From positions 62,001 to 126,000 of the forward strand of contig NZ_SLXI01000001.1 of the NCBI RefSeq assembly GCF_004345785.1: a stretch of DNA of 64,000 bases, given 5' to 3'. The position numbers and the translations under genes are program-made. The stretch comes from Bisgaardia hudsonensis. GTDB lineage: Bacteria; Pseudomonadota; Gammaproteobacteria; Enterobacterales; Pasteurellaceae. Of this stretch, positions 1 through 64,000 are shown piece after piece; within the stretch, counting starts at the first letter, position 1; the number at the start of each line of letters is the position of its first letter. The notes beneath the pieces are model-generated. The model searched no databases. It saw only the letters and a program-made list of their open reading frames with translations, and was not told where the DNA came from.

Positions 1-1
1 G

Positions 2-274
2 CTGATTGAGTTTTTAGAAAAAGATCCAGCTGAATTAATTTCACCTTATGTTGGCGATGTGGTAGCACATAGTGCGGTTAGTTTTTTAGGTAATTTTGTC
101 GCGATCATTAAACAAAAATTAACACAAAGCGAAAAATACTGGGGGGAGCGTTTAACAGAAGAATGGCAGTTACTTTCACCAAGTTTAGCTATTGCAGATT
201 TCTGTGATCAAGTAAAAATCCTAGCAAAACAGACCGCACTTTTAGAGCAAAAACTTTTACAATTAGAAAAATAA
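2..274 (+). CDS. ubiJ: UbiJ, ubiquinone biosynthesis accessory factor (5' end outside window)
   Basis: The reading frame is open from base 2 to the TAA at 272-274, so the window holds only the C-terminal ~90 residues. UbiJ carries an SCP2-type lipid-binding domain and organises the soluble Ubi complex that modifies the ubiquinone head group. The visible part is the charged, helical C-terminus, ending in a Lys/Glu/Leu-rich coiled segment typical of this family. Identity rests mainly on position: it lies 3 bp upstream of ubiB and ahead of tatABC, as in ubiE-ubiJ-ubiB-tat clusters of enteric bacteria and Pasteurellaceae. A GTG at 59 is in frame but is internal, not the start. Confidence 0.8.
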   Translation: MIEFLEKDPAELISPYVGDVVAHSAVSFLGNFVAIIKQKLTQSEKYWGERLTEEWQLLSPSLAIADFCDQVKILAKQTALLEQKLLQLEK

Positions 275-277
275 ATA

Positions 278-1915
278 ATGAAATTAAACGATTTAAAGCA
301 TCTATATAAAATTATTCATACCTTTCTAAGCTATGGTATTGATGAAGTATTACCAGTTAATTCTTATACTCGAGCAATGCGTTATGGACGAAAATTATTT
401 TTCTGGATCCATAATCAACATAAGGATAAAGCTTTTGGTTTACGACTACGTTTAGCATTGCAAGAACTTGGTCCTGTGTGGATTAAACTTGGGCAAATGC
501 TTTCTACAAGACGTGATCTTTTCCCGCCTGAAATTGCAGATGAACTAGCATTATTACAGGATCAAGTAGAGGCTTTTGATGGCAAAATTGCAAGGGAACA
601 AATTGAACAAGCGTTGGGTGGAAATTTAGATAATTGGTTTATAAATTTTGATGAGAAGGCATTGGCATCCGCCTCTATTGCTCAAGTGCATACGGCTATT
701 TTTAATGATAAACAAGATTTAGCGGGCAAAGAAGTAGTAATTAAGATATTACGACCGAATATTCAACCGATAATTGATGCCGATCTTAGTTTAATGTATC
801 GAATCGCAAGTTGGGTTCCTCGTTTATCTTCGGAAGGTTATCGTTTACGAGCTACGGAAGTCATTGAAGAATATGAGAAAACTTTGCGTGATGAATTGGA
901 TTTACGAACAGAAATGGCAAATGCAATTAAGTTACGTAATAATTTCTTAGATAGTCCAATGCTTTATATTCCTGAAATGTATCAAGAGTTTTGTCATCAA
1001 AATGTGATTGTAATGGAGCGAATTTACGGTATTCCTGTTTCGGATATTGAGGCTTTAAAAGAAAATAATACCAATATGAAATTATTGGCAGAACGTGGTG
1101 TGCAGGTCTTTTTTACCCAAGTGTTTCGAGACAGTTTTTTCCACGCAGATATGCATCCAGGAAATATTTTTGTTAATCCAAATCATTCAGACAATCCACA
1201 ATATATTGGTATTGATTGTGGTATTGTGGGCAAGCTTAACGAAAGTGATAAACGTTATTTGGCTGAAAGTTTTGTTGCCTTTTTTAATCGTGATTATCGC
1301 CGAGTGGCACAAATGCACGTTGATGCTGGCTGGACACCAGAGGATACGGATATTGATGCTTTTGAAGAGGCATTTCGTGAAGTGTGTGAACCTATTTTTG
1401 CGAAACCATTATCGGAAATTTCTTTCGGACAAGTGTTATTAAATCTCTTTAATGTGGCAAGGGATTTTAATATGCAAGTACAACCTCAATTGGTATTATT
1501 ACAAAAAACTTTATTATATATTGAAGGCTTAGGACGACAGTTGTATCCTGAGTTAGATTTATGGGATACCGCAAAACCATTTTTACAAGATTGGTTAAAA
1601 GAACAAATGGGAGTTAAGGCATTTGTAAATAAGCTAAAACAAAAATTACCTTATTTACAAGAACATCTGCCTGATTTTCCAGAAACTTTGGTTGAGGCAT
1701 TAAGACAACAAAAATTAATTAATCAGCAATTAAGAGATATTAGTAAAAAGTTGAGTTTACAACAGCGTTGGTGGAGAAAATCCTTTGCATTACTTGCAGG
1801 GGGAATGGTATTTTTAGGGACGTTATGGCAGTATCCAATATTACCGAGTAGCTTAAGTGCGGTATTATTTTTATGTAGTTTTATTATTTGGTTAATCGGA
1901 TTTTTATTACCTTAA
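278..1915 (+). CDS. ubiB: UbiB, atypical kinase-like ATPase for ubiquinone biosynthesis
   Basis: This is a 545-residue protein of the UbiB/ADCK/COQ8 family, needed for ubiquinone synthesis, probably by using ATP to extract lipid intermediates for the Ubi complex. The family KxGQ motif is at residues 70-73 (KLGQ). The alanine-rich nucleotide loop ASASIAQVH is at about 130-138, and the kinase-like metal site [11 protein letters not shown] follows near 290. The last ~45 residues form two hydrophobic segments that would anchor it in the inner membrane. Length matches the family (about 540-546). It starts 3 bp after the ubiJ stop and is probably co-transcribed with it. Confidence 0.96.
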
Positions 1916-2015
1916 CTAAAAAAGATGTTAAAATAATCTTATTTAGCTATTGTTCACTCAACTCAAACACGTTATATTCAGCAAGATTTAGTAAATTATT
2001 TAACAGGAGATAAAA

Positions 2016-2255
2016 ATGGGATTTAGTTGGCAGCAATTACTGATTCTTTTATTAGTGGTTATCGTTATTTTTGGAACAAAAAAATTAAGAAATATTGGTT
2101 CTGATCTTGGTGGTGCAGTAAAAGATTTTAAAAAGGCAATGAAAGACGAATCTTCAAAAGGAACAGAACAAACAGATGCAGAGTTCAAGAAAATTGAAGA
2201 AGATGGCGTTGAATCTGTTAAAGCTGAAAAAGCAAAAGAAAAAGAGCAGGCATAA
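2016..2255 (+). CDS. tatA: TatA, twin-arginine translocase pore subunit
   Basis: This 79-residue protein has the TatA layout: one N-terminal membrane helix (about residues 4-20), a short FGTKKLR hinge, an amphipathic helix, and a Lys/Glu-rich tail. TatA oligomers form the variable-size conduit through which folded twin-arginine substrates cross the inner membrane. A ribosome-binding site (CAGGAG) precedes the ATG. It is followed by tatB after 3 bp and then tatC, so the three translocase genes form one operon. The msrP product at the far end of this window has a twin-arginine leader and is a likely client. Confidence 0.96.
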
Positions 2256-2258
2256 TCC

Positions 2259-2840
2259 GTGTTTGATATTGGTTTTTCTGAATTAATTTTAATTTTTGTA
2301 GTGGGGCTTGTGGTATTAGGTCCACAACGACTGCCTATTGCTATTCGTACTGTGATGGGGTGGGTGCGTACTATTCGTGGCTTAGCTGCGAATGTACAGA
2401 GCGAATTAAGCCAAGAATTAAAATTACAAGAGTTACAAGAAAGTATTAAAAAAGCAGAAAAATTAAATATACAACAGCTTTCCCCTGAGCTTGCTCAAAC
2501 AGTAGAAGAACTTAAAGTTTCGGCTCAAAAAGTAAAAGCTGATTTAGAGCGTAAAGCAAGTGAAACTGGTACAGATCTACAAAAGCAAGTTACTGAATTA
2601 AAAAATCGTATTGAACAGGAAGATAATTCAGAAAATACTAAAAATTCGACCGCCCTTTCTCCAGAAGAAATCGCAGAATTAGCAGAAGAAGATGAAGAGA
2701 TGGTTTATCTCAATGAAGATTATTATCCTGATGATACTTTAGCTGATGTAAATTCTTCCCAATCATTAACTACAATTACTGATTCTCGAAATGAGCATAC
2801 TTTAGAGAAAGATGCTTTAGATAAAAAAGAAAAAGTATAA
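2259..2840 (+). CDS. tatB: TatB, twin-arginine translocase receptor subunit
   Basis: TatB pairs with TatC to form the receptor for twin-arginine signal peptides. The 193-residue product has an N-terminal membrane helix ([16 protein letters not shown]) with the conserved early Glu and the LGPQRLP hinge that distinguishes TatB from TatA. A long charged helical region and an acidic, poorly conserved tail follow. I chose the GTG at 2259, three bases after the tatA stop, because the family-conserved VFDIGFSEL begins there. The tail is longer than in E. coli TatB (171 aa) but of the same composition. Confidence 0.95.
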
Positions 2841-2856
2841 ACGATAAGAGAAAATT

Positions 2857-3627
2857 ATGAGTGTTGAAGAAACTCAGCCATTAATTAGTCATTTATTAGA
2901 ACTGCGAGATCGCTTGTTGCGTAGTATTGTTGTAGTAGCCATTATCTTTTTAGGGCTAGTTTATTTTGCCAATGATATTTACAGTTTTGTTGCTTCTCCT
3001 TTATTATCCGTTTTGCCTAATGGCACAACAATGATAGCAACAAATATTGCTACACCATTTTTTACGCCAATAAAACTAACTGCTGTTGTGGCAATTTTTC
3101 TTGCTGTGCCTTTTTTGCTCCATCAAATTTGGGCTTTTGTTGCTCCAGCGTTGTATCAAGATGAAAAACGTCTTGTCTATCCATTATTAATATCAAGTAC
3201 TTTACTTTTTTATTTAGGCGTAGCTTTTGCTTATTATGTAGTATTTCCGCTAGTTTTTGCCTTTTTAACGAAAACGGCACCAGAAGGTGTAGCGATTGCA
3301 ACAGATATTAGTAGTTATCTTGATTTTGTACTTGCTCTATTTCTCGCATTTGGTATTTGTTTTGAAGTGCCAGTGGCAATAATTTTACTTTGTTGGGCTG
3401 ATATCACAACGCCAAAAGCACTTAGAAAAAAACGTCCTTATATTATCGTTGGTGCTTTTTTTGTGGGAATGTTATTAACGCCACCTGACGCTATTTCGCA
3501 AACCCTATTAGCTATCCCTATGTGGTTGTTATTTGAAGTTGGGGTTATATTAGCAGGATTTTATCGTTCAAAAGAAAAAGATGATGATGAACATAATCAG
3601 AAAAATGAAGACGACATTATAAAATAA
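2857..3627 (+). CDS. tatC: TatC, twin-arginine translocase core subunit
   Basis: TatC is the polytopic core that first binds the RR motif of Tat substrates. The 256-residue protein shows six hydrophobic segments and the family-defining cytoplasmic N-terminus ([13 protein letters not shown]) and first periplasmic loop. It also has the [15 protein letters not shown] block and the C-terminal [20 protein letters not shown] block. An AAGAGAAA ribosome-binding site lies upstream. Length is normal (about 255 aa). A terminator hairpin follows at 3648, so the operon appears to end here. The tatD-like gene is not part of it; a TatD-family gene lies at 44362. Confidence 0.97.
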
Positions 3628-3647
3628 GTATAATGAATTAAAAAAAC

Positions 3648-3676
3648 TAGGCGGGCTTAATGTCCGCCTAATTTCA
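3648..3676 (+). terminator. Terminator hairpin after tatC
   Basis: A 7-bp stem, TAGGCGG at 3648-3654 with CCGCCTA at 3664-3670, is followed by a weak T-rich tail. It lies between the tatC stop and the hemB start. Confidence 0.7.
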
Positions 3677-3693
3677 TAGAATGAATTAAATAG

Positions 3694-4731
<1,038 letters not shown>

Positions 4732-4767
4732 AGTTATTTTTCCATAAATTCTAAATAAGGAATGTTT

Positions 4768-5136
4768 ATGACGGATACTGATGTAGTAGCAAAAGAATAT
4801 CTCCTAGAGCAAAACAAACCTTATATGATTGTGACTTATATATTATTTGCAATAGGAATTTTTACAGGCGGATTTATCACTATCATTGGTTTAGTATTGG
4901 CTTATATTAAACGTAAAGACGTTGTAGGAACAATTTATCATGATCATTTAACTTATTTGATTAGAACTTTTTGGATTTCTGTTATTGGTAGCATTCTCAG
5001 CTTTATATTACTTTTTATTCTGATTGGATATTTAGGTTTTATTTTATTAAGCCTTTGGTATATTTTCCGCATCGTTTATGGATTGATTCAATTACTCAAT
5101 AAACAACCTGTTACTGCGACAGGTTGGTTTATGTAA
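4768..5136 (+). CDS. Small multi-pass membrane protein, DUF4870-like
   Basis: The product is about 122 residues with three to four hydrophobic segments (near residues 18-45, 65-90 and 90-110) and short charged loops. The organisation FTGGFITIIGLVLAYIKRKD, then a cytoplasmic loop and two more helices, resembles the DUF4870/conserved hypothetical membrane proteins of Pasteurellaceae and Neisseria. No function is established. An in-frame ATG also occurs at 4762, but the AAGGA ribosome-binding site fits the ATG at 4768 (about 6 bases away) better. It is followed by a terminator and stands alone between hemB and the CRISPR locus. Confidence 0.75.
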   Translation: MTDTDVVAKEYLLEQNKPYMIVTYILFAIGIFTGGFITIIGLVLAYIKRKDVVGTIYHDHLTYLIRTFWISVIGSILSFILLFILIGYLGFILLSLWYIFRIVYGLIQLLNKQPVTATGWFM

Positions 5137-5156
5137 GTTTATTTAATTAGAGAAAA

Positions 5157-5188
5157 GGCTAAATGTTTTAATATTTAGTCTTTTTTTA
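5157..5188 (+). terminator. Terminator after the small membrane protein gene
   Basis: GGCTAAAT at 5157-5164 pairs with ATTTAGTC at 5173-5180 (one G-T pair), followed by a run of seven T. Confidence 0.75.
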
Positions 5189-5214
5189 AGGTAAAAAACA
5201 ATCGTTGAAAAATA

Positions 5215-5328
5215 AAATACCACAAAAATGATGCCCCTTAAAACCTAAGTCTTAAGGGGCAGAGCATTACGGTCATTCTTTTCAGAAGCCTTATTGTAGC
5301 AACGTTTCTCATTTCGCTGTGCAACAAC
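5215..5328 (-). ncRNA. tracrRNA of the type II-C CRISPR-Cas system
   Basis: Read on the minus strand, 5328-5293 is an anti-repeat matching the complement of the CRISPR repeat at about 30 of 36 positions. The core GCACAGCGAAATGAGAAA is exact, and the mismatches form the bulge expected in crRNA:tracrRNA duplexes. The tail then reads AAGGCTTCTGAAAAG, followed by a hairpin GCCCCTTAA...TTAAGGGGC (about 5259-5232) and a T-rich end near 5225-5215. This layout closely parallels the Neisseria meningitidis tracrRNA, where a GCCCCTTAAA/TTTAAGGGGC hairpin terminates the RNA. It pairs with crRNA repeats and is bound by Cas9. It is divergent from cas9; the 3' end is an estimate. Confidence 0.93.
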
Positions 5329-5334
5329 AGGGAA

Positions 5335-5363
5335 ATTTTATAAATTTAAGTAAAAATTGTCAA
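5335..5363 (-). promoter_or_regulatory. Sigma-70 promoter of the tracrRNA
   Basis: On the minus strand a perfect -35 box TTGACA (5363-5358), a 17-bp spacer and a -10 box TAAAAT (5340-5335) are present. This predicts transcription starting close to 5328, the 5' edge of the anti-repeat. Confidence 0.85.
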
Positions 5364-5429
5364 CAATTTATTCATTTTATGATAGAAATATAACCGTAAA
5401 ACTATTCACTTTAATTATATGGGGTTTCT

Positions 5430-8400
5430 ATGGAAAATTCACAATTAAATTATATTTTAGGTTTAGATATAGGTATTGCTTCTGTTGGCTGGGCGGTAGT
5501 TGAAATTGATAAAGAAGAAAATCCCATAGGACTAATTGATGTTGGTGTGAGAACATTTGAAAAAGCTGAAGTTGCTAAAACAGGAGAATCTTTAGCTTTG
5601 GCAAGACGGTTAGCGAGAAGTACTCGTCGTTTAATTCGTCGTCGAGCATTTCGATTGCTAAAGGCAAAACGCTTGTTAAAAAAATATGAAATTCTTACCC
5701 AAGATGATTTTATTTCGTCAAAAGAAATTAAGGGATTACCACATAATCCTTGGGAACTACGTGTTAAAGGACTAACACAAAAGTTATCTCAAAAAGAGTG
5801 GGCTGCCGTTTTATTACATTTATTAAAGCATCGTGGCTATTTATCTCAACGTAAAAATGAAAGTAAAACGGATAATAAGGAGCTTGGTGCTTTGAAAAAA
5901 TGTATCGACCAAAATCATCTACTTTTACAAGATAAAGCATATCGCACCCCTGCGGAGCTTGCACTCAAATATTATTATAAAAAAGATAAGCATATTAGAA
6001 ATCAGCGTGGTGCTTATACACATACTTTTAATCGATTAGATTTATTAGCAGAATTAGAATTATTATTTGAAACTCAACGAAACCTTGGTAATCGCTATAC
6101 ATCAAAAGAATTACAATTAGAATTTTCAGAATTATTAATATGGCAAAAGCCAGCATTATTGGGCGAAGCTATTTTAAAAATGCTAGGAAAATGTACTTTT
6201 GAAACAGCTGAATATAAAGCCGCTAAAAATACTTATAGCGCGGAATATTTTGTATGGTTGACTAAATTAAATAATTTGAGAATTCTTGAAAATGGCTCTG
6301 ATAGAGGAGTTTCAGAAGAAGAAAGAGTCGTATTGCTAAAACAACCCTTTGAAAAAGCAAAACTTACTTATACTCAAGTAAGAAAATTATTAGGGTTATC
6401 AGAAAATGCAATTTTTAAAGGATTAAATTATCGTAAAGAAAATGCAGAAAATACAACGCTAATGGAAATGAAGTCTTGGCATAGTATTCGTAAAGCATTA
6501 GAAAGTAATGGTTTAAAAACAGACTGGGAAGGTTTAAAAACACAACCAGAATTACTTGATAAAATAGGTACCGCTTTTTCTATTTATAAAACGGATAAAG
6601 ATATAAGCCATTATCTACAAAATGATATATCTAAAGATATATTAAATGTTTTATTAGAAAATATTAATTTTGATAAATTTATTCACTTATCCTTAAAAGC
6701 ACTGTATAAAATTTTACCTTTAATGGAAAAAGGTTATCGCTATGATGAAGCTTGTAAGCAAATTTATGGCGATCATTATGGACAAAAAGAACAACAGTTA
6801 GAAAATATTAGAAATCCTGTTGTTTTACGATCTTTATCTCAAGTTAGAAAAGTAGTGAATGCAATTGTGCGTTTATATGGTTCCCCTTGTCGAGTACATA
6901 TTGAAACAGGAAGAGAAGTGGGGAAATCTTATGAAGATCGTTGTGAAATTAAAAAGCGTCAGTTAGATAATCAAGCGGATAAACAAAGAGCGGTCAAAAA
7001 ATTTAAAGAATGGTTCCCTAATTTTGTAGGTGAGCCTAAATCACAAGATATTTTAAAAATGCGTTTATATGAACAGCAGCATGGTAAATGCTTATATTCA
7101 GGTAAGCCTATCAAACATTTAGATCGTTTATTAGAAAAAGGATATGTTGAAATTGATCATGCATTACCATTTTCTCGAACTTGGGATAATAGCTTTAATA
7201 ATAAAGTATTAGTATTAGCTGCAGAAAATCAGAATAAAGGCAATAAAACCCCTTATGAATTTTTTAATGGAAAAGAAAATTCAAAAACTTGGAAAAATTT
7301 TACCGCACTTGTATTAGGAAGTGGTTTTTCTTACGCTAAAAAACAAAAAATTCTAACCCAGAAATTAGATGAAAAAGGATTTAGAGAGCGTAATTTAAAC
7401 GATACAAGATATATAGCCAGTTTTTTGTGTAACTTTATTGAAAATAATACGCACTTAATTGGTCAAGGTAAAAAACGTGTATTTGCTTCAAATGGGAGTA
7501 TCACTGCATTTTTGCGTCATTGTTGGGGAATTCATAAAGAAAGAGTAGCCAATGACCGCCACCATGCGATTGATGCTATTGTGGTTGCTTGTTCTACGGT
7601 TTCTATGCAACAAAAAATTACTAATTTTGTGCGTTACAAAGAGATGAATTTATCTAAGGGGGAAATTATAGATAAAGAAACAGGAGAAATTCAGCAAGTT
7701 TATTTCCCTGAACCTTGGCAATTTTTCAGAAAAGAAGTTGAAATTAGAGTATTTAGTGATAATCCACAAGAGGATCTAGTTATTCAACTACCAGATAGAC
7801 CACAAGCGAATCATCAATTTGTGCAACCTTTATTTGTTTCTCGAGCCCCGACTAGAAAAATGAGCGGTCAAGGACATAAAGACACAGTGAAATCAGCAAA
7901 ACGTATAGCTGAAAATATCAGTGTAATCAGAGTGCCTTTAACTCAATTGAAGTTAGAGGAGCTCGAATGTATGGTAAATAGGGAAAGGGAGCCAGAATTG
8001 CATGAAGCTTTAAAAACTCGTTTAGAAGCATTTAATAATGATCCTGCGAAGGCTTTTGATCCTAAAGAAAGACCTTTTTATAAGAAAGGTGGACAGCAGG
8101 TTAAAGCTGTAAGAGTTGAGAAACTGCAAAAAACAGGGGTATTGGTTTATAATAAAACAGGGGTTGCTGATAATGGAGCAATGGTTAGAGTAGATGTCTT
8201 TATTAAAAAAGGAAAATATTTTTTAGTGCCTGTCTATGCTTGGCAAGTGGCTAAAGGGATATTGCCAAATCGAGCCGTTGTTAAAAATAAAGATGAGTCA
8301 GACTGGGAAATTATGGATGAAACGGCTATATTCCAGTTTTCCATGTATCCTAATGATTTAGTAGAAGTTAAAACAAAGAAAGGAGTAGTGAAGGGGTATT

Positions 8401-8591
8401 ATGTAAGTATGGGAAGAGCTAATGGAACCATTAATATTAGGGAGCATGATTTAGATAAAACAAAGGGGAAAGAGGGGATACACCAAAGTATTGGTGTTAA
8501 ATTAGCTATTTCATTTAAAAAATACCAAATAGATGTATTGGGAAAAAATATATTCTTATGTAAAACTTCAAAATACCGTTCTATTAATTAA
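5430..8591 (+). CDS. cas9: Cas9 endonuclease, type II-C
   Basis: This 1053-residue RNA-guided nuclease cuts DNA matched by crRNA:tracrRNA. RuvC-I is [15 protein letters not shown] with D13. The bridge helix is the Arg-rich stretch around residues 56-85. RuvC-II has E492 in [16 protein letters not shown] carries IDHALPFSR with D576/H577 and [11 protein letters not shown]. RuvC-III has [13 protein letters not shown] with H712/D715. All catalytic residues are present, so the enzyme looks intact. The length and N-terminus resemble Neisseria (1082 aa) and Haemophilus parainfluenzae Cas9 proteins. There is no csn2 or cas4, which defines subtype II-C. The C-terminal ~200 residues should hold the PAM-reading domain. 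The gene contains an uptake sequence at 7302-7310, so it has resided in, or evolved within, this clade. The start follows a GGGG-rich ribosome-binding site. Confidence 0.98.
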
Positions 8592-8595
8592 TATT

Positions 8596-8626
8596 ATCCC
8601 TGCTAGTTATAGCAGGGATTTTTTAT
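8596..8626 (+). terminator. Terminator between cas9 and cas1
   Basis: A perfect 9-bp stem, ATCCCTGCT at 8596-8604 with AGCAGGGAT at 8611-8619, is followed by TTTTTT. It begins five bases after the cas9 stop and would limit read-through into cas1-cas2. Confidence 0.85.
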
Positions 8627-8646
8627 TGAAAATATAAGGGGAAAGA

Positions 8647-9561
8647 ATGAGTTGGCGAAGTCTAATTATTAGTAAACCTGGAAAGCTATCTCTGAGGCAA
8701 CAACAGTTATTTATTCAGCAAGAAGTGAATGAGTTTACAGTACCACTAGAGGATATAGCTGTCATTGTGGTGGAAAGCAAAGAAATTATTATTACGGCTC
8801 CATTACTTTCAGCTTTAGGAATATATGGAATTACCTTATTAACCTGTGATGAACAATTTCTACCTTGTGGGCAATGGTTGCCATTCTCACAATATTACCG
8901 TCAATTAAAAACCTTGAAATTACAGCTTGAAGCGACAAAGCCGCAAAAGAAACAACTTTGGCAAAAAATTATTCAACAAAAAATTCGTAATCAAGCATTT
9001 GTGTTAGCTCAGTCAAAATATCCGAAAGAATCCCAAAAACTATTAAATATGGCTGATAGAGTGAAATCAGGAGATAAAGATAATTTGGAAGCTCAAGCCG
9101 CTCAAATTTATTTTCAAACTGCTTTTGGAGCTGATTTTAGACGTTGGCAAGAAAACCATATTAATGCACATTTAAACTATGCTTATACCATATTACGTTC
9201 AGCAGTTGCTAGGGCATTAGTACAATATGGTTGGTTGCCTTATTTGGGGTTATTTCATCGAAGTGAACTGAATGCATTTAATTTAGCTGATGATTTTATT
9301 GAACCTTTTCGTCCTTTAGTTGATTTGCAAGTATGGAAATTATGGCAAGAAGGAAAAATTAGTAATGGACTACAACCTAAGACTAAACAATCGCTAGTAG
9401 CATTACTCCATTATCAAATGCAATTTCAAGGACAAACATTTACTGTACTTGCTTCAATTGATCGATGTGTTGGTTCTTTACAAAATGCATTTATTAATAA
9501 AAATGCTAATTTGCTTAAATTACCCGAAATGTTACCACTTAAGGAACATTTATATGAGTGA
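8647..9561 (+). CDS. cas1: Cas1 integrase, type II
   Basis: Cas1 is the catalytic subunit of the Cas1-Cas2 complex that inserts new spacers. The 304-residue protein has the type II Cas1 N-terminus ([21 protein letters not shown]). It has the helical C-terminal domain with the metal-binding Glu in the [14 protein letters not shown] region, the His in [18 protein letters not shown], and the following EPFRPLVD acids. No residues look missing. It has a ribosome-binding site (AAGGGGAAAG) and overlaps cas2 by 8 bp, so the two are translationally coupled. The terminator upstream suggests that cas1-cas2 are expressed at a lower level than cas9 or from their own promoter. Confidence 0.97.
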
Positions 9562-9880
9562 GGCTAAATTTATGCGATTAATCGTTTTTTTCGATCTACC
9601 TGTTACAACCGTCGCTAAGCGCAAAGCTGCAAATCGTTTTCGTCATTTTTTAATTAAAGATGGTTATCAAATGTTACAACTTTCCGTTTATTGCCGAATC
9701 GTTAGAGGAAGAGATGCTTTAGAAAAACATAATAAACGTTTACAAGAGAATTTACCCGAAGAAGGATCTATACGTTGTTTAGAAGTAACAGAAAAACAGT
9801 TTGCAAGTATGCATATTTTACTTGGAAAATTAAAAATTCAAGAAAAGAAAGTCAACACAAATCAAATGCTACTTTTTTAA
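9554..9880 (+). CDS. cas2: Cas2, structural partner of Cas1
   Basis: This is a 108-residue Cas2 with the ferredoxin-like fold signature [11 protein letters not shown] near the N-terminus and the conserved Asp of FFDLP. The [21 protein letters not shown] segment is typical of type II-C Cas2. It dimerises between two Cas1 dimers during spacer acquisition. I chose the ATG at 9554, which overlaps the cas1 stop by 8 bp. An upstream in-frame extension to 9449 would run inside cas1 in another frame and lacks Cas2-like sequence. The gene ends 244 bp before the first CRISPR repeat. Confidence 0.96.
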
Positions 9881-10124
9881 ATTTTTTAATGTTTTTATCT
9901 ATATCTACTATACATAAAAATTTTTTCTGTTTGCTTGTTTTATATACAGAGATAATAATAAAAAACAAGTCTTTTTAGAAAAATAAGATAATTTTATCTA
10001 TATTATCGTTCTTTTTTTCCTTCAAAAAATCAGAAAAAAATATAAAAAAATGATAGAAAGCAAAGAAATTTTTTTATAATTAAAATCGTTGAAAGCCCTT
10101 GATATAAGGGCTTTCACAAGGGCT
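9881..10124. promoter_or_regulatory. AT-rich cas2-CRISPR intergenic region, candidate leader/integration side
   Basis: This non-coding stretch of 244 bp is rich in A and T tracts and separates cas2 from repeat 1. The opposite array end carries the broken repeat, and degenerate repeats usually mark the oldest end. This side is therefore the probable site of new spacer insertion. It is also downstream of the crRNA transcripts, which run on the minus strand. No open frame of note is seen. Confidence 0.55.
10091..10115 (-). terminator. Inverted repeat at the cas2-side array edge, possible crRNA terminator
   Basis: A perfect 10-bp stem, GAAAGCCCTT at 10091-10100 with AAGGGCTTTC at 10106-10115 and a GATAT loop, sits nine bases before repeat 1. 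On the minus strand, the direction of crRNA transcription, it is followed by AACGATTTTAATT. This could end the last crRNA transcript or mark the leader. Confidence 0.5.
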
Positions 10125-12661
10125 ATTGTAGCACAGCGAAATGAGAAAGGGAGCTACAACTATCGTTATCAGTGCCTCCACTGCTACTTTATTGTAGCAC
10201 AGCGAAATGAGAAAGGGAGCTACAACGCAAGAGGCTTGTGTAGAGATTATGAGTAAATTGTAGCACAGCGAAATGAGAAAGGGAGCTACAACAAAGCCTG
10301 ATGACACCGCTCAAATATTACAATTGTAGCACAGCGAAATGAGAAAGGGAGCTACAACAATAAAGCCTAGATATTTACGGTATCTAGGATTGTAGCACAG
10401 CGAAATGAGAAAGGGAGCTACAACTATCTTTGGTTATTGGCATAAAAATTAAGTATTGTAGCACAGCGAAATGAGAAAGGGAGCTACAACTAACAGTTTC
10501 TTCTTGTACTTTTTTCCACGATTGTAGCACAGCGAAATGAGAAAGGGAGCTACAACACGATCAAGAATTGTGAAATTTCTGAATTAATTGTAGCACAGCG
10601 AAATGAGAAAGGGAGCTACAACTCTGAAACATATAAGCGTAATGTTTCTCCAATTGTAGCACAGCGAAATGAGAAAGGGAGCTACAACAGAAGTTGGAAG
10701 CGATGAGATTTGAATTGAATTGTAGCACAGCGAAATGAGAAAGGGAGCTACAACCCACAAGCGATCGCTATGTGCTCTACCATTATTGTAGCACAGCGAA
10801 ATGAGAAAGGGAGCTACAACCATCACATTGCCCTGCAACTAAACGTCTTAATTGTAGCACAGCGAAATGAGAAAGGGAGCTACAACGGTTATATATGCGT
10901 TAAAAATGGGTTAAATATTGTAGCACAGCGAAATGAGAAAGGGAGCTACAACGGCAGGGCTTGGCATATAAATGGCAAGCAAATTGTAGCACAGCGAAAT
11001 GAGAAAGGGAGCTACAACAAGCACCATTTGTTATAACAGTATTATAATATTGTAGCACAGCGAAATGAGAAAGGGAGCTACAACATTTTATGCCCCTTAT
11101 TTTTTAGTTTCTGTATTGTAGCACAGCGAAATGAGAAAGGGAGCTACAACAAATCATCTGGTACAGTTTGACCTGCAATAATTGTAGCACAGCGAAATGA
11201 GAAAGGGAGCTACAACCTATCATTGAGTCATCTTCAATAATCTCTGATTGTAGCACAGCGAAATGAGAAAGGGAGCTACAACAAACTAGCTAACCGCTTT
11301 GAAATATCAGACATTGTAGCACAGCGAAATGAGAAAGGGAGCTACAACCGAGGATTAAATGGTTTGGTAATATAATCAATTGTAGCACAGCGAAATGAGA
11401 AAGGGAGCTACAACTACCATTACCGCCACTGCGCGAACAAGCGCATTGTAGCACAGCGAAATGAGAAAGGGAGCTACAACATAGAAATATAGCAAGATGG
11501 ATAGGATATAATTGTAGCACAGCGAAATGAGAAAGGGAGCTACAACTCAATCTCTGATACTGGGTTTACTACAGGGATTGTAGCACAGCGAAATGAGAAA
11601 GGGAGCTACAACCTTACTAATTTTCGTAGAGATATTGAAACAATTGTAGCACAGCGAAATGAGAAAGGGAGCTACAACTTCTAATATAGCCAATCCTTGT
11701 TCAATATGATTGTAGCACAGCGAAATGAGAAAGGGAGCTACAACCATACACCATTGACAATACCTGTGCCTGTTATTGTAGCACAGCGAAATGAGAAAGG
11801 GAGCTACAACGCGTTTCGTCAAGCTCTTCAGAGAAAAAATATTGTAGCACAGCGAAATGAGAAAGGGAGCTACAACTTTCGGCTTGTAATGGTGATTGAG
11901 ATAACTATTGTAGCACAGCGAAATGAGAAAGGGAGCTACAACTGATGAGTAATTGGGTAGATTGCCTCTAAGATTGTAGCACAGCGAAATGAGAAAGGGA
12001 GCTACAACGTATTATCTGGGTTTGATGTTTCTCGTGTTATTGTAGCACAGCGAAATGAGAAAGGGAGCTACAACTGCAACAAGCACTTGTTGAAATGAAT
12101 ATTGATTGTAGCACAGCGAAATGAGAAAGGGAGCTACAACTCTTGTAAATCATCATTACCAAGACGTCCTATTGTAGCACAGCGAAATGAGAAAGGGAGC
12201 TACAACACCACCAACTGTTTTTTGTAGCTCTTTTAAATTGTAGCACAGCGAAATGAGAAAGGGAGCTACAACCCTGTCATCCACTTGTTTGCAGCAGCTC
12301 TGATTGTAGCACAGCGAAATGAGAAAGGGAGCTACAACGCTCATTTTAATCAAGTAACTAAATTTGAGATTGTAGCACAGCGAAATGAGAAAGGGAGCTA
12401 CAACATTCCCGCTTACGCTAAAAAAACAGGAATGATTGTAGCACAGCGAAATGAGAAAGGGAGCTACAACACGAAGCAATTAAATTAATTTATAAAATAA
12501 ATTGTAGCACAGCGAAATGAGAAAGGGAGCTACAACATACTCATTTAAAATATGCAACCTTGGATAATTGTAGCACAGCGAAATGAGAAAGGGAGCTACA
12601 ACTAGAAACGTTGAATAAGAGATTTTATATTGATTGTAGCACAGCGAAATGAGAAAGGGAG
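10125..12661 (-). CRISPR. Type II-C CRISPR array: 38 intact repeats, 38 spacers, one truncated repeat
   Basis: Repeats of 36 bp start at 10125 and recur at exactly 66-bp intervals through 12567. A 39th copy at 12633 is cut after 29 bases at 12661. All 38 complete repeats appear identical, and every spacer is 30 bp. The anti-repeat places crRNAs on the minus strand, where the repeat begins GTTGTAGCTCCC and ends GCTGTGCTACAAT. That orientation matches the Neisseria type II-C repeat. The repeat's last nine bases, TGCTACAAT, form an extended -10 promoter element, as reported for N. meningitidis, where each repeat starts its own crRNA. Spacer 16 matches the sulfatase gene in this window. Several other spacers have open, phage-like coding potential. 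Open frames running through the array on either strand are artefacts of the repeat. Confidence 0.99.
11151..11180 (-). other. Self-matching CRISPR spacer (spacer 16)
   Basis: The reverse complement of this spacer starts TATTGCAGGTCAAACTG and is identical over all 30 bases to 51991-52020 inside the sulfatase gene. In crRNA orientation the spacer is followed by the repeat, so the PAM would be read just downstream of 52020. Confidence 0.97.
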
Positions 12662-12865
12662 ACTGTCAGATCGAGTTTGACCTTCTACATCTAAATCCTT
12701 CCATTTTTCACCCGTTGGCGAGCGTTCATTATCAAAAGCCTCTTCTGACTCTTCTCGTAAAACATTAGCTATTTTTCGAGAAATATCTGTACCACTCATC
12801 ACTTTTCTTAAGTGCGTGATTTTTCTGATAACGTCTTCATCTTCAAATTTGAATTCTAAAATCAT
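12662..12865 (-). pseudogene. Mu gpG-like phage virion morphogenesis gene, 3' end lost into a CRISPR repeat
   Basis: About 68 residues from the ATG at 12865 resemble the N-terminal half of the phage virion morphogenesis family (Mu gpG; PF05069). The start is MILEFKFEDED, followed by a helical DISRKIANVLREESEEAF segment and the family-typical RSPTGEKWKDL. Homology stops where the sequence runs into the truncated CRISPR repeat (junction about 12661/12662). The remaining ~18 codons read antisense through the repeat and spacer 38. An AAAAGGAAAAG ribosome-binding site is present. In Mu-like phages gpG follows gpF, as here. The gene is a remnant and is not expected to be functional. Confidence 0.75.
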
Positions 12866-12910
12866 TTGACTTTTCCTTTTGGATGATTTTATACTGTTAG
12901 AAAGAAGTAA

Positions 12911-12975
12911 ATTCGTGTCAGTTAATGGTAAACTAACAAGAAATTGTCACTGTAGGTTCAACCCCTACCACGAAT
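12911..12975 (+). ncRNA. tRNA-like element lacking an anticodon loop (element A)
   Basis: A 65-nt cloverleaf-like fold is visible. The acceptor stem is ATTCGTG (12911-12917) with CACGAAT (12969-12975), extendable to 10 bp. The D arm is AGTT-AATGGTA-AACT (12920-12934), and a 4-nt variable loop CACT precedes the T arm GTAGG-TTCAACC-CCTAC (12952-12968). In place of a 17-nt anticodon arm there is ACAA-GAAA-TTGT (12936-12947), a 4-bp stem with a GNRA tetraloop. It cannot decode a codon as drawn. No CCA is encoded. A terminator on the same strand follows at 12982, which supports plus-strand transcription. It lies in the gap between phage gpF- and gpG-type genes, on the opposite strand. A second copy lies at 14456-14535. 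Confidence 0.65.
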
Positions 12976-12981
12976 TTAACA

Positions 12982-13010
12982 GCGGGATAGTTTATCTATC
13001 CCGTTTGTTT
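12982..13010 (+). terminator. Terminator after tRNA-like element A
   Basis: CGGGATAG (12983-12990) pairs perfectly with CTATCCCG (12996-13003), followed by TTTGTTTT on the plus strand. The minus-strand side has no T run, so it appears to serve the plus-strand tRNA-like RNA rather than the phage gene. Confidence 0.75.
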
Positions 13011-14308
13011 TACGGCTCACCCTCTAATACTTTATAATTTTCACCTGATATTTCAGCAAGAACACTTTTATAATTTAATAATTTATAAGCATTAATGACA
13101 ACATCAAGCTTTTCTTTTGGTTTTAATTTTTCTTTACCTGAAACATCTACTAACACTTTTATTGTTTTATCTTTATTGAAATAAATTAGAGATCCTTTTC
13201 TATCCCAAACCACTAGACTAGGAGTTGCTATAATACGTGAAATACTTGCATATTCATTATCATCAAGCCTAACACCACCTGTGTGATGTTTCAGACTATT
13301 TGCATGAGCTAAACGCTTTTCACTCATCACAAGTACACGTTGAGATAATTCTTGCCCAACAATTTGATTAACAGCTTGAGCAATATTTTCGGATACAAAC
13401 CCAGCCGTAATATAACGATTACTTGCTCCTTGTTTGCCTAAATTTTCTTTTACCCACTTTTCAAAATATTGGTGTCTTAGTTCGCTATTATTAATCGCTT
13501 GAATGACTTCTTGACGTAGTTGTCTATTTTGAATTTGTTGTAATTTACGAATAATAGCAATATCAGAGCCTACTGCAGATTTACCAACATTATAATTCCA
13601 ACCCGGACCCGTTTTAATTGTGCCTTTATCTGTTGTGAAGCGACTTACTTTTGCATGGGTTTCTTCACCCGTTGATTTATCAACACCAGCAAGTTCCCAA
13701 TCTGTTTTAATGTTACCCTCGCTTTTACTTACTTTTAAGCCTTGTTGTTTTAGTCTGAATTCACTTAATGCACGGACACGACAACGATAGCCCCAGTCAT
13801 TAGGCGGATACATCGTATCCCAGATAGGATCATCATAACGATACATTTTACAGTGTAACGCTAAATGACTTGCACGAGTGCGACTATCACGCACGGCAAC
13901 ATATTGCCAGTAGGGTTGCTCATCGACATTTTCCATTTGATGTGCATAACGTCCGACGTGATAAGCCGTGATTTTATTTGTTCTTAAAATTGTTCGTAAA
14001 CGACGAGGTGAGTCAAGTTGTACTTGTTCTGCATTGCCTTTGCTATCAATTACAATTTGTTTTCCCCACCAACTTAAACGCTGTAATTCAGGCTTAAGAT
14101 TTTTGATAAATTCCCGCTCTGATGTGCCATTCTCTATTGCACTTACTGTTGCCTCTCGAATAGTTTCTAATATATCAGCACGGGTTACTTTAGCGACGGT
14201 AAACGCTTTAACATGAGCTTCTTCTAGCTGTTCTTGCCAGTTCCACGTAATGTTGTAACCTTTGGCTTTTAAATAATCAACAGCTAGCTTTGGCGCAAGT
14301 CGTAACAT
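13010..14308 (-). CDS. Mu gpF-like phage head morphogenesis (MuF) protein with a nuclease-like C-terminus
   Basis: From the ATG at 14308 this reads 432 residues beginning MLRLAPKLAVDYLKAKG. The N-terminal and middle parts match Mu gpF/minor head proteins (PF04233): LETIREATVSAIENG, and the core RTRASHLALHCKMYR followed by PIWDTMYPPNDWGYRCR near residue 200. Such proteins are packaged with phage DNA at the portal. The C-terminal ~110 residues differ from Mu gpF: EKRLAHANSLKHHTGG (H335, H341, H342), then a strand-rich segment with IATPSLVVWDRKGSLIYF. That pattern resembles the PBECR (Barnase-EndoU-colicin E5/D-RelE-like) nuclease domains often fused to MuF proteins. The frame is open upstream to 14425, but that extension crosses a CRISPR-repeat-like sequence and looks non-native. 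The gene may be intact, but the phage around it is not. Confidence 0.7.
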   Translation of the reverse strand: MLRLAPKLAVDYLKAKGYNITWNWQEQLEEAHVKAFTVAKVTRADILETIREATVSAIENGTSEREFIKNLKPELQRLSWWGKQIVIDSKGNAEQVQLDSPRRLRTILRTNKITAYHVGRYAHQMENVDEQPYWQYVAVRDSRTRASHLALHCKMYRYDDPIWDTMYPPNDWGYRCRVRALSEFRLKQQGLKVSKSEGNIKTDWELAGVDKSTGEETHAKVSRFTTDKGTIKTGPGWNYNVGKSAVGSDIAIIRKLQQIQNRQLRQEVIQAINNSELRHQYFEKWVKENLGKQGASNRYITAGFVSENIAQAVNQIVGQELSQRVLVMSEKRLAHANSLKHHTGGVRLDDNEYASISRIIATPSLVVWDRKGSLIYFNKDKTIKVLVDVSGKEKLKPKEKLDVVINAYKLLNYKSVLAEISGENYKVLEGEP

Positions 14309-14337
14309 ATAACCATGTCGATTTATTGGAGTTCTGA

Positions 14338-14356
14338 GAAATGGAAAAGGAGCTAC
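14338..14356 (+). repeat. Degenerate CRISPR-repeat-like stretch at the far edge of the phage fragment
   Basis: GAAATGGAAAAGGAGCTAC aligns to the array repeat core GAAATGAGAAAGGGAGCTAC with one deletion and one mismatch (18 of 20), in the same orientation as the array. It lies just upstream of the recognisable gpF start. It may be a decayed repeat, but chance similarity in A/G-rich DNA cannot be excluded. Confidence 0.4.
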
Positions 14357-14455
14357 GGGTAACTTGATGTAATAATCAACGCTTATAAAATTAATTTTGA
14401 ACAGGATATAGAGAATGTAATTCAAGGGGGATTATGTGGTTATTCAAGTGAGTAA

Positions 14456-14535
14456 GTGTTACGGTGGGAGTTGAACCCACATACCCATTTGCCCTTTCGG
14501 GGTATGGCGACTTTACCATTAAGCGTACGTAACAC
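14456..14535 (-). ncRNA. tRNA-like element lacking a normal anticodon loop (element B)
   Basis: On the minus strand the acceptor stem GTGTTACG (14535-14528) pairs with CGTAACAC (14463-14456). The D arm is GCTT-AATGGTA-AAGT (14524-14510), with the same seven-base loop as element A. The T arm is GTGGG-TTCAACT-CCCAC (14480-14464). The anticodon-arm position holds an enlarged hairpin: CCAT and ATGG enclose CCC and GGG around a CGAAA loop, leaving a 4-nt variable loop GTAT. Stems differ in sequence from element A but remain paired, which is covariation. There is no encoded CCA. It lies 43 bp upstream of, and divergent from, a second gpG-type start at 14579. Confidence 0.62.
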
Positions 14536-14578
14536 TATTACATAGTTAAAATTTAATCTTATTTTTTAGAGATGTCAA

Positions 14579-14719
14579 ATGACTTTAGAATTTAAGTTTG
14601 AAGATGAGGCAGAGAATATTGTTGGTAATAAACGCTCTCTGACTAGTGAAAGAGGAGAAATTTTTGGAATGGTTGGTATTGCTAAGAAATATGGACAGAG
14701 TCATATGTTTGGTACCTAA
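14579..14719 (+). pseudogene. Second gpG-type start, fused to unrelated sequence (46 codons)
   Basis: The frame begins MTLEFKFEDE. It shares 31 of 34 bases with the start region of the truncated gpG gene at 12865, including the GTCAAATGA just upstream, but lies on the other strand. After residue 10 the sequence diverges (AENIVGNKRSLTSERGEIFG) and stops at 14719. I recognise no function for the rest. Together with tRNA-like element B it looks like an inverted second copy of the same phage junction, broken shortly after the gene start. It may instead be a short gene in its own right, but no clear ribosome-binding site is seen. Confidence 0.45.
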
Positions 14720-14838
14720 AAGTATCAGTAGGAGATTTATACAATGGTAAATTTATTAATATAGATTATTTTAAATATAAATTTTGCAATTTATGTATCT
14801 GTTTTTTCATAAAATAAAAAATACCTATTTCTGATATG

Positions 14839-14871
14839 TCCCCCAAAAGTTGGACACAATTTTTTGGGGGA
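14839..14871. repeat. Inverted repeat resembling an IS3-family end or a terminator
   Basis: TCCCCCAAAA (14839-14848) pairs with TTTTGGGGGA (14862-14871). The left arm continues AAGTTGGACAC, which resembles the outer ends of IS3/IS150-type elements. No transposase remains nearby. It could equally be a transcription terminator between the phage debris and dppA. Confidence 0.35.
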
Positions 14872-14924
14872 TATATTAATTAATATTACGATGGTTTTTG
14901 ACGTTTTTTATTCTAGAGTAATAA

Positions 14925-16520
14925 CTAATCTACTAGTTTCACACCATAAAAATAAGAATAACCAAATGGACTTTGTTTATAGTCTTGTACTCGTTTGCTC
15001 ATTGGTGCAAAGTTAATTGAGTGTGCAACGTTAATCCAAGGTGCTTGTTCTTTTAACAATACTTGTGCTTGCTCATAGATTTTTGCTCTTTCAGCTTTAT
15101 TCGATAACCCTATTGCTTTATCTAATAATGCATCTAATTCTGGGCTATTAAAGCGAGCATAGTTACTATTACCAATATTATCACTTCCTAAAAGTGGTGA
15201 AAGGAAATTATCAGGATCACCATTATCGCCAGACCAGCCATAAGTCCCTGTTGTTAGTTCACCTGCTTTGGTTCGTTTTATATAATCGCCCCATTCGTAA
15301 CTAACTAGCTCGGCTTTAACGCCTACTTTATTCCAATCGCTTTGTACTAGCTCTGCCATTCGACGTGGATTTGGGTTTGAAGCTCTTACCACTGGTTGCA
15401 CCCAAATTTTTGTTTCAAATCCATTCTCAAAGCCCGCTTCTTTTAAAAGTGCTTTTGCTTTTTCTGGATTGTATTCATAATCTGTAATTTCGTTATTATA
15501 TCCCCAAATAGTCGGAGGTAATGGATTTTTGGCAACAACACCTGCTCCACGATATACGGCATCAATGATTGCATTTTTATCTACCGCATAATTTAGCGCT
15601 TGTCGAACTTTTACATTATCGAATGGTGCTTTTTCAGTATTAAATGCGATGTAAGCAATATTCAAACCTGGTTGAGATAGTACTTTAACTTTAGGATCTT
15701 TTTTCATTTTATCTAGATCAGCTACATTCGGTAAGTCTATCATATCACAGCTTCCAGCTTGTAATTTTGCATATCGAGTAGTCGCATCAGGGACAATATC
15801 AAAAATTAAACGATCAATATCTGCTTTCCCTTTCCAATAGTCTTTATTGGCGAGAAAACGAATTTTTTGATCTAATTGATAACCTGAAAATACAAATGGA
15901 CCCGTACCAATAGGGCTTGTATCAACATTTTCTGGCGTACCTTTTTTCAACATTGTATCAGCGTATTCAGCTGAATAAATGGAAATAAAATCCATACCTA
16001 AACTAGATAAAAAAGTGGCATCTCTTTTATTCAAAAGAATTTTTACTGTATAATCATCCACCTTCTCTACTGATTTTAATAATTTAGGGAATTTCATCGC
16101 TTTAAAATAAGGGTATGTACCGTTAGATACATTGTGGTATGGATGTTCTTTATTTAGTTGGCGTTCAAATGAAAATATCACATCATCTGCGTTAAATTCA
16201 CGACTCGGTTTAAATTCTTTATTGCTATGGAATTTTACACCTTTACGTAAATAAAATGTATAAGCCAATCCATCATCACTCACTTCCCAACGTTCAGCCA
16301 AAGCTGGCTCTATTTCAGTTGAGCCTCTTTTAAATTCAACTAAGCGATTGTAAACTTGTTGTGAGCTTGCATTATAAGAAGTTCCATCCATAACCAATGC
16401 TGGACTGAATCCTGTAGGGGAACGGCTAACGCAGTTTATTAACGTTTTATCCGATGCTTGTGCTAACGTTGATATAAACAATGTTGTAGCAATTAAAGAA
16501 AGTTTCATTTTCAATTTCAT
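14925..16520 (-). CDS. dppA: DppA-type periplasmic dipeptide/haem-binding protein
   Basis: This 531-residue solute-binding protein of the DppA/OppA (SBP family 5) group captures peptides, and in Haemophilus relatives also haem or glutathione, for an ABC importer. It starts with a signal peptide (KLSLIATTLFISTLAQAS) without a lipobox Cys, so it is probably soluble in the periplasm. Family motifs include YNRLVEFKRGSTEIEPALAE, GVKFHSNKEF, SPIGTGPF and YGWSGDNGDPDNF, all close to E. coli DppA. The ATG follows AGGAGA. No permease or ATPase genes are adjacent, so the transporter components are elsewhere. The haem-binding homologue HbpA is an alternative name, but HbpA is usually a lipoprotein. Confidence 0.88.
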   Translation of the reverse strand: MKLKMKLSLIATTLFISTLAQASDKTLINCVSRSPTGFSPALVMDGTSYNASSQQVYNRLVEFKRGSTEIEPALAERWEVSDDGLAYTFYLRKGVKFHSNKEFKPSREFNADDVIFSFERQLNKEHPYHNVSNGTYPYFKAMKFPKLLKSVEKVDDYTVKILLNKRDATFLSSLGMDFISIYSAEYADTMLKKGTPENVDTSPIGTGPFVFSGYQLDQKIRFLANKDYWKGKADIDRLIFDIVPDATTRYAKLQAGSCDMIDLPNVADLDKMKKDPKVKVLSQPGLNIAYIAFNTEKAPFDNVKVRQALNYAVDKNAIIDAVYRGAGVVAKNPLPPTIWGYNNEITDYEYNPEKAKALLKEAGFENGFETKIWVQPVVRASNPNPRRMAELVQSDWNKVGVKAELVSYEWGDYIKRTKAGELTTGTYGWSGDNGDPDNFLSPLLGSDNIGNSNYARFNSPELDALLDKAIGLSNKAERAKIYEQAQVLLKEQAPWINVAHSINFAPMSKRVQDYKQSPFGYSYFYGVKLVD

Positions 16521-16730
16521 GATGTCTCCTATATTAAATTTTAACCATTTTTTATAAGATACCTATTTTATTTCTTTAGGTCAAAGAACTAAAGGTAGTT
16601 TCTTATAACTAAAAATTATAAGTAATAATAACGGTTATCTTGATGATAAAATTTGTTTAGGTTTTATATATTGAAAGAAGATAATATTGAAAGGTTAATT
16701 TATTATGTAATACTGACTAAATAGTACATT

Positions 16731-16765
16731 TTACAGATACTAATGATTCATATTAGTATCTGTAA
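16731..16765. repeat. 14-bp perfect inverted repeat between the HAD gene and dppA
   Basis: TTACAGATACTAAT at 16731-16744 pairs with ATTAGTATCTGTAA at 16752-16765 around a 7-base loop. It lies just past the HAD gene stop and about 210 bp upstream of dppA. Neither side has a strong T run. A terminator or operator role is possible. Confidence 0.6.
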
Positions 16766-16778
16766 TATATTAGTAATA

Positions 16779-17453
16779 TCAATTAGTTATTGGAACAAAG
16801 GATAGCTTTATTTTTCCATTTTCAGTAACAGATAAATGAATTGCAGATAAATCATAAATTACTATTTCATTTGGAAATTTTGATGGTTGATAGGTTGTCG
16901 CCAAAACAATTACTTTTGCCCCAGCACGATGTCCTGCTTCAATGCCACCAGGTGCATCTTCAATTACAATGCAATTTTTTATATCTACATTTAATTCTTC
17001 CGCGGCCTTTAAATAACCTTCTGGATCAGGTTTTCCTTTTGCTACTTTTTCTGCGGTAATTAAAGAAGTCGGTATAGGAAGTCCACAATAAGATAATCTT
17101 TCTCTAGCAATACTTTCTGTGGATGAGGTAACTATTGCCCACTTATCTTTAGGGATATTGATGAGTAAATCTTTTGCACCTGTTATAGTTGTAACATCTT
17201 TTTCTTTTGCTTCCTCGATAGAAAAAAGTTTAACAGCTGCTTTTATATCAGCATTTTCACCAAGAACACTTAGTGCGGTATCTTCTGGACGGCGACCATG
17301 GGATTGATGAATAACCTCATCTTTATTTAATCCATAATATTCAGCCCAACGTCCCCAAATTCTTGCACAAGCTTGGCTCGAATCAATTAAAGTTCCGTCC
17401 ATATCAAATAATATTGCGTCAACTTCTAGAGATATTTTTTTTGATTTATCCAT
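16779..17453 (-). CDS. HAD-superfamily sugar/polyol phosphatase
   Basis: This 224-residue HAD hydrolase has motif I ILFDMDGTLID (nucleophile D17, acid D19), motif II IVTSSTES, motif III Lys in AKGKPDPEGYLKAAEEL, and motif IV VIEDAPGGIEAG. The helical cap between motifs I and II has the GRRPEDT signature seen in YfbT/YfbU-type sugar phosphatases and yeast glycerol-3-phosphatase relatives. The likely reaction is dephosphorylation of a small sugar or polyol phosphate in the cytoplasm; the substrate cannot be read from sequence. The AGGAG-like site precedes the ATG. A perfect 30-bp palindrome 48 bp upstream may be its operator. Confidence 0.85.
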   Translation of the reverse strand: MDKSKKISLEVDAILFDMDGTLIDSSQACARIWGRWAEYYGLNKDEVIHQSHGRRPEDTALSVLGENADIKAAVKLFSIEEAKEKDVTTITGAKDLLINIPKDKWAIVTSSTESIARERLSYCGLPIPTSLITAEKVAKGKPDPEGYLKAAEELNVDIKNCIVIEDAPGGIEAGHRAGAKVIVLATTYQPSKFPNEIVIYDLSAIHLSVTENGKIKLSFVPITN

Positions 17454-17500
17454 ATTTTTCTCCTAAATACTGATAAAATTTTATGTTGATATATATGAAG

Positions 17501-17530
17501 AAAATATTGTTAATATATTAACAATATTTT
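17501..17530. promoter_or_regulatory. Perfect 30-bp palindrome upstream of the HAD phosphatase gene
   Basis: Bases 17501-17530 equal their own reverse complement with no spacer. The arms read AAAATATTGTTAATA. It lies 48 bp upstream of the HAD gene start in a 501-bp non-coding gap (17454-17954). It is a candidate operator for a dimeric regulator; in this AT-rich gap a cruciform without function is also possible. I see no other clear element in the gap except a weak sigma-32-like site before clpB. Confidence 0.6.
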
Positions 17531-17861
17531 TAAAATTATCATTTTTGTTTGCATGATGCAATATTTTTATCATTTTGGGTGAGTAGATATTTTCTCAGTA
17601 AGATAGTTATTGTATGTGTGAGATATGTTTATTATTAAAATAAATTCTATAAATAGGCTACATTAAAAGTGTATTTATATTTTTCTAATTGTTATTTATA
17701 TCTAATAATAAATATCACAATAGGGATAGGTATTTTGTGTGATGAAGTTGAATGTAGCTAATATAAAGAATTTACTCATATTCTAAAGGATATTACAAAA
17801 TATAGTTTGCTTGTATTTGTACATAATATTATTGTGATAATGATATCAATAAAATCAAAAC

Positions 17862-17890
17862 TCACCTTGAAATTAAAAAAATTGTACATA
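17862..17890 (+). promoter_or_regulatory. clpB: Possible heat-shock (sigma-32) promoter of clpB
   Basis: CTTGAAA followed after 13 bases by ACATATTT resembles the sigma-32 pattern CTTGAA-N13-15-CCCCATNT only in its -35 half. clpB is a classical heat-shock gene, which supports looking here. Confidence 0.3.
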
Positions 17891-17954
17891 TTTAAGATAA
17901 TAATAAGATGTTAGTGTGGATAACCATACTGATAATATAAAAAAGGAGAGTTTT

Positions 17955-20525
17955 ATGAACATAGAAAAATTTACAAGTAAATTCCAACAAGCCCTTGCCG
18001 AAGCACAATCTTTGGCATTAGGAAAAGATAATCAATTTATTGAGCCTGTTCATTTGATGATTACACTTTTAAATCAACAAGATGGGTCGATTAGTCCAGT
18101 GCTTACATCAAGTGGTGTGAATCTTGCGTTATTACGTAATGAACTAAATATGGAGTTAAGTCGTTTACCACAAGTTTCTGGTAATGGTGGCGATGTACAA
18201 ATTTCTCGTGCTTTACTTAATTTACTCAATCTCTGCGATAAATTAGCTCAGAAGAAACAAGATAAATTTATTTCATCTGAATTATTTTTATTAGCTATTT
18301 TTGAAGAAAAAGGGGCATTAAGTAAGATTTTAGAAAAGTGCGGTGTAAAAAAAGCAAGTTTACAACAGGCAATAGAACAGATGCGTGGTGGTGAAAAAGT
18401 GAATGATCAAAATGCTGAAGAAAATCGTCAAGCTTTAGAAAAATATACTATTGATTTAACAGAAAGAGCAGAAAGCGGTAAGTTAGATCCTGTGATTGGG
18501 CGTGATGATGAAATTCGTCGTGCTATTCAAGTATTACAACGTCGTACTAAAAATAATCCTGTTTTGATTGGTGAGCCAGGGGTAGGGAAAACGGCGATAG
18601 TGGAAGGATTAGCACAACGTATTGTTAATGGTGAAGTACCAGAAGGATTAAAAAATAAACGTGTTCTTTCTTTAGATATGGGGGCATTGATTGCGGGAGC
18701 TAAGTATCGTGGAGAATTTGAAGAACGTTTAAAAGCAGTATTAAAAGAGCTTTCTCAAGAAGAAGGTCGTGTTATTTTATTTATTGATGAAATTCATACA
18801 ATGGTTGGTGCCGGAAAGACTGATGGGGCGATGGATGCTGGTAATTTGTTAAAACCCTCCCTTGCTCGTGGTGAATTGCATTGTGTGGGTGCAACTACTC
18901 TTGACGAATATCGTCAATATATAGAAAAAGATGCGGCATTAGAGCGTCGTTTCCAGAAAGTATTTGTTGGTGAGCCTACTGTGGAAGATACCATTGCTAT
19001 TTTGCGTGGTTTGAAAGAACGGTATGAAATCCATCATCACGTTCAAATTACTGATCCTGCTATTGTGGCAGCGGCGACTTTATCTCATCGATACATTTCT
19101 GATCGTCAGTTACCAGATAAAGCGATTGATTTAATTGATGAAGCCGCTTCAAGTATTCGTATGGAAATTGATTCAAAACCACAACCATTAGATCGTTTGG
19201 AACGCCGTATTATTCAATTAAAATTGGAACAACAAGCGTTACAAAAAGAAGATGACGAAGCAAGCCGTAAACGTTTATCTATGTTGGAAGAAGAGCTTGC
19301 CGAAAAAGAGCGTGAATATTCTGAGCTTGAAGAGGTTTGGAAGAGTGAGAAAGCCTCTCTTTCAGGTACGCAACATATTAAGGCTGAATTAGAAAATGCT
19401 CGTACACAAATGGAGCAAGCTCGTCGTGCAGGTGATTTGAGTAAGATGTCCGAATTACAATATGGTCGTATTCCAGAATTAGAAAAACAATTAGCACAAG
19501 CAGAAAGTTCTGAAGGTAAGGAAATGACCTTGTTACGTTATCGTGTAACTGATGAAGAAATTGCTGAAGTACTTTCTCGTGCTACAGGTATTCCTGTTTC
19601 TCGAATGATGGAAGGGGAAAAAGAAAAGTTATTGCGTATGGAACAAGAATTGCATAAGCGTGTAGTGGGGCAAAGTGAAGCTGTTATTGCTGTTGCCAAT
19701 GCGATTCGCCGTAGTCGTGCAGGGCTTTCCGATCCTAATCGTCCAATTGGATCTTTCTTATTCCTAGGTCCAACTGGTGTTGGTAAGACGGAATTATGTA
19801 AAACCTTAGCAAGTTTTATGTTTGATGATGAAAATGCAATGGTGCGTATTGATATGTCTGAGTTTATGGAAAAACACAGTGTTTCTCGTTTAGTTGGCGC
19901 TCCTCCAGGCTATGTTGGTTATGAAGAAGGAGGATATTTAACCGAAGCGGTTCGCCGTCGTCCTTACTCTGTTATTTTGCTCGATGAGGTGGAAAAAGCA
20001 CATTCAGACGTATTTAACATTTTATTACAAGTATTAGATGATGGACGTTTAACTGATGGACAAGGTAGAACAGTAGATTTTCGTAATACAGTTGTGATTA
20101 TGACTTCAAATTTAGGATCAGATTTAATTCAAAGTAATCAAGATCTTGATTATGAAGGAATGAAGACGATGGTTATGTCGGTAGTTGGACAACATTTCCG
20201 TCCAGAATTTATTAACCGTATTGATGAAACCGTGGTATTCCACCCATTAGCGAAAGAGAATATCCGAGCTATTGCGACAATCCAATTACAACGTTTGGTA
20301 AAACGTATGGAGAGCTATGGCTATCAATTATCTTTTAGTGATTCATTATTAGATTTTATTGGTGAAGTTGGTTATGATCCAATTTACGGAGCAAGACCAC
20401 TAAAACGTGCAATTCAACAAGAAATTGAAAATCCATTAGCACAACAAATTTTATCGGGTCAATTATTACCAGGTAAAGTTATTACCGTGGATTATGTTGA
20501 TGGAGAAGTTGTTGCTCATCAATAA
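17955..20525 (+). CDS. clpB: ClpB disaggregase
   Basis: ClpB is a hexameric AAA+ chaperone that pulls proteins from aggregates with DnaK. The 856-residue product has the N-terminal Clp_N repeats (about 1-145). NBD1 has Walker A GEPGVGKT at 206-213 and [15 protein letters not shown]. The coiled-coil M domain lies at roughly 410-520, and NBD2 has GPTGVGKT at 605-612 and [11 protein letters not shown]. All catalytic motifs are present and the length matches E. coli ClpB (857). I chose the ATG at 17955 behind AAAGGAGAG; an upstream in-frame start at 17916 adds residues absent from the family. An uptake sequence occurs within the gene near 18347. Confidence 0.97.
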
Positions 20526-20618
20526 AAATGGATAATACTTACCACATTTTTTATCATATTGATGTGGTTATTTATCATTTAATATTTGATAGCTAAATAA
20601 CGTTGCTATCTTTATAAT

Positions 20619-20647
20619 AAAAGCCAGATTATGTATCTGGCTTTTTT
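20619..20647 (+). terminator. Terminator after clpB
   Basis: AAAGCCAGAT (20620-20629) pairs with ATCTGGCTTT (20635-20644), followed by further T residues. Confidence 0.85.
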
Positions 20648-20660
20648 ATTGGGGGAATAG

Positions 20661-21419
20661 ATGACGGTATTAGTAGCTTGGGGAAATATTCAAGATGAGT
20701 ATCCTTTACATTTAATTCCACAAGAATTACTAACAGAAAAATTGTTATTTCTACCAAATGATAGTTTTCGGGCAAAACAGAAATATCAATGTCGTTGGGT
20801 TGCACATTTTTTATTGTGGGAATTATTCAAAAAAGCAGAAATTAATACCGCACTTTTAAGTCAAATTTTCCTCACAGAAAAAGAGCGTCCAAGGTTACCT
20901 ATAGCACATATTGATTTTAATATTAGTCATTCTGATAATTGGGTAGCGGTGGTATTACAAATCAAAGATAAAAAACAAAAAAGTGCGGTAGGAATTGATA
21001 TTGAATATCCTAAAAAATCTCGAAAATTTACCGCACTTTTAACTCAATTTGCTTCAGCAAAAGAAAAAGAGTGGTTTAATCAACAACAAAATGTGAATGA
21101 TGCCTTTTATCGTATTTGGTGTTTGCGAGAGGCGATACTAAAATCACAGGGAGTTGGTATCGCAAAACTTTCGGAAGTACAACATTATCCTGATAAATTT
21201 TTGATTAATTCTGAACATTGTCCTGAAGGAGAATTAATTTTTACGACAGAGTTACCTTTTTATTTAGCTATTTTTGCTAAGGATAATTGCGAAAATTTAC
21301 AATTTTTTAATTGGTGTAAAGGGACTTTATCAGAAATAAAATTATTTAAAAAAATTAAATATTTAGTAAATAATCAATCAGGTACTTTAAAAGCGAAAAA
21401 CTGCCCCCAAATTAATTAG
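20661..21419 (+). CDS. 4'-phosphopantetheinyl transferase superfamily protein
   Basis: The 252-residue product has the Sfp/AcpT-type signature: FNISHSDNWVAVV, VGIDIE (the Mg-binding Asp/Glu) and FYRIWCLREAILKSQGVGI, which is the WxxKEA-like helix. It would transfer the phosphopantetheine arm of CoA to a carrier protein. Length and layout fit the two-domain Sfp type rather than the small AcpS. No carrier protein or synthetase gene is adjacent, so its partner is unknown. Three uptake sequences lie in it (near 20868, 20971 and 21031), an unusually high density for one gene. A Lys-rich C-terminal tail is not conserved. Confidence 0.82.
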   Translation: MTVLVAWGNIQDEYPLHLIPQELLTEKLLFLPNDSFRAKQKYQCRWVAHFLLWELFKKAEINTALLSQIFLTEKERPRLPIAHIDFNISHSDNWVAVVLQIKDKKQKSAVGIDIEYPKKSRKFTALLTQFASAKEKEWFNQQQNVNDAFYRIWCLREAILKSQGVGIAKLSEVQHYPDKFLINSEHCPEGELIFTTELPFYLAIFAKDNCENLQFFNWCKGTLSEIKLFKKIKYLVNNQSGTLKAKNCPQIN

Positions 21420-21478
21420 ACTTAGCTGAATATTTTATTTAGACTGTGTAGCAATTTTTTAACAAATGGAGATAATGA

Positions 21479-22717
21479 ATGTCATTGAACGATTCAGATC
21501 AAGATCCTTGGGGTAAACCAGGGAGTAGTGGGCAGAAAAAGCCAGAAAATAATAATGGTTATGACAATAAATCTAACCAAAATTCTCAAAATAAAGATCA
21601 ACAATCCCCACCTGATCTTGAAGAGATGTTTAATAATTTATTGAAAAAATTAGGTAGTAGCGGTAATAAGGGGCGTAGTAATAAAACTCCACAAAATTTA
21701 GGTAAATTACTCCCAATAGCTGCTGTTATTGGTGCTATTGTTTGGGGGGCGAGTGGTTTTTATACTGTAAAAGAGGCAGAACGAGGCGTTGTCTTGCGTT
21801 TTGGTGAGTTGCACTCTATTGTTTTGCCTGGTTTGAATTGGAAACCAACATTTGTTGATAAAGTAATCCCTGTTAATATTGAACGTGTAAAAGAGTTGAA
21901 GACACAAGGTGCAATGTTAACTCAAGATGAAAATATGGTTAAAGTTGAAATGACTGTTCAATATCGAGTACAAGATCCTGCTAAATATCTATTTAGTGTA
22001 ACTAATGCGAATGATAGTCTGAATCAAGCAACAGACAGTGCATTACGTTATGTGATTGGTCATATGTCGATGAATGATATTTTAACAACAGGACGTTCTA
22101 TTGTCCGTGAGAATACTTGGAAAACATTAAATACTATTATTGCATCTTATGATATGGGGTTAGAAGTATTAGATGTAAACTTCCAATCAGCTAGACCACC
22201 AGAAGAAGTTAAAGATGCTTTTGATGATGCAATTAAAGCACAAGAAGACGAACAGCGTTATATTCGAGAAGCAGAAGCTTATGCTCGTGAGCAAGAGCCT
22301 AGAGCACGTGGTAATGCACAACGAATTATAGAAAAAGCTACGGCATATAAAGAGCAAATTGTATTAAGTGCACAAGGTGAGGTGGAACGTTTCCAACGTT
22401 TATTGCCCGAATTTAAAGTAGCACCAGAGCTATTGAAAGAACGTTTATACATTCAAACAATGGAAAAAGTGATGGCAAATACACCTAAAGTTATGCTAGA
22501 TAGTAGTAATGGCAATAATTTAACTGTATTACCATTAGAAAAACTTCTCTCTATGAGTAAATCAGAATCAGATGAAGCAACTGAGGCTAGTAAAGATATG
22601 AACGCTGACAGAAGTAGTGAATTTTCTAAATCAACTATAACAGAATCATCTGTGCCTATTCGTCGAGTTGAAGATAATTCATCTGTTACTCAAGGTCGTC
22701 AAGGGAGATTTAACTAA
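21479..22717 (+). CDS. hflK: HflK, FtsH protease modulator
   Basis: HflK and HflC are SPFH-domain membrane proteins that form a large cage around the FtsH protease and modulate its action. The 412-residue HflK has a Gly/Asn/Gln-rich cytoplasmic N-terminus, one transmembrane helix (about 78-98; LPIAAVIGAIVWGASG), and a periplasmic SPFH domain (VLRFGELHSIVLPGLNWK). A long coiled coil follows, with AIKAQEDEQRYIREAEAYA. Its stop codon overlaps the hflC ATG by one base, which couples translation. The C-terminal tail is Ser/Glu-rich and variable. In many enterobacteria hflX-hflK-hflC cluster; hflX is not here. Confidence 0.96.
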   Translation: MSLNDSDQDPWGKPGSSGQKKPENNNGYDNKSNQNSQNKDQQSPPDLEEMFNNLLKKLGSSGNKGRSNKTPQNLGKLLPIAAVIGAIVWGASGFYTVKEAERGVVLRFGELHSIVLPGLNWKPTFVDKVIPVNIERVKELKTQGAMLTQDENMVKVEMTVQYRVQDPAKYLFSVTNANDSLNQATDSALRYVIGHMSMNDILTTGRSIVRENTWKTLNTIIASYDMGLEVLDVNFQSARPPEEVKDAFDDAIKAQEDEQRYIREAEAYAREQEPRARGNAQRIIEKATAYKEQIVLSAQGEVERFQRLLPEFKVAPELLKERLYIQTMEKVMANTPKVMLDSSNGNNLTVLPLEKLLSMSKSESDEATEASKDMNADRSSEFSKSTITESSVPIRRVEDNSSVTQGRQGRFN

Positions 22718-23601
22718 TGCGTAAATTTTTAACGCCAGTAATCATTATTCTTATCGCTATTATTTATTCCAGTCTTATTGTAGTCGATGAGGGAACAAGA
22801 GGTATAATGTTACGTTTTGGTAAGGTACAACGTGATACAGATAATAAGGTTGTTGTTTATACACCTGGTCTTCATTTTAAAATACCATTTATTGATTCAA
22901 TTAAAGTATTAGATGCTCGTATTCGTACTTTAGATGGTCAAGCAGATCGTTTTGTTACCGTAGAGAAGAAAGACTTATTAGTGGATTCTTATGTAAAATG
23001 GCGTATCAGTGATTTTGGTCGTTTCTTTACTGCAACAGGAAGTGGTGACTATAATCAAGCTGCAAATCTTTTACGCCGTAAAGTTAATGATCGTTTACGT
23101 TCAGAAGTTGGTTCAAGAACGATTAGAGACATTGTTTCTGGTACACGTGGCGAATTGATGGAAGGTGCGAAAAAAGCACTGAATACGGGACAAGATAGCA
23201 CTTCTGAATTAGGTATTGAAGTGATTGATGTTCGAGTAAAACAGATTAATTTGCCTGATGAAGTTTCGACTTCTATTTATCAGCGTATGCGTGCTGAGCG
23301 TGATGCAGTAGCACGTGAACATCGTTCGCAAGGTAAAGAAAAAGCTGCATTTATTCAAGCAGATGTTGATCGTAAAGTAACCGTAATGTTAGCAACTGCA
23401 AATCAAAAAGCTCAAGCATTGAGAGGGGCGGGTGAGGCTACTGCCGCTAAGCTTTATTCTGATGCATTTGGAGATTATCCAGAGTTCTTTGCTTTTGTTC
23501 GTAGCCTTAAGGGTTATGAAACAAGTTTTTCTAACTCTGGGAATATGATGATTTTAAAACCTGATAGCGAATTTTTCCGCTATATGAAATCACCAAATTA
23601 G
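22717..23601 (+). CDS. hflC: HflC, FtsH protease modulator
   Basis: This 294-residue partner of HflK has an N-terminal membrane anchor (FLTPVIIILIAIIYSSLIVV). The SPFH domain opens with DEGTRGIMLRFGKVQRD, and a coiled coil includes MRAERDAVAREHRSQGKEKA. The C-terminal GDYPEFFAFVRSLKGYE is typical of HflC. It is inserted in the inner membrane with the bulk in the periplasm. The ATG overlaps the hflK stop. A strong bidirectional terminator follows, shared with the convergent darP gene. Confidence 0.96.
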   Translation: MRKFLTPVIIILIAIIYSSLIVVDEGTRGIMLRFGKVQRDTDNKVVVYTPGLHFKIPFIDSIKVLDARIRTLDGQADRFVTVEKKDLLVDSYVKWRISDFGRFFTATGSGDYNQAANLLRRKVNDRLRSEVGSRTIRDIVSGTRGELMEGAKKALNTGQDSTSELGIEVIDVRVKQINLPDEVSTSIYQRMRAERDAVAREHRSQGKEKAAFIQADVDRKVTVMLATANQKAQALRGAGEATAAKLYSDAFGDYPEFFAFVRSLKGYETSFSNSGNMMILKPDSEFFRYMKSPN

Positions 23602-23617
23602 TTATATATTTTAAAGA

Positions 23618-23652
23618 CAAATAAAGGGAAAACAATGTTTTCCCTTTATTTG
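23618..23652. terminator. Bidirectional terminator between hflC and darP
   Basis: A 16-bp perfect stem (CAAATAAAGGGAAAAC with its complement at 23637-23652) encloses a 3-base loop, with A/T tracts on both sides. Confidence 0.85.
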
Positions 23653-23665
23653 TATATTGTAAGTG

Positions 23666-24196
23666 TTATTGTATTATTGCTGCTTTTAAATATTGAAATA
23701 TTTCACGATAAGCTTTTGGTGGCTTATTTTGTTCTTTTTCTTTAATTGCAACTCGAATTAGATTGCGTAAATGTTGACGATCTAATTGTGGATATTCTTC
23801 CATTAATGTATTGATAACATCATCTCCTTTATCAATTAATTCATCTCTTGTTAATTCTAATTTATGTAACATCGCTTGTTGTTGTTGATGTTTATTTTCT
23901 AATTTATCAAGGGCTTCTTTTATTGGTTCAGGATCGATATTACGTAATAATTTTCCAATATATTGTAGTTGTCTTCTACGCGCTTCTTTTTGTAAACGTT
24001 GTGCCAATTCGACAGCGTCTAATAAGTTTTCTTCTAATGGGATTTTTTTGAGATTTATCTTCGTTAAATTAACGAGTTGTTCGCCTAATTTTTTTAATTC
24101 TTCCGCATCTCGTTTAATTTCACTTTTACTGACCCAGATGATTTCTTCTTGTTCTTCATCTTCCCAATCAAATTCATTTTTTTTTCTTTTTGCCAT
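23666..24196 (-). CDS. darP: DarP (YjgA), 50S ribosome maturation factor
   Basis: This 176-residue protein matches the YjgA/DarP family, a factor associated with late 50S assembly near the peptidyl-transferase centre. Visible features are a very acidic N-terminus ([20 protein letters not shown]), a helical Leu/Gln/Arg-rich body with [20 protein letters not shown], and the C-terminal [15 protein letters not shown] and [11 protein letters not shown] blocks. The IGKLLRNID core is the best family marker. Length is normal (about 180). In E. coli it lies next to pmbA, and here too it is divergent from pmbA with 113 bp between the starts. Confidence 0.93.
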
Positions 24197-24309
24197 TATT
24201 TATTTTCCTAATTAAATGCTTATATTTATTTTATCATAAAATTAAGTCTGTTAGCGATAAGCCTGAAAATAAGATAGAATAAGAGTAATTTAGTTAAGTA
24301 GGACTTATT

Positions 24310-25665
24310 ATGAAAAATCAACAAAATTCCACCGCAATTTTAAAAAATCAAGAACAAGAATTACGAGATGCTGTGAGCTATGCACTAAAAATAGCAAAAG
24401 ATTATAATGCAACAGCAGAAGTGGCGGTAACAAAGGTTAGTGGACTCTCTGTATCGGCGAGATTACAAGAGGTTGAGAATGTTGAATTTAATAATGATGG
24501 CTCTCTTGGTATTTCTGTTTATTTAGGGCAAAAAAAAGGAAATGCTTCTACTTCTGATTTAAGTAAAAGTGCGGTTAAAAATACCGTTGAATCTGCATTA
24601 GCTATCGCAAAATATACTTCATCAGATGATTGCACTGGACTTGCACCAAAGGAATTAATGGCATTTGATGCGCCTGATTTACAATTATATTATCCAAATG
24701 AAGTGGATATTGATCAAGCTATCCAATTAGCATTAGATACAGAAAAAGCTGCTCTAGACTATGACCCACGTATTGTAAACAGCGAAGGGGCAGCATTTAA
24801 TTCTCATACTGGGGTGCGAGTTTATGGTAATACCTATGGTATGTTACAGAGTTATTTATCTAGTCGATACTCATTGTCTTGTTCAATGATAGCTGGAGTT
24901 GATGAAAACTTAGAAAGAGATTATGAATATACAGTCTCACGGAATATCAAGGATCTTGAAACACCTGTATGGGTAGGTGAAAATTGTGCCAAGAAAACGA
25001 TTTCTCATTTACAACCTCAAAAAATTGTTACTCAAGAAGTTCCTGTCGTCTTTTTAAATGATATTGCAACTGGGTTAATTGGGCATTTTACAGCAGCAAT
25101 AAGTGGTGGTAGTTTATATCGTAAATCCAGCTTTTTATTAGATCATTTAGGTCAACAAGTATTACCTGATTGGTTTCATATTTCAGAACATCCCCATTTA
25201 ATTGGAAAATTAGCATCCTCACCATTTGATAGTGAAGGTGTAAGAACCGTTGAAAGAAACATTGTTGAAAATGGTATTCTACAAACTTATTTATTGACCA
25301 GTTATAGTGGACGTAAATTGGGTATGCAAACAACGGGGCACGCAGGAGGAATTCATAATTGGCTTGTTAAACCTAATTTATCAGGTGGATTAGATGCTAT
25401 TTTGAAAAAAATGGATCGTGGATTACTTGTAACTGACTTAATGGGGCAAGGTGTAAGTCTTGTTAATGGTGATTATTCTCGTGGGGCAACAGGTTTTTGG
25501 GTTGAAAATGGAATAATTCAATATCCTGTTGCCGAAATTACTATTGCTGGAAATTTAAAAGATATGTTGACTCATATTGTTGCGGTATCTGATGATATTG
25601 AATATCGTTCAAATATTCAAACAGGATCTATTTTATTAGAAAAAATGAAAATATCAGGAAATTAA
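24310..25665 (+). CDS. pmbA: PmbA/TldE metalloprotease subunit
   Basis: PmbA (TldE) forms a heterodimer with TldD that degrades unfolded peptides and matures some modified peptides; the zinc-binding residues sit in TldD. The 451-residue product has the family N-terminal domain ([21 protein letters not shown]). The C-terminal half has [30 protein letters not shown] and the glycine-rich [11 protein letters not shown]. Length equals E. coli PmbA (450). tldD is not in this window. The gene has an uptake sequence near 24569. Confidence 0.95.
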
Positions 25666-25674
25666 TCTAAATAA

Positions 25675-25715
25675 GAATAATTATCATTGACACAGTGATT
25701 ATTTTCATTTAGACT
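25675..25715 (+). promoter_or_regulatory. Sigma-70 promoter overlapped by a Fur-box-like site
   Basis: -35 TTGACA (25687-25692), a 17-bp spacer and -10 TAGACT (25710-25715) are present. GAATAATTATCATTGAC at 25675-25691 resembles the Fur consensus; AATAATTATCATT agrees with AATGATAATCATT at 11 of 13 bases. It covers the -35 box, as expected for iron repression. Confidence 0.6.
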
Positions 25716-25721
25716 GCAACT

Positions 25722-25843
25722 GTTTGTTAGGTATTGCGGTTAAAAATGTTTAGTTTCATTTTTAGGGTACTCCAAACAGTAGAGTAGAAAGTAAATTCGT
25801 TAGGGTATTTAAAAAGCTGGAGTTTAAACTTCAGCTTTTTTTT
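25722..25843 (+). ncRNA. Candidate iron-responsive small RNA between pmbA and hpt
   Basis: This is a non-coding stretch of about 122 nt with its own promoter (above) and a strong rho-independent terminator: AAGCTGGAGT at 25813-25822 pairs with ACTTCAGCTT, then T9. I see no open frame of useful length with a ribosome-binding site. Fur-regulated sRNAs exist in Pasteurellaceae (HrrF in H. influenzae, JA01-JA04 in Aggregatibacter) and resemble RyhB in role. Whether this is the counterpart of one of them cannot be judged without alignment. The exact 5' end is an estimate from the -10 box. Confidence 0.55.
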
Positions 25844-25892
25844 TGCTACAATAAGATATCTAATTATTTTATAAAATTTAAGGTTGTTTATA

Positions 25893-26432
25893 ATGAAAAA
25901 ACATCATGTAGAAACATTGATTTCAGAGCAAGATATTCGTTCTAGGATAAAAGAGCTTGGAGATGAAATTACTCAATTCTGCCATCATAAAAGTATCGAT
26001 AATCTAATTGTTATTGGGCTTTTACGTGGTTCTTTTATGTTTATGGCTGATTTAGTGCGGGAGATTAAGCTCCCATTAGAAATTGAGTTTATGACAACAT
26101 CAAGTTACGGTTCGAATATGACAACAAATCATGATGTAAAAATTACTAAAGATCTTGATGGTGATATAAAAAATAAGCATATTTTAATTGTGGAAGATAT
26201 AATTGATACTGGCTATACCTTACAGAAAGTAAGAGAAATATTACTGTTAAGGGAGCCTCAATCTTTGGCAATTTGTACGTTACTTGATAAACCCTCTCGT
26301 CGAGAAGTTGATGTGCCTGTTGATTGGGTTGGTTTTACTATTCCCGATGAATTTGTGGTCGGATATGGGATTGATTATGCTCAACATTATCGTAATCTTG
26401 GATTTATTGGACAGGTTGTATTGGAAGAATAA
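25893..26432 (+). CDS. hpt: Hypoxanthine phosphoribosyltransferase
   Basis: Hpt salvages hypoxanthine (and guanine) with PRPP to form IMP or GMP. The 179-residue protein has the PRPP-binding loop [15 protein letters not shown], the early [17 protein letters not shown] segment and the C-terminal [23 protein letters not shown] typical of bacterial Hpt. I chose the ATG at 25893, 10 bases after AAGG; an in-frame TTG at 25884 is unlikely. It directly follows the terminator of the candidate sRNA and has its own downstream terminator. Confidence 0.95.
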
Positions 26433-26467
26433 TAAAAAATGGCTTGTTATGTTAACAAGCCATTTTT
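26433..26467. terminator. Bidirectional terminator between hpt and the DUF5339 gene
   Basis: An inverted repeat of AAAATGGCTTGTTA with its complement, flanked by A and T tracts, lies between two convergent genes. Confidence 0.85.
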
Positions 26468-26479
26468 ACTTTTAATTTT

Positions 26480-26797
26480 TTATTCTTGAGCAATATTACT
26501 TAATTTAGCAAGACCCTTGTCACATAAGCTACTTTGGGTGGCTATTTCCATTTCTAAGATCTGTTGTTTACTCTGTTTTAATTTACTTTTTATATTTTGT
26601 AATTGAAGATGTGTACCTGGTTGTTTTTCTGCTTCTGCAATTAAATTTTCAGTCTCTTTAAAAAGTTTTTGGCATTGTTGCACTGGTGCAACATCCTTTA
26701 CTTGATCTACTTTCGTGGCTTCTGCCATTGTAGGTAAGCTAGCTAATGAAATCACGATAGATATTATACTTAATATTATTTTTTTGAAAATCTGCAC
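26480..26797 (-). CDS. Small secreted protein, DUF5339-like
   Basis: This 105-residue protein has a signal peptide (KKIILSIISIVISLASLPTMAEA) and a mature part of about 78 residues that is mainly helical. It has two cysteines (CQKLFKETENLI... and SSLCDKGL) that could form a disulfide in the periplasm. The spacing resembles the Pasteurellaceae DUF5339 family of unknown function. There is no operon partner; it is divergent from the cytochrome bd operon with a 466-bp gap. Confidence 0.75.
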   Translation of the reverse strand: MQIFKKIILSIISIVISLASLPTMAEATKVDQVKDVAPVQQCQKLFKETENLIAEAEKQPGTHLQLQNIKSKLKQSKQQILEMEIATQSSLCDKGLAKLSNIAQE

Positions 26798-27181
26798 TTT
26801 TAACTAACCTTAAATTATTTTGAATAATGTCATTGCTGGCAAGTTAGCATTAATATGCATCAATGTCTATATTATTTAACTGATTAGTTGGTTATTTTTT
26901 ATTTTTATCATTTATGCTATAACAATTATGTTGCAAACTTGTTAATTCTTATGTGTTTTTTGATGTTAATCATTTAGATGATATATGTTAATTGTTTGTT
27001 ATTTTGATTTAAGTGAAAAAATGTGATTGCCGTAACATTTTTTTTATTTTTTATATTCCTTTTAATATAGTAGAATGTAGGAGAGATATTAATTTATCTG
27101 TATGATGGTCAAGTTTTATGATTATAAGATAATATCAATTTGATATGTTGTTGTAATTGTAAATATGATTTGGTTTAAAAT

Positions 27182-27227
27182 CTTAAGAACATTCTTAAGT
27201 ATAAATGGTGTGATCACAATGTGATCA
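27182..27227. promoter_or_regulatory. Probable regulatory sites upstream of cydA
   Basis: In the 466-bp non-coding gap 26798-27263, two symmetric elements lie close to cydA. CTTAAGAA-CA-TTCTTAAG is at 27182-27199, and a direct repeat TGTGATCA-CAA-TGTGATCA is at 27209-27227; the latter also reads as the palindrome TGATCACA-A-TGTGATCA. cyd operons are commonly controlled by ArcA and FNR, but these sites do not match either consensus cleanly. The TGTGATCA half-sites resemble CRP. The rest of the gap is AT-rich with no feature I can name. Confidence 0.45.
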
Positions 27228-27263
27228 TTGTGGAAGTCTTGTAGTATTTACAAGGAGTTGGAA

Positions 27264-28829
27264 ATGTTGGACGTTGTTGAACTGTCTAGATTGCAGTTTG
27301 CACTAACTGCATTATATCACTTTTTGTTTGTGCCATTAACATTGGGTTTATCATTTTTATTAGTAATAATGGAAACTTTATATGTGGCGACAGGCAAAGA
27401 AGTCTATAAAGATATGACTAAATTCTGGGGTAAGTTATTTGGTATTAACTTTGCCTTAGGAGTAACAACTGGTATTACCATGGAATTTCAGTTTGGTACT
27501 AACTGGTCATATTATTCTCATTATGTAGGGGATATCTTTGGTGCTCCACTTGCAATTGAAGCATTATTAGCCTTTTTCTTAGAATCAACTTTTGTAGGTT
27601 TATTCTTTTTTGGATGGAATCGACTTTCAAAAGGAAAACATTTACTAGCGACTTATTGTGTTGCATTTGGTTCAAATTTATCAGCAATGTGGATTTTAGT
27701 TGCAAATGGTTGGATGCAGTATCCTGCAGGTTCAGAATTTAACTTTGAAACTATGCGTATGGAAATGACAAGTTTTATGGAACTTTGGTTAAATCCAATT
27801 GCTCAAAGTAAATTCTTGCATACATTATCTGCTGGTTATATTGCTGGTTCGTTCTTTGTTTTAGGAATTAGTTCATACTACATTTTAAAAGGGCGTGATA
27901 TTGGTTTTGCAAAACGTTCATTCTCTATCGCCGCTGTATTTGGTATGATTTCAGCTATTACAGTAGTTATTATGGGGGATGAAGCTGGTTATGAAATTGG
28001 TCATCATCAGCCTGTAAAATTAGCAGCAATGGAAGGTGAGTGGCATACGGAAGAAGCTCCAGCGGCTTGGAATGTAATCGTTGTCCCTAATCAAGCGGAG
28101 AAGAAAAATGATTTTGCTCTTCAAATCCCTTATGCTGCTGGTATTATCGTTACTCGTTCACTAGATAAACAATTTGCTGGTTTAGTTGATTTACAAGCTA
28201 AAAATGAAGAACGTGTTCGCAGAGGTATGGTGGCTTATGCTCTTTTAGAAAAATTAAGAGCTGATAAGAAAGCAACAGGGCAGACTGATGAGTCTCTAAA
28301 AGCTCAATTTAATTCTGTAAAAGATGATCTTGGTTTTGGTTTATTACTAAAACGTTATACAGATAAAGTTATTGATGCTTCTGAACAGCAAATTAAGCAA
28401 GCCGCAGCAGACACAATTCCTAATGTTGGTCCTACATTCTGGTCATTCCGTGTAATGATGTTTGCTGGTGGGTTAATAGTATTATTATTAATTCTTGCTT
28501 TAGCTCAGAATTTAAGAAAAACAGTTGGTCGTAGTCCATTATTACTAAAAGCATTATTATGGGGAATGCCATTACCTTGGATTGCTATTGAAAGCGGTTG
28601 GTTCCTTGCTGAATATGGTCGTCAACCGTGGGCGATTTATGATGTTCTTCCTGTTGGTGTTGCCGCTTCAAATTTAGGTGTAGGTGATCTTTGGTTCTCT
28701 ATAGGATTAATTTGTACTATTTATACTATTTTCTTAGTTGTAGAAATGTATTTGATGTTTAAGTATGGTCGTTTAGGACCTAGTGCATTGAAGACAGGTC
28801 GTTACCACTTTGAACAATCATCTAAATAA
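27264..28829 (+). CDS. cydA: Cytochrome bd-I ubiquinol oxidase subunit I
   Basis: CydA carries the haems of the high-oxygen-affinity quinol oxidase in the inner membrane. The 521-residue protein starts [19 protein letters not shown], giving H19, a haem ligand in E. coli CydA. It has [14 protein letters not shown] with the second His ligand, and a long periplasmic Q-loop ([15 protein letters not shown] and onward). I chose the ATG at 27264 behind AAGGAG; a start at 27228 would add 12 residues absent from the family. It is followed by cydB, cydX and ybgE in one operon. Confidence 0.97.
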
Positions 28830-28843
28830 GCAGGAGCCTAACT

Positions 28844-29980
28844 ATGATTGATTATGAATTTCTACGTTTTGTTTGGTGGATCTTAGTCGGTGTATTGCTT
28901 ATAGGCTTTGCAGTAACTGATGGATTCGATATGGGTGTTCTTACTTTATTACCTTTTGCAGGTAAGAAAGAAGTTGAAAAGCGTATTATGCTTAACTCTA
29001 TAGCACCTCATTGGGATGGAAACCAAGTATGGTTATTAACCGCTGGTGGCGCAATGTTTGCGGCTTGGCCTATCGTTTATGCTGTATCATTCTCTGGTTT
29101 TTATATTGCAATGATCTTAGTATTAGCTGCATTATTTTTCCGTCCTGTAGGGTTAGAATATCGTGCAAAAATTGATAATCCTACTTGGCGTAAAGCTTGG
29201 GATTGGGGATTGTTTGTAGGTGGTTTTGTACCTTCGTTAGTATTCGGGGTTGCTTTTGGCAATTTATTACAAGGTGTACCATTCGAATTTAATGGTATTA
29301 TGCAAATTACATATACGGGTTCATTCTTTGAATTATTGAATCCATATGCTTTACTTTGTGGTGTTATTAGTGCTTCTATGTTGACTACACAAGGTGCTGC
29401 TTGGTTACAAATGAAAACTACTGCTGAATTACGTGAAAGAGCTCGTGTTATTACACAAGTAGGTGCATTTATCACTATTGTTGCATTTATTCTATCTGGG
29501 GTGTGGTTATACTTTAAAGATGGCTTTGTTGTAACGAGTGTTGTTGATCATTACGCACCGACTTCTCCTTTAGGTAAAGATGTTGTTATTCAACAAGGAG
29601 CTTGGTTCAATAATTACTTTGATATGCCTATATTATTTATTTTCCCAGCATTAGCTGTTGTTGGCGGGATATTAAATATTTTAGCATCAAAAGCTAATCG
29701 TTGTGGTTTCGCATTTCTATTTTCATCATTAACTATGTTTGGTATTATTTTTACCTGTGGAATAGCTATGTTCCCATTCGTGATGCCTTCTATCACTCAT
29801 CCTGGAATGAGTTTGTTAATGTGGGATTCTACATCAAGTGAATTAACTTTAATGCTAATGTTTGTTTTTGCATTAGTATTTGTTGTTATTTTGTTGGCTT
29901 ATACAATTTGGTCATACATCAAAATGTTTGGTCGATTAGATGCTAGTTTCATTGAAGAAAACAAAAACTCATTATACTAA
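28844..29980 (+). CDS. cydB: Cytochrome bd-I ubiquinol oxidase subunit II
   Basis: CydB is the partner of CydA in the bd oxidase. The 378-residue polytopic protein begins MIDYEFLRFVWWILVGVLL and has the family blocks GFAVTDGFDMG, MLNSIAPHWDGNQVWLL and FFRPVGLEYR. Length equals E. coli CydB (379). An AGGAG site lies 14 bp after the cydA stop. The small subunit cydX follows 20 bp downstream. Confidence 0.97.
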   Translation: MIDYEFLRFVWWILVGVLLIGFAVTDGFDMGVLTLLPFAGKKEVEKRIMLNSIAPHWDGNQVWLLTAGGAMFAAWPIVYAVSFSGFYIAMILVLAALFFRPVGLEYRAKIDNPTWRKAWDWGLFVGGFVPSLVFGVAFGNLLQGVPFEFNGIMQITYTGSFFELLNPYALLCGVISASMLTTQGAAWLQMKTTAELRERARVITQVGAFITIVAFILSGVWLYFKDGFVVTSVVDHYAPTSPLGKDVVIQQGAWFNNYFDMPILFIFPALAVVGGILNILASKANRCGFAFLFSSLTMFGIIFTCGIAMFPFVMPSITHPGMSLLMWDSTSSELTLMLMFVFALVFVVILLAYTIWSYIKMFGRLDASFIEENKNSLY

Positions 29981-30000
29981 TTTCTAAGGAGAATAAGGCT

Positions 30001-30099
30001 ATGTATTATGTTTTATGGGTAGTGGGGGTTTTGTTAGCTGTTATGTTGAGTGCTATTGTTACTATTGGCATTGAAAAGACAGGTAAATTTGACGAGTAG
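30001..30099 (+). CDS. cydX: CydX, small subunit of cytochrome bd oxidase
   Basis: A 32-residue single-helix protein starting MYYVLWVVGVLLAVML and ending in a charged tail (EKTGKFDE). CydX stabilises haems in the bd complex. Its size, aromatic N-terminus, conserved Glu after the helix, and place between cydB and ybgE match the E. coli gene (37 aa). It has an AAGGAG site 9 bases upstream. Confidence 0.92.
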   Translation: MYYVLWVVGVLLAVMLSAIVTIGIEKTGKFDE

Positions 30100-30103
30100 T
30101 TAA

Positions 30104-30406
30104 ATGATCAATTCACTTACTCAATTAATGGATAAGGGCTCTTGGCGAGCCCTTTCACTTATATCAGCAATATCTATTACTGTTTGTATTTTCTTTAATA
30201 TTAATAATTTTGTGATGTCTTTAAGAGCTCTACCTAATCATGAGATTATTCTTGTTATATTAAGTAATATTATTTTGTGGATTCATGGAATAGGATTAGC
30301 TATCAGAAATATCAGATGGCAACGATTATTTTTATTTACGATGTTAGGTGCATATATAGTAATAATAATTGTCTTAATTAATATGACTACTAATTCGATG
30401 CTTTAG
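30104..30406 (+). CDS. ybgE: YbgE, cyd operon membrane protein
   Basis: This 100-residue protein has three hydrophobic helices and the position of YbgE after cydX. The function of YbgE is unknown; it travels with bd oxidase genes and is not required for activity in E. coli. Features are an N-terminal KGSWRALSLISAIS segment and an ILWIHGIGL helix like YbgE proteins. It starts four bases after the cydX stop. Confidence 0.82.
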   Translation: MINSLTQLMDKGSWRALSLISAISITVCIFFNINNFVMSLRALPNHEIILVILSNIILWIHGIGLAIRNIRWQRLFLFTMLGAYIVIIIVLINMTTNSML

Positions 30407-30537
30407 TAATATTTACAACAGTCTTTAACAATAAGTATATTTTATCTATTATTTAATTTTTAGGTACTTGATTATTAATTATACCAGCTTTAGAATGGGC
30501 GAGTTTTTTCAATTAAAATGAGTAATTAAGTAATAAA

Positions 30538-30936
30538 ATGGATGGATTTAAGTATTTTACTCGCGTTTATTATGAAGATACCGATGCTGGTGGTGTTGTT
30601 TATCATGCAAATTATTTACATTTTTTTGAAAGAGCAAGAACGGAATATTTAAGGGCGCTTGGATTTTCTCAGCGAGATTTGTTGAATAGATATGATCTTG
30701 CTTTTGTTGTGAAATCTATGAGTGTTGATTTCTGTGCTCCTGCTAGCTTAGATGATAGCTTATTAGTAGAAACAAGAGTCAAGCAAATTAAGGCTGCAAG
30801 TATGTTATTTACTCAAGCAATAATATGTAATGATAAAATTTTATGTGGAGCTGAGGTAAAGATTGCTTGTGTCAATTTAAAGAAAATGAAACCTGTTATA
30901 ATTCCTAATGAAATAAAAACAGCATTTTCAAGTTAA
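30538..30936 (+). CDS. ybgC: YbgC acyl-CoA thioesterase (hotdog fold)
   Basis: YbgC is a tetrameric hotdog-fold thioesterase of the Tol-Pal operon. The 132-residue product has the signature [17 protein letters not shown], with the catalytic Asp and His pair, then [14 protein letters not shown]. influenzae YbgC acts on short acyl-CoAs; the link to Tol-Pal may be phospholipid metabolism. It starts the ybgC-tolQRAB-pal run. No strong ribosome-binding site is seen (AATAAAATG context), and 131 bp of non-coding sequence precedes it. Confidence 0.95.
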
Positions 30937-30965
30937 ACAATCGTATATATTTTCGGAGCAAGTTA

Positions 30966-31652
30966 ATGACATCTGAATTAAATTTTTTAGAATTATTTTT
31001 AAAAGCAGGAATTGTAGTCCAAATTGTAATTGTGATTTTACTTATTTTCTCAATTATTTCATGGGCTATTATTATTCAACGTAGTCGTATTTTAACGAAA
31101 GCAATTAAAGAATCTGCACGCTTTGAAGATCGCTTTTGGTCAGGAGAAGATTTAAATAAACTTTATGAAGGCTTAGAAAACCGTCGTGATGTTTTAACTG
31201 GGAGTGAGCAAATTTTTTATGTTGGTTTTAAAGAATTTTCTCGTTTGAAAAAATCCAATCCGAATGCGCCTGAAGCTATTCTTCAAGGTACTTCTCGTGC
31301 AATGAATTTATCAATGAATCGTGAGATAGAATATGCAGAGGATCGTATTCCGTTTTTAGCAACAGTTGCATCTATCAGTCCATATATAGGTTTATTCGGT
31401 ACTGTATGGGGAATTATGCATTCTTTTATGGCCTTAAGTGGAGCTAAACAAGCAACTTTGCAAATGGTTGCTCCTGGTATTGCAGAAGCTTTGATTGCAA
31501 CTGCGATAGGTTTATTTGCGGCTATTCCTGCTGTAATGGCATATAACCGTTTGAGTTTAAGAATGAGTAAACTTGAACAAAATTATAGTAATTTTATTGA
31601 TGAATTTACTACAATCTTGCATCGTCAAGTTTTTGGGAAAAATCATAACTAA
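30966..31652 (+). CDS. tolQ: TolQ, proton-channel subunit of Tol-Pal
   Basis: TolQ with TolR forms the proton-driven motor that energises TolA during outer-membrane constriction. The 228-residue protein has three membrane helices (about 14-36, 130-155 and 165-190). The MotA/ExbB signature includes [20 protein letters not shown] and [20 protein letters not shown]. Length matches the family. A GGAG site precedes the ATG. Confidence 0.97.
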
Positions 31653-31710
31653 TTTATTGTAGGTACTTATTTTGTAAGTGCAGTAGTTTTAATAGAATTT
31701 TGAGGCAATA

Positions 31711-32139
31711 ATGTCCTATCGTCGTAATAGAAATCGTCGTAATATAAAATCAGAAATAAATATAGTTCCTTTCTTGGATGTATTGTTGGTGCTTGTTTTG
31801 ATCTTTATGGCTACAGCACCAATTATCAGTCAAAGCGTTCAGGTCGATTTGCCTGATGCTGTTGATAGTCAAAGTGTTTCAAATGAAGATAAAATACCTG
31901 TCATTTTAGAGGTTTCTGGAATAGGTCAGTACACATTATCTATTTCAGGTGAAAGAAATGAAGGTTTGAATGAAGAAATGGTGACTGAAATATCAAGACA
32001 AGAATTTGCTAAAGATAATAAAACATTATTTTTAGTCGGTGGTGCAAAAGATATTCCTTATGAAGAAGTAATTAAAGCATTGAATTTACTTCATTTAGCT
32101 GGTATTAAGTCAGTCGGACTTATGACAGATCCAATTTAA
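31711..32139 (+). CDS. tolR: TolR, proton-channel subunit of Tol-Pal
   Basis: The 142-residue protein has a basic N-terminus, a single membrane helix with the essential proton-carrying D23 (IVPFLDVLLVLVLIF), and a periplasmic domain. The latter ends with the family motif YEEVIKALNLLHLAGIKSVGLMT. It forms the TolQ5R2-type motor with TolQ. It is preceded by a GAGG site and followed by tolA after 15 bp. Confidence 0.97.
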   Translation: MSYRRNRNRRNIKSEINIVPFLDVLLVLVLIFMATAPIISQSVQVDLPDAVDSQSVSNEDKIPVILEVSGIGQYTLSISGERNEGLNEEMVTEISRQEFAKDNKTLFLVGGAKDIPYEEVIKALNLLHLAGIKSVGLMTDPI

Positions 32140-32154
32140 AAGTGGGTAAATATT

Positions 32155-33342
32155 GTGAGGGAAGGTAGAAAAAAAATAGGTATTGACTCGTTTCTAATTT
32201 CTATTTTGTTACATATAACATTATTTGCATTGCTAATTTATGGTTCTTTTTATAGCAAAATTAATGTTATGGGCGGTGGGGAAGGTAATGGTGATGTTAT
32301 TGGTGCAGTAATGGTTGATACTGGTAATGCTGCTCAAGAATGGGGACGTATTCAACAAGCTAAAAAAGTTAATAATACAAACACACAAAAAATAGAACCT
32401 TTAGAAACTAGAAAAGAAATTATCGAAGAAACAGAAAATAAATTAGAACAAACTAAAGTCGAGCAAGATGCAAAGTTGCAAGCTGAAAAAGAGGCAAAAT
32501 TCAAAGCAGAGCAAGAGGCGAAGTTAAAAGCTGAAAAAGAGGCAAAACTCAAAGCAGAGCAAGAGGCGAAGTTAAAAGCTGAAAAAGAGGCAAAACTTAA
32601 AGCAGAGCAAGAGGCGAAGTTAAAAGCTGAAAAAGAGGCAAAACTGAAAGCAGAGCAAGAAGCAAAGTTGAAAGCTGAAAAAGAGGCAAAACTGAAAGCA
32701 GAGCAAGAGGCGAAGTTAAAAGCTGAAAAAGAGGCAAAACTGAAAGTAGAGCAAGAGGCGAAGTTAAAAGCTGAAAAAGAGGCAAAACTGAAAGTAGAGC
32801 AAGAGGCGAAGTTAAAAGCTGAAAAAGAGGCAAAACTCAAAGCAGAGCAAGAGGCGAAGTTAAAAGCTAAGAAAGAGGCGAAACTCAAAGCAGAGAAAGA
32901 AGTGCAGTTAAAAGCTGAAAAAGAAGCAAAAGTTAAGTCTGCTCAAAGAAATGCATTAGATGATTTCATTAATGGTGGTGATATAGGTGGTGGAAGTGCT
33001 AGTATTGGTGGTAATCAGAGTAAACAAGGTGCTTCAGGAACTGGTGCCGCGTTAGGTGTTGGTGATGGCGGTAAAGAAGGGGATCGCTATGGAGCTTTGA
33101 TAAAAAAACAAATTCAGCGTCGCTTTTTAAAGGAGCCTGGATTTATTAATAAAGTTTGTATTGTTGAAGTTGAATTAGCGAGAAATGGTGCAATAACTGA
33201 TTTCCGACGTTTATCTGGACCTGATGATATTTGTACTGCGGCGTTATCGGCTGTTTCCAGAACCAAGAGAGTTCCATCTGCACCAAATGAAGATATTTAT
33301 AGAAAATATCAAAAGTTTTCTTTAGAATTTAAATTAAGATAA
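32155..33342 (+). CDS. tolA: TolA, periplasm-spanning energy transducer
   Basis: TolA links the TolQR motor in the inner membrane to Pal/TolB at the outer membrane. The 395-residue protein has an N-terminal helix (IDSFLISILLHITLFALLIYG), a very long charged alpha-helical domain II (about residues 70-265), and a C-terminal domain III. Domain III has YGALIKKQIQRRF and the conserved disulfide pair CIVEVELARNG / DDICTAAL. Domain II is built from about ten copies of a 16-residue unit, EAKLKAEKEAKLKAEQ (see repeat feature). It starts at a GTG 15 bp after tolR. Confidence 0.95.
   Translation: MREGRKKIGIDSFLISILLHITLFALLIYGSFYSKINVMGGGEGNGDVIGAVMVDTGNAAQEWGRIQQAKKVNNTNTQKIEPLETRKEIIEETENKLEQTKVEQDAKLQAEKEAKFKAEQEAKLKAEKEAKLKAEQEAKLKAEKEAKLKAEQEAKLKAEKEAKLKAEQEAKLKAEKEAKLKAEQEAKLKAEKEAKLKVEQEAKLKAEKEAKLKVEQEAKLKAEKEAKLKAEQEAKLKAKKEAKLKAEKEVQLKAEKEAKVKSAQRNALDDFINGGDIGGGSASIGGNQSKQGASGTGAALGVGDGGKEGDRYGALIKKQIQRRFLKEPGFINKVCIVEVELARNGAITDFRRLSGPDDICTAALSAVSRTKRVPSAPNEDIYRKYQKFSLEFKLR
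32467..32946 (+). repeat. tolA: 48-bp tandem repeat, ten units, in tolA
   Basis: Ten consecutive 48-bp units each encode 16 residues (EAKLKAEKEAKLKAEQ and variants). Units 2-8 differ mostly at silent or Ala/Val positions. Copy number could change by slippage or recombination without shifting the frame, altering the length of the TolA helix. Confidence 0.9.
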
Positions 33343-33407
33343 TTGATTTTTATCATACGATAACAAGTAGTTTTTGTATGTTAATGTTAACCTAAAAGGT
33401 AAATTTA

Positions 33408-34715
33408 ATGAAATTAATAACTCGTTTTATAAGTTTATTAACAATATTGTTTGTTTGTTTTTCTCATATAACATTTGCTAATGATGAGGTTAGGATAGTT
33501 ATTGATGAAGGTGTTGATGGGGCAAGACCTATAGCGGTTATTCCTTTTAAATGGAATGGTCCTGGTACTGCGCCTGTAGATATAGCTGAAATTATTTCTT
33601 CTGATTTAAGAAATAGTGGGAAGTTTAATCCCATTGCAGTTAATCGAATGCCTCAGCAGCCTACAATGCTTTCAGAAGTTAATCCGGAGAGCTGGTCTAA
33701 TCTAGGTATTGATGCCATTGTTGTTGGACAAATTACACCTGAAAATGGTAATTATAATATAGTTTATCAACTAATTGATACTATAGGAGCTTCTGGTGAA
33801 GCTGGTGCGATATTAGCTCAAAGCCAATATACGGTACCGAATAGTGCGATACGTTTAGGCGCTCATACAATTAGTGATGCTGTTTTTGAAAAATTAACAG
33901 CAATTAGAGGTGCTTTTAGAACTAAAATTGCCTATATAGTACAAAAAAATGGGGGAAGTAAACCTTATCAAGTCAGAGTTTCTGATTATGATGGTCATAA
34001 CCAATTTATTGTTCATAGTAGTAGTCAACCATTGATGTCACCTGCTTGGTCAGCAGATGGTTCACAGCTCGCCTATGTATCATTTGAGAACCGTAAATCA
34101 CAGCTTGTAGTACATAATTTACGAACAGGTGCTCGTCGTGTGGTCGCTTCTTTTAATGGGCATAATGGCGCACCAGCATTTTCTCCTGATGGTTCAAGAC
34201 TTGCATTTGCCTCTTCAAAAGATGGAATGTTAAATATTTATGTGATGAGTTTAAGTGGTGGACATATTTCACAATTGACCAGTAATTCTGGTAATAATAC
34301 AGAGCCTTCTTGGTCAGCAGATGGAACTCAAATTGTTTTTACCTCTGATAGAAGTGGTTCGCCACAAGTTTATATAATGAATGCCTCTGGAGGAAATGTT
34401 TCCTTGGTTAGTTCGGGTAATCGTAGTTATAGTGGAAAATTATTACCAGACGGTAATTCGTTAGTAATGATTTCAGGTGATCATATAATGAAGAAAGATT
34501 TAATTTCGGGTACAATTGATATGTTAAGTACAACTTTTTTAGATGAAAGCCCAAGTATTTCACCAAATGGTATTATGGTTATTTATAGTTCTACACAAGG
34601 ATTAGGAAAGGTGTTACAATTAGTGTCCGCTGATGGTCGCTTTAAAGCACGTTTACCAGGAAGTGATGGCCAAGTTAAATTTCCAGCTTGGTCGCCATAT
34701 TTAAATAAAAATTAG
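33408..34715 (+). CDS. tolB: TolB, periplasmic beta-propeller of Tol-Pal
   Basis: The 435-residue protein has a signal peptide ([19 protein letters not shown]), an N-terminal domain that includes the TolA-binding epitope, and a six-bladed propeller. The WD40-like repeats read [45 protein letters not shown]. It binds Pal in the periplasm. Length and repeat number match the family. Confidence 0.97.
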
Positions 34716-34724
34716 GAGAAGTTT

Positions 34725-35186
34725 ATGAAAAACTTTACAAAATTGTTAGCTGTTGCAAGTGCAGTAGCTTTATTAGCTGCTTGTAGTAGTTCAAAAAATG
34801 ACAAGTCAGAAATGGCATCAGAACAAACTTTTGGTGGTTATTCTGTTCAAGATTTACAGCAACGTTATAACACCGTTTATTTTGGTTTTGATCGTTATAA
34901 TGTAGAAGGTGAGTACGTACAAATTTTAGATGCTCATGCTGCATATTTAAATTCTGTGCCAGCCTCTAAAGTATTAGTAGAAGGTAATACTGATGAGCGT
35001 GGTACTCCAGAGTACAATATCGCATTAGGTCAACGTCGTGCAGATGCAGTAAAAAATCATTTAGAAGCTAAAGGTGTACAAGCTAATAAAGTTTCTACTG
35101 TATCTTATGGTGAAGAAAAACCTGCTGAATTAGGTCATAATGAAGCAGCTTATTCAAAAAATCGTCGTGCAGTACTAGTATATTAA
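34725..35186 (+). CDS. pal: Pal, peptidoglycan-associated lipoprotein
   Basis: This 153-residue lipoprotein (P6 antigen in H. influenzae) has lipobox LLAAC with C20 as the acylated residue. The OmpA-like C-terminal domain has [40 protein letters not shown] and NRRAVLVY. It anchors the outer membrane to peptidoglycan and is the endpoint of the Tol system. A GGAG site precedes the ATG and a terminator follows the gene. Confidence 0.98.
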
Positions 35187-35208
35187 TTATTAATTTAAAA
35201 TAATAATG

Positions 35209-35241
35209 GATAAGGCTTATGGATAATAAGCCTTATTTTTT
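35209..35241 (+). terminator. Terminator of the tol-pal operon
   Basis: ATAAGGCTTAT and AATAAGCCTTAT form a stem followed by TTTTTT about 25-50 bp after the pal stop. Confidence 0.85.
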
Positions 35242-35366
35242 GCTTAAAAAATGATATTTTGCAGTGAATGTGATGACTATTTATTCAAATAACTAAAAAA
35301 AAGTTTTTTTTTATTGATTATTAAAATAAAAACAGTATCATAAGCTTCCGTTACAGATGAGTAGCT

Positions 35367-35442
35367 GGGGCGTTAGCTCAGTCGGTAGAGCAGCGGACTT
35401 TTAATCCGTTGGTCGAAGGTTCGAATCCTTCACGCCCCACCA
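35367..35442 (+). tRNA. tRNA-Lys (anticodon TTT), copy 1
   Basis: A 76-nt cloverleaf with anticodon loop CTTTTAA and encoded CCA. The acceptor GGGGCGT/ACGCCCC differs from copies 2-4 (GGGTCGT/ACGACCC) by a compensated base pair, so pairing is kept. Confidence 0.97.
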
Positions 35443-35468
35443 AGTTTGTAGCAAACCTATCGTAAATA

Positions 35469-35544
35469 GGGTCGTTAGCTCAGTCGGTAGAGCAGCGGAC
35501 TTTTAATCCGTTGGTCGAAGGTTCGAATCCTTCACGACCCACCA
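35469..35544 (+). tRNA. tRNA-Lys (anticodon TTT), copy 2
   Basis: A 76-nt cloverleaf, GGGTCGT acceptor, anticodon loop CTTTTAA, encoded CCA. Identical to copy 3 in the body. Confidence 0.97.
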
Positions 35545-35572
35545 ATATTTACTTACAAGCCTATTGTAGATA

Positions 35573-35648
35573 GGGTCGTTAGCTCAGTCGGTAGAGCAGC
35601 GGACTTTTAATCCGTTGGTCGAAGGTTCGAATCCTTCACGACCCACCA
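35573..35648 (+). tRNA. tRNA-Lys (anticodon TTT), copy 3
   Basis: A 76-nt cloverleaf identical to copy 2, with encoded CCA. The spacer before it resembles the spacer before copy 2, suggesting tandem duplication. Confidence 0.97.
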
Positions 35649-35668
35649 TTAATTTACTAGACTCTCTA

Positions 35669-35743
35669 GGGTCGTTAGCTTAGTGGTAGAGCAGCGGACT
35701 CTTAATCCGTTGGTCGAGAGTTCGAATCTCTCACGACCCACCA
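35669..35743 (+). tRNA. tRNA-Lys (anticodon CTT)
   Basis: A 75-nt cloverleaf with anticodon loop CTCTTAA, so anticodon CTT, and a D loop one base shorter (TTAGTGGTA). Encoded CCA. It reads AAG codons directly, in contrast to the three TTT copies. Confidence 0.93.
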
Positions 35744-35807
35744 AATAATTTCCTTTGTTTTCTAATATTTTCTATAAGAAATTTTTTAATTCATTCTTAT
35801 TACTTAT

Positions 35808-35829
35808 TTTTACGATCTTGATCGCAATG
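35808..35829 (+). promoter_or_regulatory. CRP-S (competence regulatory) site of the comNOPQ operon
   Basis: TTTTACGATCTTGATCGCAA plus two bases matches the competence consensus TTTTGCGATC-N2-GATCGCAAAA at 19 of 22 positions. Such sites need both CRP and Sxy (TfoX). It lies 71 bp upstream of comN. Confidence 0.85.
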
Positions 35830-35899
35830 ATTTAATAACTTCCTTTTCATCTAATTATTTCCCGTTTATATTTTATTGAAAATAGAAAAGGATTGAGAA

Positions 35900-36427
35900 A
35901 TGAATAATAAAGGATTTACTTTATTGGAAATGTTATTAGTCATAGGGATTATTAGTCTATTAATTAGTTTTTCACTTCCTAGTTTCCAAAAGTTAAATGA
36001 TAAAACGATCTTATCAAGAGAACAGCATAAACTTTATCTATTTTTGAGAGATATTCAGGCTCGTGTTGAAAATTCAAATCAAATTTGGCTTTTAATAGCG
36101 AATAGAGATGTAATTACTCACAAATGGTGCTTGGTTGCCCAATTAAAAAGTCGTCATATTTGTAATTGCTTATCTCCGAGTAGTTGTGATAAATCGACTC
36201 ATCCTAAAATTTATATTTCTTCCGCTTCTAGTAGAACAATGTTGATAAGTAAAAAATATTATCCGAAGGAATTGACTCGTTTAAGTGGTGTTCGTAATAC
36301 CTTATCAACAATTTGTTTTGTATTGCAGTCTGATAGATACAGAACAGTATTCTCTTTGTTTAATATAGGGAGTGTTAAATTGAAAAATTATCAATCACTT
36401 AGTGCTTGTGTGAAGAGCAATTTATGA
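35900..36427 (+). CDS. comN: ComN, competence pseudopilin
   Basis: This 175-residue prepilin-like protein starts MNNKGFTLLEMLLVIGIISL. The leader is cut after G5, leaving Phe and the conserved Glu at position +5, typical of type IV pilins and pseudopilins processed by PilD. It corresponds by position and context to comN of the H. influenzae comNOPQ operon (upstream of recC). The operon is required for DNA uptake. Two closely spaced cysteine pairs are present. The CRP-S site upstream places it in the Sxy/CRP competence regulon. Confidence 0.88.
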   Translation: MNNKGFTLLEMLLVIGIISLLISFSLPSFQKLNDKTILSREQHKLYLFLRDIQARVENSNQIWLLIANRDVITHKWCLVAQLKSRHICNCLSPSSCDKSTHPKIYISSASSRTMLISKKYYPKELTRLSGVRNTLSTICFVLQSDRYRTVFSLFNIGSVKLKNYQSLSACVKSNL

Positions 36428-37167
36428 TAATAGGTAAGATATATAGAGGACAAACCTTATTAAGTTTAATACTTTCCTTAAGTTTATCTTCCATTTTATT
36501 ATTTATCATTATTAGTTTTTATACACAAACAGAACATCAAAATAAAAAGATTTTTTCTAAATTATATTTACAATCAGAATTACAGAGAACAGTACAATTA
36601 ATTGCAAAAGATTTACGTCGTTCAGGATTTCGTGCTATATCAGATAAGATAAAGGTGGATAATTTAAGTTATTTTGAAAAAAATAATCCATATTCAGTGA
36701 CTATCGGTCAATTAGCAACAGAAACTCAGAATAGTTGTGTGATTTTCTTTTATGATTTAAATGCAACAGGTTGTATTGGGACAACTTACACACAAGGTTT
36801 ATGTATTAAAGAAGGAAAAAATAGCACTAAAGAAATAGAAAGTGAATTGTTTGGTTATCGTTTAAATAAAAATATGATTGAAACCAGAAGTGCCTATAAA
36901 AATTCTGTTAGTCAACAATGTACCTCATCTCAATGTTTTAAATATTTACAGGCATCAGCTTGTGATTCTAGCGGTTGGATTGATTTATTAGATGATAATG
37001 AAATTGCTATTTCAACATTAAATTTTAGTTGGCTTATTGAAGGAAAAGCAATTGAGGTATCATTGGAGGGGTATCTAAAATCATCACCAGATATTCGTTA
37101 TGAAACTTCATCTATTATTCCTATTCTTAATAATATCATTTGGACTGAAAATAATGAGAGTAATTGA
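36424..37167 (+). CDS. comO: ComO, competence pseudopilin-like protein
   Basis: The ATG at 36424 overlaps the comN stop by four bases (ATGA), so I prefer it to the earlier in-frame codon at 36406. The 247-residue product has a short basic leader (IYRGQTLLSLILSLSLSS) and a long hydrophobic helix with pseudopilin features. It lacks the classical Glu at +5, as seen in minor pseudopilins. The periplasmic part has several cysteines (QCTSSQC, SACDS). Position between comN and comP supports the name; sequence recognition alone would be weak. Confidence 0.78.
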   Translation: MIIGKIYRGQTLLSLILSLSLSSILLFIIISFYTQTEHQNKKIFSKLYLQSELQRTVQLIAKDLRRSGFRAISDKIKVDNLSYFEKNNPYSVTIGQLATETQNSCVIFFYDLNATGCIGTTYTQGLCIKEGKNSTKEIESELFGYRLNKNMIETRSAYKNSVSQQCTSSQCFKYLQASACDSSGWIDLLDDNEIAISTLNFSWLIEGKAIEVSLEGYLKSSPDIRYETSSIIPILNNIIWTENNESN

Positions 37168-37852
37168 AAAAGGGATAATGACACTAAGTTTGTTGTTGAT
37201 ATTAAGTGCTTTACTATTGATTTTATTATTTCTTGATGATGGTATATTAAAAACACATCGTTCAATTATCGCTTTAAGAAAAAATTATCTTGAACATAGT
37301 TTGGTATTGCAAAATGCTAGTCAACAAAATATTTTACATTTATGCAATACGCTTTCTTTAGATAATAATCAAAAAACGCATAAGATTATTTTAGAAAATA
37401 CGCTAAAAAATGACCGCACTAATGACAATATATCTACGGCAATTTGGTGTGATAGGCATTTTTTATTTAAAGAATTACCGAAAAAATCAACTTATCAAAA
37501 AGAATTCAAGAATTATATTGACTCAGAACAGTTACAAATTTTTAAAGAAAAGCTCGTAATACCAAAGAACAATTTACCTAAAAGTAAAACAGCAACGTTA
37601 TATTGGTTTCCAAAGGATCATTCTCAATGGGAAATTAACAATGATCTCTATGGCGTAGTTATTGCTGAAGATGATCTGCTTATTTCAGGAAAAGGGAAAA
37701 TCCGTGGAACTGTTATAACAGGAGGAAATTTAACGCTGATTGAAGGTGTAACAGTAGCTTATAAAAAGTCAGTAATAAATTCTGTGGTGAAAGAATATAG
37801 TCAATGGCAGTTATCCTCAAAAAGTTGGTATGATTTTAATGATGAATTATAA
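37154..37852 (+). CDS. comP: ComP, competence pseudopilin-like protein
   Basis: This 232-residue product starts MRVIEKGIMTLSLLLILSA and overlaps comO by 14 bp. The Gly-Ile-Met and helix form a prepilin-like leader. The periplasmic part resembles PilX-like minor pilins, with a Gly-rich region GKGKIRGTVITGGNLTL near the end. I prefer the ATG at 37154 over an upstream in-frame codon at 37100, which would lengthen the leader with unrelated residues. Part of the CRP-S-controlled operon. Confidence 0.75.
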   Translation: MRVIEKGIMTLSLLLILSALLLILLFLDDGILKTHRSIIALRKNYLEHSLVLQNASQQNILHLCNTLSLDNNQKTHKIILENTLKNDRTNDNISTAIWCDRHFLFKELPKKSTYQKEFKNYIDSEQLQIFKEKLVIPKNNLPKSKTATLYWFPKDHSQWEINNDLYGVVIAEDDLLISGKGKIRGTVITGGNLTLIEGVTVAYKKSVINSVVKEYSQWQLSSKSWYDFNDEL

Positions 37853-38138
37853 CGTATCCAAATATAAAGGAATGAGTTTATTGAGTTTACTAATGACTTT
37901 AAGTCTATTTAGTGGTATTTTTTTGTCTATTAATCAGTGGACAAGTTATCAACGAAAAAGTGCGGTTGAAATTTATCAACATTATCAAGCATTACAGATT
38001 GCAGAAAATCAAAAACAACGATTATTTTTAAAATTAGCTTGTCAGCATCGTATAATACAAAATGATTTAACTTTTACTATTCAATGTGCTAATAAAAAGG
38101 TAAAAGTACAATATCTTAATCGAGAGGTAAGTTTATAA
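37839..38138 (+). CDS. comQ: ComQ, competence pseudopilin-like protein
   Basis: A small protein of about 99 residues with a prepilin-like leader, YKGMSLLSLLMTLSLFSG, cut after the Gly. It overlaps the comP stop. The start among several in-frame ATGs (37830, 37839, 37842) is not settled. It contains an uptake sequence near 37958. It is the last of the four competence genes before recC. Confidence 0.72.
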   Translation: MMNYNVSKYKGMSLLSLLMTLSLFSGIFLSINQWTSYQRKSAVEIYQHYQALQIAENQKQRLFLKLACQHRIIQNDLTFTIQCANKKVKVQYLNREVSL

Positions 38139-38156
38139 CTCTCATAACTATTAACT

Positions 38157-41100
38157 ATGGAAATGCAATCGGAAATGCAATCACAATTTACTATTTATTA
38201 TTCCAATCAACTTGAAGTACAAAAAGCTATTTTATTAAGAGTAATGGATATCACACCTCTAAATAATCCTTTTGAATCTGAAGTGATTCTCGTACAAAGT
38301 CCGGGAATGGCAAAATGGTTACAGTGGAAAATAGCTGAAGAAAAAGGGATTGCGAGTAATATTAAATTTCCGATGCCTGCGACATTTATTTGGCAACAAT
38401 ATGTTGATAATCTCTCTAATGTAGAAAAAATAAGTCAGTTTAATAAAGAGAGCATTATCTGGCGATTAATGCGTTTGATCCCTACATTTTTAGATAAAGA
38501 AAATTTTCAACCTTTACGTCATTATTTAAAATATTCTCAAGAGGCGGAACAACAAAAATTGTATCAATTAGCTTGTAAGATCGCTGATTTATTTGACCAA
38601 TATTTAGTTTATCGACCAGAGTGGATTGATGCTTGGGAAAATAATCAAGATGATAAAATTGAGCAAGCGATTATTCAATTTAATAAATTAAAAGCTAATC
38701 AGTCCATAAATAATGAAAAAAATGACCGCACTTTTACCCAAGTAAGTGAACACATACAATGGCAGGGGCTATTATGGCGTGCGTTGGTGCGAGAAATTAA
38801 ACAAGAAAACCCTAATGCTCATCATCGTGCTAATTTACATAAGCGTTTTCTTGAGTTATTAGCTATTCAAAATCCACAACATTTGCCTAAACGTATTTTT
38901 GTTTTTGGTATTTCTGCGTTACCAAAAGTGTACCTTGATACCTTACAAGCTTTAAGCGATTATTGTCAGGTACATTTGTTTTTTAATAGTGCTTCCAAAG
39001 AATATTGGGGAGATATTATTGATGAACGCTATTTGCAGAAATTACAACAAAAGAAACGTTATACTTATTTATCCGATTCTCAAGGTAAGTTTTCAAGTGA
39101 AACCAGAGACATTTTTTCAGAAAATCAACTTGTCAACATTGGTAATGAAAAAGTTGATCGAACGAATGAAGGTGAAAAATTACAAATTGGGCATCCTTTA
39201 CTAGCTTCTTGGGGAAAATTAGGGCGAGATTTTTTGTATTTATTATCGGATATTGATCATCTAGAAATTGAGGCTTATACAGAAGGCTCAGATCGTCATT
39301 TACTTGCTCAATTACAAACAAGTATTTTAAATCTTGCTACTTCTAAAATAAATTCATTAATTAAGAAAGATAATGATCGTTCTATTAGCTTCCATTCTTG
39401 TTATAGCATTATGCGTGAGGTAGAAGCTTTACAGGATTATTTATTGCATTTATTCAATGAGAATAAAAATAAAGCAGAAGATGAAAAAATTACGCCAAAA
39501 GATATTGTAGTAATGGTGGCGGATATCGATAAATACACTCCTTACATTCAAGCGGTATTTAGTCAAGGAGAACATTATATTCCTTTCTCCATATCGGATA
39601 ATAAATTATCAGAAAGTGATGTATTAGTGATGAGTTTTATTCACTTACTTAATTTGAAAGAAAGTTTATTTACTGCTGAGGAAGTATTGGCTTTCTTGGA
39701 TATTCCAAGTATTCGAGAACATTTTGATATTGAAGAAAATGATTTAGTACAAATTCGTTATTGGGTAGAAAAATCGGGTATTCGCTTTGGATTAGAAAAA
39801 TCCTTAGATAATCAACAGAAAAATTATAATTCTTGGAAAGCTGGATTAGAACGAATGCTACTCGGTTATGCAATGCGAGAAGAAAATGGTATTTGGCAAG
39901 ATAGTCTTGGCTTTGATAGTAGCTATGGTTTACAGGGCGAAATTGCAGGATCATTAAGTGCTTTTATTGATTGTTTGTATCAATGGCAACAGATTTTACA
40001 AGGAAAATATCAAGCAGAACAATGGCAAGCTTATTTATCTGATTTAATTGATGGTTTTTTTGCAGAAACACCGCAGAGTAGTAAAACATTGTGGTATTTT
40101 AAAGAAAATATTCAAGCCTTAACAGAACAGCTGCAAAGTGTGCAATTTACCGATGTTTTATCGGTAGAAGTGATAGCTGAAACATTAACAGAAAAGCTAC
40201 AAGAAATACCGAATAGCTTAACCTTTCTTGCTGGTAAAGTGAATTTTTGTACCCTACTACCAATGCGTTCGATTCCTTTTAAAGTGGTGTGCTTATTAGG
40301 AATGAATGACGGAGAATATCCTCGTCAACAAACTGCAAATAGTTTTGATTTAATGTTTTATCATCGACAAAAAGGTGATCGAGTAAGACGTGATGATGAT
40401 CGTTATTTATTCCTAGAAGCATTATTATCCGCTCAAGATTACTTATATATTAGTTATATTGGACGTTCCATTGTTGATGATAGCGAAAGAGAACCTTCTG
40501 TTTTGGTTAGTCAGTTATTAGATTATCTCGCAGAAAATTTATCAAAAATAGGTGAGTTATCAGAAAGAAAGCAGATTAAAAACTCACTGATCAAACAGCA
40601 TTCAATGACAGCTTTTGGAGAGCAAAACTTCAAAGGAAATGACCGCACTTTTGCAAAAAGGTGGTTATCCGTAGCAAAAGCCGATAGACAGCAAGCTGAT
40701 AATCACTTTATTCAGCCATTACAATGTTCTGAACAAATTGAAGTTATTGAATTAGAAAACCTAATTGCCTTTATATGTGATCCTGTAAAATTCTTTTTTG
40801 AACGTCGTTTAGGCGTATATCTGGGCAATGATATTGATACTATTGCGGATACGGAAAACTTTATTTTAGATAGTTTAGATAATTATTTGATTAACGAACA
40901 ACTGATTCACTGTGATTCAACTAATTTTAATCAATTTTTTGAGCAATTAAAAATTAAAGGTACTATGCCAAGAGGCACATTTGCAGAGATTTATCAGCAA
41001 AATTTTGAAGATAATATCCTTGATTTTAAAGAGCAAATCAATACTTACCTAACAGAACAATATGACAGTATTTACATTGATCAGCTAATTGAAGTTGATA

Positions 41101-41633
41101 ATCGGAAAATACGTTTACGAGGTACATTAGATCATCTTTATAACAATAATACACAACGTGTTACTTGGCGAGTGGCCAGCATAAAAAATAAAGATATTAT
41201 CCAAGTGTGGATCCCTTATTTATTACAAATTGTTACACAAAAACGAGTTTTACCCGCTATTCATTATGGTCGTGATGGATATAAAACCTTTAGTTCTATT
41301 GAAAAAACAACCGCACTTAAACAGCTTGAAGTATATATAAAAGATTATTTACTCGGGCAAAATGAGCTTTTCCTTGTGCCAAGTGCTTTCGCATTAGATT
41401 ATCTAAAAAATCTACTTGAAAAAGATGGTACAAAAAAAGAACAAAGTACGGTGGATTTAGATAAATGTTTTTCAGAAGTTACAAAAATAATTGCAGGCGA
41501 TTGTTATTCTAAAGGCAATATTTATTGGCAACGTGTTTTTGAACAAACGGATCTTGTCCAAGAACAATTAGAATCTATCAATCAGAAAACAGTAGACTGG
41601 TTTGAAGTGATGAATAAGTCTTTAGTGAAATAG
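38157..41633 (+). CDS. recC: RecC, exonuclease V gamma subunit
   Basis: RecC is the inactive-helicase subunit of RecBCD that recognises Chi-like sequences and splits DNA strands during break repair. The 1158-residue protein starts with FTIYYSNQLEVQKAILLR. RecC-type blocks include VILVQSPGMAKWLQW, KRIFVFGISALPKVYLDTL, PMRSIPFKVVCLLGMNDGEYPR and DDDRYLFLEALLSAQDYLYISYIG. Length agrees with E. coli RecC (1122) and Haemophilus. The adjacency to comNOPQ is the H. influenzae arrangement. At least three uptake sequences are in the gene. recB and recD are not in this window. The ATG lies 18 bp past comQ. Confidence 0.96.
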   Translation: MEMQSEMQSQFTIYYSNQLEVQKAILLRVMDITPLNNPFESEVILVQSPGMAKWLQWKIAEEKGIASNIKFPMPATFIWQQYVDNLSNVEKISQFNKESIIWRLMRLIPTFLDKENFQPLRHYLKYSQEAEQQKLYQLACKIADLFDQYLVYRPEWIDAWENNQDDKIEQAIIQFNKLKANQSINNEKNDRTFTQVSEHIQWQGLLWRALVREIKQENPNAHHRANLHKRFLELLAIQNPQHLPKRIFVFGISALPKVYLDTLQALSDYCQVHLFFNSASKEYWGDIIDERYLQKLQQKKRYTYLSDSQGKFSSETRDIFSENQLVNIGNEKVDRTNEGEKLQIGHPLLASWGKLGRDFLYLLSDIDHLEIEAYTEGSDRHLLAQLQTSILNLATSKINSLIKKDNDRSISFHSCYSIMREVEALQDYLLHLFNENKNKAEDEKITPKDIVVMVADIDKYTPYIQAVFSQGEHYIPFSISDNKLSESDVLVMSFIHLLNLKESLFTAEEVLAFLDIPSIREHFDIEENDLVQIRYWVEKSGIRFGLEKSLDNQQKNYNSWKAGLERMLLGYAMREENGIWQDSLGFDSSYGLQGEIAGSLSAFIDCLYQWQQILQGKYQAEQWQAYLSDLIDGFFAETPQSSKTLWYFKENIQALTEQLQSVQFTDVLSVEVIAETLTEKLQEIPNSLTFLAGKVNFCTLLPMRSIPFKVVCLLGMNDGEYPRQQTANSFDLMFYHRQKGDRVRRDDDRYLFLEALLSAQDYLYISYIGRSIVDDSEREPSVLVSQLLDYLAENLSKIGELSERKQIKNSLIKQHSMTAFGEQNFKGNDRTFAKRWLSVAKADRQQADNHFIQPLQCSEQIEVIELENLIAFICDPVKFFFERRLGVYLGNDIDTIADTENFILDSLDNYLINEQLIHCDSTNFNQFFEQLKIKGTMPRGTFAEIYQQNFEDNILDFKEQINTYLTEQYDSIYIDQLIEVDNRKIRLRGTLDHLYNNNTQRVTWRVASIKNKDIIQVWIPYLLQIVTQKRVLPAIHYGRDGYKTFSSIEKTTALKQLEVYIKDYLLGQNELFLVPSAFALDYLKNLLEKDGTKKEQSTVDLDKCFSEVTKIIAGDCYSKGNIYWQRVFEQTDLVQEQLESINQKTVDWFEVMNKSLVK

Positions 41634-41701
41634 GTTTATTGTTGATTTTAATAAAACTTTCTAAAAAAACACCGCACTTTTATTTTCGTAATAAATATTA
41701 T

Positions 41702-41733
41702 AAAAAGGTCTAAACTGTTTTTTAGACCTTTGG
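41702..41733. terminator. Bidirectional terminator between recC and cysS
   Basis: AAAGGTCTAAA at 41704-41714 pairs with TTTAGACCTTT at 41721-41731. It separates convergent genes; an uptake sequence lies just upstream near 41671. Confidence 0.8.
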
Positions 41734-41766
41734 TTTTAGGATTAATAAAATCAATAACTAGTTAGC

Positions 41767-43146
41767 TTATTTCTTACGCCAAGTTGTGCCATTAGCACCA
41801 TCTTCTAGAATAATACCCATTGCAGTGAGCTCATCACGAGCGGCATCGGCAGCAGCCCAGTTTTTTTCGGCACGAGCATCATTACGTTGTTTGATCAGTG
41901 CTTCGATTTTAGCAACTTCATCATCGTTAGACCCTGCTTTTAAAAATTCTTCTGGATCTTGTTCCAAGAAGCCAAGAATTTTCGCTAATTCACGCATACG
42001 AGCGGCGAGATGATTCGCTTCCGCTTTATTTTCTGTTTTTAGCTTATTGATTTCTCTTGCCATTTCAAATAAGACAGAAACTGCATTTGGCGTGTTGAAA
42101 TCATCATTCATTGCTTCCGTAAAGGCTTCGACAAATTTTTCTCCACCTTTAGCAATGGCATTTTTATTTGTATCACGCAAGGCAGTATAAAGACGTTCTA
42201 AAGCAGATTGAGCAAGATTAAGGTTTTCTTCTGTATAATTTAATTGGCTACGGTAATGAGTGCTTAATAAAAAATAACGTACGGTTTCAGCATTATAATG
42301 CTCTAAAACGGTACGGATAGTGAAGAAATTACCTAATGATTTTGACATTTTTTCGGCATCAACCATAATCATTCCGGAATGGATCCAATAGTTGACGTAT
42401 TGAGTGCCGTGAGCACAGCAAGATTGTGCAATTTCATTTTCGTGGTGTGGGAACATTAAATCAGAACCACCACCGTGAATATCAAAATGTTCACCTAGTT
42501 GTTTACTATTCATTGCTGAACATTCAATATGCCAACCAGGGCGACCAGCACCCCAAGGCGATTGCCAACTAGGTTCATTTTCTTTAGACATTTTCCAAAG
42601 CACAAAATCCATAGGATTTTTCTTGATAGCCGAAATTTCTACCCTTGCCCCAGCTTGTAATTGTTCCAAATTTTGACGCGAGAGTTTGCCATATTCTTTA
42701 AAACTTTCTACATCAAACATCACGTCACCATTTTCAGCGACATAAGCGTGTTTACGAGCAATCAGCTTTTCAATAATACCAATGATTTCTGGCATATGAT
42801 GTGTTGCACGAGGTTCAACGTCTGGACGTAAAATATTTAAGGCATCAAAATCCTTATACATTTCTACAACCATACGATCGACTAATTGATCGCAAGTTTC
42901 ATTATTTTCTAAGGCTCGTTTAATGATTTTATCGTCAACATCGGTGATATTACGTACATAAGTGAGGTTGTAACCTAAATAACGTAAATAACGAGAAACC
43001 ATATCAAAACAAACAAATGTGCGTCCGTGTCCGATATGACATAAATCATAGACAGTTACACCACATACATACATACCAACATTATTGTCGTGGATTGGTT
43101 TAAAAATTTCTTTTTCTCTGGTTAATGTATTAAAAATTTTTAGCAT
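41767..43146 (-). CDS. cysS: Cysteinyl-tRNA synthetase
   Basis: This class I synthetase charges tRNA-Cys. The 459-residue protein has the zinc ligand C28, HIGH at 37-40 (CHIGHGR), a second zinc region with GWHIECSAM and HHENEIAQS, and [10 protein letters not shown]. Length matches E. coli CysS (461). The ATG has a weak upstream site. It is divergent from ppiB. Confidence 0.97.
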
Positions 43147-43247
43147 TTGTTTGTTCTCATTTTATTGTTAAATCTGACCGCTCTTTATAGCACTTATTAC
43201 GCTTTTATGGAATAATAACCATCTCTAAATTTTATAGGAAAATAAAA

Positions 43248-43739
43248 ATGGTTACATTACACACAAATTTTGGCGATATTAAAATTAATTTGAATTTTGA
43301 AAAAGCACCAAAAACAGCGGAAAACTTTCTAAATTATTGTAAAGATGGCTTCTATAATAACACAATTTTTCATCGTGTTATTGATGGTTTTATGATCCAA
43401 GGTGGTGGAATGGAAGCGGGAATGCGTGAAAAAAACACCAAAGATCCAATTAAAAATGAAGCAAATAATGGTTTAAGTAATAAACGTGGTACATTAGCAA
43501 TGGCGCGTACTTCTGATCCACATTCAGCAACTGCACAATTTTTTATTAATGTTAGTGATAACGATTTTTTAGATTTTAAATCTGAAACAATGCAAGGTTG
43601 GGGCTATTGCGTATTTGGTGAAGTGGTTGAGGGTATGGAAACTGTAGATAAAATTCGTAAAGTAAAAACAGGTAACTATGGTTTTCATCAAGATGTACCA
43701 AAAGAAGAAGTAATTATTAATTCAGTAACGGTTGAATAA
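43248..43739 (+). CDS. ppiB: Cytoplasmic peptidyl-prolyl cis-trans isomerase B (cyclophilin)
   Basis: A 163-residue cyclophilin without signal peptide. Motifs are [31 protein letters not shown] and [17 protein letters not shown]. It catalyses proline isomerisation in the cytoplasm. A periplasmic cyclophilin (43799) follows with a strongly similar core, which suggests an old tandem duplication. A terminator lies between the two genes. Confidence 0.96.
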
Positions 43740-43748
43740 TCAAAATTT

Positions 43749-43775
43749 ATAGGACGCTTTTAGCGTCCTAATTTA
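43749..43775 (+). terminator. Terminator after ppiB
   Basis: TAGGACGCT at 43750-43758 pairs with AGCGTCCTA at 43762-43770. Confidence 0.8.
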
Positions 43776-43798
43776 TAGTCAGTCCTAGGAATAAAAAA

Positions 43799-44356
43799 AT
43801 GAAAACGTTAAAATTTATGACCGCACTTTCACTTTCTTTGATAGCGTTGACTGTCAGTGCAACTAATGTTATTTTGCATACTAATTATGGTGATATTGAT
43901 ATTCAACTAGATGAAAAAAATGCCCCGATTTCCAGTAAAAATTTCCTTGAATACAGTCAAAGTGGTTTTTATAACGGTACGATTTTTCATCGTGTGATTG
44001 ATGGTTTTATGGTTCAAGGTGGTGGATTTGCCAGTGGTTTGAAGAAAAAAGAAACTAATACTCCTATCAAGAATGAAGCGGATAATGGTTTAAAAAATCA
44101 AATTGGCACAATCGCTATGGCAAGAACAGGTGATCCTCATTCTGCAACGGCTCAATTTTTTATTAATGTTGCGGATAATGATTTTCTAAATCATAAAGAT
44201 AAAAGTTCACAAGGTTGGGGCTATGCGGTATTTGGAAAAGTCGTTGCTGGAATGAATGTAGTGAATAAAATTGCCAAAGTTGAAACGAGTAGTGCTGGCT
44301 TTTATCGTGATGTACCTAAAAATGAAATTGTTATTCAATCGGTGTCTGTTAGGTAG
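43799..44356 (+). CDS. ppiA: Periplasmic peptidyl-prolyl cis-trans isomerase A (cyclophilin)
   Basis: A 185-residue cyclophilin with a signal peptide ([16 protein letters not shown]) and the same core as the preceding Ppi[32 protein letters not shown]. The leader sends it to the periplasm, where it would assist outer-membrane protein folding. An uptake sequence overlaps the signal-peptide coding region near 43820. Confidence 0.93.
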
Positions 44357-44361
44357 TTATT

Positions 44362-45150
44362 GTGGCATTTTTTGATACGCATACTCACCTTGATTATTTG
44401 GCTTATGAAACTAATGAGCCAATATCTTTATTGGTAGAAAATGCAAGGAAAGCACAGGTTGAAAAGATTTTAATTGTTGCGGTAATGGCGGAGCAGTTTA
44501 AAAATCTTGAAAAAATAACCGCACTTTTTCCTAATCAGCTTTGTTATGGATTGGGTTTACATCCTTTATATATTCAGCAACATCAGCAGGATCACTTGGT
44601 TTTACTCGAAAAATTGCTTAATGAAAAAAATGAGCGTTTAGTTGCTATTGGTGAGATTGGTTTAGAGCGTGCAATTCCTGAATTATTAACAGATGAATTA
44701 TGGAAAAAACAATGTGATTTTTTTGAAGCTCAATTATCTTTAGCTCAACAATATCATTTACCTGTGAATATTCATAACCGAAAATCACAAGATCAAATTT
44801 TCCCTTTTTTAAAACGTATTCAACTAGATAAATGTGGTGTAATTCACGGCTTTTCTGGTAGTTATGAGCAAGCAAAACGTTTTGTTGATTTAGGGTATAA
44901 AATAGGAGTAGGGGGCGTGATCACCTATGCTAGAGCCAATAAAACTAGAAACACTATTCAACGCTTACCTTTAGATAGTTTATTATTGGAAACAGATACC
45001 CCTGATATGCCCGTTTTTGGCTTTCAAGGACAGCCTAATCGCCCAGAAAGAATTGCAGAAATTTTTACCGCACTTTGTGAATTAAGAGATGAAACACCAG
45101 AACGCATTTCAGAAACTATTTGGGAAACGAGTTGTTCGCTTTTTAGTTAG
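44362..45150 (+). CDS. TatD-family metal-dependent hydrolase (YjjV-like)
   Basis: A 262-residue TIM-barrel amidohydrolase of the TatD DNase family. The N-terminal metal motif is FDTHTHLDY. It also has VAIGEIGLERA, LPVNIHNRK, CGVIHGFSGS and the C-terminal LLETDTPDMP. The family includes 3'-exonucleases such as TatD and YcfH; YjjV-type members are the closest in length and motif. The start is a GTG at 44362, three bases past the ppiA stop. Two uptake sequences occur inside it. Confidence 0.88.
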   Translation: MAFFDTHTHLDYLAYETNEPISLLVENARKAQVEKILIVAVMAEQFKNLEKITALFPNQLCYGLGLHPLYIQQHQQDHLVLLEKLLNEKNERLVAIGEIGLERAIPELLTDELWKKQCDFFEAQLSLAQQYHLPVNIHNRKSQDQIFPFLKRIQLDKCGVIHGFSGSYEQAKRFVDLGYKIGVGGVITYARANKTRNTIQRLPLDSLLLETDTPDMPVFGFQGQPNRPERIAEIFTALCELRDETPERISETIWETSCSLFS

Positions 45151-45153
45151 AGA

Positions 45154-45633
45154 TTAGCGAATATCTTTTGCTGAAAAGCGATGAATAATTTGATTAGCCG
45201 ATCCTCGCCAAGCAAGAGCGGGATCGGCTTGTTCTTGGATAAATTTTCCGTCAATTAATACATCAATATAAGGTAGCATTTCTTGTTGCTGTTCGTTTAA
45301 TTCGGTTAGTTTGTAACCAGTCCATACCCAAATATCTTTATCGGTACATTCTTGTTTTACTCGCTTAACGAGTTTTAATAAAGTGGGGATATTTCTAGGG
45401 TGTAAGGGATCGCCTCCAGATAAGGTTAAACCTTGTCGTTTAATTCTGGTATCTTGTAAATCTTGAATAATTTGATCTTCCATTACTTGATCAAAGACTA
45501 CACCAGCTGAAAAAGACCAGCTTTTTTTATTATAGCAACCTTTACAAGCGTGTTCACAACCGCTAACAAATAGCGTACATCTTGTGCCTTCGCCATTAAC
45601 TATATCAACAGGATAATATTGTAAGTAATTCAT
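45154..45633 (-). CDS. nrdG: NrdG, anaerobic ribonucleotide reductase activating protein
   Basis: NrdG is a radical SAM enzyme that installs the glycyl radical on NrdD. The 159-residue protein has the CxxxCxxC iron-sulfur motif (GCEHACKGCYN), the glycine-rich SGGDPLHP and WVWTGYK. Length equals E. coli NrdG (154). It is separated from nrdD by 88 bp that contains a hairpin, and both read on the minus strand. Confidence 0.96.
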   Translation of the reverse strand: MNYLQYYPVDIVNGEGTRCTLFVSGCEHACKGCYNKKSWSFSAGVVFDQVMEDQIIQDLQDTRIKRQGLTLSGGDPLHPRNIPTLLKLVKRVKQECTDKDIWVWTGYKLTELNEQQQEMLPYIDVLIDGKFIQEQADPALAWRGSANQIIHRFSAKDIR

Positions 45634-45655
45634 TTTATTTAAGATTTTTAAAGCA

Positions 45656-45680
45656 GTACGAGTGAATATTTTACTCGTAC
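45656..45680 (-). other. Hairpin in the nrdD-nrdG gap, possible attenuator
   Basis: GTACGAGT (45656-45663) pairs perfectly with ACTCGTAC (45673-45680). On the minus strand it lies between the nrdD stop and nrdG start with no strong T run after it, so it may reduce nrdG relative to nrdD or stabilise mRNA. Confidence 0.45.
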
Positions 45681-45721
45681 AGGCTTTCTTTTAGGTAATT
45701 TATACAAAAGTGCGGTCAAAT

Positions 45722-47848
45722 TTATAAATGTTTTACACGACGTTTCACTTCTTCTTGTTTTCCCGCATTGAATGGGCGAGCATCAGGACTACCCAAATAC
45801 CCACAAACTCGACGAGTAACCGACACTTTGGTACTGTCGTGATTGCCACATTTTGGACAGGTAAAGCCTTTACTGGTACATTCAAATTCACCAGTGAAAC
45901 CACAGTCATAACATTCATCAATCGGTGTGTTTGTTCCATAATATGGCACTCTGTCATAGCTATAATCCCAAACATCTTCAAGGGCTTTTAAGTTATGTTG
46001 AATATTAGGATATTCGCCATAACAAATAAAGCCACCACTTGCCAATGATGGATAAGGCATTTCAAAGTCGAGTTTATCGTATGGATTGACCTTTTTCTCT
46101 ACATCTAAATGGTAGCTATTAGTGTAATAACCTTTATCGGTTACACCATCAATGACGCCAAATTGTTTGGTATCTAAACGACAGAAACGATCACAAAGAT
46201 TTTCGCTTGGTGTGGAATATAAACTAAAAGCATAACCTGTTTCTGCTTTCCATTGTTTGGTAGCATTACTTAAATATTCAACAATTTTGATACCTTTTTG
46301 TCTAAGTTGCTCATCATCATAAATATGCTGATGATATAAAGCATTAATGGTTTCGTGGATACCAATATAGCCAAGTGAAATAGACGCTCGTCCATTTTTA
46401 AATATTTGTGCTACATTATCATCAGCTTTTAGTCTTACCCCACAAGCGCCTTCCATATAAAGAATTGGGGCAACACGTGCTTTGGTATTTTCTAAACGTG
46501 CAACACGAGTCATTAGTGCTTTTTTAGCAATAGCAAGTCGTTGATCAAGGATTTGATAAAACAAATCTTCATTTCCTTTGGCTTCCAAAGCAATTCTTGG
46601 TAAATTTAAACTCACGACACCGAGATTATTTCGCCCATCGTGTTGATATTCTCCATCTTGCTCATAAGCATTTAAGAAACTACGACAGCCCATTGGTGCT
46701 TTAAATGATCCTGTTACTTTAACGACTTGGTCGTAGTTGAGAATATCAGGATACATACGTTTTGAAGCACATTCTAATGCGAGTTGCTTGATGTCGTAGT
46801 TTGGATCATTAGTACTTTGATTTACACCTTTTTTAATAGTAAATACTAATTTGGGGAAAACAGGGGTTTTATGATTTTTACCTAGTCCACGGATACGATT
46901 ACGTAAAATAGATTGTTGGATTAAACGAGCTTGCCAAGTGGTTCCTAGTCCAAAACCAAAGGTAACGAAAGGGGTTTGACCATTAGAAGTATGTAAGGTA
47001 TTCACTTCATATTCTAAGGACTGGAAAGCATCAAAACATTCTTTCTCAATAAGTGCCTGTGCATATTTTTCTGCTTCGGGAATATGCCAAGTTTCTGCAT
47101 TTTTTAGATGTTTCTCATAACTTAATTGTACATAAGGAGCAAGTACTTCATCAATACGGTTAATTGTTGTTCCTCCATAGATATGACTTGCGACTTGAGC
47201 AATAATTTGTGCAGTAACCGCCGTTGCTGTTCCAATTGATTTTGGCGGTTCAATTTCTGCATTACCCATTTTAAAGCCTTGTTTTAGCATACCTTTTAAA
47301 TCAACAAGCATACAATTAAACATTGGGAAGAATGGGGCGTAGTCAAGATCGTGATAATGAATTTCGCCTTTTTCGTGTGCGCTAACAACATCTTTTGGTA
47401 GAATGTAGCTTTTCGCATAGTGTTTAGCAACGATACCTGCTAGTAAATCACGTTGGGTGGGGATCACTTTCGCATCTTTATTGGCATTTTCGTTAAGTAA
47501 TTCCACATTACTTTGTTCTATCAATCCTTCTATTTCTTTAGTTAAGCTGCTACGCTTTTCACGAGCTAAATCACGATCATGTCGATATTCAATATAAGCA
47601 CGGGCAATTTGTGGGTATTGGCTAGACATTAAATGATTTTCAACGAGTTGTTGAATTTGGTTAATATCAATTTCTTGCTGGTAATGTCCAAAAATATCAT
47701 CACAAACCAGTTGACCAATATTATGGCAATAACGATCATCATTGATTCCGACTGCATTTGCTGCTTTTTTGATTGCATTAATAATGCGTTGTAGTTCAAA
47801 GCTAATACGTGAACCATCACGTTTAATAACAAAAAATGTACCCATCAT
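45722..47848 (-). CDS. nrdD: NrdD, anaerobic ribonucleoside-triphosphate reductase
   Basis: NrdD makes deoxynucleotides without oxygen. The 708-residue protein has the ATP-cone domain at the N-terminus (FVIKRDGSRISFELQRIINA), the catalytic barrel, and a C-terminal zinc site (CYDCGFTGEFEC / CPKCGNHD). The glycyl radical segment RRVCGYLGSPDARPF has the radical glycine near residue 683. The start may be either of two adjacent ATGs (47848 or 47845). Upstream lie two NrdR boxes and an FNR-like site, consistent with nucleotide-sensed and oxygen-sensed control. Confidence 0.97.
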   Translation of the reverse strand: MMGTFFVIKRDGSRISFELQRIINAIKKAANAVGINDDRYCHNIGQLVCDDIFGHYQQEIDINQIQQLVENHLMSSQYPQIARAYIEYRHDRDLAREKRSSLTKEIEGLIEQSNVELLNENANKDAKVIPTQRDLLAGIVAKHYAKSYILPKDVVSAHEKGEIHYHDLDYAPFFPMFNCMLVDLKGMLKQGFKMGNAEIEPPKSIGTATAVTAQIIAQVASHIYGGTTINRIDEVLAPYVQLSYEKHLKNAETWHIPEAEKYAQALIEKECFDAFQSLEYEVNTLHTSNGQTPFVTFGFGLGTTWQARLIQQSILRNRIRGLGKNHKTPVFPKLVFTIKKGVNQSTNDPNYDIKQLALECASKRMYPDILNYDQVVKVTGSFKAPMGCRSFLNAYEQDGEYQHDGRNNLGVVSLNLPRIALEAKGNEDLFYQILDQRLAIAKKALMTRVARLENTKARVAPILYMEGACGVRLKADDNVAQIFKNGRASISLGYIGIHETINALYHQHIYDDEQLRQKGIKIVEYLSNATKQWKAETGYAFSLYSTPSENLCDRFCRLDTKQFGVIDGVTDKGYYTNSYHLDVEKKVNPYDKLDFEMPYPSLASGGFICYGEYPNIQHNLKALEDVWDYSYDRVPYYGTNTPIDECYDCGFTGEFECTSKGFTCPKCGNHDSTKVSVTRRVCGYLGSPDARPFNAGKQEEVKRRVKHL

Positions 47849-47884
47849 TTAGACCCTATATGTTGTGTTTATTAAATTTCATCG

Positions 47885-47931
47885 GCACTATATATAGATT
47901 TTAATTTTATTTCAACCACTATATATTGTGG
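47885..47931 (-). promoter_or_regulatory. Pair of NrdR boxes upstream of nrdD
   Basis: Two 16-bp sites, GCACTATATATAGATT (47885-47900) and CCACTATATATTGTGG (47916-47931), start 31 bp apart, three helical turns. The second is a perfect inverted repeat with the CACTATATATTGTG core of NrdR boxes. They lie 37-83 bp upstream of the nrdD start. NrdR is an ATP/dATP-sensing repressor of reductase genes. Confidence 0.8.
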
Positions 47932-48035
47932 TTTTTTGTAAGGTTATTTATATATATTTATTGCTAGGTTATTGGTTTTTTTATGAAATTTAATTGTTTT
48001 ATATGATAATTATTCTCAAAAAATAATTAAGAAAT

Positions 48036-48049
48036 GTGATCTATATCAA
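48036..48049. promoter_or_regulatory. FNR-like site upstream of nrdD
   Basis: GTGATCTATATCAA fits TTGAT-N4-ATCAA with one mismatch. It is about 190 bp upstream of nrdD, which would be induced without oxygen. It could also serve the tauE-type gene as a downstream site, which is less likely. Confidence 0.6.
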
Positions 48050-48097
48050 ATTTGGACTACTCGCCTTTAAATTTATTTGAATATAAATATGTACGCT

Positions 48098-48898
48098 TTA
48101 GTTTATTTGTAGAGCAAGCATATATCCAGCAATGATAAATAAAATAATACCTAATAATTTTCTAGATATTTCTGGAGATAAAATACCTCTTATTTTCATT
48201 GACAGAAAGCTCGTTAAGAATGAGCTTATCACTACAATTACAACAACTGAAAAATTTATATAACCGATTTGCCAAGAGTTGACTAAATAAAAATCAGGTA
48301 TTTTAGTCAAGTATCCATATAAACTCCCTAACCCACCAATAACCATCATATAGTTAGTATAGGCTGCAATTTGATAAGGTTTAACGCTTGTAAGTTGTGC
48401 TACTAATGGTGCCATAATTGATCCACCACCTATTCCTGTTACACCTGCAATACTTCCCCCTAGAAAGCAAAATATAATCCCCTTTAAAGTGTCATTGTTT
48501 TGTTTATTTTCATTGTTGTTGAGAGTGTTATTTAGAAATAAGGTTCTAATTCCTAAGATACTTAGTGTAATTACAAATATTGCGATAATAGACCAGTCGG
48601 GAATATAGAAGCTTCCTTCAAATCCAATTTGTACACCAATGATCATACCAATAGACCATAACAACATTGATTTAAAGTTTATTTGAATTTTTTGTTTATA
48701 AAAGTAAAACAAATTAATTATTGATGTTCCAATTACGATAGTTAAGGATGTTGCTGCGACCATTTGTAAAGGAAATTCAGGAAACAAAGTGTGTAATACT
48801 GGTACCATTAATACTCCCCCACCAATACCAAACAATGCTGACATTAAATTGGTTAATGTGCCACAGATAATTAAGATAATGATAACCGTTATACTCAT
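48098..48898 (-). CDS. TauE/SafE-family sulfite or sulfur-compound exporter
   Basis: This 266-residue protein has seven to eight hydrophobic helices and two internal repeats of the TauE/SafE motif: LFGIGGGVLMVPVL near residue 23 and GVTGIGGGSIMAPLVAQL near residue 155. Family members export sulfite, sulfoacetate or related anions. It is divergent from the sulfatase operon and shares the 295-bp intergenic region with a CRP-type site. It may therefore move sulfur anions released by, or supplied to, the sulfatase pathway; this is inference from context. Confidence 0.85.
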   Translation of the reverse strand: MSITVIIILIICGTLTNLMSALFGIGGGVLMVPVLHTLFPEFPLQMVAATSLTIVIGTSIINLFYFYKQKIQINFKSMLLWSIGMIIGVQIGFEGSFYIPDWSIIAIFVITLSILGIRTLFLNNTLNNNENKQNNDTLKGIIFCFLGGSIAGVTGIGGGSIMAPLVAQLTSVKPYQIAAYTNYMMVIGGLGSLYGYLTKIPDFYLVNSWQIGYINFSVVVIVVISSFLTSFLSMKIRGILSPEISRKLLGIILFIIAGYMLALQIN

Positions 48899-49006
48899 AT
48901 TTATTATTCCTATTAAGAAAGAGAACTTTGAGTATTATTTAGTAAAAAGTATTAATTCTTTATGATCATTCTCATAAATTAAAAAAATTTAGTTATTTAT
49001 TTGAAC

Positions 49007-49022
49007 TGTGATCGGGATCACT
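49007..49022. promoter_or_regulatory. CRP-type site between the tauE-like gene and the sulfatase operon
   Basis: TGTGA-TCGGGA-TCACT matches the CRP consensus TGTGA-N6-TCACA at 9 of 10 core positions and is nearly symmetric. It lies about 110 bp from the tauE-like start and 172 bp from the symporter start, suggesting carbon-source control of one or both. Confidence 0.75.
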
Positions 49023-49193
49023 AAGTGAATATGATGGTTATCATAATCGTATTTTTTTAATCATATTATTCTAAACTTGTTTCAAATTATGGAATTTGTG
49101 ATGAAAGATATTTTTAACAGATTCTTACTAATGATGACACATAAGTATCGAAAGATGGTCTAGGATTAATTTGTAAAACATTAGGAGGTCAAT

Positions 49194-50867
49194 ATGTTCT
49201 TGACTATTGTGAGTTTTTTAGTTGTAACAGGAATAGTGGCACTTATTTCTTGGTATAGAACTAAAAATGATGATTTAAGTACATCAAAAGGTTATTTTCT
49301 GGCTGGACGTGGATTAAGTGGGCTGGTCATCGGTTGTTCTATGGTGCTAACTTCATTATCTACAGAACAATTAATCGGTGTAAATGCTAACTCTTATGCA
49401 GGAAATTTTTCTATTATTGCTTGGACAGTTCAATCAGTTGTTCCACTTTGTTTTTTAGCACTATATTTATTACCTAAATATATTCGCAATGGATACACTA
49501 CAATACCAGAATTTTTTGAAAGCCGTTTTGATAGACAAACAAGATTGATTATGTCGGGTTTATTCTTAGTTTTCTATTTATTTATCGTTATTCCGACCGC
49601 ACTTTATACGGGTGCTATTGCATTTAATAAAATTTTTAATCTTGAAACTGTCTTTGGATTAACTTATGGACAATCAATTACTTATACGGTGATTGCAATC
49701 GGTATTGTCGGTGCTATTTACGCTATTTTTGGTGGGTTAAAAGCTGTTGCAGTTTCTGACACTTTAAATGCTGTGATTCTTGTTATTGCCGCATTACTTG
49801 TTCCTATCTTTGCTTTAGTCTACTTAGGAAATGGCAGTTTTTCTGAAGGTATCCATATTATTACTACACAACATGTAGAGAAATTTAATGCAATTGGAGG
49901 ACCAAAAGATGCCGTGCCTTGGCCCGCAATGTTTACGGGTATTTTAATTGTAAACTTTTTCTATTGGACAACTAACCAAGCTATTGTACAACGTGCATTA
50001 GGAGCAAGGGATTTAAAAGCTGGGCAAAAAGGTATTTTGATTGCTGCACTTTTCTTACTATTATTACCTATTATTTTAAACTTACCAGGATTGTTAAGTT
50101 TTCATATTATTGGTGAAGGGGAAAGAATGGATGCATCTTATCCTCTATTAGTTAATAGAGTGTTGCCAACAGCATTACAAGGCTTCTTTATTGCTGCATT
50201 ATTTGGTGCTATTTTGAGTACATTTAACTCATTCTTAAATTCGGCAGCAACTATTTATTGTAAAGATTTATTACCATCTATTACTAAGAAACAATTTTCA
50301 GATAAAGAATTAATTACTTATGCTAAGAAAGTCTCTGCTGTAATGGCTGTAATAACTATGATAATTGGACCTTTATTAATGTTTGGTACAGATGGTATTT
50401 TCTTATTAACAAAACGTTTTGCAGGTTTTGTTAATATTCCTATTGTTGCTTTATTTGCTGTTGGTTTGTTTAATAAAACCGTCTCTGGTAGAGCGGCAAA
50501 AACCGCATTGTTGTTACATGTGATTCTTTATTTCTCTATCGTATGGGTATTTAATGTCAAAGTGAACTTTGTGTATGTAATGGCTACACTGTTCGTATTT
50601 GATGTAGTGTTAATGTTATTACTCGGTCTAGTTTGGAAAAGAGAACCTTACGTGGAAAATAAAGAAAATTATGCCAATGTTGATTTAACTAACTGGGAAT
50701 ATGCACCTTTAGTTGTTGCTTCTTTAGTTTTAGGTTTAATAACATTGTACACTTTATTATCACCACTTGGCTTAGCTTCTATAGATGGTAATCCATTGCT
50801 TGTATTAGGAGTCTATGCAATATTACAAATAGTGGTATTGTTTGTATTTGGTAGAAAAAGAATTTAA
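49194..50867 (+). CDS. Sodium:solute symporter (SSS family)
   Basis: A 557-residue membrane transporter with about 13 hydrophobic helices. SSS features include the early [30 protein letters not shown], and [22 protein letters not shown]. It resembles sugar/sialic-acid-type SSS members, but the substrate cannot be read from sequence. It is first in an operon with the sulfatase, the Crp-type regulator and the sulfatase maturase, so import of a sulfated or aminated sugar is likely. A strong ribosome-binding site (TAGGAGGTC) precedes the ATG. One uptake sequence lies near 49597. Confidence 0.9.
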
Positions 50868-50890
50868 TTAGTTATATTGAGGTTGTTGCT

Positions 50891-52339
50891 ATGAATAATG
50901 TGATTTATATTTTATTAGATCAGGTAAGAAAAGATATGATAGGTCCTTATGGTCATAATATTGTAAAGACACCTAATCTTGACCGATTGGCGAGAGATGG
51001 AATTCGATTTAATAATGCATTTACTCCTGCCTCAGTTTGTGGTCCGGCAAGAACCTCTTTATTTACAGGATTAATGCCATCATCTCACGGGATTATTAAA
51101 AATGGTGAAAAAGGTGGAACTGGCGAGATAAGCCCAACGAAACCGAATATTGGTCATATTGAGGGTTATAATACTTATTTACTTGGTAAATGGCATGTAG
51201 GTACAAAATCTGTACCTGAAGATTATGGAATTAAAGGACATAATTTTGATGGATATGGTTATCCTGGAAGTCGAGTATATAAAAATTTAGTATTTGATCA
51301 ACCGCCAACACATTCTAATCGTTATAAAGAATGGTTAGATGAAAAAGGTTATGATATTCCTGAAGTTAGTCGTGCTTATTTTGGGGACAATCCTCATTTA
51401 AGAGTACAAGAACTTTGTGGATTATTATCCGGGACTAAAGAGCAGACTATTGAATATTTTATTATTGATGAGGCAAAAAAATACATTCAAGAATCGCTTT
51501 CTGAAAATAAACCATTTTTTGCTTGGATTAATTTCTGGGGACCTCATACACCTTGTATTGTTCCTGAACCTTATTATTCTATGTATGATCCTAAAGATGT
51601 TGTCTTAGATGAGAGTTTCTTTAAACCATTAGAGGGTAAACCCGGACATTACCGTACAATTTCTAAAATGTGGGGTATGTGGGAAGCAAGTGAAGCACAT
51701 TGGCGTGAAGTGATTACTAAATTCTGGGGATATATTACTTTAATTGATGATGCTATCGGTGAGTTATTTAATTATCTTGAAGCACATAATCTTTATGATA
51801 ATACATTCCTTGTCGCAACAGCGGATCATGGTGATGCGATGGGAGCTCACAGAATGATTGAGAAAGGTGAGTTTATGTTTGAATCGACATACAATATCCC
51901 TTTAATAGTGAAAGATCCAAATTCTGAGCGTGTCAATGAAGTTGATGATAATTTGGTCTATTTACATGATTTGACATCCACTGTTTTTGATATTGCAGGT
52001 CAAACTGTACCAGATGATTTCCAAGGTGAGAGCTTATTGCCATTGACAAGGGAACATAAATCTAATGACCGTAAAGGGATATTAGGACAACTTGCAGGGC
52101 ATTTTGTGTATTTTGAGCAAAGAATGTGGCGAAGAAAAGATTATAAATTAGTATTTAATGCTACTGATTTATGTGAACTTTACGATATTCGCAAAGATCC
52201 AGGTGAATTACATAATTTATTTTATGATGATGATTATCGAGAGATTAAAAAAGAAATGCTAGAAGAAATGCGTCTTGAAATGAAGAGATTAGGTGACCCT
52301 TTGGAAAATTGGGTATATAGAATAATTGATGAAGTTTAA
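50891..52339 (+). CDS. Cysteine-type sulfatase (alkaline phosphatase-like fold)
   Basis: This 482-residue type I sulfatase would hydrolyse a sulfate ester or sulfamate. The active-site signature is C50-G-P-A-R54 followed by TSLFTG; C50 is converted to formylglycine by the maturase encoded two genes downstream. Metal ligands are D10 with Q11 (family usually DD or DQ), and the later TADHGDAMGAH block. There is no signal peptide, so the enzyme should act in the cytoplasm on an imported substrate. Its sequence resembles heparan/glycan sulfatases of commensals, but the exact substrate is unknown. Bases 51991-52020 (about residues 367-377) are identical to a spacer in the CRISPR array of the same chromosome. 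Confidence 0.92.
   Translation: MNNVIYILLDQVRKDMIGPYGHNIVKTPNLDRLARDGIRFNNAFTPASVCGPARTSLFTGLMPSSHGIIKNGEKGGTGEISPTKPNIGHIEGYNTYLLGKWHVGTKSVPEDYGIKGHNFDGYGYPGSRVYKNLVFDQPPTHSNRYKEWLDEKGYDIPEVSRAYFGDNPHLRVQELCGLLSGTKEQTIEYFIIDEAKKYIQESLSENKPFFAWINFWGPHTPCIVPEPYYSMYDPKDVVLDESFFKPLEGKPGHYRTISKMWGMWEASEAHWREVITKFWGYITLIDDAIGELFNYLEAHNLYDNTFLVATADHGDAMGAHRMIEKGEFMFESTYNIPLIVKDPNSERVNEVDDNLVYLHDLTSTVFDIAGQTVPDDFQGESLLPLTREHKSNDRKGILGQLAGHFVYFEQRMWRRKDYKLVFNATDLCELYDIRKDPGELHNLFYDDDYREIKKEMLEEMRLEMKRLGDPLENWVYRIIDEV
51991..52020 (+). other. Protospacer matched by CRISPR spacer 16
   Basis: All 30 bases are identical to the guide portion predicted from spacer 16. The eight bases 3' of it are CCAAGGTG; a Neisseria-type PAM would be N4GATT. 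G at +5 and T at +7 match, +6 and +8 do not. Confidence 0.97.
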
Positions 52340-52361
52340 TTTAGGATCGATTTACGTTATT

Positions 52362-52402
52362 ATTAAATGCCTCTTCTTCCGAGTTTGAGGCATTTAATTT
52401 AT
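52362..52402 (+). terminator. Hairpin between sulfatase and regulator genes
   Basis: TAAATGCCTC (52364-52373) pairs with GAGGCATTTA (52387-52396) followed by ATTT. It may end the symporter-sulfatase transcript or attenuate it. Confidence 0.65.
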
Positions 52403-52443
52403 TTGAGATAATATTTTAATAAACGTATATAAAAAGGCATATT

Positions 52444-53025
52444 ATGGAAAGTAATCCAATTCTTCCTTCTACATTAATACATTGCAAATTAAAACATTTT
52501 CACACTTTTTTTAAAGGTATGACGGTGTATAAACAAGGCGAAATTGCACAGGAATTTTATTTTATTAAAGAAGGTTTAATTGGCTTGTATCACACATTGG
52601 ATAATGGTAAAGAAAGTTTAGTTCGCTTGTATCAGAAAGGTGATTATTTTGGGTATCGGACATTATTCGGAGATACCATGTACCATTGTAGTGCAAAAGT
52701 TTTAGTGGAGGCAGAAATTATCTGTATTAAGCCTGAAGATACGCAGCTCTTTTTATTACAAAATCCAACGATAAGCCGTTTTTTATTACAAATTATTGCA
52801 AGTGAATTACGAGATGCCGAGCAACGTTTAGCTAAAAGTGCCTATATGAAAACGGTTGATAGGATCCTTGATAGTGTACATTTTCTTTCTGAGCATTTTC
52901 CTTATTATAATTGGACTCATCGTGAAATAGCGGAATATTCTGGCTGTGAAACGGAAACAGCTATTCGGATATCTAAAGAATTAAAAAAGAATGGGTTGTT
53001 GTTACCTTCTCATAAAGATAAGTAA
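52444..53025 (+). CDS. Crp/Fnr-family transcriptional regulator
   Basis: A 193-residue regulator with an N-terminal cyclic-nucleotide-type beta-roll (VYKQGEIAQEFYFIKEGLIGLY... KGDYFG) and a C-terminal winged helix-turn-helix (THREIAEYSGCETETAIRISKELKKNG). It lacks the N-terminal cysteine cluster of FNR. The effector is unknown. Its place between the sulfatase and the maturase suggests local control of the cluster. The start (ATG 52444) has a weak upstream site. Confidence 0.88.
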   Translation: MESNPILPSTLIHCKLKHFHTFFKGMTVYKQGEIAQEFYFIKEGLIGLYHTLDNGKESLVRLYQKGDYFGYRTLFGDTMYHCSAKVLVEAEIICIKPEDTQLFLLQNPTISRFLLQIIASELRDAEQRLAKSAYMKTVDRILDSVHFLSEHFPYYNWTHREIAEYSGCETETAIRISKELKKNGLLLPSHKDK

Positions 53026-53069
53026 TTTTTTTATTTAGCTTTTTAATTTTCTTTATAAGGATTGTGATA

Positions 53070-54212
53070 ATGCCAACAAGTAAAGCTTATTTTCATTTAA
53101 TGGCAAAACCAAGTAGTTATCATTGTAATATTAAATGTGAGTATTGTTTTTATTTAGAAAAAGAGCATATTTTTCAACATAAAACGGAATTTATGTCTGA
53201 TGATGTCTTAAAGCATTATATTCAAAATTATATTGATTCTCATGCGGGTGAGCAAATTGATTTTGCTTGGCAAGGAGGAGAACCAACATTACTTGGCATT
53301 GATTTTTTTAAACAGGCAGTTAAGTATCAAAAACAATTTTCTAAAGGTAAAAAAATTACCAATTCTTTTCAAACTAATGGCATTGCAATTAATCGGCAGT
53401 GGGCTGAGTTTTTTAAGGTAAATCATTTTTTAATTGGTATTTCTATTGATGGTTTATCTGCGATCCACAATAAATATCGTATTTCAGTAAATGGTAAACC
53501 CACTTTTGAGCGAGTAAAAAGTGCGGTCGAATTATTAAACGAATTTCAAGTTGATTTTAATACATTAACTGTTGTTAATGACCAAAATTGGAATAAGGGA
53601 AAAGAAACCTATTTAGCTTTGAAAGAATTGGGTTCAACATTTATGCAGTTTATTCCAGTTGTTGAAATAAACAGAAGAGATGAACATTATTCTGTTACTG
53701 ATTTTTCAGTAAAATCTGATGGTTATGGTCGATTTTTAGTTGATGTTTTTAATGAATGGATAAAGCAAGATATTGGAAAAATTTTTGTTATTGAATTTGA
53801 TAATTTGTTAGGGCAATGGCTTGGCTATCCTTCTAATAACTGCGTTCACCGTGAAACTTGTGGGAGAACAATGGTTGTTGAGTCAAATGGAGATGTGTAC
53901 TCCTGTGATCATTATGTTTATCCTAAGCATTATATTGGTAATTTAACGCAACAGTCTTTATCTAATATGGTAAATTCTAAGCAACAAATTAGTTTTGGTA
54001 TGGAGAAAAAAACAAAATTATCTCCTTTATGTAAATCATGTGAGTTAAGACCAATTTGTCATGGTGGTTGTCCTAAACACCGGATAGTTAAGTTACCGAA
54101 TACGCCTATTCTCCACAACTATTTATGTCCATCATACCAATTATTTTTTAGAGAAAGTGCAGTTAAAATGCGTGAAATAGCACAGAGAATTAGGCAAGGG
54201 AATAGCCTATGA
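53070..54212 (+). CDS. Anaerobic sulfatase-maturating enzyme (radical SAM, anSME/AslB type)
   Basis: The 380-residue protein oxidises the active-site cysteine of sulfatases to formylglycine, independently of oxygen. It has the radical SAM motif CNIKCEYCFY near residue 20. The C-terminal SPASM region has the auxiliary cluster cysteines CVHRETCGRT, CDHYVYPKHYIGNL, CKSCELRPICHGGCPKHR. I chose the ATG at 53070, placed about ten bases after ATAAGG, rather than the GTG at 53064. One uptake sequence lies near 53519. Its likely substrate is the sulfatase at 50891. Confidence 0.93.
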   Translation: MPTSKAYFHLMAKPSSYHCNIKCEYCFYLEKEHIFQHKTEFMSDDVLKHYIQNYIDSHAGEQIDFAWQGGEPTLLGIDFFKQAVKYQKQFSKGKKITNSFQTNGIAINRQWAEFFKVNHFLIGISIDGLSAIHNKYRISVNGKPTFERVKSAVELLNEFQVDFNTLTVVNDQNWNKGKETYLALKELGSTFMQFIPVVEINRRDEHYSVTDFSVKSDGYGRFLVDVFNEWIKQDIGKIFVIEFDNLLGQWLGYPSNNCVHRETCGRTMVVESNGDVYSCDHYVYPKHYIGNLTQQSLSNMVNSKQQISFGMEKKTKLSPLCKSCELRPICHGGCPKHRIVKLPNTPILHNYLCPSYQLFFRESAVKMREIAQRIRQGNSL

Positions 54213-54318
54213 AGAAGATAAATAATTAAAATATTAATACTTTATCTTTTATTTATCTCTTTTCTCTCTCATGATAGAATGGTCAGCTTAAGCAAATATA
54301 ATGGGAAAATACAAATAA

Positions 54319-54627
54319 ATGAATTTAGTTGATTTTATTATAAATAAACTTGATACACTGAAAGCAGAAGATATTTTGAATATTGATGTTAAAGGAAAAT
54401 CATCAATTACTGATAATATGATTTTATGTACAGGAACATCTAGTCGCCATGTATCATCTCTAGCTCAAAAATTAATAGATGAAAGTAAACAAGCTGGTTT
54501 TGAAACATTTGGTGAAGAAGGTAAAGCAACAGCAGATTGGGTAGTAGTTGATTTTGGTGAAGTCATGGTGCATATTTTACAATCAGAAAGCCGAGAAATG
54601 TATCAATTAGAGAAACTTTGGCGTTAG
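54319..54627 (+). CDS. rsfS: RsfS, ribosomal silencing factor
   Basis: RsfS binds L14 and blocks 30S-50S joining in starvation. The 102-residue protein has LKAEDILNIDVKGKSSITD and the family block ADWVVVDFGEVMVHILQSE. Length fits the family (about 105). It starts the rsfS-rlmH-mrdA-mrdB-rlpA-dacA run. Confidence 0.95.
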   Translation: MNLVDFIINKLDTLKAEDILNIDVKGKSSITDNMILCTGTSSRHVSSLAQKLIDESKQAGFETFGEEGKATADWVVVDFGEVMVHILQSESREMYQLEKLWR

Positions 54628-54640
54628 ATATTAAGACAAT

Positions 54641-55108
54641 ATGAAAATTTATCTTATTGCAGTTGGAACAAAGATGCCTTCATGGATTACGGAAGGATTT
54701 GAAGAATATCGCCGACGTTTTCCTAAAGATATGCCTTTCGAGCTAATAGAAATTCCAGCAGGTAAACGTGGTAAAAATGCAGATATCAAAAGGATTTTAG
54801 AACAAGAGGGAAAATTAATGTTATCTGCTTGTGGTAAAAATCGTATTGTTACACTTGATATACCGGGTAAACCTTTTACAACGCAGCAACTTTCAGAACA
54901 ATTAGAGGTTTGGAAAACTGATGGGCGAGATGTATGCTTGTTAATTGGTGGACCAGAAGGTTTGTCTCCTGAATGTAAAGCAAAAGCAGAACAAAGCTGG
55001 TCATTATCGCCTCTAACATTGCCACATCCTCTTGTTAGAGTATTAGTTGTTGAAAGCTTATATCGAGCTTGGTCTGTAACGACTAATCACCCATATCATC
55101 GTGAATAA
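54641..55108 (+). CDS. rlmH: RlmH, 23S rRNA pseudouridine-1915 methyltransferase
   Basis: A 155-residue SPOUT methyltransferase. Motifs are [30 protein letters not shown] and the C-terminal [21 protein letters not shown] with HPYHRE. It methylates pseudouridine 1915 in helix 69 of 23S rRNA on assembled ribosomes. Length equals E. coli RlmH. Confidence 0.97.
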
Positions 55109-55143
55109 CTACGACATAGTTATGATAGGATAATATAAAAACG

Positions 55144-57093
55144 ATGAACTTAAAAAAATTACTTGCTCAACCTATGAGGGATACGATTAGAGATAAGAAA
55201 GCAGAGAGAAATCTTTTTGCTCGTCGTGCTTTAATTGCATTTCTGGGGGTGATTATTTTATCTAGTATTTTGTTTACTAATATATATCATTTGCAGGTAG
55301 TTAATTATGAAATTTATAAAACTCGTTCTAATGGTAATCGTATTAAGTTATTACCTATACCGCCTACAAGAGGACTAATTTACGATCGTAATGGTATTTT
55401 ACTTGCTGAGAATATTACGTTTTTTGGTCTTTATATCGTTCCAGAAAAGGTTGAGAACTTAGAAGAAACTTTTGCCGCATTAAGATTTATGATTGGTCTA
55501 ACCGATGAAGATATTGATAATTTTAAAAAGGAGAGACGTCGAGCTTCTCGTTATACGCCGATTTTATTAAAGCCAGATCTAACAGATGAGCAAATCGCTC
55601 GTTTTTCTGTGAATCAATATAATTATCCTAGCTTAGAAGTAAAACCTTATTTTAAACGTCATTATATTTATGGTGAACCGTTAACGCATGTTTTGGGTTA
55701 TGTTGCTAAAATTAATGACAGAGATGTTGAGCGCTTAAAGAAAAAAGAGAATTATGCTAATTATGCGGGATCTCATGATATTGGTAAGCTAGGTGTTGAA
55801 CGTTATTATGAAGAGCAATTACACGGAACGGTGGGGTTTGAAGAAGTTGAAGTTAATAATCGCGGAAAAGTGGTTAGAAAATTACGAGAACAACCGGCAA
55901 TTGCAGGGAAAAGTATTCATTTAACTATTGATTTAGAACTCCAGCGTTATATTTATGAATTACTTGAAAATAGGAGAGCCGCTGTTGTTGTACTTGATCC
56001 GAAAGACAGCAGTATTTTGGCAATGGTTTCTACTCCAAGTTATGACAATAATTTATTTGTAGGAGGGATCTCAAGTAGTCAATATAAACAATTATTAGAA
56101 GATCCTGATAGACCATTATATAGTCGAGTTACTCAGGGGGCATATCCACCCGCTTCAACAGTAAAGCCCTTTGTTGCTGTTTCTGGGTTGCAAGAAAAAG
56201 TGATTACACCTCATACTACAATATTTGATCCAGGATACTGGATTTTGCCGAACTCTACTAAAAAGTTTAGAGATTGGAAACGTTCTGGTCATGGAAATAC
56301 AGACTTAAATAAAGCTATTATGGAATCTTCAGATACTTTTTTCTACCAGCTAGCTTATAACATGGGAATTGATCGTTTTTCTACTTGGATGAAACGTTTT
56401 GGGTTTGGTATGCCGACAGGGATAGATATTAAAGAAGAAACCGATGGAAATATGCCGAGTCGTGAATGGAAAATGAAACGTTATAAAAAATCATGGCTAC
56501 AAGGCGATACTATTTCTGTTGGTATTGGTCAAGGATATTGGACTGCTACACCGTTACAAGTAGCTAAGGCTCTTGCAGTTCTTGTTAACAATGGCAAAGT
56601 AAATACACCGCATTTGATGAAGGTAATTGAAGGGACAACAATTGAAACTTATCAAGATCCGTTACTCTATGAAGATATTACAGAACCGAATGTAGAATAT
56701 TGGTCTATTGCTAAAAAAGGAATGTACAACGTTATTAATGGTTCATCGGGTACTGGTCGTAAAGCATTTTCAGGTGCTAATTACCATGTAGCAGGAAAAT
56801 CAGGTACTGCACAAGTATTTAGTTTAAAAGAAAATCAAGTTTATGATGCGAGTGAATTAAAAAATAAATTTCATGATCATGCTTGGTTTATTGCTTATGC
56901 ACCTTATGAAGATCCTAAGATGATAGTGTCTGTTATTTTAGAAAATGCTGGTGGAGGAAGTAGTAATGCTGCTCCTATTGTTAGACAGATTATGGATTAT
57001 TATTTGAATAAAAGACTACCTGAGATAGCAAATAAAGAGCATATAGATTCGTTAAATAAAAATATTCAAATAGGTAAAAAGTATGACAGATAA
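55144..57093 (+). CDS. mrdA: Penicillin-binding protein 2 (elongation transpeptidase)
   Basis: PBP2 crosslinks peptidoglycan during cell elongation with RodA. The 649-residue protein has an N-terminal membrane helix (about 28-48), the pedestal domain, and a transpeptidase domain. The active-site motif is S338-T-V-K341 (PPASTVKPF), with SSDTFFYQ and KSGTAQ. It overlaps mrdB by 11 bp. Length is typical (about 633-650). Confidence 0.97.
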
Positions 57094-58198
57094 AAAAACA
57101 TGGCTTTCACTATGGAATAAATTGCATATTGATATTTGGCTATTTATTGGATTATTGGTCATATCTGGTTATGGATTACTTATCCTATATAGTGCGTCAG
57201 GTGGTAATACAAATATGTTTAAAAATCGTTTAATCCAAGTTAGTCTTGGTTTTTTTATTATGTTTGTAATGGCTCAGTTTTCACCTCGTTTTTACCAGCG
57301 TTTATCTCCTTATTTATTTATTGTCGGTATCGTTCTTTTAATATTAGTTGATCTCATTGGAACAACAAGTAAAGGGGCTCAAAGATGGTTAGATCTTGGG
57401 CTTTTTCGTTTTCAGCCATCTGAGATAGTCAAGTTATCAGTTCCCTTAATGGTTGCTGTTTATCTAGGGAATAGATCTGTTCCTCCTACATTAAAAGACA
57501 CTTTCATTGCGTTATTTATTATTTTAGTACCTACTTTATTGGTTGCAATACAACCAGATTTAGGTACCTCTATTTTAGTTAGTGCCTCAGGGATCTTTGT
57601 TGTATTTTTAGCGGGAATGAGTTGGTGGCTTATTTTAATTGCATCGTTAGCAATTCTTGCATTTATTCCTATTATGTGGATGTTTTTAATGCATGATTAT
57701 CAAAGAACGAGAGTATTAACATTACTTGATCCAGAAAAAGATCCACTGGGTGCGGGTTATCATATTTTACAATCTAAGATAGCAATCGGTTCTGGAGGAC
57801 TGTTTGGCAAAGGTTGGATGGAAGGAACACAATCTCAACTAGAATTTTTGCCGGAGCCTCATACCGATTTTATTTTTGCTGTTTTAAGTGAAGAATATGG
57901 TATGCTTGGGTTTATTATTTTAATGATTATTTATCTCTTTATTGTTGGTCGGGGGCTGTTTATTGGTTCTCAAGCTGATAGTGTATTTGGTCGAATTATC
58001 GTTGGTGCATTGACGCTAATTTTCTTTGTTTATGTGTTTGTGAATATTGGTATGGTTAGTGGCATATTACCTGTTGTAGGTGTACCTTTGCCACTTGTGA
58101 GTTATGGTGGGACATCTTTTGTGACATTAATGGCAGGATTTGGAATTATTATGTCTATTCATTCACATAAAGAACATTTTTTTAAAGGTAATAAGTAG
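57083..58198 (+). CDS. mrdB: RodA, rod-shape SEDS glycosyltransferase
   Basis: The SEDS polymerase that works with PBP2 in the elongasome. The 371-residue polytopic protein has the family motifs [33 protein letters not shown]-like AIQPDLGTS, and the C-terminal [13 protein letters not shown]. Ten hydrophobic segments are visible. Its start overlaps the mrdA end, so translation is coupled. Confidence 0.97.
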
Positions 58199-58253
58199 TT
58201 TGGTGGTAGTTTTATGTTTATTTTCTCAACTTAAAAGGGTTATTATTTATTTT

Positions 58254-59114
58254 ATGGTAGTCATTATTCGTTCATTTTACATTTTATTTTTATTAATATT
58301 TTCAATTTCAGCTCAAGCAACGACAAAACAGGACTATGGTATCCATGGTGCTACTTTAAAATATCATAAGGTTTCAAATAAGCCGTATTCTTATAATGTA
58401 AAAGGTAAAACATATGCAGTAAAATCTATTGATAAATCTAAACATTATAAAGCGATAGGAATAGCAAGTTATTATCATCAAAAGTTTCATGGACGACGTA
58501 CTGCTAATGGTGAGTATTTTAATAATAATAGTTATACCGCTGCACATAATACATTACCGATTAATACTTATGTTTTAGTCACAAATTTACGTAATAATCG
58601 TAAAGTAATTGTAAGAATTAATGATAGAGGGCCATTTTCAAAAGGGAGAATTATTGATTTATCAAGATTAGCCGCTCAAAAAATAGGTATATTGAATTCT
58701 GGTGTTGCTAAAGTTAAATTAGAAGCATTATATGTTCATAAAAATGGAAAGGTCACTGGAATTGGTGTAAAAAGTTTGTCTAAGCTAGCTAAAACAAAAG
58801 ATATTAAGGAAAAGCTAAGTTATGAAGATAAAGATTTGGCTACAAATGATAAAACAAAAATTGACTCTCAAATAGAAAAGAAGGCTACGTCTTTTTTCCA
58901 ATTGAGAGTAGTTGGTTTTAGTTCGCAAAAAAGCGCAGAAAAAACACTTTATCAATTATCGAATAAATATAATGGTCATATAGTAAAAAGTGGTAATAAA
59001 TATGATATTTATTTTGGAAACCTTGATACAAAGGGTAAAATTGGACAATTAAAAGAGAAGATTAAAAAATTAACTCGTTCACCACAGTTTATTGTTTATG
59101 AATACAATAACTAA
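58254..59114 (+). CDS. rlpA: RlpA-like septal lytic transglycosylase/SPOR protein
   Basis: I chose the ATG at 58254, which gives a signal peptide (IIRSFYILFLLIFSISAQA) and 286 residues; an upstream in-frame start inside rodA is less likely. The double-psi beta-barrel has GIASYYHQKFHGRRTANGE and RINDRGPFSKGRIIDLS. The C-terminal part (FFQLRVVGFSSQKSAEKTL onward) is a SPOR domain that binds denuded glycan at the septum. There is no lipobox Cys, unlike E. coli RlpA. It lies between rodA and dacA, as in many proteobacteria. Confidence 0.9.
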   Translation: MVVIIRSFYILFLLIFSISAQATTKQDYGIHGATLKYHKVSNKPYSYNVKGKTYAVKSIDKSKHYKAIGIASYYHQKFHGRRTANGEYFNNNSYTAAHNTLPINTYVLVTNLRNNRKVIVRINDRGPFSKGRIIDLSRLAAQKIGILNSGVAKVKLEALYVHKNGKVTGIGVKSLSKLAKTKDIKEKLSYEDKDLATNDKTKIDSQIEKKATSFFQLRVVGFSSQKSAEKTLYQLSNKYNGHIVKSGNKYDIYFGNLDTKGKIGQLKEKIKKLTRSPQFIVYEYNN

Positions 59115-59149
59115 TTAACTAAGAATAAAATAATAGGATATAGAAAAAT

Positions 59150-60337
59150 ATGTTAAAAAATATAGTTAAAGTAACAAAATTAACATTTGTAGCAAGTTTA
59201 TTTATGTCATCAACGAACGTTTTCGCTGAAGATATTAATTATGGTATTGCTAGCCCAAATTTAAATGCTCAAACTTATATATTAATGGACTACCATTCTG
59301 GTGCTGTATTGGCATCGCTTAATCCCGATCAAAGACAATATCCCGCTTCATTGACTAAGATGATGACAAGTTATGTTGTTGGAGATGCAATAAAGCAAGG
59401 GAGAATACATTATGATGATACTATAATTGTGGGAGAGAGTTCTTGGGGCAAGAATTTTCCTGGATCATCAAAAATGTTTCTGAATTTAAATCAGCAAGTG
59501 TCAGTTAAAGATTTAAATCGAGGTATTATTATCGCATCAGGTAATGATGCCTGTGTCGCTATGGCTGAACATATTTCTGGTACAGAGCAGAGCTTTATTG
59601 ACACTATGAATAAATATGTTAGCCAGTTTGGTCTCAAAAATACGCATTTTACAACTGTGCATGGATTAGATGATGATAATCAGTATTCTTCAGCAAGGGA
59701 TATGGCAATTATTGGGCATCATATTATTAGTGATTTACCTGAAGAATATAAGATTTACGCAGAAAAAGATTTTACTTTTAATAAGATTAAACAGCCAAAC
59801 CGTAATGGATTATTATGGGATAAATCTATGAATGTTGATGGAATGAAAACAGGTCATACGGATAAAGCTGGATATAATTTAGTCGCATCAGCAATAGGAA
59901 ATGGTAATATGCGTCTAATTTCTGTTGTAATGGGCGTTCCTACTCAAAAAGGTAGAGAGATAGAAAGTAAAAAATTATTACAATGGGGATTTTCTCATTT
60001 TGAAACATTTAAGGTATTAGATAGTACAACAACGGTGTCTGAAGAAAGTGTGTACTATGGTGACAAATCTCAAATTAAATTAGGGGTTTTGAATGAAGTT
60101 TTTGTTACCTTACCTAAAGGACGTAAGCAAGAAGTTAAATCCCGTTATGAATTAGATAAAAAATATTTAGAAGCACCGTTATCTAAAGGTCAGGTCGTCG
60201 GTAAAATTATTTATGAATTAGATGGGCGAAACATTGCAAGTATCAATTTGCAAGTAACAGAAGATGTTAAAGAAGCAGGTATGCTTGGAAAGTCTTGGGA
60301 TTGGATTGTTTTAACTGTTAAGGGACTATTTAATTAG
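59150..60337 (+). CDS. dacA: D-alanyl-D-alanine carboxypeptidase (PBP5)
   Basis: A 395-residue low-molecular-weight PBP that trims pentapeptides. It has a signal peptide (VASLFMSSTNVFA) and S67-L-T-K70 (SLTKMMTSYV), SGNDACVAMAEH, and KTGHTDKAGYNLV. The C-terminal domain ends in an amphipathic helix (LGKSWDWIVLTVKGLF) that docks in the inner membrane. Length and motifs match PBP5/6. A terminator built from two uptake sequences follows. Confidence 0.96.
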   Translation: MLKNIVKVTKLTFVASLFMSSTNVFAEDINYGIASPNLNAQTYILMDYHSGAVLASLNPDQRQYPASLTKMMTSYVVGDAIKQGRIHYDDTIIVGESSWGKNFPGSSKMFLNLNQQVSVKDLNRGIIIASGNDACVAMAEHISGTEQSFIDTMNKYVSQFGLKNTHFTTVHGLDDDNQYSSARDMAIIGHHIISDLPEEYKIYAEKDFTFNKIKQPNRNGLLWDKSMNVDGMKTGHTDKAGYNLVASAIGNGNMRLISVVMGVPTQKGREIESKKLLQWGFSHFETFKVLDSTTTVSEESVYYGDKSQIKLGVLNEVFVTLPKGRKQEVKSRYELDKKYLEAPLSKGQVVGKIIYELDGRNIASINLQVTEDVKEAGMLGKSWDWIVLTVKGLFN

Positions 60338-60363
60338 TCTTATTTTACTTGAAAATTATTAAA

Positions 60364-60395
60364 ATAACCGCACTTTATATACAAAGTGCGGTTAT
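60364..60395 (+). terminator. Terminator formed by an inverted pair of uptake sequences
   Basis: ACCGCACTT (60367-60375) and AAGTGCGGT (60384-60392) form the core of a 13-bp stem, 27-58 bp after dacA. Converging uptake sequences doubling as terminators are common in Haemophilus. Confidence 0.85.
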
Positions 60396-60415
60396 AAATT
60401 TTATAGGATATAGAT

Positions 60416-60712
60416 ATGTCAACAAAAGAGATAAAATTAAACGAAATACCACAACAAAAGTTAAAAGATTTACTTGAATTTCCTTGTGCTTTTACATTTA
60501 AAGTTGTAGGTGCAAATAGAGAATCGTTAGTTGATGATGTTATTCAGATTGTACAAAAATATGCACAGGGTGATTATAATCCTAGACAAAATATTAGTTC
60601 AAAAGGGACCTATAATTCGGTCTCAGTTGATATTATTGCAGAAAACATTGAACAAGTTGAAACTTTATATTCAGAATTAGCTAAAATTGATGGCGTAAGA
60701 ATGGTGTTATAA
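60416..60712 (+). CDS. ybeD: YbeD/DUF493 family protein
   Basis: A 98-residue ferredoxin-like (ACT-like) protein with [17 protein letters not shown] and the family [20 protein letters not shown] segment. YbeD lies between dacA and lipB in E. coli, as here; its function is unknown, with structural similarity to allosteric domains. It has an ATAGGA ribosome-binding site. Confidence 0.93.
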
Positions 60713-60770
60713 ACGTAGTTTTAATTGTATATTTATGTTTTATCACAGTATTGGATTATAAGACGATAAT

Positions 60771-61427
60771 ATGAATCAACAACATTTGATTGTTCGTCAG
60801 CTTGGTGTTCAAGAATATCATCAGGTGTGGGAGCAAATGAAAAATTTCACGGATAAGCGGGATGATGATACGGCTGATGAGATTTGGTTAGTCCAGCATC
60901 CAGCCGTGTTTACACAAGGTTCAGCAGGTAAAGCAGAACATTTGTTACAAAAAACAGATATTCCAGTAGTTCAGTCTGATCGTGGTGGACAAATTACTTA
61001 TCATGGTTTAGGCCAACAGATTATGTATGTGTTGATTGATATTAAACGCCATAAGGCGAGAGGTTATGATCTCAGTGTACGTGATTTAGTTACAGCTTTG
61101 GAGCAGACTGTTATAAAAACACTTTCTGAATATAATATTGAGGCTTATGCTAAGGCAGATGCTCCAGGTGTTTATGTTGATAACAAAAAAATTTGCTCTT
61201 TAGGTCTAAGAATCCGTAAAGGTTGTTCTTTTCATGGATTAGCATTTAATATTAATATGGATCTATTACCATTTCGACAGATTAATCCCTGTGGCTATGC
61301 TGGATTAGAGATGTGTCAATTAGTTGATTTTATTGATGAGAATGAAGCACTTTGCGATAAAGTGTCGCCTAAATTAGTTAAATACTTTACCCAAATATTA
61401 AGTTATAATAATGTTAAAATTTTGTAA
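60771..61427 (+). CDS. lipB: LipB, octanoyl-[ACP]:protein octanoyltransferase
   Basis: LipB transfers octanoate from ACP to lipoyl domains, the first step of lipoate attachment. The 218-residue protein has [37 protein letters not shown] and [13 protein letters not shown] with the catalytic Cys of the Cys/Lys pair. It precedes lipA, which completes the pathway. Confidence 0.96.
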
Positions 61428-61450
61428 TAATAAATTCGAGAAATAGATTT

Positions 61451-62413
61451 ATGGCGACTCCTTTTAAAATGGAACGTGGCGTTAAATATCGTGATGCCGC
61501 AAAAACTACCATTATTCCTGTAAAAAATATCGATCCTAATCAGGAATTATTAAAAAAACCTGAATGGATGAAAATCAAGTTACCAGCTAATTCAGCTAAA
61601 ATTGATAGTATAAAAAATGGTATGCGTCGCCATGGTTTACATTCAGTTTGTGAAGAGGCTTCTTGCCCAAATTTACATGAATGTTTTAATCATGGTACGG
61701 CTACTTTTATGATTTTAGGAGCTATTTGTACACGTCGTTGTCCATTTTGCGATGTAGCTCATGGTAAGCCTTTACCGCCAGATATTGAAGAACCTCGTAA
61801 GTTAGCTGAAACTATTCAAGATATGAAATTACGTTATGTGGTCATTACCTCTGTAGATCGTGATGATTTACCTGATCGTGGTGCAGGACATTTTGCTGAA
61901 TGTGTGAAAGAAATTCGTCGTATTAATCCAGATACGAAAGTAGAAATCTTGGTACCTGATTTTAGAGGGCGTATTGAAAAAGCGCTAGATAAATTAAAAG
62001 ATAATCCACCAGATGTATTTAATCATAATTTAGAGAATGTACCTCGATTATATCGTGATATTCGTCCTGGGGCTGATTATCAATGGTCATTAAAATTATT
62101 GAGAGAGTTTAAAGCTATGTTCCCTCATATTCCGACTAAATCAGGATTAATGGTTGGATTGGGAGAAACAAATGAAGAGATTTTAGAGGTAATGCAAGAT
62201 TTACGGGATAACGGGGTGACGATGTTGACGCTAGGTCAATATTTGCAACCTAGCCGTTTCCATCTGCCCGTTGCACGCTATGTCTCTCCTGATGAATTTG
62301 ACCGCTTTCGCGAAGAAGCGAATAAAATGGGATTTGAACATGCGGCTTGTGGTCCTTTTGTTCGTTCTTCTTATCATGCTGATTTACAAGCTAGTGGTGG
62401 ACTGGTTAAATAA
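61451..62413 (+). CDS. lipA: LipA, lipoyl synthase
   Basis: LipA inserts two sulfurs into octanoyl chains by radical SAM chemistry. The 320-residue protein has the sacrificial cluster motif [12 protein letters not shown] and the SAM cluster motif CTRRCPFC, with [12 protein letters not shown] and TLGQYLQPS. Length equals E. coli LipA (321). It is 24 bp after lipB, with a terminator after it. Confidence 0.97.
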
Positions 62414-62438
62414 GTTAGAAACTCGCCATATAAAAAAC

Positions 62439-62468
62439 TAAAAGGAAGATACAATATCTTCCTTTTTA
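62439..62468 (+). terminator. Terminator after lipA
   Basis: AAAGGAAGATA (62441-62451) pairs with TATCTTCCTTT (62455-62465) and ends in T5. Confidence 0.85.
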
Positions 62469-62495
62469 CGTTTCTAAAAATTATTTCTCTAAGGA

Positions 62496-63077
62496 TTATT
62501 TTCTTTTCAAAGGGAAAAAACGCCAATATAAAATGAAGCTTACAGTAATACCAATAATAATTGGTGCAAGCTCAATTCCTTTTACCGATGAGTAATAATG
62601 AATGGCGGCGAGAATAATCGCTACATAAGCAAACTGATGAACAGTAAACCACCGTTGTCCTAATTTTTTCTTTATAAATGGTACAGACGTTATTGCCATT
62701 ATGCTAAGAATAATAAAGGCGGTAGCGCCTAAAATTAAATAAGTGCGGTCAAATATTTCGTTAAAAAATAGATTAATATCACTTCCTAATTCTAAGACTA
62801 AATAGCTAGCTACGTGCAATACTGCCCAAAAGAAAGCCCATAATCCTAAAGCACGACGTAATACTTGATATTGATTTTTATTAATAATTTGTAGAATGAT
62901 ACCAAGTATAAACATTGCACAAAAAATTATAATGGCAGTGTAACCTAAAAAATGTTCAAGATCTTTTACTGGATCGGCACTTAATGCAGTTGCTTCTGGA
63001 TCAATTAATACAAAACCGCACCATAATAAAGGTATTGCACAAGCAATATGAGTAATTAATCTTAATAATGTTAACAT
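62496..63077 (-). CDS. msrQ: MsrQ, haem-binding membrane subunit of the periplasmic methionine sulfoxide reductase
   Basis: MsrQ passes electrons from the quinone pool to MsrP. The 193-residue protein has six hydrophobic segments and haem-ligand histidines in the family pattern: AVLHVASYLV and WFTVHQFAYVAIILAAIHYY. Its start overlaps the msrP stop by one base. An uptake sequence lies near 62741. Confidence 0.93.
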   Translation of the reverse strand: MLTLLRLITHIACAIPLLWCGFVLIDPEATALSADPVKDLEHFLGYTAIIIFCAMFILGIILQIINKNQYQVLRRALGLWAFFWAVLHVASYLVLELGSDINLFFNEIFDRTYLILGATAFIILSIMAITSVPFIKKKLGQRWFTVHQFAYVAIILAAIHYYSSVKGIELAPIIIGITVSFILYWRFFPLKRK

Positions 63078-64000
63078 TAGTAATTCACCTTCAGATCTAA
63101 ATCTTTGTATAAATGGGCTACTTCTTTTTCGTATCCATTAAACATTAAGGTCGGTTGACGTTTAATTGAAAATAAGCCACCACTACCGATAACACGCTCA
63201 GAAGCTTGAGACCAGCGAGGATGATCGACTTGTGGATTAACATTGGCATAAAAGCCATATTCGTGTGGTGCTAGTTTTTCCCAAGTTGTTTGTGGACGAG
63301 TTTCAGAGAAAGTAATTTTCACAATAGATTTAATGCTTTTAAAGCCGTATTTCCATGGCACAACAAGGCGAATAGGTGCACCATTTTGTGGTGGCAATGT
63401 TTTTCCATATAAGCCTACAGAGAGCAATGTTAGTGGGTTTAATGCTTCATCTAAACGTAATGCTTCTACATAAGGATAATCAATACCGCCACCAAGGAAA
63501 TAATCTTTTTGTCCTGGCATCTGTTCTGGATCATGTAATGTATGGAAAACAACGTATTTTGCTTTACTCGTTGGCTTGGCTTGCTCAATTATACGTGCGA
63601 GTTCAAACCCAATCCAAGGTACGACCATTGACCATGCTTCAACACAACGTAGTCGATATATTCTTTCTTCTAATGGATAGGTTGTGAGTAATTGTTGATA
63701 ATTTAATGTAAATGGATTTTCGACTTCCCCTGTGATTTCTAGTGTCCAAGGATCTACTTTTAAATGTTGAGCATTATTAGCTGGATCACTTTTACTCGTA
63801 CCAAACTCATAAAAATTGTTGTAACCAATAACTTTATTTTCTGGGGTGAGTGATAATGTGCTGTCATTATTTTTTTTGAATGTTAATGAACTTAAACTTG
63901 CCTTATTTGGTGTATCTGCGAGTGTTATTTTGGGTAATGAAGCTCCAATCGCTCCAGCACCTAAAGCCGCAATAATTCTGCGACGTTGATAGAAAATATG
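63077..64000 (-). CDS. msrP: MsrP, periplasmic molybdopterin methionine sulfoxide reductase (5' end beyond window)
   Basis: The frame is open from the window end to the TAA at 63077-63079, so 307 residues are visible and only the first few are missing. The visible N-terminus has a twin-arginine leader ([18 protein letters not shown]), consistent with export by TatABC. The molybdopterin-binding Cys is in [19 protein letters not shown]. The C-terminal part has [18 protein letters not shown] and [15 protein letters not shown]. MsrPQ repairs oxidised methionines in periplasmic proteins. It is transcribed with msrQ. Confidence 0.95.

Follow-up and report, generated by a model that had tools for sequence, protein, structure and literature searches.

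Phage remnants and antisense elements at the locus

What is left of a Mu-like phage in the window (the whole 64,000-nucleotide stretch of Bisgaardia hudsonensis DNA analysed here) is a gpF gene, two stumps of gpG and two RNA elements, bordered by a CRISPR array on one side and by apparently ordinary chromosomal genes on the other (Table 1). The N terminus of this gpF is fused or altered. Both elements are antisense to the phage late operon and lie between Mu-like gpF and gpG. The −35 box of the predicted promoter of element 1 adjoins the gpG start codon, and the terminator of this element is strong and ends at the gpF stop. Both RNAs, together with their promoter-like sites, look intact at the sequence level despite the loss of the surrounding phage genes.

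Table 1. Phage remnants and RNA features in the window
Feature	Positions	Strand	Details	Basis
gpF (MuF minor head protein) remnant	13010-14344	-	C-terminal BECR-like RNase domain, motif LAHANSLKHH kept	AlphaFold2 model; fold search
Truncated gpG (Phage_tail_S)	12602-12865	-	cut by the CRISPR array	
Tail of a second gpF	14363-14455	+	last ~30 codons, sole remainder of that gene	translation compared with the gpF tail of locus L001
Second gpG, 5' end	14579-14719	+	stop codon after ~46 codons	sequence
tRNA-like antisense RNA element 1	12911-12975	+	cloverleaf, short arm with GAAA cap	
tRNA-like antisense RNA element 2	14457-14534	-	orphan: gpF gone save a tail	
Predicted sigma-70 promoter of element 1	12866-12895	+	TTGACT (12866-12871), 18 nt, TATACT (12890-12895)	sequence; antisense promoter bias over ~224 gaps
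Predicted intrinsic terminator of element 1	12983-13011	+	CGGGATAG-TTTAT-CTATCCCG then TTTGTTTT	sequence; terminators 84 antisense vs 0 sense
Predicted promoter of element 2	14550-14578	-	TTGACA (14578-14573), 17 nt, TAAATT (14555-14550)	sequence

The neighbouring CRISPR-Cas locus (5430-12602) contains putative Cas9-, Cas1- and Cas2-like ORFs, named by reading, and a long repeat array that corresponds to Rfam CRISPR-DR34, the last repeat of which extends into the gpG stump. Elsewhere in the window, Rfam places the iron-responsive small RNA HrrF at 25720-25842, an RNA indicative of a Pasteurellaceae host.

Fold and conservation of the tRNA-like elements

A sequence-only reading of this DNA had described two tRNA-like elements in which a GAAA-capped hairpin takes the place of the anticodon arm, and both are real, with fold and location as claimed. 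In element 1, the acceptor stem ATTCGTG/CACGAAT is paired at 7/7 positions, the D arm is AGTT-AATGGTA-AACT, the T arm is GTAGG-TTCAACC-CCTAC and the anticodon-arm site holds ACAA-GAAA-TTGT. The corresponding parts of element 2 are TGTTACG/CGTAACA, GCTT-AATGGTA-AAGT, GTGGG-TTCAACT-CCCAC and an interrupted hairpin with the tip CCC-GAAA-GGG. The D loop AATGGTA and T loop TTCAAC are common to both, as had been noted, and so are the four-nucleotide variable loop after the substitute arm (CACT in element 1, GTAT in element 2) and the position about 45 bp from an opposing gpG start, which is 45 nt for the start at 12865 (- strand) and 44 nt for that at 14579 (+ strand). Each element has the tRNA elbow, with GGTA in the D loop and TTCRA in the T loop.

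Pasteurella phage Pmp9 carries a copy of element 2 that is 89% identical by BLASTN; the two copies differ by a compensated change of an acceptor pair and in the tetraloop, GAAA versus GCAA. For element 1, BLASTN against phages returned chance-level matches only. Taken alone, element 1 folds barely better than its shuffles (z -1.05), and the opposite (sense) strand of its locus gives the more stable fold. ARAGORN called neither window element as a tRNA; the Rfam tRNA model (RF00005) scores element 2 at 33.7 bits (cut-off, 29) and does not list element 1 at E<=10.

The claim that the stems have diverged yet stay paired holds well beyond the two copies. In a plain MAFFT alignment of 13 elements (A7), 89.9% of the stem cells pair, against 63.9% after shuffling and 40-49% when the alignment is slid, and covariation scores 0.739, compared with 0.220 after shuffling (0/500 shuffles as high) and 0.12-0.18 after sliding. 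Among 19 non-redundant relatives, 276 of 285 stem cells are paired (shuffled mean 182, maximum 202) and 90 cells show double changes (shuffled mean 23, maximum 38). Since the parser itself asks for pairing, shuffling of whole gaps is the fairer test: in 3600 dinucleotide shuffles made from 18 gaps the cloverleaf score never came up to 25, and all 18 real gaps scored 25-28.

These homologues keep their pairing and, in the listed set, have no 7-nt anticodon loop on a 5-bp stem, which supports the proposal of a selected, non-decoding tRNA-like RNA; a normal 7-nt loop, named beforehand as the sign of simple decay, was seen in none of the listed window-type elements, so these are not decayed tRNAs. 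CCA stands at the acceptor end of 2 of 32 elements. It is true that element 2 and one related locus (L023, the sole match, at 53.4 bits to tRNA and of window type, in an Rfam scan of 13 related loci) exceed the Rfam tRNA threshold, as tRNA genes picked up by phages and then decayed might. Such an origin is practically ruled out by the compensatory changes throughout, the fixed antisense place and the lack of anticodon loops in the listed set; furthermore, the other fold types described below have no Rfam match.

A bimodal gap between gpF and gpG

Relatives of gpF were collected from 63 of 140 related genomes, from IMG/VR and from named phages; the genome-contig search gave 5 loci. The 444 loci included 442 with gpF, of which 355 were unique, 319 had a gpG that could be found and 317 were clustered by BLAST single linkage. 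The IMG/VR loci are not a random sample, because the best 80 per scan were taken. A scan for relatives of L059 (Helicobacter) came after the statistics and lies outside these counts.

Among the 319 loci with gpG, the F-G gap of Mu-like phages is bimodal, with 57 gaps shorter than 30 nt, none of 30-60 nt and the rest of at least 60 nt. Long gaps typically hold what appears to be an antisense unit made of a sigma-70-like promoter, a structured RNA and often an intrinsic terminator. Across the ~224 gaps of the three main clusters that measure 60-300 nt, promoter-like scores of at least 10 were found 153 times on the antisense strand and 6 times on the sense strand, and intrinsic terminators 84 times and never, respectively. 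An ordinary spacer is ruled out by the empty 30-60 nt class and by the link to the active site given below. A functional sense-strand RNA is likewise ruled out, by the same terminator bias and by a T-arm pattern found 76 times antisense and never sense (n=102). In gaps longer than 300 nt (L095, L101, L111, L115 and others), additional DNA, possibly an extra gene, lies between the RNA and gpG.

The named phages with a long gap are Pmp9, SuMu, 3927AP2, RcapMu, B3 and the Helicobacter apodemus prophage, with clear RNA folds, by reading, in at least four. In Mu, JBD30, MuM16-1, ST405-OXA48phi1.1 and VW-6B the two genes touch, and the catalytic His is absent wherever the motif was read. Short gpF proteins that lack the C-terminal domain have no long gap in 12 of 13 cases, and the remaining one (L008) is a broken gene. 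The element of locus L396 has no copy in E. coli genomes at blastn sensitivity.

The C-terminal domain of gpF

The N-terminal parts of gpF form one family and the C termini fall into three main clusters. Two of them score well against Pfam (106 bits for the PBECR2 cluster, 49-63 bits for the PBECR3 cluster); the third, which includes the window and phage Mu, gives weak PBECR3/MuF_C scores. Relatives that combine PF04233 (Phage_Mu_F) with a C-terminal PBECR3 (63 bits) or PBECR2 (106 bits) domain have the MuF-toxin architecture, and the window gpF scores 21 bits to PBECR3, under the cut-off of 30. The BECR-RNase active-site pattern, a His or Arg in the first helix and a Thr/Ser near the C terminus, is present, the Thr/Ser having been counted in the PBECR2 group only.

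The AlphaFold2 model of the window domain (205 aa; pLDDT 86.6, pTM 0.83) has as its best solved matches the colicin D tRNase and then HigB, RelE and CdiA toxins, all of them weak (Foldseek E 0.15, Z 3.9). A PBECR3 model (pLDDT 85.5) matches BrnT (Z 6.0), CdiA and RelE-type toxins, with Z 6.8-4.5, and is weak by Foldseek alone. As described in the accessible part of the PBECR study (Iyer 2017, PMC5512222), the active site of these domains consists of a His in the first helix plus a Thr/Ser, with Arg replacing His in one family; the same text calls the domain of Mu gp30 inactive and its orthologues likely RNases. The gpF of SuMu, which is adjoined by an RNA of type C (see below), appears among the proteins identified by mass spectrometry of phage preparations in the part of that report available to us (PMC3447690).

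RNA genes accompany intact predicted active sites

Within the Mu/window cluster, 101 of 102 long-gap loci have the catalytic His and none of the 15 short-gap loci does (Fisher p 5e-18). The Arg and Thr of the PBECR2 cluster follow the same rule, at 70/74 long-gap and 1/19 short-gap loci (Fisher p 2e-14). The positions counted agree with the active site given in the accessible part of PMC5512222. Residues of the fold or scaffold (PxE.W, RRY) are conserved in both states. Close relatives can differ in both traits at once, such as L418 (HADSQKH, gap 128) and L423 (DASSPTS, gap 8), and on trees of the N-terminal part there are seven independent pairs in the same direction and none in the opposite one; for PBECR2 (8 pairs), on average ~6.6 agree, 0 oppose and 1.4 are undecided. 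The exceptions are L422, with no His, a gap of 290 and no recognised RNA, and, in PBECR2, four long-gap loci without Arg+Thr and one short-gap locus with them.

Comparative evidence of this kind establishes both the candidate RNA genes and their tie to an intact predicted active site. The coupling of RNA and gpF nuclease domain is the larger point of this work and was absent from the sequence-only reading. Since the RNA nearly always accompanies an active-looking domain and is missing beside a dead-looking one, it is probably an antidote that protects the producer cell. We consider it likely that the antisense small-RNA genes confer immunity against the C-terminal RNase domain of gpF.

Several RNA architectures, each with its nuclease class

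The RNAs of the F-G gap are a large predicted class with at least three architectures, which track the type of gpF C-terminal domain (PBECR2, PBECR3 or MuF-C-like, all predicted BECR-fold RNases). The PBECR2 cluster has type D, the PBECR3 cluster types C and E, and the Mu/window cluster types A and B.

Type B has the form CGGTGG...TTTCCTACTGGAAA...variable hairpin...CCTGTTCGAATCAGG...CCACCG. In type C, the loop of a GCGAT-loop-ATCGC arm kisses the T loop, and the kissing pairs covary (CTCCC/GGGAG, CTCGA/TCGAG, CTCGG/CCGAG, CTCGC/GCGAG, AGCCG/CGGCT); for 23 distinct D loops, the score with the RNA's own partner was 5.01, against a mean of 4.41 and a maximum of 4.84 in 1000 permutations. Type D finishes with an intrinsic terminator, and the loop of this terminator kisses another loop further upstream, again with covarying pairs (TGGCGG/CCGCCA, TGGCAG/CTGCCA, TGTCGG/CCGACA, ATCACC/GGTGAT, CCATAA/TTATGG and others) and an own score of 4.83 for 47 distinct cases (permutation mean 3.90, maximum 4.21). 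Type E is found at few loci. In type C RNAs with the CTCCC pair (L044, L069, L070 and similar ones), the 3' portion can reach into the end of the gpF reading frame.

The T-arm pattern occurs at 76/102 long-gap loci of the Mu/window cluster, 26 being without it, at 0/93 PBECR2 loci and at 14/78 PBECR3 loci; the type C motif occurs at 57/78 PBECR3 loci and at 0/117 and 2/93 loci of the other clusters. A covariance model (R1), built from 13 elements chiefly from Pasteurellaceae and including both window elements, served for the homologue search that had been suggested along with the first description. Run over 84 loci outside its training set, it gave 27 matches at E<0.01, all antisense in the F-G gap. 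It found 23 of the 26 unique, held-out long-gap loci of the window's nuclease cluster, missing three, and none of 15 short-gap loci. R1 did not match Mu, JBD30 or KP12, nor, at E<0.01, any of the PBECR2 and PBECR3 loci included. Within the window it scores the two elements, both in its training set, at 64.7 and 68.7 bits, and its next matches are four true tRNA-Lys genes at 35-38 bits, which shows how tRNA-like the model is. At L419 and L421, the His is intact and R1 misses an antisense gap RNA of a different, undescribed shape.

Tail and RNA also vary together within clusters. For PBECR3 pairs whose N parts are >85% identical, RNA identity is 0.66 when the tails share <55% (25 pairs) and 0.97 when the tails are similar (39 pairs), and the partial correlation of tail and RNA over the cluster is 0.51, with 0/500 permutations as high. 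Among PBECR2 loci, the RNA is correlated with the N part no less strongly than with the tail (partial 0.31 vs 0.23), and the co-variation could partly be hitch-hiking of neighbouring DNA. Helicobacter prophages share an N part of F (~251 aa) that is 84-94% identical and a common promoter motif, and differ in both the C terminus and the gap sequence.

The match between RNA class and nuclease class bears on the idea that the RNA is a counter-defence device unrelated to gpF, serving as a decoy against RNases or further defences of the host. Phages with tRNAs that counter host anticodon nucleases exist, and the site near gpG does host accessory genes, such as AcrF1 in JBD30; however, a decoy of this kind would predict neither the loss of the RNA along with the catalytic residues of gpF nor the correspondence of RNA and C-terminal classes, and we regard it as highly improbable. 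Immunity to the gpF nuclease, the reading we prefer, would account for both.

Tandem and orphan copies

Tandem double RNAs were found at five loci (L083, L085, L114, L117, L119). Of 17 strong matches in the 140 genomes, three are orphans, with a promoter and with no gpF or gpG within ~2.4 kb; two of these are from the same genus and still have the promoter and the first gpG codons attached, one of the two lying near an integrase-like gene. Orphan and tandem copies form the pattern expected of immunity genes that outlive their toxin. At L446 (2346-2419), an orphan tRNA-like RNA adjoins what reads as a Mu-like head gene and does not lie between gpF and gpG.

The orphans also speak to a simpler role as a cis-antisense regulator, in which the RNA would pair with the F-G mRNA, or its transcription would collide with the late operon, keeping gpF and gpG low much as a type I antitoxin does, the fold being secondary. 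The RNA is indeed fully complementary to the F-G junction and has its own antisense promoter, and a toxic gpF would need control, which would explain the link with the active site as well. Yet a plain antisense RNA has no need of a tRNA elbow, GNRA tips or covarying loop-loop kissing, orphans persist with no gpF or gpG nearby, and the fold class tracks the nuclease class. Regulation in cis is therefore an unlikely main function, and we return to an RNA acting on the nuclease itself.

A proposed model of RNA-based immunity

We infer expression of the RNA, its binding to gpF, neutralisation of the enzyme and a tRNA target, as follows. The RNA would be made constitutively in the lysogen, antisense to the late operon, and once folded would bind the gpF nuclease in trans, by shape, and block it. 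The producing cell would thereby survive the synthesis and packaging of gpF, and lysogens and carriers of orphan copies would be protected against arriving virions that bear this toxin. A tRNA-cutting enzyme is suggested by the colicin-D-like fold together with the tRNA shape of types A and B, and its inhibitor would copy the body of tRNA. The window-type RNA would imitate the acceptor, the D and T arms and the elbow, with a hairpin replacing the anticodon arm. If, as we suppose, the enzyme holds on to the elbow of tRNA and usually makes its cut at another place, such a mimic would be an uncleavable competitive inhibitor, and the tRNA-like members probably act as uncleavable tRNA decoys.

The same genetic linkage to active sites would be expected if the RNA served the gpF RNase as substrate, cofactor or packaged partner, for example by activating or aiming it, and a tRNA shape (L023, 53.4 bits to Rfam tRNA) fits a substrate equally well. 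This we find quite improbable: orphan and tandem copies look like immunity arrays, and with the anticodon arm exchanged for a hairpin, the site that tRNases usually cut is gone.

A wider generalisation seems to us probable, if less securely so than immunity itself: the whole class of virion-delivered MuF-BECR RNases may use RNA, not protein, as its immunity factor, with several unrelated folds (tRNA mimics, kissing-loop cloverleaves, terminator-loop pseudoknots) that would each have co-evolved with one toxin family, swap along with the toxin and persist as orphans in host genomes.

Relation to known systems

MuF toxins, PBECR domains and type III RNA antitoxins are each known separately. Antitoxins of type III consist of short, repeated pseudoknots that precede the toxin gene and share its strand. 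As in ToxIN and CptIN, a structured RNA is proposed here to neutralise an RNase encoded alongside it, direct inhibition being what we infer; in contrast, the F-G RNA is usually single (two in five loci), lies downstream of the toxin gene on the opposite strand with its own promoter, and has a cloverleaf or kissing-loop fold and a BECR-fold virion protein as its partner. Window-type RNAs resemble tRNA (RF00005) in their acceptor, D and T arms and elbow motifs, some scoring above the Rfam threshold, but differ in the missing anticodon arm, the CCA end in only 2/32 and the antisense place in a virion operon. Bacterial Y RNAs (YrlA) carry a tRNA-like module and are comparable as stable non-decoding tRNA mimics; their gene neighbourhood and partner are different, a distinction drawn from descriptions and not from sequence.

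The polymorphic MuF toxins, as presented in the accessible parts of the relevant papers (Jamet 2017, PMC5576092; Bxa, PMC11699363; Apk2), likewise join a MuF head protein to a variable C-terminal effector, with adjacent immunity, modular swaps and orphan immunity genes. The immunity factors described there are proteins, whereas gpF loci have an RNA in that place; the available text of the Bxa paper discusses polyimmunity loci for proteins, and that of Jamet 2017 (PMC5576092) makes no assignment for the C-terminal extensions that MuF proteins of proteobacteria carry. The C-terminal domains of gpF belong or come close to the PBECR domains (PF18810, PF18812, PF18819), for which the accessible part of Iyer 2017 (PMC5512222) mentions no RNA partner. 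Our literature search, with most subscription papers outside its coverage, returned no RNA immunity for MuF proteins and no paper that treats a tRNA-like RNA together with Mu-like phages and Haemophilus.

The proposed immunity would offer a testable answer to the role of the C-terminal extensions in proteobacterial MuF head proteins and to the survival of lysogens, and RNA antitoxins would extend to virion-borne polymorphic toxins. As the only Rfam match among the 13 loci scanned was one window-type element, the F-G RNAs appear to be a set of undescribed RNA families and would supply many natural candidate inhibitors of BECR RNases, with tRNA mimics among them.

Follow-up and report, generated by a model that had tools for sequence, protein, structure and literature searches.

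Positions 51991 to 52020 of the window, the whole 64,000-nucleotide stretch of Bisgaardia hudsonensis DNA analysed here, lie in a sulfatase gene and are identical over 30/30 bases, as reverse complement, to spacer 16 of a CRISPR array in the same window, where the spacer has identical intact repeats on both sides. Our analysis suggests, with a probability of about 0.68, that this spacer is one of five harmless chromosomal self-spacers without a PAM and that it probably derives from the cell's own DNA. Most likely Cas1-Cas2 captures fragments of own DNA, or of identical DNA from sister cells, without effective PAM selection, and Cas9 would need approximately N4GT 3' of the protospacer. The sulfatase site (CCAAGG) and the four other chromosomal sites lack this motif, so that the crRNA would direct no cleavage there and the spacers would stay in the array as harmless passengers. 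Only chromosomal self-spacers without a PAM would be seen because those with one would probably have killed their bearer. That the self-spacers were acquired in this way and do no harm is what we infer; absence of a PAM has been described as one cause of tolerance of such spacers (PMC6990116).

The self-match that the original prediction reported is real. By arithmetic, a chance 30/30 match in this 2.1-Mb genome is expected at about 4e-12 per spacer. The prediction had also raised the possibility that array and sulfatase gene come from different strains, an assembly artefact that is unlikely because both are carried on one 580-kb contig of a complete (100%) and clean (0.07% contaminated) assembly. 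According to Rfam, the repeats run on the minus strand, so the sulfatase guide has the sense of the mRNA and its PAM side runs from 52021 onward, where the flank CCAAGGTG reads as had been claimed. The sulfatase gene is grouped with genes for a sodium:solute symporter, a Crp-like regulator and a radical-SAM/SPASM protein (49194-54212), the last of which could be a candidate sulfatase maturase.

With cas9, cas1 and cas2, without csn2 or cas4, and with a tracrRNA that has an anti-repeat, the locus fits type II-C, and the ORF list holds no additional cas gene in the interval between cas2 and the array. A 39th repeat of the array stops after 29 bases and runs into unrelated sequence (12633-12700). 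The catalytic residues of Cas9 are present (D13, E492, D576, H577, H712 and D715, with the HNH Asn taken from the ENQNKGN motif at 600), the anti-repeat forms 21/24 pairs with the repeat, and the tracrRNA region has a stable fold (z-score -4.0), in agreement with the earlier description of an intact nuclease and tracrRNA.

When all spacers were compared with the whole genome, 30/30 matches outside the array were found for spacers 1, 3, 16, 19, 24, 28 and 30, that is, for 7/38 (18%), five of them in ordinary chromosomal genes and two on a resident plasmid. The matches of the six besides spacer 16 fall outside the window (Table 1). The self-spacers occur along the array from one end to the other, which suggests that they have been tolerated for long. 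Three of the five chromosomal self-sites (C1:113991, 145621 and 209653) are on the contig that carries the array, no more than about 140 kb from it, which may be chance. No extended pairing was found between the crRNA repeat and the flanks of the self-sites.

Table 1. Positions in the window of the CRISPR-Cas locus, the spacers discussed and the sulfatase target. Phage gene names come from the annotation where a record had one and otherwise from sequence resemblance.
Feature	Positions	Strand	Remarks
tracrRNA region	5195..5330 (boundaries approximate)	-	anti-repeat 5293-5316
cas9, type II-C	5430..8591	+	1053 aa; TIGR01865
cas1	8647..9561	+	TIGR03639
cas2	9572..9880 (domain part of ORF 9449-9880)	+	TIGR01573
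CRISPR array	10125..12661	-	38 identical 36-bp repeats, 38 spacers of 30 nt; guides read on minus strand
Spacer 1, self (plasmid C15, EamA-family gene)	10161..10190	-	flank GCATTTAA
Spacer 3, self (plasmid C15, relaxase gene)	10293..10322	-	flank TTAAGTAA, carries the inferred N4GT
Spacer 10, P2-like gpA gene	10755..10784	-	GT at +5/+6 in 16/16 alleles
Spacer 16, self (sulfatase)	11151..11180	-	
Spacer 19, self (arcA)	11349..11378	-	flank AGAATTAA
Spacer 20, Mu-like tail gene	11415..11444	-	GT in 10/11 alleles
Spacer 24, self (dinB)	11679..11708	-	flank AAATTATA
Spacer 28, self (L-2,4-diaminobutyrate decarboxylase-like gene; name approximate, score under NCBIfam cut-off)	11943..11972	-	flank ACACAATA
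Spacer 30, self (proC)	12075..12104	-	flank TAGCCTCC
Spacer 31, Mu-like portal gene	12141..12170	-	homologue flanks AAAAGTN
Spacer 33, Mu-like transposase gene	12273..12302	-	homologue flanks NGGNGTN
Spacer 37, P2-like capsid gene	12537..12566	-	GT in 9/12, AT in 3/12 alleles
Sulfatase gene	50891..52339	+	482 aa; Pfam Sulfatase and SGSH_C
Self-protospacer of spacer 16	51991..52020	+	inside sulfatase gene; genome C1:113991-114020; guide has mRNA sense
PAM-side flank CCAAGGTG	52021..52028	+	+5/+6 is GG rather than GT

Whether these sites could be cut depends on the PAM. Annotated phages and plasmids gave almost no spacer matches, exact phage targets were not found among them, and prophages of relatives were therefore used for the estimate. 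Homologues of foreign targets were collected from prophages of the family and from viral contigs (about 1.3 Mb of DNA), in which shuffled spacers gave 0.33 matches per set at <=7 mismatches. Exact and near-exact seed scans of viral contigs with spacers 33, 20 and 37 found nothing, and a search for related loci with gpA gained little. Besides the phage genes listed in Table 1, spacer 13 has terminase homologues, spacer 21 tape measure homologues and spacer 6 homologues in a pNAD1-like filamentous element. The adjacent spacers 10 and 11 match one P2-like gpA gene (10755-10850). The P2-like and Mu-like query fragments have no match in the genome itself.

GT at +5/+6 is fixed in all homologues of 5/9 foreign spacers (10, 20, 31, 33 and 37, counting only Mu-like homologues for spacer 31), and other combinations of dinucleotide and position are fixed in at most three of the nine. 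In the averaged base composition, G at +5 carries 1.0 bit, A at +1 0.56, T at +6 0.50 and position +7 0.49. These homologues are not exact targets and carry 2-8 mismatches or more; in three of the five cases the GT stems from Val codons, and one of the five is a single allele in the narrower set. A wider, protein-guided set, the source of the allele counts in Table 1, had GT in 5/20 cases for spacer 13 and in none for spacers 11 and 21, and spacers 6, 11 and 21 are misfits. From five independent Mu-like and P2-like protospacers, our best estimate of the PAM is N4GT.

The PAM-reading residues of Nme1Cas9 are Q981, H1024, T1027 and N1029, and the residue at position 1024 (D, H or N) has been used to divide 29 orthologues into groups (PMC9433092). 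Here the corresponding residues are K952, G995, N998 and T1000 (segment 8283-8431), so all four are replaced, and the set differs from that of HpaCas9 as well. Neither Gly at the H1024 position nor Lys at the Q981 position occurs in any of 31 other aligned Cas9s, which are Nme1, the one at the Conservatibacter locus L038 and those of 29 further loci that a family search had found; for one locus the alignment stops short of the last two columns. Over their shared part, the Nme1 reference segment and the PDB alignment agree; a Cas9 scan of the genome contigs yielded one relative only. With the contact residues changed, N4GATT cannot be assumed. It and N4GNTT were considered as the PAM and rejected on these residues and on the GT at +5/+6 of the phage-target flanks, and the N4GATT-like PAM on which the original prediction had relied does not hold up.

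Judged against N4GT, six of the seven self-sites appear to have no PAM, and these six include every chromosomal one. The bases at +5/+6 are GG (spacer 16), TT (19), TA (24), AA (28) and CT (30) on the chromosome, and TT (spacer 1) and GT (spacer 3) on the plasmid; the sulfatase site has the G at +5 but G in place of T at +6. A full match with the inferred PAM thus occurs at 0/5 chromosomal sites. This absence is what chance predicts (P 0.78), and the difference from the foreign spacers, 5/9 with GT, is not significant (Fisher P 0.086). The chromosomal self-spacers therefore resemble a sample of the genome taken without regard to the PAM, from which PAM-bearing ones may have been lost through the death of their cells.

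The plasmid is where this reading is strained. Contig C15 (1-4720) has 4720 bp with a 95-bp terminal overlap, which indicates a circular plasmid of about 4625 bp. It is mobilisable, with a mobilisation region that resembles those of small Pasteurellaceae plasmids, and it encodes an EamA-family transporter, an oxidoreductase-like ORF and a relaxase. The protospacers of spacers 1 and 3 are both on C15; these two spacers sit at the cas-side end of the array and, if its truncated repeat is the oldest end, are probably the latest additions. If N4GT is right, spacer 3 has both a full match and a PAM on this resident replicon (TTAAGTAA), and the plasmid nevertheless persists. Its survival might reflect low expression, an unknown inhibitor or a high copy number that outpaces cleavage; recent acquisition, or a PAM requirement not visible in the homologues, is also possible.

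The persistence of C15 is an argument for the alternative that fares best, which we still regard as unlikely: that the CRISPR-Cas9 system is silent or inhibited, through low expression or an unknown anti-CRISPR, so that nothing is cut and self-spacers accumulate. The chromosomal share of spacers is higher in a type II-A system when its Cas9 is cleavage-dead (Wei et al. 2015, as described in PMC6990116). The intact catalytic residues, cas1, cas2, tracrRNA and 38 identical repeats argue against a silent system, as does the lack of any AcrIIC1-5 match in the genome, a search that covers known families only; the 0/5 chromosomal self-sites with a PAM and the 31/38 non-self spacers also speak against it, and neither is decisive. 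The AcrIIC queries were compared with the PDB chains that bear these names. Two AcrIIC4-like matches are present in another genome of the family (G078 C2:18103-18432 and C2:2213372-2213701), with 81% identity over the stretch and internal stop codons, so the search is able to detect at least that family. The small ORFs of C15, inspected by eye only, include no evident anti-CRISPR. We also speculate, with greater doubt, that the rebuilt PAM-reading site gives a new two-base PAM, N4GT, and is coupled to poor PAM selection at acquisition; the array would then steadily record its own genome, and an unknown inhibitor or switch would spare the PAM-bearing plasmid.

The alleles of relatives bear on the readings in which the chromosomal matches have a history of PAMs. 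At the orthologous sites of other species GT was found in 0/49 cases (sulfatase 12, proC 12, dinB 9, decarboxylase 9 and arcA 7). The sulfatase position is GG, in an invariant glycine codon, in all 12 relatives. The state without a PAM therefore looks ancestral, and a PAM was probably never there, which argues both against its loss by mutation and against PAM-bearing donors policed by the array. Such policing had been proposed for uptake of the sulfatase cluster: spacers would have been taken from other strains or species by transformation, from donor alleles with a PAM. CRISPR can limit transformation in Neisseria and pneumococcus (as cited in PMC7642515), and the Haemophilus-type uptake motif AAGTGCGGT occurs 23 times in the window (the ACAAGCGGT-type motif has 0 copies in the whole window). 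No relative's sulfatase allele, on comparison of the PAM position, has GT; spacer 19 is fully matched by no other species' arcA (the best has one mismatch); and four of the five genes matched, those of the other chromosomal self-spacers, are core-type and not part of an exchangeable cluster. On these alleles of other species, we consider policing very improbable.

The original prediction was right in that the sulfatase site is probably spared for want of a PAM, with no T at +6, but the word escape does not fit GG in 12/12 relatives. That the host lived through an earlier PAM at these sites by mutating it merits very little credence: four of the six non-PAM sites are one base away from GT, but one match in two bases is common by chance, and the relatives' sites also lack GT. 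Regulation of the matched genes by pairing of crRNAs with mRNAs is equally hard to credit, since, even if Cas9s of the same type can cleave RNA without a PAM (as cited in PMC6990116) and three guides, 30 (proC) and the plasmid-matching 1 and 3, are antisense to the genes they match, guides 16, 19, 24 and 28 share the mRNA sense and cannot pair with it, and all sites are internal to coding regions of no common function.

If the self-spacers are, as we favour, mostly PAM-less captures of own DNA, an apparent lethal paradox becomes testable, with PAM-less chromosomal matches and a putatively PAM-bearing plasmid match in one array and one cell. Such an array lets PAM selection at acquisition in type II-C systems be separated from interference. 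Confirmation of N4GT would also yield a practical find: a compact Cas9 whose PAM has two bases and whose PAM-reading site is unusual.

Self-spacers without a PAM are already known, and a self fraction of 18% is high. Self-targeting was reported for 0.4% of spacers and 18% of genomes (Stern et al. 2010, as reviewed in PMC6990116). The cases described in that review are likewise perfect matches to ordinary chromosomal genes, with intact cas genes and tolerance through a missing PAM, but their 0.4% of spacers, the baseline from that one survey, compares with 7/38 (18%) here. In the same bacterial family, a spacer of Aggregatibacter actinomycetemcomitans matches a host metabolic gene, glgP (Jorth and Whiteley 2012, as cited in PMC3983513), whereas several genes and a plasmid are matched here. 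The system resembles those of Nme1Cas9 and HpaCas9 (PMC9433092, PMC6282205) in Cas9 clade, repeat family (Rfam CRISPR-DR34) and cas9-cas1-cas2 locus type, and differs from them in its PAM, N4GATT and N4GNTT in those systems versus the N4GT estimated here.
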